A stretch of DNA of 33,360 nucleotides from Bacteroidota bacterium (lineage in GTDB: Bacteria; Bacteroidota; Bacteroidia; Bacteroidales; VadinHA17). The notes beneath the pieces were generated by a model that ran no database searches, was not told the DNA's origin, and was given only the letters and a program-made list of their open reading frames with translations. Positions 1 through 33,360 of the stretch are shown in pieces; the first letter of the stretch is position 1, and each line of letters opens with the position of its first letter. The DNA is taken from the NCBI GenBank assembly GCA_030596025.1, contig JAUVKW010000013.1:1-33360 (forward strand), given 5' to 3'. The translations under genes were made by a program, and so were the position numbers.

Positions 1-618
1 CTAGTATCAATGAATCATTGCCTGCAAATTGCCAGGTCCTCAAATATTGCAAGCACTATCTCTTTATCAACTATCAACAACAATTTTCTGAATAGTCTGC
101 AATGGAACGAATATATTGATTGGGATAATGGCGTTGAAGGCTACGAAATATATCGTCAAATTGATGAAGAGGCTCCTGTAAATATTGCATCATTGCTTGC
201 CGACAAAACAAGCTATATAGATGATGTAGAGGATGAAGCTCTTATAGGAAATTCCGGGAAATATTGTTATTATATTGAAGCATGGGAACAAAACGGATCT
301 GGTTACAGTAAATCGAATAAAAGCTGTGTATATGCCGAACCAATGATCTATATGCCAAATGCATTTACACCAGATGGAGACGGGCTGAATGAAGAGTTTA
401 AACCAGTTCTCACTTTCCTTCCTGACAAATACATTTTCATTATTAAGAATCGTTGGGGAAACACTCTGTTTGAAACCCATGATCCGTATGCAGCATGGGA
501 TGGCACATTCTCAGGAGACCCGGTACTTGAAGGAGTTTATGTATATTATGTTCGTGCTGTTTCGCCTGAAGGAAAACTAATTGAAAGAACAGGACAGGTC
601 GCTGTTCTATATAATTGA
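1..618 (+). CDS. C-terminal part of a secreted protein with T9SS type-B (gliding motility-associated) sorting domain; 5' truncated by window edge
   Basis: Frame open from base 1; typical C-terminal motif MPNAFTPDGDGLNEEFKP...IIKNRWGNTLFET...WDGTFSGDPVLEGVYVYYV. Confidence 0.88.
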   Translation, partial: LVSMNHCLQIARSSNIASTISLSTINNNFLNSLQWNEYIDWDNGVEGYEIYRQIDEEAPVNIASLLADKTSYIDDVEDEALIGNSGKYCYYIEAWEQNGSGYSKSNKSCVYAEPMIYMPNAFTPDGDGLNEEFKPVLTFLPDKYIFIIKNRWGNTLFETHDPYAAWDGTFSGDPVLEGVYVYYVRAVSPEGKLIERTGQVAVLYN

Positions 619-787
619 TTACCATTTATCTTTCCCCTACTGTCATGTCCTGATATATGTCTACATGTTTAACAAAAAAAATCAAGCCACAAAAGTGTGG
701 ACATATTCCAGAACTAAAATTCTAAATTACAAAACACAAATTTCAACCGAACGAAGATCCGGACCTCTTTTGGGGTGTTCCCTTTTT

Positions 788-810
788 ACACCAGGCTAAA
801 GCCCGGTGCT
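788..810 (+). repeat. Dispersed hairpin repeat, copy 1 (acaccaggctaaagcccggtgct)
   Basis: Same 23-bp sequence present on the opposite strand at 27099-27121; imperfect 8-bp stem with TAAA loop. Confidence 0.75.
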
Positions 811-844
811 GTTTTTCTTTACACTTGCCTCTTTACTCACCTGC

Positions 845-884
845 ATTATTCCATTTTTCCAATATTCCATCATTCCATTCTTTC
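845..884. repeat. Period-8 degenerate array (attattcc/atttttcc/aatattcc/atcattcc/attctttc)
   Basis: TTCCA recurs exactly every 8 bp at 849, 857, 865, 873. Confidence 0.6.
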
Positions 885-902
885 TTGACATCATAAAAAC
901 AC

Positions 903-910
903 TAACTTTG
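903..910 (+). promoter_or_regulatory. Candidate Bacteroidetes -7 box TAACTTTG upstream of rel gene
   Basis: Matches TAnnTTTG; 67 bp before the start at 977; -33 element not clear. Confidence 0.4.
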
Positions 911-976
911 TATTTATGGAAATTTCACCTGGAACTACTCTGAAAATATTAACAGGCATTTAACAGAAAAATTTCA

Positions 977-3208
977 ATGTCCATTATTTCGCAACATGAT
1001 AATCAATTAATAAAGGAGCAATTTGATGAGCTCCTGAATAACTTGCAGAGGGTTACTACAAGAAAAAACAAAGACCAGATCCGTAAAGCTTTTAAAGTTG
1101 CCAATGAGGCACATAAGCATATGAAAAGAAGGTCAGGTGAGCCCTATGTTCTGCATCCAATTGCTGTTGCCAGAATTGTTTCAGAGGAAATGGGACTGGG
1201 AACAATTTCCATATGTGCTTCTTTGCTTCATGATGTTGTGGAGGACACTGACTACACCCTGGAAAACATTGAAAATAATTTTGGAGAAAAAATTTCAACT
1301 ATTATCGATGGTCTGACAAAAATATCTAATGTATTTGACAAAAAATCCTCCCTCCAGGCTGAAAATTTCAGGAAAATGCTTCTTACCCTTTCAGACGATG
1401 TTAGGGTAATACTGATAAAACTTGCAGATCGATTACACAATATGCGTACTCTGGGATCTATGCCACCAAACAAAAGGTTGAAGATTGCCGGTGAAACAAT
1501 TTACCTTTATGCCCCGCTTGCACATCGTCTGGGCTTATATGCTATAAAAACCGAGTTAGAGGACCTAAGCCTAAAATACCGGCATAATAAGGTATACAGG
1601 CAAATTGGAAAACAAATAAAAGTAAATGAGAAAAAGAGGATCAATGAAATCACAAAATTCTCTCTGCCAATAATCTCAAGGCTTGACAGCACAAAATTAA
1701 ACTACGAAATTAATGGCAGGCCTAAATCAATCTATTCCATATGGAATAAGATACAAACTCAGAAAATTTCCTTTGAGGAGGTTTACGACCTGCTTGCAAT
1801 TCGTATAGTTTTTGATCCTATGGAAGGAATTCCGGAAAAAACCCAATGTTGGAATATCTATTCAATAATCACCGATATTTACCTGCCTAAACCTGACCGC
1901 CTCAGAGATTGGGTAAGTAAACCCAAGGCAAATGGGTATGAAGCCTTACATTGCACAGTCATGGGGCCCCACGGCAAATGGGCAGAGATTCAGATTCGCT
2001 CAAAACGCATGGATGAAATTGCAGAAAAAGGACTTGCTGCACATTGGAAATATAAAAAAAATGGTACCGGGGAAGATACCGAACTCGATAAGTGGATTAA
2101 GAAGATAAGGGAGCTTATTGATGATTCTGCTTCCGATGCTCTTGAATTCCTTGATGAATTTAAGTTAAACCTCTTTTCAGCTGAAATATTGGTATTTACT
2201 CCAAAAGGACATATCAAATCACTTCCAAAAAATGCAACAGTTCTTGACTTTGCATATGATATACATACCGAAATTGGAGATAAAGCCATTGGGGCAAAGG
2301 TTAATCATAAACTGGTTCCCTTCAGTCATGTTCTCAAATCAAGTGATCAGGTTGAGATCATTAGCTCTGATAAAAACAAACCACAACAAGAATGGTTGAA
2401 ATATGTAACAACAGCAAAAGCTAAATCCAGTATTACAAAATCGCTCAAGGCTGAAACAACCAACCGCATTGACCTTGGAAAAGAAATACTGGAGAAAGAG
2501 TTGAAGAAATATAACGTTCAACCATCCGGCAGAGTATTTAAAAAGCTTCTTCCTGCCTATGAAGTAACCAGTAAAGATCAATTGTACAGCAATATAGGCA
2601 GTGGGATTATTAAGCTGGAAAACCTGAAAAAGGTATTGAGAAAAAAATCAAGCAGTAAATGGATATGGTATTGGCGACCACAATTTGGAAAACAAAAACC
2701 CATAGAGCAAGAGAAAAAAGAGAGTAAGAAATTTAATTTCAAACAACCCTTCCTGATTCGTGAAGTCCCTGATAAATCAGAAGCAGAATACACAATATCA
2801 AGTTGCTGTAACCCTATACCCGGTGATGATGTGGTCGGCTACCAGGATGAAAACGGAAGCATAAACATTCATAAATCAAATTGCAATGAGGCAGTAAAGC
2901 TTATGTCACAACATGGCAATAGAATAGTCTCAGCAAAATGGACCACTCATAAGGTACTTTCTTACCTTGCCAGGATCAACCTGGTTGGAATAGACAAAAT
3001 TGGAATGATAAGGAATATTACTGAAATTATTTCTCAACAATTGAGTGTAAATATTCGTTCCCTGAATGTTGAAGTTCATGATGGAGTTTTCGAAGGCCTT
3101 GTCGATTTATATGTTCATAATACTGCTGACTTAAACAACCTTATTCTAAACCTGAGTAAGCTAAAAGGCGTCGATTCTGTTAAACGTGAGGAGATTGTGG
3201 GCACATAG
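977..3208 (+). CDS. Bifunctional (p)ppGpp synthetase/hydrolase (RelA/SpoT family)
   Basis: HD motif HDVVEDT, synthetase KANGYEALHCTV...EIQIRSKRMDEIAEKGLAAHWKYK, TGS and C-terminal ACT-like regions. Confidence 0.95.
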   Translation: MSIISQHDNQLIKEQFDELLNNLQRVTTRKNKDQIRKAFKVANEAHKHMKRRSGEPYVLHPIAVARIVSEEMGLGTISICASLLHDVVEDTDYTLENIENNFGEKISTIIDGLTKISNVFDKKSSLQAENFRKMLLTLSDDVRVILIKLADRLHNMRTLGSMPPNKRLKIAGETIYLYAPLAHRLGLYAIKTELEDLSLKYRHNKVYRQIGKQIKVNEKKRINEITKFSLPIISRLDSTKLNYEINGRPKSIYSIWNKIQTQKISFEEVYDLLAIRIVFDPMEGIPEKTQCWNIYSIITDIYLPKPDRLRDWVSKPKANGYEALHCTVMGPHGKWAEIQIRSKRMDEIAEKGLAAHWKYKKNGTGEDTELDKWIKKIRELIDDSASDALEFLDEFKLNLFSAEILVFTPKGHIKSLPKNATVLDFAYDIHTEIGDKAIGAKVNHKLVPFSHVLKSSDQVEIISSDKNKPQQEWLKYVTTAKAKSSITKSLKAETTNRIDLGKEILEKELKKYNVQPSGRVFKKLLPAYEVTSKDQLYSNIGSGIIKLENLKKVLRKKSSSKWIWYWRPQFGKQKPIEQEKKESKKFNFKQPFLIREVPDKSEAEYTISSCCNPIPGDDVVGYQDENGSINIHKSNCNEAVKLMSQHGNRIVSAKWTTHKVLSYLARINLVGIDKIGMIRNITEIISQQLSVNIRSLNVEVHDGVFEGLVDLYVHNTADLNNLILNLSKLKGVDSVKREEIVGT

Positions 3209-3289
3209 TTTTTTAAAATTATTCTAAATAATGCCTTATTTTTAAATAAATTGATTAAATTTAAGCCCTTAATTTTAATCTACTGATGT

Positions 3290-3742
3290 ATGATAAGAGA
3301 AGATACAAAACAAACCGTAAAGCAAATATTTACTGAGTATCTTGAAAAAAAAGGGCATCGTAAAACTCCTGAAAGATATGCCATACTCGATGAAATTTAT
3401 TCCAGGAACGGACATTTCGATATAGAATCACTCTATATATTCATGAAGAATAAAAATTACAGGGTTAGCCGGGCAACTCTGTATAATACCATTGAACTTC
3501 TGCTTGATTGCAACCTCGTTATCAAACATCAGTTTGGAAAAAATATTGCACAGTTTGAAAAAGCCTACCATTGCAGTCAACATGATCATCTGATTGACAC
3601 TGAATCTGGGGATGTTATTGAATTTTGCGATCCAAGAATTCATGAAATTATCAAAACTGCATGTGAGTTGAATAATTTCAAACCCTTATACCACTCCCTT
3701 TATATTTATGGTGTTAAGGAAGGGGAAGTAGCAAAGAAATAA
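3290..3742 (+). CDS. Fur-family transcriptional regulator
   Basis: [30 protein letters not shown]...[20 protein letters not shown] typical Fur winged helix. Confidence 0.9.
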
Positions 3743-3772
3743 GAGTATATAATAAGTTTATTCAGTCTATTG

Positions 3773-3797
3773 AACCTCCTGTCAGGAGGTTTTTTTT
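3773..3797 (+). terminator. Rho-independent terminator after fur-like gene
   Basis: aacctcctgtcaggaggtt followed by T-run. Confidence 0.8.
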
Positions 3798-3887
3798 ATT
3801 TGAATTAGACCTGGATAATGCAAATATATTCATCAAAGAATTTGTACCTTGCAATGCTATTTTTAAAGCTCAAAAAAATCCAATAAG

Positions 3888-5156
3888 ATGAAAATGGATG
3901 TTCTCTTAGGTCTTCAATGGGGAGATGAAGGCAAAGGTAAAATTGTGGATGTACTTACACCAAAGTATGATGTGATAGCCAGATTTCAGGGGGGGCCAAA
4001 TGCGGGACATACGCTTGAATTTGATGGTAATAAATATGTGCTTCATACTATTCCATCAGGGATTCATCATTCAGAAAAAATCAACCTCATTGGAAATGGT
4101 GTAGTTATTGACCCACTGATTTTTTATAAAGAAATCAAAGAGCTGGAAGGAATTGGGCTAAAATTGACAAAAAACTTATTTATTTCCAGAAAGGCCCATC
4201 TAATATTACCTACACACAGAGCTCTGGATGCTGCTTCAGAGGCCGCAAAGGGAAAAACAAAAATTGGCTCAACCCTGAAGGGAATTGGTCCCACTTATAT
4301 GGATAAAACCGGACGAAATGGCCTGAGAGTAGGTGATATAGTAAGCTCCGACTTTGAAGAGAAATATAATATCCTGAAGAAAAAGCATATTTCCCTTCTC
4401 AGGCAATTTGACTATGACTTTGAAGAGGAGTTAAATAACTACGAACACTTATGGCTCGATTCTATTGAAACTATCAAACGATTTAAGATTGTGGATAGTG
4501 AATATCTTATCAATTCATACCTGAATGAAAATCGCGCTGTTCTTGCTGAAGGAGCACAGGGATCCCTCCTTGATATTGATTTTGGATCATATCCTTTTGT
4601 AACCTCTTCTAATACGGTTTGTGCCGGTGCCTGTAACGGACTTGGAGTAGCTCCGGGAAGAATTGGGGAAGTTTATGGAATCTTTAAAGCCTATGCCACC
4701 CGGGTGGGAAGTGGCCCCTTTCCAACTGAACAAATCAATGATGTTGGAGAACAGTTGAGGAAAAATGGAAATGAGTTTGGTGCAACTACAGGAAGACCAA
4801 GAAGATGTGGCTGGTTAGACATGGTAGCCTTGAAATATTCGATTATGCTGAATGGTGTTACTCGTTTAATAATGACAAAAGCAGATGTTTTGACAGGTTT
4901 TGATAAGATCAAAATTTGTACAAACTACAAAGATTCAGGGTCTCCAGGATCCCAATTCCCATTTGAAATAAGCAAAAACCTCAAACCGGAATATTCTGAT
5001 TTCCCCGGATGGTCAAATGATTTAAGCAAAATTGTAAATTTTATTGATTTGCCCGAACAAATAAAACACTATGCCAGGTTCATAGAAGATGAACTTAAAG
5101 TACCTATTGAAATTATTTCAGTAGGCCCTGACAGGTCCGAGACAATTTTGAAATAA
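3888..5156 (+). CDS. purA: Adenylosuccinate synthase
   Basis: GLQWGDEGKGKIVD, QGGPNAGHTL, TTGRPRRCGW motifs. Confidence 0.97.
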   Translation: MKMDVLLGLQWGDEGKGKIVDVLTPKYDVIARFQGGPNAGHTLEFDGNKYVLHTIPSGIHHSEKINLIGNGVVIDPLIFYKEIKELEGIGLKLTKNLFISRKAHLILPTHRALDAASEAAKGKTKIGSTLKGIGPTYMDKTGRNGLRVGDIVSSDFEEKYNILKKKHISLLRQFDYDFEEELNNYEHLWLDSIETIKRFKIVDSEYLINSYLNENRAVLAEGAQGSLLDIDFGSYPFVTSSNTVCAGACNGLGVAPGRIGEVYGIFKAYATRVGSGPFPTEQINDVGEQLRKNGNEFGATTGRPRRCGWLDMVALKYSIMLNGVTRLIMTKADVLTGFDKIKICTNYKDSGSPGSQFPFEISKNLKPEYSDFPGWSNDLSKIVNFIDLPEQIKHYARFIEDELKVPIEIISVGPDRSETILK

Positions 5157-5469
5157 ACCATAGAACACCCACAATCCGCTGTTATTCAGACAGAAAGACG
5201 CCTTAATTTGATAATATCCTCCGATATATAAAAATTCCCAGGAATTTCAGGAGTAGAGTAAAAATAATAAAATAGGTAAGTTCAGATAAGTGGATTTGCT
5301 CCATTTTTAGCCTGAATGAACAATGTGGTGGGCTAAAACCCTATTATTCTAAAGCTTTTGTCCCATAGATTTCCTGACAGAGCTAAATTTAACAATTTTG
5401 GTTTGACTTTCTTCTCAAATTTGATTAACTTATATGAGAAAATTGACACTACTAAAGCTATTATAAATC

Positions 5470-6144
5470 ATGAGTCTCATAATAAGTAAATATGCCCGGG
5501 ACCGTATGTCTGAAAAAGAAAAAATAAAGCAAGCCTATGGTCCTGTTCTAACCATTTCCAGACAACTCGGTTGTCCTGCAAAACCAATTGCAAGGGAGCT
5601 GGTTGAATTGATCAATGAAAAAACAAAGGAAAAGTGGACCTGCGTAAGTAAGGAAATATTGCAAGAATCTGCCTCAAAACTAGGAATCCCCACTTCAGAA
5701 CTGCGTCATTTCTTTAAATATAACGAACAAGGAATTCTTGATGGGATATTAACAACTATCTCAAAATTCTACGTAAGTGATATGAGAATATGCAAAGCCA
5801 TAGAAATTGCAATCAGATCAATTGGTCAAAAAGGTAAGGTGGTAATTGTTGGAAGAGGAGGTGCCGCCATTTGCAGGAACATGGAAAACACCTTTCATAT
5901 AAGACTTACCGCCCCGGCAGACTGGAGATTAAGAAAAGTAATGGAAACCCATAACATGGAAAAAAAGCAGGCATTAAATTTTATGACTGATTACGATGGG
6001 AAAAGAACTCACTTCATGATGCAATTTGCAAAAAAAGTAGAGCATAATTCATTATTTGATATTACATACAATTGTGCCTCTATGAAAAAAACGGAAATTG
6101 CGCAATCCATCTTTGCGATCCTCAAGAAAAAGAAATTACTTTAG
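5470..6144 (+). CDS. Cytidylate kinase-like family protein
   Basis: LTISRQLGCPAKPIARELVELI ... GKVVIVGRGGAAICRNMENTFHIRLTAPADWRLRKVM, like the cytidylate kinase-like family (PF13189) from memory. Confidence 0.7.
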   Translation: MSLIISKYARDRMSEKEKIKQAYGPVLTISRQLGCPAKPIARELVELINEKTKEKWTCVSKEILQESASKLGIPTSELRHFFKYNEQGILDGILTTISKFYVSDMRICKAIEIAIRSIGQKGKVVIVGRGGAAICRNMENTFHIRLTAPADWRLRKVMETHNMEKKQALNFMTDYDGKRTHFMMQFAKKVEHNSLFDITYNCASMKKTEIAQSIFAILKKKKLL

Positions 6145-6151
6145 GCAAAAA

Positions 6152-6658
6152 TCATTCGGGGAAAATATATATCCATGAATCTATATCGACTGTATCTTTG
6201 AAGTTTTCAAGCTGATATAGCGATTGTGAAAAATCATCCAAACCCATTGCAGATACAAGATCAAAACCATTTACTCCCTCAATAATTCGGGTCTGATATC
6301 CCATGGATGAGTAAAAATCAAAGTGGTCAAGTGCATATTCAGGTGTAATAAAACTACCTACAATGATATGGTACCTGAATTCATAGTCATAGTAATTCAT
6401 GTCCTCCTCAAGGCTCAGCAATGAATCCTGAATCGCCTGTTCCCTTGCCAGCTCAATTTCTAATGCCCTCACTCTCCCCAGGGAATCAGCTACACGTATG
6501 CTATCCATCCTTATTTGCATAGCAGCCTCTGCAGCCCTGCCCGTCCCAAACCAACCTTTCTTTTTGATAAAATTACAGGAAGGAAGTAATAACAATACAA
6601 CTAATAATGAAACTAGGAGACTTCTCATGGCACATTTTTTTAATGTAAGTTTATACAA
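6152..6658 (-). CDS. Putative lipoprotein with SPOR-like C-terminal domain
   Basis: Lipobox-like LLLLPSC; C-term YHIIVGSFITPEYALDHFDFYSSMGYQTRII resembles SPOR. Confidence 0.55.
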   Translation of the reverse strand: MYKLTLKKCAMRSLLVSLLVVLLLLPSCNFIKKKGWFGTGRAAEAAMQIRMDSIRVADSLGRVRALEIELAREQAIQDSLLSLEEDMNYYDYEFRYHIIVGSFITPEYALDHFDFYSSMGYQTRIIEGVNGFDLVSAMGLDDFSQSLYQLENFKDTVDIDSWIYIFPE

Positions 6659-6710
6659 AAGTAAGAATTTCTTGCCCTCTCACAAAATTCAAGACTAATT
6701 CAAATTTTTA

Positions 6711-6718
6711 TATCTTCG
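6711..6718 (+). promoter_or_regulatory. Candidate -7 box TATCTTCG
   Basis: Near TAnnTTTG/TAnnTTCG consensus; 17 bp before start of the acyl-CoA synthetase gene. Confidence 0.35.
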
Positions 6719-6735
6719 GGCTAAATAATAAATCT

Positions 6736-8643
6736 ATGAAAACAATAATTCAGTTTTTTGAAGATAGTGTAAGATTATTTGAAAACAATCCCTATTTGTG
6801 GGAAAAAAAGGTGGATAAGTTTGAAGCTGCCAGCTATAAAGAAATCAGGGAGCAGGTTCATCTATTTGCAAGCGGTCTGTTAAGCTATGGCATTAAAAAA
6901 GGAGATCGAATTGCTTTGCTCTCGGAAGGCCGCAATGACTGGATGGTTAGCGAGCTTGGCATTTTATACACTGGAGCCGTCAATGTTCCACTATCAATTC
7001 TCCTCAACAAATCAGAACTGAAATTCAGACTTCAACACAGTGGTACCAGGATGATAATAGCATCGAAAAAACAATATGAAAAAGTAAAATCGGTCATTAA
7101 TGATCTCCCCGATCTCGAAAGAGTGATCCTTTTGGATGATAAGATTGATGCCGGTAAGAAAGAATTGTTATTCTCAGAGCTTGTGAAAAGTGGTGCAGAA
7201 TACCTGAAAAAGAACAGGGGCGAATTTGAAAAAGTTTTTACATCCATACTGGAAAGTGACTATGCGAATATAAGCTATACTTCAGGAACAACTGCAGAAG
7301 CAAAGGGTATAGTATTATCCCATCTGAACTATTTTGCAAATGTTCAACAAGCTTATTCTCTTCTGGACGTATCCCCTAATTGGAGAATCTTCTTGTTCCT
7401 GCCCTGGGATCATTCATTTGCTCATACAGCAGGACTATATTCTTTCATGGGAAAAGGTGCCAGTGTTGCTGCACTTCAGATAGGAGCCACTCCCATTGAA
7501 ACTATTAAAAATATATCCATCAATATGAAGGAGGTAAAACCCCAAATCATGTTCAGCGTTCCTTCATTTGCCAAAAACATCAGGAAGAATATTGAAAATG
7601 GAATTCGCAGTAAGGGGGCTCTGATTGAGAAATTATTTAAGCATGCTCTTAGCTTAAATTATGACTATAATAAGGATGGATATAGAAAAGGAGGTGGTTT
7701 ATTGTTTTTGAAACTGCCCCTTATGAAGCTTTATGACTTAATAATATTTAAAAAAATACGGGACCAACTGGGTGGAGAAATGGAATATTTTGTTGGTGGA
7801 GGAGCTCTACTCGACCTTGAACTGCAAAAGTTCTTCTATGCAATTGGTGTTCCAATTTACCAGGGTTACGGACTGTCTGAAGCCTCACCTGTTATTTCAG
7901 CTAATGCTCCGCAAAAGCATAAATTGGGATCTTCAGGTGTTCCTGTCAAAAATATGGAAATTAAAATTTGTGATGATGATGGTAAATCATTGGAAACAGG
8001 AGTAAAAGGAGAAATCATTGTCAAAGGAGACAATGTGATGGTAAAATACTGGAAAAATGAAAATGCCACCCTTGAAACAATTAAAGATGGATGGCTGTAC
8101 ACCGGAGATATGGGCTACCTGGATGATGATGGTTTTTTATACGTGCTGGGAAGGTTTAAAAGCCTTTTAATCTCTGGAGATGGTGAAAAATATAGTCCTG
8201 AAGGAATCGAAGAATCCATAAGCGATAAGTCAAAATATATTCTTCAGTGTATTGTTCATAACGACCAGAATCCATATACAAGCATACTTGTTGTACCTGA
8301 CAAAGAGGCATTGCAAAGATTCCTTAAGAAAAAAGGCTTATCTGTTAAAACTAAAGAAGGCAAAAAAGCCATATTAGACCTTATACAGGCCGAAATATTC
8401 GAATACCGGAAAGGTGGAAAATACGAGGACTTATTCCCTCAGAGATGGATGCCTTCAACAATTGCCGTACTTGACCAGGAATTCACTATGGAAAATGAAT
8501 TTCTCAATTCATTGAGGAAAATGGTACGTGGGAAAATCGTTGAGCACTACCAGGAAACCATTGATTTTCTTTATGCTCCTGAAGCCAAAGACATAAACAA
8601 CCACCTTAATTTTACTGCACTGGACAAACTGGGCCTCGACTGA
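6736..8643 (+). CDS. AMP-dependent synthetase / long-chain fatty-acid-CoA ligase family
   Basis: ISYTSGTTAEAKGIVLSH, YQGYGLSEASPVIS, GWLYTGDMGYLDDDGFLYVLGR. Confidence 0.93.
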   Translation: MKTIIQFFEDSVRLFENNPYLWEKKVDKFEAASYKEIREQVHLFASGLLSYGIKKGDRIALLSEGRNDWMVSELGILYTGAVNVPLSILLNKSELKFRLQHSGTRMIIASKKQYEKVKSVINDLPDLERVILLDDKIDAGKKELLFSELVKSGAEYLKKNRGEFEKVFTSILESDYANISYTSGTTAEAKGIVLSHLNYFANVQQAYSLLDVSPNWRIFLFLPWDHSFAHTAGLYSFMGKGASVAALQIGATPIETIKNISINMKEVKPQIMFSVPSFAKNIRKNIENGIRSKGALIEKLFKHALSLNYDYNKDGYRKGGGLLFLKLPLMKLYDLIIFKKIRDQLGGEMEYFVGGGALLDLELQKFFYAIGVPIYQGYGLSEASPVISANAPQKHKLGSSGVPVKNMEIKICDDDGKSLETGVKGEIIVKGDNVMVKYWKNENATLETIKDGWLYTGDMGYLDDDGFLYVLGRFKSLLISGDGEKYSPEGIEESISDKSKYILQCIVHNDQNPYTSILVVPDKEALQRFLKKKGLSVKTKEGKKAILDLIQAEIFEYRKGGKYEDLFPQRWMPSTIAVLDQEFTMENEFLNSLRKMVRGKIVEHYQETIDFLYAPEAKDINNHLNFTALDKLGLD

Positions 8644-8705
8644 ATTTAAGACTATGATTCTCCATTGAATACGTAAAAGCACTGATTTAATGATCTCATT
8701 TTTTT

Positions 8706-11700
8706 ATGACAAAAGGTAAGAAAAACAAACTTAGAGAATTATTCATTTTTATAATTACTATCCTTATCGGATTTTTTTTTCTGGCTCCTGCTATGTGGGC
8801 ACAGGAAGGAGTTCCTTACATTTCGAATTTCCAGCTCCCACCAGGACTCAACAACCAGAATATTGCTATGGCTCAGGATGACCAGGGAGTTATACTCTTT
8901 GCAAACCGGCAGGGCATACTTAGCTATGATGGGTACGAATGGGAGTTTATGGAACCTAAAATAAGGCCCCACTCCATTGGAAAAGATCCTGTATCCAACA
9001 GTATCTTTGTGGGACTGGAAAATAGTTTTGGATACCTGTTTAGAAATGAACTGGGCTCTTATAAATATATTCCAATATCCGATCCTGATCTGGATTATGG
9101 AGTAATCGAAAAGATTGTTTTCAAAGAATCCGGCATTTACTTTTATTCCTCATTCAGCCTTACAAAAATCAACAGGGACCAAATGAGGACACTGGAAACA
9201 ATCTGGGCAAAACCATCCAGTCCATATGCAGGAATATTTTTCTTCCAGGAAAGTTTATTTGTGAACATTCGTGGCAAAGGTCTTCATGTGCTTACAAATA
9301 AAAACCTAACCCCGGTTGAGGATGGAAGCTCCTTTGACAATGTATCCATAATTTTCTATATGGATTATGACAATGACTATGTACTGCTTGGAACAGACAA
9401 TAGCTTTCTCTACCTCTTCAATGGATCCGAATTTTCAGATTTTATTCTGAAAGATGAGGACTACCTATTAAACGCAGTGGTAACAGATGGAATTAATTTG
9501 ACGAACAACAGGGGGGCATTAGCCACTCTTACAGGGGGATGTATTATCTTCAACAAAAAAACAGGAACTACCGATCAAATTCTAAATTACCAATCCGGTC
9601 TGCCTGACGATGAAATATACAGCATTGGTCTTGACAGAGAAGGAGGCATCTGGCTAACCCACGAATTTGGTGCCAGCCGGGTAGATTTTTCTTTGCCAAT
9701 ATTAAAATTTGATTCATATAAGGGACTTGAAGGCAATGTTTCTCAGCTAATCATTTTCAATAAAACGCTATATATTTCCACCAGTGAGGGTGTGTTTTAC
9801 CTGACTGAGGTAAAAAACTACAGAGAAACAGAGGTATTTATGGAAGTCCTGGTTCCATCTTATCCAAAAAACACAGGGCTTAAAGATGAGAGTCAGGCTA
9901 ATCAGGTGGTCAGTAATGAAATACGTGAGTCCAAAGATGAGTCTCCAAAAGAGGTTCAGAAAAAGGGAAAACTTTTTTCCCGACTTTTTCAGAAAGGGAA
10001 GCCAAAGGCAGAACAGGAAGCAGAAACAATTCAATCAGTTCCAAAAAAAACTGTGCCGAAAAAACAAAACCAGCCTGCCCCTGTAAGAAAAACCTTTCAA
10101 ACTGAATATATACGAAAAACAAACCTGGTTCTTGAATCCATAGGTCATGAGTTTAAGAAGGTGGAGGGCCTGGATGCAAAATGCAAACAATTCCTAATCT
10201 TCCAGGATAAATTATTTGTCGCTTCCAATACCGGATTGTACCAGATCTTGAAAGAAAAGAGTCAATACATTATTGCAAACTCTTATATCTATACAATTTA
10301 TCCATCCCCAAAAAAAGCCAACAGGTTATATGTTGGCACAGAATCGGGAATTAGAACTGTTGATTTTATTTTCAGTGAAGCAAGGGTTAGAAGTCCCTTT
10401 AAGACCATTCAGATACCAGTTAATTCTATCCTTCAGCATGACGGGCTTTTATGGATCTCATCCGGCTCAAAAATTATCAGGTTGAAAAATCCAGGCGACT
10501 CCATAAAGATGGAAAGGCAAAGCTATAATACACCGAACCAGGATCAGGTAATTATCCGTAGCATGGGTTCGGAATCTGTCTTCTGTACAAGCTCAGGAAT
10601 TTACACCTTTGATATTAAAACCAATGATCTTCAGGAAATTGATTCCATTTTCCCTTCCGAAATAGAATCTATGAGATATATCTTTTCTGGCGAAAACCAG
10701 GTTTGGGTTAATCCCGGGAATTCATGGAACAGGCTACCTGAAATGAACTCCACTGTCGCACACCAGTCTAGTTTCCTTAAGCTTTTCGATGGTATTAGAT
10801 ATCTCTATAGTGATGAAGAAAACAATCTCTGGGTTGTAGATGAAGACAATCATATTAGCAAAATATTAACAACCGGAACCCTGGAAAGACCGGGGACTTT
10901 TAATCTCTATTTTAAGACTATTTTGAATTCAAAAGAGGAAAAAATCAGCATCGGATCTCTCAGTCTGAAAAGCAAAGATCTCCCCCTGGAATTCAGGGTA
11001 AGTGCTCCCTGCTTTATCCGATCTGATCTTAGTGAATTCAAGTATTATATTCAGGGACTGGAACAGGAATGGTCGGAATGGTCAAGAGACAGAAGTATAT
11101 ACATTCCTTTTCTGCCTCCGGGAAATTACTCACTTCAAATCAGCTCCAGGAATGCACTGAACAAGGTAACTGAAGTTATTAGTGGAAATATTATTATTGA
11201 ACCACCCTTTACCAGTTCAGTTCCATTTTATATCTTATCGGGGATGGGTCTCCTGGTCATTCTCTTTCTCGTTATCCAGCTTAGAGAACGAAAACTACAG
11301 CGTGACAAGAGGATACTGGAACATAAAGTTAAGGTCAGAACCAGTGAGATTGAAAAACAAAAAAATGAAATTGAAAAACAAAAAAATGAAATTGCCTTTC
11401 AAAAACAGGAAATCACTGATAGTATTGCCTATGGTAAACGCATTCAAAAAGCGCTAATGCCCCCAAGAATAGTTCTGAACGATTTATTACCTGAATATTT
11501 CATTTTTTTCAAGCCACGAGATCTTGTGAGTGGAGATTTCTATTGGGTTATTCAAAAAGCAGATCAACTTGTAATCGTAGTAGCTGATTGTACCGGTCAT
11601 GGTGTCCCCGGGGCATTCCTGAGTTTCCTGGGGCATTCTTTCCTGGAGGAAATTGCTAATAAGTATAAAATCACAACTGCCAGTATTTTCCTTGAACGCT

Positions 11701-12161
11701 TGCGTACAAAACTAAAGATAGCACTTCATCAAACCGGGAAAGCGGATGAAGACAGCGACGGAATAGATATGGGCCTTTGTATTCTGGACCTGGAGCAAAA
11801 GAAACTTCAGTTTGCCGGTGCCTATAACCCTCTATACATCATCAGACGTGGCGAACTGCAAGAAATAAAAGCAGATAAAATGCCCATTGGAGTTCACCTG
11901 AATGACGAAACTTCCTTTACAAACACTCATTTGAAACTAGAAAAAGAGGATTCATTGTATATGTTTACAGATGGTTATGTTGACCAGTTTGGAGGACCCA
12001 GGGCTAAGAAGTTTAAAATTATCCCTTTCCAACAATTGCTTCTTCGTATATATGACAAACCCATGAACGAACAAGGGAAAATCCTCGAATCTGAACTCCA
12101 GGCATGGATGAGAGATGAAGCACAGGTAGATGACATCCTGGTATTTGGCATGAAGATCTGA
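8706..12161 (+). CDS. Periplasmic beta-propeller (two-component-regulator-like) sensor with Y_Y_Y domain, TM, coiled coil and SpoIIE/PP2C phosphatase domain
   Basis: Propeller repeats (GGIWLTHEFGASRVDF), QGLEQEWSEWSRDRSIYIPFLPPGNYSLQISSRN, TM, EIEKQKNEIEKQKNEI, GDFYWVIQKADQLVIVVADCTGHGVPGAFLS. Confidence 0.9.
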   Translation: MTKGKKNKLRELFIFIITILIGFFFLAPAMWAQEGVPYISNFQLPPGLNNQNIAMAQDDQGVILFANRQGILSYDGYEWEFMEPKIRPHSIGKDPVSNSIFVGLENSFGYLFRNELGSYKYIPISDPDLDYGVIEKIVFKESGIYFYSSFSLTKINRDQMRTLETIWAKPSSPYAGIFFFQESLFVNIRGKGLHVLTNKNLTPVEDGSSFDNVSIIFYMDYDNDYVLLGTDNSFLYLFNGSEFSDFILKDEDYLLNAVVTDGINLTNNRGALATLTGGCIIFNKKTGTTDQILNYQSGLPDDEIYSIGLDREGGIWLTHEFGASRVDFSLPILKFDSYKGLEGNVSQLIIFNKTLYISTSEGVFYLTEVKNYRETEVFMEVLVPSYPKNTGLKDESQANQVVSNEIRESKDESPKEVQKKGKLFSRLFQKGKPKAEQEAETIQSVPKKTVPKKQNQPAPVRKTFQTEYIRKTNLVLESIGHEFKKVEGLDAKCKQFLIFQDKLFVASNTGLYQILKEKSQYIIANSYIYTIYPSPKKANRLYVGTESGIRTVDFIFSEARVRSPFKTIQIPVNSILQHDGLLWISSGSKIIRLKNPGDSIKMERQSYNTPNQDQVIIRSMGSESVFCTSSGIYTFDIKTNDLQEIDSIFPSEIESMRYIFSGENQVWVNPGNSWNRLPEMNSTVAHQSSFLKLFDGIRYLYSDEENNLWVVDEDNHISKILTTGTLERPGTFNLYFKTILNSKEEKISIGSLSLKSKDLPLEFRVSAPCFIRSDLSEFKYYIQGLEQEWSEWSRDRSIYIPFLPPGNYSLQISSRNALNKVTEVISGNIIIEPPFTSSVPFYILSGMGLLVILFLVIQLRERKLQRDKRILEHKVKVRTSEIEKQKNEIEKQKNEIAFQKQEITDSIAYGKRIQKALMPPRIVLNDLLPEYFIFFKPRDLVSGDFYWVIQKADQLVIVVADCTGHGVPGAFLSFLGHSFLEEIANKYKITTASIFLERLRTKLKIALHQTGKADEDSDGIDMGLCILDLEQKKLQFAGAYNPLYIIRRGELQEIKADKMPIGVHLNDETSFTNTHLKLEKEDSLYMFTDGYVDQFGGPRAKKFKIIPFQQLLLRIYDKPMNEQGKILESELQAWMRDEAQVDDILVFGMKI
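11349..11390 (+). repeat. Two perfect 21-bp tandem units encoding heptads IEKQKNE
   Basis: attgaaaaacaaaaaaatgaa x2, each unit carrying an A7 tract. Confidence 0.9.
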
Positions 12162-12170
12162 TACAAGCCA

Positions 12171-14570
12171 TCATGAAGCTTCATGCTCAGTCCTTCTGAT
12201 GATCTCATTCTGCAGATCCTCCCCAAGATCATTAAAATAATCACTGTAACCTGCAACCCTGACAATCAGGTCCCTGTATTTTTCAGGATACTTCTGTGCA
12301 TCTCTCAGTGTTTCTACCCCTACTACATTAAACTGAATATGATGTCCCATCATTTTAAAATAAGTCCTTACCAGATCTCCTACCCTGAGAATGCTCTTTT
12401 CATCTCTGAAAAAGGAAGGAGTGAATTTCTGATTAAGCAATGTCCCTCCTGTTTTGAGATGATCAATTTTGGCAGCCGATTTTAATACCGAAGTAGGTCC
12501 CTTCTTATCAGAACCCTGTACCGGAGAAATGCCCTCTGAAAGTGCTTGAAAGGCTTTTCTTCCGTCAGGCATAGCCCCAATTTTACTCCCAAAGTAAATA
12601 TGTGATGTGGTTGGAAGCATATTTATCCGGAAAGTTCCCCCACGGGGTGTTGGATTGCCATCTACCAAATCGAAAAACATTTCAAAAACCGTTACAGCCT
12701 GGGCATCTGCATAATCCTCATCATTTCCATACCTGGGTGTCTGGTAAACCAGCTTATGTTGCATTTCTTCATAGCCAACAAAATCAGCATGAACGGCATT
12801 TAATACCTGCTGCATACTGTAGTTTTTCTCATCGAAAACATGATACTTTAATGCACTAAGACTATCGGTAATACTTCCAAGGCCCACCCCCTGTATATAA
12901 CTGGTATTGTAGCGGGCACCCCCGGCATTATAATCCACTCCTTCTTGAATACAATCATCGATTAACAAGGAGAGAAATGGAGCAGGCAGGTTTTTGGCCC
13001 ATATTTCTTCTATTATACTGTTCCCTTCCATTTTTATTTCAAGGAAATGCCCCAACTGCTTCCTGAAAGCTTCGATAACATCCTCAAAGGATTTGAATAC
13101 ATTAGGATCGCCTGACTTAATTCCGATTTCCTTCCCTGTTAATGGATCTCTTCCATTATTCAGCGTAATCTCCAGAACTTTTGTGAGGTTAAAGTAGCCG
13201 GTAAGAAAATAGGCTTCCGTACCAAAGGCCCCACTTTCCACACAGCCACTGGCTCCACCGTTTCTGGCATCTTCCAGACTTTTACCCTGACGTACCAGCT
13301 CCTCAACAATAGCCTCAGTATTAAAGATGGAAGGCTGCCCAAAACCTGTTTTTATTATTTTTAAGGCCCTGTGAATCAGCTCATCCGGATTTTGCTTACT
13401 TAGTTGAAGCATTGAAGATGGCTGCAGAATGCGCATCTCTTCAATTACATCAAGAATTAAATAACTGAGTTCGTTGCTTGCATCTGAACCATCAGTATTT
13501 ACTCCACCCACATTAATTAGGGAAAAATCAGTGTAGGTATTACTTTCCAGGGCTGTTACTCCAATTTTTGGTGGTGCGGGATGATTATTAAACTTGATCC
13601 AGAAACTCTGAAGTAATTCAGTAGCTTTCTCTTTTGTTAAGCTACCTTCATCAATTTCTTTCCTGTAATAAGGATAAAGATGTTGGTCGAGGCGACCTGG
13701 ATTAAATGAATCCCAGGGATTCAACTCTGTTATGACTCCCAGGTGCACAAACCAATAGTATTGAAGGGCCTCATGGAAGGTAAGGGGTGCATTGGCAGGA
13801 ACTCTCCTGCATATACCGGCCATGGTTTCCATCTCCTTTTTCCTGACTGGTTCATTTTCTTTTTGTGCAAGATCTTCAAGTTTGTCAGCATGCCTTCCGG
13901 CATATAAGATCAGAGCTCTGGCGGCTATTTTCATAGCTTCCAGTTCTTCTTTTTTCTCATTCCACCCCGTCCCCATCTTCATTCCCCTCCCGGGAGGGGC
14001 CAGGGCTGGGCTCCCTGCATCAAGATTTCTCAGGCTCTGCTCAATCTCAACAATCAGGTCGTTCATGCCCTTTTTGTATATCTTATCTCCCAATACCGTA
14101 TGCCCGGGGGCCCTCTGCTCCTGGAATTCAGTAAACAACCCGGCCTGGTAGGCATCCAGCCAGCTTTTGGAAACCGAATTCATGATCCTGTCCCGGTTCG
14201 TCTTCCCTTTCCAAAAGGGAATGATCATATCCTCATAAACCTTTCTTGTTTTTTCATCCACTTTAAAAAACACCTTTTTACGCCCATCAAGTATCTCCAG
14301 ATCCTCTATGGAATGAAGATTTATTTCAGGATAAGTTGGAGTTGCCTTGGGTGCAGGACCTCTCTCCCCAACTATAAGCTCATCCTCGTTGATACAGATA
14401 TGTTTATTCCTCAGGATATATTCCAGATTCAAGGCCCGGGTTACGGGAATAGAAGCTGATTGTGTTTCAGTGCTTTTATGAAACTCTGTGACGAGCAAAG
14501 CCCGCTCCGCTGAAATACGGGTTACCGCATCGAGACTTTGTTTTCGTAATTTTTTTATTCTTTTATTCAT
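12171..14570 (-). CDS. hypD: Glycyl radical enzyme, probable trans-4-hydroxy-L-proline dehydratase
   Basis: GGASGCVESGAFGTEAYFLTGYFN (thiyl Cys + Glu), TELNPWDSFNPGRLDQHL, glycyl-radical motif VRVAGYSDYFNDL; strong resemblance from memory to clostridial HypD. Confidence 0.82.
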   Translation of the reverse strand: MNKRIKKLRKQSLDAVTRISAERALLVTEFHKSTETQSASIPVTRALNLEYILRNKHICINEDELIVGERGPAPKATPTYPEINLHSIEDLEILDGRKKVFFKVDEKTRKVYEDMIIPFWKGKTNRDRIMNSVSKSWLDAYQAGLFTEFQEQRAPGHTVLGDKIYKKGMNDLIVEIEQSLRNLDAGSPALAPPGRGMKMGTGWNEKKEELEAMKIAARALILYAGRHADKLEDLAQKENEPVRKKEMETMAGICRRVPANAPLTFHEALQYYWFVHLGVITELNPWDSFNPGRLDQHLYPYYRKEIDEGSLTKEKATELLQSFWIKFNNHPAPPKIGVTALESNTYTDFSLINVGGVNTDGSDASNELSYLILDVIEEMRILQPSSMLQLSKQNPDELIHRALKIIKTGFGQPSIFNTEAIVEELVRQGKSLEDARNGGASGCVESGAFGTEAYFLTGYFNLTKVLEITLNNGRDPLTGKEIGIKSGDPNVFKSFEDVIEAFRKQLGHFLEIKMEGNSIIEEIWAKNLPAPFLSLLIDDCIQEGVDYNAGGARYNTSYIQGVGLGSITDSLSALKYHVFDEKNYSMQQVLNAVHADFVGYEEMQHKLVYQTPRYGNDEDYADAQAVTVFEMFFDLVDGNPTPRGGTFRINMLPTTSHIYFGSKIGAMPDGRKAFQALSEGISPVQGSDKKGPTSVLKSAAKIDHLKTGGTLLNQKFTPSFFRDEKSILRVGDLVRTYFKMMGHHIQFNVVGVETLRDAQKYPEKYRDLIVRVAGYSDYFNDLGEDLQNEIIRRTEHEAS
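13981..14018. repeat. GC-rich palindromic repeat, copy inside the hypD-like coding sequence
   Basis: attcccctcccgggagggg identical to 15542-15560; perfect 16-bp palindrome at 13984-13999; flank similarity (agg..ggg) continues. Confidence 0.85.
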
Positions 14571-14619
14571 TTATATTTCTTTTGTATTCAGTTCATTTCC
14601 TGGTAGAGCTTTGTAGAAA

Positions 14620-14689
14620 AACCTCTTCAGCCTACAATCTACAGCCTATAGTCTTCTGTCTTCATTAATCATTAATCATTATTCATTCC
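14620..14689. repeat. Period-7 degenerate array between activase and hypD-like genes
   Basis: aacctct tcagcct acaatct acagcct atagtct tctgtct tcattaa tcattaa tcattat tcattcc. Confidence 0.65.
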
Positions 14690-14691
14690 TT

Positions 14692-15489
14692 CTACCCTCC
14701 AATACTCACGTCTAAACCACCTTCTTTAAAAGCAGCTTTCAGTTTCTCCAGATCCTCCTTCTTCTGTTCATCTACCGAGCGCATCTTATCAGGTATTGAA
14801 AAAGCCTCATACTTATGCCTGGCAATGTTGTGGTATGGCAACAGATCAAGCCTCCTGATCTGTGGTAATTCCTTTTTAAAAAAAAACTTCAGAGCCTCGA
14901 CATGTGCCTTGTCATCATTTATACCCGGTATTACCGGGAAACGTATCACAACATCTTTACCTGAATCATGAATGAGTTTCAGATTATCCAGAATTAGCTT
15001 ATTTGAGACTCCGGTATATTTTTTATGTATATCATCATCCAGATGTTTCAAATCATACAGAAAAAGATCTGGCCAACTCATTACTTTCCTCATAATATCC
15101 TTTGATGCATAGCCGGTGGTATCAAGAGCAGTATGTATTCCCTGCTCTCTGCAATGCTTCATCATTTCAATCAGAAATTCAGTTTGCAACAGTGGTTCAC
15201 CACCCGAAAAAGTAACTCCCCCTCCGGACTCATCCATAAATGCTTTTTCCTTAAGAATTTCCTGCATTAAATGATTTGCAGAAATCTCTCTGCCAACAAG
15301 CTCCTGCACTCTGAAAGTGCGGCCATTCAATTTTTGCTCCCTCATCACAATCTGAGGTTTTTGGGAGCGACTCTCAGGGTTATGGCACCACCAACATCCC
15401 AGGGGGCAGCCTTTAAAAAAGACCGTTACCCTGATTCCGGGACCCTCATGTATGGCAAAACGGTTTAGGTCAAATATTACTGCCTTCAT
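14692..15489 (-). CDS. Glycyl-radical enzyme activating enzyme (radical SAM), short form
   Basis: FKGCPLGCWWCHNPES (CxxxCxxC), ESGGGVTFSGGEPLLQ; adjacent to the GRE gene. Confidence 0.92.
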   Translation of the reverse strand: MKAVIFDLNRFAIHEGPGIRVTVFFKGCPLGCWWCHNPESRSQKPQIVMREQKLNGRTFRVQELVGREISANHLMQEILKEKAFMDESGGGVTFSGGEPLLQTEFLIEMMKHCREQGIHTALDTTGYASKDIMRKVMSWPDLFLYDLKHLDDDIHKKYTGVSNKLILDNLKLIHDSGKDVVIRFPVIPGINDDKAHVEALKFFFKKELPQIRRLDLLPYHNIARHKYEAFSIPDKMRSVDEQKKEDLEKLKAAFKEGGLDVSIGG

Positions 15490-15541
15490 CTCATCTTCCT
15501 ACGTTTCAAAATTATACGTGTAAAGTGACAATTAACTCATT

Positions 15542-15560
15542 ATTCCCCTCCCGGGAGGGG
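15542..15560. repeat. GC-rich palindromic repeat, intergenic copy
   Basis: attcccctcccgggagggg, identical to 13981-13999. Confidence 0.85.
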
Positions 15561-15629
15561 TTAGGCGTGGGTTTCCTTAATAGATCCAGCACTCGTAGAG
15601 GCGACGACAAAAGAACTTGCCGTATTTTT

Positions 15630-15643
15630 TGATATGTATATCA
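15630..15643. promoter_or_regulatory. Candidate operator TGATAT-GT-ATATCA
   Basis: Perfect 6-bp-arm inverted repeat in the divergent intergenic region of activase and DAACS genes. Confidence 0.4.
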
Positions 15644-15660
15644 GGGGAGTACATACTATA

Positions 15661-15668
15661 CAAATATA
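15661..15668 (-). promoter_or_regulatory. Candidate -7 box TATATTTG for the activase/hypD-like operon
   Basis: Exact TAnnTTTG on minus strand, upstream of 15489. Confidence 0.4.
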
Positions 15669-15800
15669 CGAAAAATGATGATTTATACTACTGCGTAATT
15701 TCTTCTGTTTTTAATATATATGATCTTAGATATATTTTCACGGGATTTTCATTGTTCAAATAAATTCATATCTTAGGATTGTAAGACCAAAAGATATAGT

Positions 15801-17048
15801 ATGAAAATTCTAAAGCTAAAACTTCATTGGCAGATTCTGATCGCCCTGGTAGCAGGTTTATTGTTTGGTATATATCTTCCAGATTATGTAAATTATGTTC
15901 GATGGCTGGGAGAAATCTTTCTACGGGCATTAAGAATGATCATTGTTCCTCTGGTATTAGTCTCAATTATTACCGGGGTAAGCCAGGTAGGATCGGCAGG
16001 AAATCTTGGCAGGCTCGGGTTAAAAACCATTACCTACTATATTGTCACAAGCACCATAGCCATACTCACGGGTTTGTTTTTTGTCAATTTGATCAAGCCT
16101 GGAGTAGGAGCAGATATTGGTTTTAATCAACATGTAGAAGGATTGGATCTGGAAACCAAATCTTTTGGGAGGACTCTGATAGAGATCATTCCCGAAAATA
16201 TTTTTCATGCATTTTCCCAATCTGAAATATTATCGGTGATATTTTTTGCTTTGCTTTTTGGCTTCTTCATGACACAGATAGGGGATTCTTATCAAAAGAC
16301 CCTGAATATTTTTTTTGAAGCTCTATTCAGTGTAATAATGAAGATCACCATGCTGATCATCCGAATCACACCTCTGGGTGTATTTGGCATTATTGCAGGA
16401 AATATATCGGATATTTTACTTGAACATGATGGAAATGTACAGATTTTATTAGGTTTGGGCGAAAAGCTGGGCTTGTATATGCTCACGGTATTTGTATCCC
16501 TCTGTTTTCATGCCTTTGTTACCCTGCCCCTTATCCAGCGTTTCATTGGTGGAATCAATCCCTATAAGCATTTTAAGGCAGTATCTACTCCTTTGCTTAC
16601 CGCATTTTCTACCGCATCGGCTATGGCCACACTACCCTTAACCATGGAAGCCGTGGAAAAAAATGATGGGGTATCAAATAAAGTCTCCAGTTTTACACTT
16701 CCCTTAGGAGCCACTGTCAACATGGATGGAACCGCCTTATACGAACTCGTAGTTGCCATATTCATTGCCCAGGCCTATGGTCTTGACCTGACACTCGGAC
16801 AACAGGTCATTGCGGTGGTAACTGCCCTGCTAGCCTCTATCGGGGCTGCAGCTATTCCAATGGCAGGTTTATTTATGATCACAATTATTCTCTCAGCTCT
16901 TGGTTTACCCCTGGAAGGTATTGGCATGATCGTAGCGGTGGACCGGATGCTGGATATGTTTCGTACTGCCACCAATGTATGGAGCGACACCACCGGAGCT
17001 GTAGTAATTGCAAAAACCGAAGGCGAAAATTTGCGGGTAAAGGTTTAA
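15801..17048 (+). CDS. Dicarboxylate/amino acid:cation symporter (DAACS family)
   Basis: LGATVNMDGTALYE, STASAMATLPLT, LDMFRTATNVWSDTTGAVVIAK. Confidence 0.94.
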   Translation: MKILKLKLHWQILIALVAGLLFGIYLPDYVNYVRWLGEIFLRALRMIIVPLVLVSIITGVSQVGSAGNLGRLGLKTITYYIVTSTIAILTGLFFVNLIKPGVGADIGFNQHVEGLDLETKSFGRTLIEIIPENIFHAFSQSEILSVIFFALLFGFFMTQIGDSYQKTLNIFFEALFSVIMKITMLIIRITPLGVFGIIAGNISDILLEHDGNVQILLGLGEKLGLYMLTVFVSLCFHAFVTLPLIQRFIGGINPYKHFKAVSTPLLTAFSTASAMATLPLTMEAVEKNDGVSNKVSSFTLPLGATVNMDGTALYELVVAIFIAQAYGLDLTLGQQVIAVVTALLASIGAAAIPMAGLFMITIILSALGLPLEGIGMIVAVDRMLDMFRTATNVWSDTTGAVVIAKTEGENLRVKV

Positions 17049-17054
17049 AGCAAT

Positions 17055-17080
17055 AAGGCTACTCCTTTCGAAGCAGCCTT
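17055..17080. terminator. Possible bidirectional terminator hairpin
   Basis: aaggct...agcctt arms between convergent genes; weak T-run. Confidence 0.35.
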
Positions 17081-17100
17081 TCAAAATTAACAGTATATTA

Positions 17101-18561
17101 TTACTTTTTAGGAATATTTTCCAGGGTTTCCACCAGGTAATCCCAGAATTTCCCAACAGTTTCAATATTTACTTTCTCATCGGGAGAGTGAGGAAAACGA
17201 ATGGTAGGTCCAAAGGAGATCATATCCCAATTCGGGTACACATCTCCAAGTAAGCCACATTCCAATCCTGCATGTATAGCTTTTATCTCCGGGATCTTTC
17301 CATATTTATTATTGTACACTTCCTGCATGGTTTTCAGAATTGGAGAATCCAGATTAGGTTTCCATCCAGGGTATTCACCATCAAATATCACTTCAGCTCC
17401 AAGTGGTTCAAGTGTTGCAGTAAATGCATTTTTTAAATCCACCATTGCTGAATCCACCGAACTACGCAGCAAACACAAAACATCTACAACACCCTCGTGT
17501 GATTTTACCACAGCAAGGTTGGTGGAAGTTTCCACCAGACCTTCCATATCATTGCTCATACGAATCACATTGTTAGGTGTAGCATATACCCCATTGACAA
17601 CAGCTGTAGCACTTTCCTTGTCAAATACAGCAGAAGGAAGATCAGTAAGCTCTGCATAAAACTTCAATTCAGGTTCAATGCTGGCATACTCAGATTTGAA
17701 AATTGTTTCCATTTTCTTTACCCAATCCATAACACCGGCTTTCTCATTCCCGGGAATAGTAATAACAGCAAAGGATTCTCTTGGAATGGCATTTCTCAGG
17801 GAGCCACCATCAATCATAGCAATACGCATTCCATGATTCTTAATACCATACCATAGGAACCGATTCAATAGTTTATTAGAATTTGCTCTGTATAATGGGA
17901 TATCGATCCCTGAGTGCCCACCCTTCAATCCTGAAATTACCAGTTTCAGTGCCACATGACCACCGGGGGTCTGTTCTTCTTTGTATTTGAATTGAATATT
18001 GGCATTTGTTCCACCGGCACAACCCACATACAGCTCTCCTTCATCCTCTGAATCCATATTGATAAGAATATCTCCATTCAGAACTCCAGGTTTCAATCCA
18101 AAGGCACCGGTCATACCGGTTTCTTCATCTATGGTAAATAATCCCTCTACCAGTCCATGCTTGAGTTCTTTAGACGCGAGAACTGCCATAGCTGCAGCCA
18201 CTCCTATTCCGTTATCAGCCCCCAGTGTGGTTCCATTTGCAGTTACCCATTCTCCATCTACATAGGCTTCAATTGGATCCTTAGAAAAATCATGATCCTT
18301 ATCACTATTCTTCTGTGGAACCATGTCGATATGCCCCTGTAACACCACTCCTTTCCGGTTTTCAAAACCGGGAGTTGCAGGCTTCTTGATAATAACATTT
18401 CCTACTTCATCAACAATGGTTTCCAGGCCAAGGCCCTCACCAAATTGTTTCATAAACTCTATAACCTGTCCTTCCTCTTTTGAAGGCCGGGGAATTTGGG
18501 TTAAACTATGAAAATGCTTCCATAGTTCCCCTGGTTTTAAATCTGTAATTTGTTTACTCAT
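17101..18561 (-). CDS. pepD: Aminoacyl-histidine dipeptidase / cytosol nonspecific dipeptidase (M20 family)
   Basis: VVLQGHIDMVPQKNSD, GTTLGADNGIGVAAAMAVL, DEETGMTGAFGL, HAGLECGL. Confidence 0.93.
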   Translation of the reverse strand: MSKQITDLKPGELWKHFHSLTQIPRPSKEEGQVIEFMKQFGEGLGLETIVDEVGNVIIKKPATPGFENRKGVVLQGHIDMVPQKNSDKDHDFSKDPIEAYVDGEWVTANGTTLGADNGIGVAAAMAVLASKELKHGLVEGLFTIDEETGMTGAFGLKPGVLNGDILINMDSEDEGELYVGCAGGTNANIQFKYKEEQTPGGHVALKLVISGLKGGHSGIDIPLYRANSNKLLNRFLWYGIKNHGMRIAMIDGGSLRNAIPRESFAVITIPGNEKAGVMDWVKKMETIFKSEYASIEPELKFYAELTDLPSAVFDKESATAVVNGVYATPNNVIRMSNDMEGLVETSTNLAVVKSHEGVVDVLCLLRSSVDSAMVDLKNAFTATLEPLGAEVIFDGEYPGWKPNLDSPILKTMQEVYNNKYGKIPEIKAIHAGLECGLLGDVYPNWDMISFGPTIRFPHSPDEKVNIETVGKFWDYLVETLENIPKK

Positions 18562-18636
18562 GGTTAAATTTGAATATTTATTTTTTAAAAAATGTATCGT
18601 GAATCAGTATTCTTTCACATAGAATAATTAATATTA

Positions 18637-20274
18637 TTACTCTTCCAGATTTCCGAAAGGTAATTCCAGTCCATATTTTTGCTTTGAATCGGCGATTCTT
18701 AATTGCAAGGCAAGGAAAATAGATATAACACCCAGAATTACAAGCATAAAGATGGGCCAGAAATAATTGTAAGGAGGAATCTCTCCAATAGCTTTCATAC
18801 TATCTATCTGTGCGCTGATCTCGGAAGATGATAGTCCCTGACTTTCAAGCAATGTTCTGGCACTATCCATTGCTTCAATCACTTTTGGATTAACCATATC
18901 CAGTACCTTGCCTATGCCCCAGAAGAAGCCAAGTAATCCAATATTCTGTATAGTAAACATCGTGGCATAAGCAGTTCCCAGCCTGTTCTCAGCAACAATT
19001 TTTGCCACTGAAGGCCACATTGCGGCAGGCACCAGTGAAAAGGCAATTCCAAGACTGAGTAATCCAAGGTAACCTAATACCACACTATTAAAAACAGAAA
19101 GTGAAATGTGAGCAAATATCAACAACAAGGCTCCCAGGATCATTACTGAAGCAGCCTTTCCTTTCCTGTCGATATAACTACCAAATATTGGCGTAAATAG
19201 AATTGTACCCATAGGTATCAGACTGGCTGTTTTTGGTCCATTTTTTAACCACAGGGATAAAGTAGTATCCCACAAAGCACCAATAAATAAAGCGAATAAA
19301 ACAAAAATTATTAGAACTGATGCAATTTTCTTCCCCATGCTTTTCATCTGGGCCGGGACCATGGAAAAGGCAATTCCGAATATAAAAAGCCCTATAAAAA
19401 TGACTGCATTCCCCAAGGGAACACTTCCGAAGACAGTAAAGAAATTAGCAGTTTCAGGAAGATTATAAGAGAAGCCAAATTTATTTACCATCAGGTCTGG
19501 TGCGTACTGAATAAAGGGGAAAACTGCCGCATAAAATGAAACACAAAGCAGGGCTATGAAAAGAAATGATCTATTGGTAATCAGCTTGACCAGATCTGTC
19601 AGTTTAAAATCCTCTTCAGCATCTCCTGCAGTTTCACCGGTTTGACGATCAAGCTTACGATCAAATACTGTATACACAAGGAAAATAATCAGGGAAAGTC
19701 CGATCAGTGTTGCGGCAAAAGCCACAGCCGGAGGCACACTTCCGCCACCTATATCAATAGAAAGGGCAATACCCATAGCAGATCCCAGTCGGCCAAATCC
19801 CATATTAATGGCCATCGCTAAAGCAAATTCATGTCCCTTAAACCACTTCACAATGGTACGTGTAGCGACCACACAAACTACTTCAAGTCCGGAACCAAAC
19901 ATTACCCTACCTATGATCATCATTGTAAGCTGGGTAGAATGACTTTCTCCGAAAAAGCCATAGGCCGCAAGAGCGGTGATAGACGCCCCCACAGTGGCCA
20001 GACCCCCAAATACAATCCCTGCTATCCGTATTCCCCACTTGTCAAGCATGATCCCACCTACAATTATCATCCCAAATACATTGGCAATGGTCGTAAGTCC
20101 GATCATCCGTCCAAATTCTGAACTGGTAAAACCCATCTCAGATTCCATCAAGCCTTTAAGTCCTGAGAAAAAGTCCTGGAACCAGTAAGTCGCAAACATC
20201 AACATACTTACAAGTACCAGCATGGCCCAGCGCATGGCAGGCTTGTCGCGTAAGGTTTTCTGAATATTTTCCAT
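18637..20274 (-). CDS. MFS transporter
   Basis: About 12 hydrophobic segments; GRMIGLTTIANVFGMIIVGGIMLDKWGIR. Confidence 0.85.
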   Translation of the reverse strand: MENIQKTLRDKPAMRWAMLVLVSMLMFATYWFQDFFSGLKGLMESEMGFTSSEFGRMIGLTTIANVFGMIIVGGIMLDKWGIRIAGIVFGGLATVGASITALAAYGFFGESHSTQLTMMIIGRVMFGSGLEVVCVVATRTIVKWFKGHEFALAMAINMGFGRLGSAMGIALSIDIGGGSVPPAVAFAATLIGLSLIIFLVYTVFDRKLDRQTGETAGDAEEDFKLTDLVKLITNRSFLFIALLCVSFYAAVFPFIQYAPDLMVNKFGFSYNLPETANFFTVFGSVPLGNAVIFIGLFIFGIAFSMVPAQMKSMGKKIASVLIIFVLFALFIGALWDTTLSLWLKNGPKTASLIPMGTILFTPIFGSYIDRKGKAASVMILGALLLIFAHISLSVFNSVVLGYLGLLSLGIAFSLVPAAMWPSVAKIVAENRLGTAYATMFTIQNIGLLGFFWGIGKVLDMVNPKVIEAMDSARTLLESQGLSSSEISAQIDSMKAIGEIPPYNYFWPIFMLVILGVISIFLALQLRIADSKQKYGLELPFGNLEE

Positions 20275-20488
20275 TTTTTGTGTATTAAATTAAAATTAAG
20301 CTCTAAAAGTAAGAAAAAATATGGACAGCAGAGTCTGCAATATACAAAAGCCTGGTGAATGAAAACGAGAGGAAATTGAATTGGTAAATGTTCTTCTGTA
20401 TTGTTGTTGACTGTTCACCCTCGCCTGTGAATATGTCAGCTCCATGACAGAATATGAAGCTCTGAGAACCATTTGTGCTTCATTTTTT

Positions 20489-20496
20489 TATCTTTG
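20489..20496 (+). promoter_or_regulatory. Candidate -7 box TATCTTTG
   Basis: Exact TAnnTTTG 43 bp upstream of the thioredoxin-like gene. Confidence 0.4.
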
Positions 20497-20538
20497 CGTC
20501 CTGGCATAGATTTTGAAAGATGTTGTAAAACATAAAAA

Positions 20539-21075
20539 ATGCAGATGAAAAAGATATTGATTGTTAGCGTACTACTCTTGAGTTTTTTTGGATATTCTTT
20601 TGGGCAGGATAGTGAGAAAGTAAAGTGGTACACTATTGAAGAGGCTGAAGAATTAACAAAAACAGAACCCAGGAAACTATTTATAGATGTTTATACAGAC
20701 TGGTGTGGATGGTGTAAGAAATTAGACAAGGAAACCTTTACTGACCCCGTGATTGCCCATATTCTAAATACCGAATATTACGCTGTAAAGTTCGATGCCG
20801 AATCTAAAGAACCCATTAAATTTGTTGGGCATACCTTTACAAATGAAGGTACAGGAACGCGGGGAACTCATCAACTGGCAGCAGCACTTCTGCAAGGAAA
20901 AATGTCCTACCCTTCTGCCGCCTATATGAATGAGAAGCTGGAACTCCTTTTTGCCGTTCCCGGTTATTTTTCAGCCAAAGACATGGAGCCTCTGTTGAAT
21001 TTTATTTCCAGTGACAGTTTCCAAACTACAGAATTCCAGAAATACAAAGAATCTTTTAAGGGAAAAGTTAAATAG
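20539..21075 (+). CDS. Secreted thioredoxin-like protein
   Basis: Signal peptide; FIDVYTDWCGWCKKLDKETFTDPVIAHILN. Confidence 0.87.
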   Translation: MQMKKILIVSVLLLSFFGYSFGQDSEKVKWYTIEEAEELTKTEPRKLFIDVYTDWCGWCKKLDKETFTDPVIAHILNTEYYAVKFDAESKEPIKFVGHTFTNEGTGTRGTHQLAAALLQGKMSYPSAAYMNEKLELLFAVPGYFSAKDMEPLLNFISSDSFQTTEFQKYKESFKGKVK

Positions 21076-21134
21076 TGATTATTATATCATAGTTGCCCGT
21101 TAAAAAATCTGATTTTGGTAAAAATATCCTTTAT

Positions 21135-22259
21135 TTAATTATCATCATTAAGATAAAAATTCTCAGGTAAACGCATCAATAAGCCTAGTTGATAAACAAG
21201 TAACTTTTGCTTAAAGAGTAATTTATCTTCTTCAGAAATTGTGATTTCTGTTACTTCCGGAACCCTGTATATCAATTCTCCAGATGACAAACTATCACCA
21301 CTTAATTGGTATGGCTCAAGAGCAAGTGTTGCTCCAAGTGATTTTACATTAAGTTTAAGCTGGCGTCCAACTGGATTTGAGAGGGACTGTAGACCTGCAG
21401 TTTCAGAGAAATAAAAAAGAGGAAAGGATTGCTCAGCAGAACCTGGTTTTGGAACCAGTTCGAATGATTTTGTATATTTATATCTTACTGTTTTTCCCAC
21501 AAATAGGGCAAGATATTCATTTTCAAGTTTGGTGAGTTCTTTCACTGCGTACTCTAAAGCAACTCCTTCGGGGAAAACATCATATTGCCCTGACAATAGT
21601 TTAAAACGTCTTTTTCGTATCTTAATAATGAAATTAGCAGCTTCCTCAGCCTTTTCATCCAGTGTCTTAAATCTGGATTTCATTTCAACATAGGGAACCC
21701 TAATAAAGGCAGTATCTACAAATACCATTTTTGAAGCTGTATCAGTAAGAACCTCAACATTCCTCTCAACTGAAAGATCTGTAAAAAAAACTTCATCCTC
21801 AACAAAAGGATCGAACTTATTAATCCCTTCCCCAAACGCTCCTGATTCTACAGAAAGAACCAGTCCACTCTTGCTCAGAGAAAGAAAATTTGATGAAACA
21901 ATCCCGGAAACAACATAATATTCTTCCGGGTCAATTTCCTGGTAAGAACTAAACTTAATATTGTTCATAGACCAGGAAGTAAAATCCTCTTTCAGGCCTT
22001 CTTCCAGGCCCAGATATTTGAAGCGAAGATCATAAAAGGGACCTTGCTTCCCAACAATTTTCTCATATTCAATCTCCACACTGATGACTGTTCGGGGCAA
22101 AGCATATACAAAAGCATCCCTTGGGATTGAATTCAATTCAGAAACAGGATTCACTGATCTTCTCAATTCCTGAATCGGATTGCACGCAATAAACACAACA
22201 AAAAACAAACTACTTAAATATAAAACCAGGGATCTCATATTCATCTTATTTAAATTCAT
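21135..22259 (-). CDS. DUF4831-like lipoprotein
   Basis: Lipobox VFIAC; DAFVYALPRTVISVEIEYEKI...GPFYDLRFKYLGL; family from memory. Confidence 0.6.
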   Translation of the reverse strand: MNLNKMNMRSLVLYLSSLFFVVFIACNPIQELRRSVNPVSELNSIPRDAFVYALPRTVISVEIEYEKIVGKQGPFYDLRFKYLGLEEGLKEDFTSWSMNNIKFSSYQEIDPEEYYVVSGIVSSNFLSLSKSGLVLSVESGAFGEGINKFDPFVEDEVFFTDLSVERNVEVLTDTASKMVFVDTAFIRVPYVEMKSRFKTLDEKAEEAANFIIKIRKRRFKLLSGQYDVFPEGVALEYAVKELTKLENEYLALFVGKTVRYKYTKSFELVPKPGSAEQSFPLFYFSETAGLQSLSNPVGRQLKLNVKSLGATLALEPYQLSGDSLSSGELIYRVPEVTEITISEEDKLLFKQKLLVYQLGLLMRLPENFYLNDDN

Positions 22260-22294
22260 ATCTAAAAAAAAACAGAAGCAAATGAATTGTAAAA

Positions 22295-23860
22295 CTATAT
22301 CATACTAAAGGCTTTTCCAAGAAAGTCAATAATATCCGAAGCAATAAGGGCTTCCTGCCCCACTTCCTGTGCAGCAAGATCTCCGGCGAGTCCATGAACA
22401 AACACACCTAACTGTGCAGCATGTTTTGGCTCATAGGCCTGAGCAAGGAGGGCAAGAATAATTCCGGTTAACACATCCCCGCTTCCTGCAGTAGCCATCC
22501 CCGGGTTTCCTGTAGAATTAAAATAGCAGGTTCCGTCGGGACAGGCAATGCTTGTATTGGCTCCCTTTAATACCAGGATGAGTTTATTTTTCTTTGCAAA
22601 TTCCACCTGCTTCAGATTTCTCTCATATCCGCTTTTGCAATTACCAACCAGTCGTTCAAACTCTTTAGGATGGGGTGTCAGTATTGTGTATTCAGGTACT
22701 TTCTTGAGCATATCCTGGTTTTCAGCAAGTATATTGATCCCATCTGCATCAATAACCATAGGCTTTTCAGCCTTAGTTAAAAGTTCTAATAAGCCTTTCT
22801 GGGAGTTACTCCTACACCCCAGGGCAGGTCCCACGCCAATAGCATCATATTCAGAAAGATCAGGAGCTTGTGAAAACAATATTTCTGACTGATCTAAACT
22901 GATCATTGCCTCTGGAACTGCAATTTGAAGGATATCACTTCCTTTCGAAGGAATATGGCTCGTAAGTAATCCTGTTCCGGAACGTAAAGCCGCTTTTGAA
23001 GCGAGCACTGCAGCACCCATCCGTCCATAACACCCCGATATAAGCAGGGAGTGGCCATAAGTACCCTTGTGACTGAATTTTGTCCTCTTTCTTTTAATAT
23101 TCTTAAGATAATCTAAAGTAAGCAGGTAATTTCTGGTTTTGGTTTGCTCTATCTTCTCCTTGTGCAATCCTATTGGGATTATATGCCAGTCTCCAACAGA
23201 ATCCTGGTTTTCGGCAAATAAAAAAGAAAGCTTTGGAAATTGAATGCTTAAGGTGGTTTTAGCCTGAATTATATGGGATCCACCATTATTAGAATTATCC
23301 TCCCCGAAAAGTCCGGAAGGAATATCAATGGCTAAAATTTCAGCATTTGAATTATTTAAATGTAATACCAGGGCTGCATATATGCCTGATAACTGCTTTG
23401 ATAGTCCGGAACCAAAAATCGCATCAATAATAATATCTGACTTATCAAGGGCTGGAAAATCATCCGCCTGAAACAGTTCAAAAACCTGAACTTTATTTTG
23501 CAACTTAAGACGATCAAGGTTTACCTGGAAATCTTTTGAGTTTCTATCCGAAAATCGTGTAATAAAAACTTCCACCTGAAAATTTGCCTCCGCAAGCATC
23601 CTGGCAAGGGCTAAACCATCTCCCCCATTGTTGCCGGGTCCGGCGAAAATCTTTATTAAGCCTGATGAATCTAAATGATTCTGCAAAAAGCCAAATAATG
23701 ATCCGGCTGCTCTTTCCATTAAATCAATGGAGGCAACTGGCTCATTATCAATGGTAAATGAATCTATTTCCCGTACCTGCCCTGAGCTGAATATTTTTAA
23801 TAGGAAATTCTCATACATTTCTGGCATTTTTTTAATAACAAATTCCGTAGTGTCTGGCAA
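22295..23860 (-). CDS. nnr: Bifunctional NAD(P)H-hydrate epimerase / ADP-dependent dehydratase
   Basis: IFAGPGNNGGDGLALAR (YjeF_N), TILTPHPKEFERL and GNPGMATAGSGDVLTGII (YjeF_C). Confidence 0.94.
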   Translation of the reverse strand: MPDTTEFVIKKMPEMYENFLLKIFSSGQVREIDSFTIDNEPVASIDLMERAAGSLFGFLQNHLDSSGLIKIFAGPGNNGGDGLALARMLAEANFQVEVFITRFSDRNSKDFQVNLDRLKLQNKVQVFELFQADDFPALDKSDIIIDAIFGSGLSKQLSGIYAALVLHLNNSNAEILAIDIPSGLFGEDNSNNGGSHIIQAKTTLSIQFPKLSFLFAENQDSVGDWHIIPIGLHKEKIEQTKTRNYLLTLDYLKNIKRKRTKFSHKGTYGHSLLISGCYGRMGAAVLASKAALRSGTGLLTSHIPSKGSDILQIAVPEAMISLDQSEILFSQAPDLSEYDAIGVGPALGCRSNSQKGLLELLTKAEKPMVIDADGINILAENQDMLKKVPEYTILTPHPKEFERLVGNCKSGYERNLKQVEFAKKNKLILVLKGANTSIACPDGTCYFNSTGNPGMATAGSGDVLTGIILALLAQAYEPKHAAQLGVFVHGLAGDLAAQEVGQEALIASDIIDFLGKAFSMI

Positions 23861-24064
23861 AAAAATATGTGGGCTAAATGTTTATTATTAAACTGGACCT
23901 AAACTAAAAAAATCTAATTTTTCAATAAAACTATATTTACCGAACAATAATGTAACAAACTTTCTTCCAGATTAAGAAACACATTACTTCTTTCTGAAAC
24001 GATGCCTACTACAAATTTAATGTCTTTACCAGCTAAAAAAAAATAGCTAGTGAAAAAAGATTTC

Positions 24065-24072
24065 TATATTTG
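24065..24072 (+). promoter_or_regulatory. Candidate -7 box TATATTTG
   Basis: Exact TAnnTTTG, 43 bp upstream of POT gene. Confidence 0.45.
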
Positions 24073-24114
24073 TCAGTTCAATACCAAATTAATTAAAAAC
24101 TAAAAAAACTTACT

Positions 24115-25809
24115 ATGTTCAAAGGACATCCAAAAGGACTCTATGTCTTTTTATTCGCAAATATGGGTGAGCGTTTTGGGTACTATACCATGCTCGCTAT
24201 ATTTATTCTTTTCCTGCAGGCTAAATTTGGCATGAATGCTGAAGAAGCAGGCCGGGTTTATGGAACATTTCTATTCGGTATATATTTTATTCCCCTTCTG
24301 GGTGGGATCATTGCCGACAAACTCCTGGGCTTTGGGAGAACCATTACCCTGGGGATTATCCTTATGATAGCAGGTTATTTACTTCTGTCACAACCCGGTT
24401 CGGAGAAAACTATGATATACATATCCCTTACCATTATATCTTTCGGAACCGGCTTTTTTAAAGGTAATCTGCAAGCTCTTGTAGGAAAGCTTTATGATGA
24501 TTCAAAACTCGATAAATTTAGAGATGCTGCTTTCTGGATCTTTTACATGGGAATTAATATAGGGGCTTTTTTCGCCCCATCTGCTGCACAGGCCATGAGT
24601 AAGTGGATCATGAAAAAAGGAGACCTACTCTATAATGCCAATATTCCCAGCATGGCTCATGACTACCTGAATACTTTACAAGAAGGTGGTGTTTACGAAA
24701 GGGCCTCTGAATATATGGAACTTGCGAAATCTTCTATCCTGCCTGATACTGCATATGAATTTACCACCCTGGCAGACTTTAGTCAACATTATATTGATAC
24801 CCTCAGTAAATCTTACAGCCTGGGTTTTGGAATTGCCGCAGTGAGTATATTCATTTCCCTGCTAATCTTTATAGGCTTCCGTAAAACATATAAGCATGTC
24901 GATGTAATGCATAAAGAAGCGGTTAAGGATGAAACCTCAAGCGTAATAAAGCTTACACCTGAACAATACAAAAGACGACTGGTTGCCCTTGGGCTGATCT
25001 TTACGGTAAATATCTTCTTCTGGATGGCTTTTCATCAAAATGGTTTTACATTAACCATCTTTGCCCGGGATTACACATTTACCGAGGTCACCAAATTTAC
25101 TTATGCATTTTTTGATCTCAGGGCATTCCTTCCCATTATTGCAGTTATTATCGGAATTGTCTTATTGATTGGGAAAAATAACAGTAAACTCATGAAACTG
25201 ATAGGCCTGAGTATGGTGGTCATTGCTAGTGCAATAGCCTACATAGTGATAGGTAGCTATGATTCCAAAATGCCAATTAGTCCCATCATATTCCAGCAAT
25301 TCAATCCTATTTTCATTGTTTTCTTAACGCCACTGGTCATAGGAATATTTGCCGCACTCAACAAAAGACGCCTGGAGCCAAGTTCTCCAAGAAAGATTGG
25401 CATTGGACTTTCACTTGCAGGCTTAAGTTTTGTAATTATGATTGTTGCTGTTGTAGGCCTTGTTGCACCAAGACTTTTTGAAGCAGGCTCTGCTGCAGAT
25501 GCCATGAGGGTAACCCCCTACTGGCTGATTGCAACATATTTCAGTCTTACGATATCAGAATTATTTTATAGTCCAATCGGGCTTTCTTTTGTTTCGAGAG
25601 TTGCTCCTCCAAGCCTTTCCGGGTTTATGCAGGGAGCCTGGCTGGGATCAACGGCAATTGGAAACCTGCTTGCCGGACTTATTGGGCCTTTCTGGATGAA
25701 GTGGGAGATGTGGCAATTCTTCCTGTTACTGGTTATAATGTTATTCCTGTCCTCTGCATTTGTGTTCAGTATAATTAAAACACTTGAAAACGCAACAAGT
25801 GATGAATAA
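24115..25809 (+). CDS. POT/PTR family peptide MFS transporter
   Basis: FKGHPKGLYVFLFANMGERFGYYTMLAIFILFLQ, FGTGFFKGNLQALVG, FWMAFHQNG. Confidence 0.92.
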   Translation: MFKGHPKGLYVFLFANMGERFGYYTMLAIFILFLQAKFGMNAEEAGRVYGTFLFGIYFIPLLGGIIADKLLGFGRTITLGIILMIAGYLLLSQPGSEKTMIYISLTIISFGTGFFKGNLQALVGKLYDDSKLDKFRDAAFWIFYMGINIGAFFAPSAAQAMSKWIMKKGDLLYNANIPSMAHDYLNTLQEGGVYERASEYMELAKSSILPDTAYEFTTLADFSQHYIDTLSKSYSLGFGIAAVSIFISLLIFIGFRKTYKHVDVMHKEAVKDETSSVIKLTPEQYKRRLVALGLIFTVNIFFWMAFHQNGFTLTIFARDYTFTEVTKFTYAFFDLRAFLPIIAVIIGIVLLIGKNNSKLMKLIGLSMVVIASAIAYIVIGSYDSKMPISPIIFQQFNPIFIVFLTPLVIGIFAALNKRRLEPSSPRKIGIGLSLAGLSFVIMIVAVVGLVAPRLFEAGSAADAMRVTPYWLIATYFSLTISELFYSPIGLSFVSRVAPPSLSGFMQGAWLGSTAIGNLLAGLIGPFWMKWEMWQFFLLLVIMLFLSSAFVFSIIKTLENATSDE

Positions 25810-25830
25810 ACACTTGTAATACGAATATAG

Positions 25831-25866
25831 AAAGCAGTCATTCCTTAAAAGTGGCTGCTTTTTTTA
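25831..25866 (+). terminator. Rho-independent terminator after POT gene
   Basis: aaagcagtca...tggctgcttt stem (one G-U) followed by T-run. Confidence 0.8.
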
Positions 25867-26027
25867 TTAATAAAATGAAAAAAATAAAAGATTCTTTGAA
25901 TTTCGTTTTCATGGTTTAATACAATTTCATAAATTAGACATCTGAAAGTTAGGTCAGAATACAATTTAATAGATTATCTTACAATCCATTAAGCTGATGA
26001 TCTGCAACTTTTCAAGATTAAGGAAGC

Positions 26028-26417
26028 ATGAATATAAGACCTTTGGACATAAAGGGAACGGCCAAAACACCGCAGATCAATTACTCTGAAGAGAATGGTT
26101 TGATCGAGATCAAGGGGAAATCTATTCCTGAGAACCATCACACATTCTATTCTCCGGTATTTGAATGGCTTGAAGATTTTGCCGCCAGTGCACCTGACAA
26201 TACCAGGGTCAATGTCTATCTTGAGTATTTTAATACCAGCTCTTCCAAAGTGCTTTTAAAGATATTTAAAACACTGGAAGATATCTCGATGAAAGGAAAA
26301 TCCATTGAAATAGTTTGGTATTTTGAGGAAGATGACCTGGACATGAAAGAATGTGGCCAGGACTATAGCGCAATGTTAAATATGCCTTTCAAAATGATCG
26401 AAGTGGAAGGAGGATAA
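26028..26417 (+). CDS. DUF1987 / SiaC-family regulatory phosphoprotein
   Basis: GLIEIKGKSIPENHHTFYSPVFEWLEDF...VNVYLEYFNTSSSKVLLKIFKTLE...IVWYFEEDDLDMKECGQDYSAM. Confidence 0.87.
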   Translation: MNIRPLDIKGTAKTPQINYSEENGLIEIKGKSIPENHHTFYSPVFEWLEDFAASAPDNTRVNVYLEYFNTSSSKVLLKIFKTLEDISMKGKSIEIVWYFEEDDLDMKECGQDYSAMLNMPFKMIEVEGG

Positions 26418-26427
26418 ACTCCTAAAC

Positions 26428-26478
26428 CCTGTCTGCCGACAGGCAAGCATCTAAACCTTGTCCTGAGCTTGTCGAAGG
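26428..26478. repeat. Intergenic hairpin motifs (cctgtc-tgcc-gacagg and ccttgtcctgagcttgtcgaagg)
   Basis: Perfect 6-bp inverted repeat plus a second imperfect palindromic motif. Confidence 0.5.
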
Positions 26479-26555
26479 ATCAACACCCTCTTTTCAATCC
26501 TCAAGTTAAAATAAAGTTTTGGTGCTTTTGAGTTTTCATCTCTATACTAAATAAA

Positions 26556-26897
26556 ATGAATGACATCCAGGATATAATTAAAAATCTTGTAGATTTCAGG
26601 GATCAACGAAACTGGTCTCAGTTTCATAATGTTAAGGATCTGGCTCTTGCCCTGTCAATTGAGGCAGGGGAGCTGAATGAGTTGTTTTTATGGAAAAATG
26701 AAGAACAGCTTGCTGATGTATCGGAAGAAAGAATACGGGAGGAACTGGCTGATGTTTTTGCCTATGCCTTCTTATTATCTGAAAAATACAATTTTGATGT
26801 AAAAAACATTATCCTGGAAAAAATCAGGAAAAATCACAAAAAGTATCCTGTTAAACACTCAAGGAATAGTGCAAAAAAGTACAATGAACTAAAATAA
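26556..26897 (+). CDS. MazG-like nucleotide pyrophosphohydrolase
   Basis: LALALSIEAGELNELFLWK...REELADVFAYAFLL metal-binding motifs. Confidence 0.87.
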   Translation: MNDIQDIIKNLVDFRDQRNWSQFHNVKDLALALSIEAGELNELFLWKNEEQLADVSEERIREELADVFAYAFLLSEKYNFDVKNIILEKIRKNHKKYPVKHSRNSAKKYNELK

Positions 26898-27098
26898 TAA
26901 TATAGTATTCCTGGTATCAACAAATAGCTGGATCCCGGGTCTACGCCTTCGAGTGTTAGAAAGAAGTTTGTGAAACCAGTTACTAAACCAATTACCTGGT
27001 TTCTTATTATCTGAACTCTATATGAAGTATTTCAGCCTCTGATGATAAATGTCAGGATCTTCGACCCTTCAGGCTGACAGCTTGAGGACAAAAAAAAT

Positions 27099-27121
27099 AG
27101 CACCGGGCTTTAGCCTGGTGT
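27099..27121 (-). repeat. Dispersed hairpin repeat, copy 2 (inverted relative to 788-810)
   Basis: agcaccgggctttagcctggtgt is the reverse complement of 788-810. Confidence 0.75.
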
Positions 27122-27330
27122 TAAGAGCAGAATCTAAGTCAGGTTTTGGCGCAAATTTTGCCTGGTGCTGAATCTTTAGATATGCCCAGATGGAAGATTT
27201 GTTGAAGGCAGCAAAATTTGTGACAAAACCGAAATATATGACGAAAACTCATTCAACTTCCAACACTCAATGTTTAAAACTCTTCCTCCTGTTTTCGCCA
27301 ATTAGCTTACCGGAACAAAAACAATAAACC

Positions 27331-28626
<1,296 letters not shown>

Positions 28627-28755
28627 TTAATAAATGTTCATTGAAACAAATTAATATTTGATAGGATTTATCTAAAATCCAGAAATGCAAAAATACAAAA
28701 TTAACCCGAAAAATTTATATAGTTTATTCAGTAGTGTCCGGAGAAAATTTGTTTA

Positions 28756-28889
28756 TCCGCTACGCAGAATTCATAGCCTTTAATAACTCCCTTTCCTACA
28801 ACACTTAATCCGCTACGCGGAAATTCTCCGTAGGAGATTTAGTATTGTAGAAAAAGTAACCCCAAACTTTACAAATACCTCGTAGAGGT
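28756..28889. repeat. Cluster of REP-like mini-hairpins with TAC/GTA loops
   Basis: tccgc-tac-gcaga, ccgc-tac-gcgg, tctcc-gta-ggaga, acctc-gta-gaggt; 28796-28810 pairs with 28836-28850. Confidence 0.7.
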
Positions 28890-28954
28890 TTAACAATATG
28901 AAAGTTTAGTAGTTATTTTACATATTAGCCGGACAACAATATAATTTATTATGA

Positions 28955-28970
28955 ATTCTTGCAAAAGAAT
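28955..28970. promoter_or_regulatory. Candidate operator ATTCTT-GCAA-AAGAAT upstream of arsR
   Basis: 6-bp-arm perfect inverted repeat. Confidence 0.4.
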
Positions 28971-28975
28971 ACATT

Positions 28976-28995
28976 ATGTCGTATGTTTACGACAT
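28976..28995. promoter_or_regulatory. Candidate ArsR operator ATGTCGTA-TGTT-TACGACAT
   Basis: 8-bp-arm perfect inverted repeat 13 bp before arsR start. Confidence 0.65.
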
Positions 28996-29008
28996 TAATA
29001 ATTAAATC

Positions 29009-29335
29009 ATGTACAAAACAGAGAATTTTGAAATCAGCATGCAGGAACTTGCAGCATTTGCAAGGGTGCTTTCCCACCCGGCAAGACTTTCCATCCTTAA
29101 ATTCCTTGCAAGTTCAAAACAATGTATCTCCGGAGATATAAGTGAAAAAATCCCTTTGAGCAGATCCACTGTTTCTCAACACCTCAAAGAACTTAAGCTG
29201 GCCGGACTTATCCAGGGTAGTGTGGAAGGAACCAGAATCAATTATTGCCTCAGAAAAGATACTATTGATAGTATGATTGATCAGTTTTCTGATCTCTTTG
29301 ATGAAATAAAACCCAAAACCGGTCATTCCTGTTAA
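29009..29335 (+). CDS. arsR: ArsR-family transcriptional regulator
   Basis: FARVLSHPARLSILKFLAS...LSRSTVSQHLKELKLAGLIQGSVEG; upstream of arsC/arsM. Confidence 0.88.
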   Translation: MYKTENFEISMQELAAFARVLSHPARLSILKFLASSKQCISGDISEKIPLSRSTVSQHLKELKLAGLIQGSVEGTRINYCLRKDTIDSMIDQFSDLFDEIKPKTGHSC

Positions 29336-29337
29336 TC

Positions 29338-29775
29338 ATGAATATACTCATACTCTGTACCGGAAATTCCTGTCGCAGCCAAATGGCCGAAGGTTTTTTA
29401 AAATCTTTTAGTAATAAACTGAAGGTGTTTTCTGCCGGCACAAACCCTGCTAAAATGGTGCATCCCAAGGCAGTTCAGGTGATGAAGGAAATAGGAATCT
29501 ACATACATAACAATCAACCCAAAGATGTTGATGAATTCATTCATCAAAGTTTCAGATATGTAATAACAGTTTGTAACAATGCTAAAGAAAGCTGTCCGGT
29601 TTTTAGGGGAAATATTCATAAAAGACTGCATATTGGATTTGATGACCCTGCTGAGGCAAGAGGCACAAATACAGAGATACTATCAGAATTCAGGAGAGTG
29701 CGGGATGAAATAAACAACGATTTTGTAAATTTTTATAAGCATCAAATAACTATTGATAATGGAAAAAAACAATGA
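29338..29775 (+). CDS. arsC: Arsenate reductase, low-molecular-weight phosphatase type
   Basis: ILCTGNSCRSQMAEGFLK, FSAGTNPA, VCNNAKESCPVFRG, HIGFDDPAEA. Confidence 0.88.
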   Translation: MNILILCTGNSCRSQMAEGFLKSFSNKLKVFSAGTNPAKMVHPKAVQVMKEIGIYIHNNQPKDVDEFIHQSFRYVITVCNNAKESCPVFRGNIHKRLHIGFDDPAEARGTNTEILSEFRRVRDEINNDFVNFYKHQITIDNGKKQ

Positions 29776-30535
29776 AGTAAAGCAGTTTGTTATGGACAGG
29801 TATAATGAAGTCGCAGAATCTTCATGTGGCTGCTGTGGTGATAACACGAATTACACAATGTTCAGTGATTCATATGCTGCAAAAAAGGGCTATGTGCCTG
29901 ATGCCGACCTCAGCCTGGGATGTGGAATTCCAACAGACTATGTAAATATCAAACAAGGAGAACATGTATTGGACCTGGGGAGTGGAGCAGGAAATGATTG
30001 CTTTGTAGCAAGATCCATAGTTGGAGAAAACGGAAAAGTGACCGGATTGGATTTCTCAGATAAAATGCTTGAAAAGGCCCGTTTGAACAATGAAAAAATG
30101 GGATACAAAAATGTAAGCTTTGTAAAAGGCGATATTGAATCTATTCCCTTACCTGACAACTCTGTTGATGTTGTAATTAGTAATTGTGTTCTGAACCTTG
30201 TTCCGGATAAAACTAAAGCCTTCTCTGAAATCAGAAGGGTAATGAAGCCAGGTGGAAGGCTTAGTGTTTCTGACATTGTGATAAGGGGAGATTTACCACA
30301 GGAATTAAGAGATGCCGTTGCCTTGTATGCCGGCTGTATCTCAGGAGCCCTGAAAATAGATGAATACATCCAGGCATTTAAGGAAGCTGGTTTTGAAAAT
30401 CCGGAAACCAAAAAAGAAAAGCATCTTCCCATTTCCGACAGACTGATCCTGAAACACAGTACCGAAAAAGCCCTTGCAGATTTTAAAGAAGGACTTGTTG
30501 AAGTCCTCAGCATAACATTGTTTGCGAGGAAATAG
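29759..30535 (+). CDS. arsM: Arsenite S-adenosylmethyltransferase
   Basis: SSCGCCGD, VLDLGSGAGNDCFVA, SNCVLNLVPDK, YAGCISGA; ORF track starts at TTG 29753, ATG at 29759 more likely. Confidence 0.88.
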   Translation: MEKNNEVKQFVMDRYNEVAESSCGCCGDNTNYTMFSDSYAAKKGYVPDADLSLGCGIPTDYVNIKQGEHVLDLGSGAGNDCFVARSIVGENGKVTGLDFSDKMLEKARLNNEKMGYKNVSFVKGDIESIPLPDNSVDVVISNCVLNLVPDKTKAFSEIRRVMKPGGRLSVSDIVIRGDLPQELRDAVALYAGCISGALKIDEYIQAFKEAGFENPETKKEKHLPISDRLILKHSTEKALADFKEGLVEVLSITLFARK

Positions 30536-30654
30536 CAGTCTTGATTTGACATTATTGGTTATAGTCAACCTGAATTCTGCTGTGAAATAATTAACAGTAA
30601 GCTGCAGTCTATTATACCTCCATCATTCTATCAGGATCACTGTCAACAATTACC

Positions 30655-30739
30655 TACTCGTCAGACCACTATTGGGTAGTTCATTGAGTAAAAGGATAAG
30701 TCTATTTGTTGGTCATATCCATAAGTGGTCAGACGAGTA
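30655..30739. repeat. 85-bp unit bounded by 17-bp imperfect inverted repeats (tactcgtcagaccacta / aagtggtcagacgagta)
   Basis: 15 of 17 positions complementary. Confidence 0.65.
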
Positions 30740-30814
30740 AATAGCATATATTTTATGATCCCTGGGTTTTTCTTTTAGACTTTGTGACTTTCAGATTTTT
30801 CGACCTCTTATTCT

Positions 30815-31528
30815 TTAAAACCCCAGGCCTTTCATTACCTTACCAACACTTTCTTCAATACTCTGATTTGTAGTGTCAACAGTTATCTCTGCCATCTCCG
30901 GCTCTTCATACGGATCATCAATTCCGGTAAACTGGGTAATCTTTCCCGCCCGGGCTTTAGCATACAGGCCTTTAGCATCACGCTGTTCACAAATCTCCAG
31001 GGGTGTGGCAATATGTACTTCCTTATAATTATTGCACAGCCTTCTCACAAATTCTCTCGATTCCTTATAGGGTGAGATAAAGCTGGCTACTACAAACACA
31101 TTGTTTTTCTCCAGCATACTTGCAAGAAATCCAACGCGTTTAATATGCCGGTTTCTTTCCTCCTTCGAAAAACCAGTCTTTGGAAAGATATCCCTAACCT
31201 TATCCCCGTCCAGATGCTCTGCTTTAAAGCCTTTAGCTTTGAGTTTTTTACAAACTCCTTCTCCAATGGTACTCTTCCCTGCTCCTGAAAGACCTGTTAA
31301 CCAAATCACACCTGGCTGAATATCTTTTCTCCAAAAAGGAATTGTACTCCAGGTCTTCTCATGAACGAAGTAGAGAAGCAGTTTCAATACTATATCAATA
31401 CCAGCTATAGCAAGGGCAATTTTAATTTCTCTGGTAAAGGCAAAAACAAGAGCAGCAGTAGTAAGACTTGCCAAAAAACACCAGGAAATAATTTTTATAA
31501 TAGATGGTCTGTTGGATTCTTGAAACAT
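30815..31528 (-). CDS. cysC: Adenylylsulfate (APS) kinase with N-terminal DUF2061-like 2-TM domain
   Basis: VIWLTGLSGAGKSTIGEGVCKKL, LDGDKVRDIF, FISPYKESREFVR; N-term RPSIIKIISWCFLASLTTAALVFAFTREIKIALAIAGIDIVLKLLLYFVHEKTW. Confidence 0.9.
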   Translation of the reverse strand: MFQESNRPSIIKIISWCFLASLTTAALVFAFTREIKIALAIAGIDIVLKLLLYFVHEKTWSTIPFWRKDIQPGVIWLTGLSGAGKSTIGEGVCKKLKAKGFKAEHLDGDKVRDIFPKTGFSKEERNRHIKRVGFLASMLEKNNVFVVASFISPYKESREFVRRLCNNYKEVHIATPLEICEQRDAKGLYAKARAGKITQFTGIDDPYEEPEMAEITVDTTNQSIEESVGKVMKGLGF

Positions 31529-31590
31529 ATATCTAGAGATTAATAAGAAAGAACAAAGATATAAAAATGAAATTTTGCTATTTTTAATCT

Positions 31591-32415
31591 ATGAAGAAAA
31601 AATCTATATCTGTCATTCTGGTAACAGCCCTTGCAATAATTCTCTATTTCCTCATCGATGACCCATTAAACTTAAGTACTAAACTTGGCCGCTCAAAAAG
31701 ACTACCCCCTATTATCATTAGTTTAAGTACTATAGAATCAGGTTACCCCAGCCTCCCATATGATAGTAGCTCTGTGCTAAAATACCTTGGTTTTCACTTA
31801 TCCTACAATGAGGAGTTCGAACAGGCAAACTGGACTGCCTACATTCTTACACGTAAAATGGTAGAAGAAGGTCAGTTTGAAAGAAAAAATAATTTCAGGG
31901 CAGACACCAATATCTTATCATCTTCTGCATCCCTGGCTGACTATAGGAAAAGTGGTTTCGACAGGGGCCACCTGGTTCCGGCTGGTGATATGAAATGGAA
32001 CGAACAGGCAATGAGTGAATCTTTCCTTATGAGTAACATAAGTCCCCAGGTACCTGGGTTTAACAGGAATCTATGGAGAAAACTGGAGACGAAAGTCAGG
32101 AAATGGGCAGTTGAAAATGACAGCCTTTATATTATCACAGGCCCTGTACTGCAAGATATTGACCAGTTTATCGGGAAAAACGATGTTGGAGTGCCCCATA
32201 CCTATTTCAAGCTTATCCTTGACATCTCTGCTCCTGATTACAAAGGGATTGCCTTCTTAATAGAAAATAAAGTTTCAAGCAGGGATTTTTTTGGTTATGC
32301 CATTAGCATTGACTCCCTTGAAGTAATTTTAGATTACAACTTTTTCCCTGACCAGGAAAGCTATTCCATTGAGTATATTGAAAGCATGATGAATTTAGGA
32401 GAGTGGAACCTTTGA
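31591..32415 (+). CDS. DNA/RNA non-specific endonuclease, membrane-anchored or secreted
   Basis: FDRGHLVPAGDMKWNEQAMSESFLMSNISPQVPGFNRNLWRKLE; N-terminal hydrophobic segment. Confidence 0.88.
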   Translation: MKKKSISVILVTALAIILYFLIDDPLNLSTKLGRSKRLPPIIISLSTIESGYPSLPYDSSSVLKYLGFHLSYNEEFEQANWTAYILTRKMVEEGQFERKNNFRADTNILSSSASLADYRKSGFDRGHLVPAGDMKWNEQAMSESFLMSNISPQVPGFNRNLWRKLETKVRKWAVENDSLYIITGPVLQDIDQFIGKNDVGVPHTYFKLILDISAPDYKGIAFLIENKVSSRDFFGYAISIDSLEVILDYNFFPDQESYSIEYIESMMNLGEWNL

Positions 32416-32439
32416 GCCCGATAGGGCGAACGGTAAGCG

Positions 32440-32466
32440 AACTTGTGAGTGAATCCCTCACGAGTT
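32440..32466. repeat. Intergenic hairpin aacttgtgag/ctcacgagtt
   Basis: 10-bp stem with one G-U pair. Confidence 0.5.
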
Positions 32467-32490
32467 GCCTGTGGGAAAGCCTGTGGGAAC
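32467..32490. repeat. 12-bp tandem duplication gcctgtgggaa(a/c)
   Basis: Two adjacent copies, 11 of 12 identical. Confidence 0.6.
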
Positions 32491-32504
32491 GAGTAAAAGC
32501 TCAC

Positions 32505-32540
32505 GGCCTGTCCCGAACTTGATTCGGGAAGTGGCTTTTT
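32505..32540 (+). terminator. Probable terminator after the endonuclease gene
   Basis: tcccgaa-cttga-ttcggga stem, then gtggcttttt. Confidence 0.5.
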
Positions 32541-32616
32541 AAAGGTGGTTCTTACTCTTAATTCTCCTCCTTTTTTTCAAGGAGGAGTACCCGAGTTTAC
32601 GAGGGGGAGGTGGTTC

Positions 32617-33360
32617 TTATTCATACCTCAACGAATCCACTGGATTCTGATTTGCTGCTTTATATACCAGACCACTTATGGTACCTGCTGCAACCAAAAA
32701 CATAATCAAAATGGACCAAATAAACAATCCCGGAGTCATATCCAGGTAATAATCCCAAATACTATCCAGCAGCATATCTGAGAGGAAATATGCCCCTACT
32801 GCACCAAGTGGAGAAGCTATTAAAAGTAATAGCATAAACCTGCGACTCAGAAGACCAATAATAAGGGCAATTGGAGCACCAAGCACCTTCCTTATACCAA
32901 TCTCTTTAGTTCGACCTACAATACTAAGTGAAACCAGTGTATACAAGCCAATAAGAGATAAAATAATGGCTACAATTGCAAGAAAAACGAACAATTGTTT
33001 TATACTCTTATTTATTGTTTTCTCTTCCTGAAGGGTTTCTTCCTGCGCAATTCCATTAAAAGGATAGTTTGGAAACATTTCTGTCCATGTTTCCCGGCAA
33101 AATTCCAGAACCTCAGGTAAATCTTCAGCTTCAGTCCTGACTGCCAGCGAGTAGTACTGACCTTTTTTTGCAAGACGTATCAGTGCTGGTTCCACAGCCC
33201 GCCACAGCCCGCCAACAAAATAATCATCCACAACCCCAATCACTGTAAGCCGTGTTGTATCATAAATAGTGATTGTATGTCCAACCGGATCAGCCCAGCC
33301 AAAGGCCTCAGCAAATTTATTATTAACCAGTATAGATCTTCCCATGTCTGCCTCCATCCT
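32617..33360 (-). CDS. ABC transporter permease (MacB/FtsX type), truncated by window edge
   Basis: LIGLYTLVSLSIVGRTKEIGIRKVLGAP...QNPVDSLRYE; frame open to the window end. Confidence 0.9.
   Translation of the reverse strand, partial: RMEADMGRSILVNNKFAEAFGWADPVGHTITIYDTTRLTVIGVVDDYFVGGLWRAVEPALIRLAKKGQYYSLAVRTEAEDLPEVLEFCRETWTEMFPNYPFNGIAQEETLQEEKTINKSIKQLFVFLAIVAIILSLIGLYTLVSLSIVGRTKEIGIRKVLGAPIALIIGLLSRRFMLLLLIASPLGAVGAYFLSDMLLDSIWDYYLDMTPGLFIWSILIMFLVAAGTISGLVYKAANQNPVDSLRYE

Follow-up and report, generated by a model that had tools for sequence, protein, structure and literature searches.

The analysed stretch of DNA (the window, 33,360 nucleotides) belongs to a 3.12 Mb draft Bacteroidales assembly that is 90% complete and is probably a metagenome bin. 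It contains the gene of a glycyl radical enzyme, trans-4-hydroxy-L-proline dehydratase (HypD), whose reading frame includes one copy of a dispersed palindromic unit; another copy lies in a nearby intergenic region (Table 1). The assignment to HypD was based on a family score above the cut-off and on the presence of the Cys/Glu pair and the glycyl radical site: Cys443, Glu445 and Gly774 were invariant in an alignment of 36 sequences. 6vxc was the best match by sequence as well as by structure. The neighbouring gene encodes the HypD activase, a radical SAM protein. With 265 aa this protein is short. Its match to the named family came in two stretches and reached 298.6, the cut-off being 425, and part of the usual activase may be missing from it.

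Table 1. Features of the hypD region, and proteins of the phylum sample carrying an in-frame DUF559 domain (window positions, or locus).
Feature	Position or locus	Strand	Evidence or remark
hypD, trans-4-hydroxy-L-proline dehydratase (glycyl radical enzyme), 799 aa	12171..14570	-	NF043068, 1188.5 bits (cut-off 1100); 6vxc
20-residue loop AGSPALAPPGRGMKMGTGWN, codons 185-204	13959..14018	-	about 8 residues in homologues; pLDDT<50 at 187-200
In-gene copy of dispersed palindromic unit	13975..14013	+	34/39 match to genome consensus
Perfect palindrome CCCCTCCCGGGAGGGG within in-gene unit	13984..13999	.	sequence
HypD activase (radical SAM), neighbour of hypD	14692..15489	-	profile match
Intergenic unit copy	15537..15577	+	between divergent activase and glutamate/dicarboxylate symporter genes
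LeuRS with in-frame DUF559	L235, L251		Pfam
MetH with in-frame DUF559	L243, L246		Pfam
HsdM with in-frame DUF559	L240		Pfam
HsdR with in-frame DUF559	L237		Pfam
MmeI-like methylase ORF (putative protein) with in-frame DUF559	L236		Pfam
M23 peptidase ORF with in-frame DUF559	L250		Pfam

An earlier note on this DNA had pointed out a 19-mer shared by hypD and the intergenic region. The 19-mer, ATTCCCCTCCCGGGAGGGG, was indeed found in exact form at 13981-13999 and at 15542-15560, and dinucleotide-preserving shuffles of the window yielded 0 such matches. The likeness was said to continue past the palindrome, and the in-gene and intergenic copies could be aligned over 41 nt with 80% identity. The case of a repeat confined to these two copies had been set against the reading; pattern and BLAST searches of the genome revealed eight units, seven of them intergenic and one in hypD, two of the eight being on the window contig (C48). 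The copies on contigs C25, C46, C69, C110 and C186 are nearly identical to each other, the one on C83 is more diverged. The genome consensus is ATCTTCATTCCCCTCCTGGGAGGGGTTAGGGGTGGGTTC. The local score of the in-gene copy against this consensus was 29, compared with a maximum of 15 among 200 codon shuffles of the hypD coding sequence. If the TCCC end present in an array of the same genus (see below) is counted as part of the unit, the in-gene copy spans 13976-14015. Six-frame reading by eye showed the consensus to be free of stop codons in 4/6 frames. Palindromic units of this size (20-40 bp), dispersed mainly between genes, correspond to the dispersal pattern of REP elements. In the literature searched, mostly outside subscription journals, no paper with the repeat sequences was found. 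A second palindromic repeat, CACCAGGCTAAAGCCCGGTG, which also looks dispersed, is present in the window at 782-819 and 27090-27127 in opposite orientations.

On the minus strand the hypD frame reads through the in-gene copy as NLDAGSPALAPPGRGMKMGTGWNEKKEE, as the earlier note had proposed. In this frame the consensus unit would encode NPPLTPPRRGMK, and the window encodes SPALAPPGRGMK. An alignment of 110 hypD loci was made (L115 being the window locus; a few genomes entered twice, via two collections); the homologues were mostly from Bacteroidales and other Bacteroidota and were at most ~74% identical. The insert peptide was found in 0/109 loci from other genomes, thus it is not common to the orthologues. 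Nearly all of the 109 homologues have ~8 residues between LD and the KKEEL-like motif, compared with 20 in the window. The net gain is 12 amino acids, or 36 nt, as deduced from the alignment of homologues and a codon-level view, and the difference of ~12 residues from clostridial HypD given in the earlier note was correct when checked against 6vxc. Since the unit is 39-40 nt long and the net gain is 36 nt, a few bases must have been lost or replaced. The sequence following the unit in the HypD loop, GGGGACGGGGTGG, is also unusually G-rich. Sequence comparison thus places a dispersed palindromic unit in frame in a loop of hypD whose homologues lack the insert, and the absence of the peptide from the 109 homologues together with the eight genomic copies supports the interpretation that an intergenic repeat is read here as a peptide insert.

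The AlphaFold model of the window HypD (mean pLDDT 79.3, pTM 0.83) superimposed on 6vxc with a TM-score of 0.93, and its fold is otherwise that of HypD. Residues 187-200, located between helices 169-185 and 202-237, form the only long segment with pLDDT<50. Because the insert is predicted to lie in a loop and the catalytic residues are conserved, it is probably harmless to the enzyme.

The search for further in-gene cases, which had been suggested, detected a unit of the same family in frame in hsdM of another genome (G019). It reads RKFNEVRLPSPEGLGVGIIEDKFSF; 3lkd has a 14-residue gap at this place, and the alignment with 7vru is less clean. Both the hypD and the HsdM cases are in-frame insertions without a counterpart in orthologues or homologues, as described for the Rickettsia palindromic elements (RPEs). 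Unrelated dispersed repeats were also found in frame in HypD proteins of other Bacteroidota: one in the same loop (L059, hypD at 3001-5445; 46 matches in its genome) and another in a second loop, around residue 238 (L112, hypD at 3001-5436; 84 genome matches). These repeats indicate that tolerance of the loops is general and that in-frame capture is not unique to the window unit. Similar short tandem-repeat inserts are present at the second loop in L042 and L081. The 27-aa inserts of L104 and L106, common to both genomes, look native by eye and were rejected as repeat-derived. Other long ORFs overlapping units (L147, L150, L155, L174) gave no Pfam hits and were regarded as spurious, and in L154 the unit lies upstream of the point where a TPP-enzyme gene of the acetolactate-synthase type probably starts.

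Among family-level relatives the unit was present in 10/59 genomes, with up to 30 matches in one genome, and several of the matches adjoin genes of the DUF559 family. In L171 one DUF559 gene is located exactly between inverted units. In a reverse approach, DUF559 genes were located by profile, and GC palindromes within 300 bp of the domain were counted and compared with those farther off in the same loci. The proximal regions contained 41 palindromes in 15.7 kb, the distal ones 6 in 60 kb (26-fold enrichment, binomial p 3e-22). Control loci had 19 in 362 kb, the density near DUF559 being 50 times higher. A palindrome was found near the gene in 19/28 of the family loci, and on both sides in 11/28. 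Inverted similarity of the flanks exceeded that of 100 shuffles in 15/25 testable loci, not all of which represent palindrome units (L177 does not) and some of which have stronger direct repeats. In family loci, DUF559 genes were thus found between inverted units consisting of a palindrome and a tail. The palindrome test was devised after the first cases had been seen, and a sample of the phylum served as a largely independent repeat. Enrichment of perfect hairpins was weaker in this sample, at 7.9-fold (16 in 17.2 kb versus 8 in 67.7 kb, p 1e-6), and they occurred in 8/29 loci. Taken statistically, these counts show that related palindromes frame DUF559 genes, usually in inverted orientation.

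Two DUF559 genes are present in the window's genome, and their palindromes are related but not identical to the unit. In a genome of the same genus (G001, contig C67; L190, 1296-1440) four tandem units of the window type are located upstream of a DUF559 gene. They carry the window unit's own 5' TCTTCATT, and their tails differ in length; the end of the contig limits the view of the array to one side. Long palindromic modules border the DUF559 genes of L188, L192, L202 and L205 as direct and inverted copies.

Eight DUF559 domains of the phylum sample are contained within longer ORFs having other Pfam domains (Table 1), and several of the host genes are essential or restriction genes. Peptides encoded by palindromes, PLPPSPQKGE and LPFGEGRGG among them, border the embedded domains. 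The inverted flank score was higher than that of all 500 codon shuffles in 6/8 of these palindrome-DUF559-palindrome cassettes; for the weaker ones the score was reached by 2/500 (L250) and 8/500 (L235) shuffles. According to the Pfam domain layout the host domains resume on both sides of the cassette in LeuRS, MetH and HsdR. The two LeuRS loci come from organisms of one family, and so do the two MetH loci, therefore a shared cassette site can be explained by inheritance.

In the DUF559 alignment E55, D57, G58 and H61 were invariant. The DUF559 profile matched 3hrl as well as 3r3p, the latter being a mobile intron protein that we take to be I-Bth0305I. I-Bth0305I is a homing endonuclease of the EDxHD type (PMC3943268). 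A DUF559 protein of Caulobacter that is linked to DNA damage was described as a Vsr-like nuclease of the PD-(D/E)XK type (PMC12907096). The EDxHD/Vsr-like homing endonucleases resemble the present system in that a profile-related nuclease domain is encoded in mobile DNA (PMC3943268), but the ends of the DUF559 cassette are palindromic and the host frame appears to run uninterrupted through it. A literature search, mostly outside subscription journals, found no relevant paper on DUF559 together with palindromic repeats, which hints that the link may be new.

In-gene palindromic repeats as such are already known, since REPs within genes have been described, some of which were argued to occupy flexible linkers or loops (PMC3733652). 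The REPtrons of the same source share with the present system dispersed 20-40 bp palindromes, some of them in genes, and repeats framing a mobility gene. REPs with a GTAG tag are paired with RAYT transposases (PMC3733652), whereas here the framed gene encodes a DUF559 Vsr-like nuclease, the GTAG tetranucleotide was at either end in 0/8 aligned units, and the RAYT profile (Y1_Tnp, PF01797) had no match in the window's genome. Because the assembly is 90% complete, this absence is not absolute. With neither tag nor RAYT found, the unit was rejected as a RAYT/GTAG-type REP element, and a RAYT/Y1 transposase as its mobiliser. The likeness to RPEs suggested in the earlier note holds as an analogy, that of a coding palindromic element, and less readily as identity: sequence and size differ, and no common lineage was identified. 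RPEs and other CGTC-tagged repeats are also short palindromes, intergenic as well as in frame and tolerated as extra peptide (PMC3733652). They have no dedicated transposase and end in CGTC (PMC3733652), whereas the window unit is made up of a CCCCTCC palindrome plus a GGGGTGGG tail, adds ~12 aa and is linked to a nuclease gene; by eye, and compared with RPEs by their description, it is without a CGTC end. The Coxiella MITEs, small mobile repeats discussed as material for protein evolution (PMC5896051), appear to be another type of element.

As the comparison with homologues lacking it shows, a unit of ~40 bp, consisting of a hairpin and a G-rich tail, entered a surface loop of hypD in frame in this Bacteroidales lineage and is translated as ~12 additional residues. 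The unit is a member of a broad palindrome-plus-tail family which, by the statistics above, flanks the genes of DUF559 Vsr-like nucleases, usually in inverted orientation. These data suggest the following mechanism. The nuclease would cut DNA, and palindromic units, either solo or as the full palindrome-DUF559-palindrome cassette, would be copied or captured at the break. Being stop-free in 4/6 frames, units landing in permissive loops could survive selection in coding sequence. DUF559 may thus mobilise the units. We consider it probable that the hypD insertion stems from a REP-like palindromic family which flanks DUF559 genes and that nuclease-linked capture is the likely mechanism. For the wider generalization the chances seem even: a mobile element widespread in Bacteroidota, in which DUF559, framed by inverted palindromes, has the part played in REPtrons by the tyrosine transposase, and whose insertion is in frame and without splicing, either as a nuclease domain (LeuRS, MetH, HsdM, HsdR) or as solo hairpin peptides of 12-14 residues (HypD, HsdM).

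Among the alternatives, the one to be taken most seriously, possible but not favoured, is that a real dispersed repeat entered hypD and was spread otherwise, by replication slippage, recombination or a tyrosine transposase elsewhere, with DUF559 as a repeat-tolerant passenger. The unrelated repeats in HypD of L059 and L112 show that the loops accept repeats that have no link to DUF559, and movement of the units is deduced here entirely from sequence comparison. However, no RAYT/Y1 transposase was found in the window's genome, and the palindromes cluster at DUF559 genes, not in their distal surroundings, usually inverted like terminal repeats. It is rather unlikely that the hypD unit is a scar, left when a full palindrome-DUF559-palindrome cassette was deleted to one unit. 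Full in-frame cassettes do occur elsewhere, as in hsdM of L240, while hsdM of L208 has a solo unit, and the second G-rich stretch GGGGACGGGGTGG adjoins the unit in the HypD loop; but the sites in the two hsdM genes are not the same, there are more solo units than cassettes in the window's genome, and a cassette was present in 0/109 HypD homologues.

That the unit is kept in hypD as a functional element, for instance a hairpin in the RNA, a regulatory site or a transcription terminator, is very improbable: hairpin formation is conceivable for a perfect GC palindrome, but folding of the in-gene strand was no more stable than that of shuffles (z 0.20), Rfam gave no match at the in-gene unit, and the position is in the middle of a gene. 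Even less credit can be given to a native loop resembling the repeat by chance or by convergent G+C-rich low complexity. Proline- or glycine-rich loops are common and this loop is variable among homologues, yet the nucleotide identity of 34/39 extends to the non-palindromic ATCTTCATT, no matches are expected from the shuffles, and the insert is absent from all 109 homologues.

Rickettsia and some REP-rich genomes are known to have in-frame palindromic repeats; here such a repeat was found in a glycyl radical enzyme of an anaerobic Bacteroidales lineage, along with a candidate gene for its mobility. Should DUF559 move the units, a role would be assigned to a 'domain of unknown function'. If true, the proposed mechanism would provide a directly testable route from DNA hairpins to protein segments, including those of essential enzymes.
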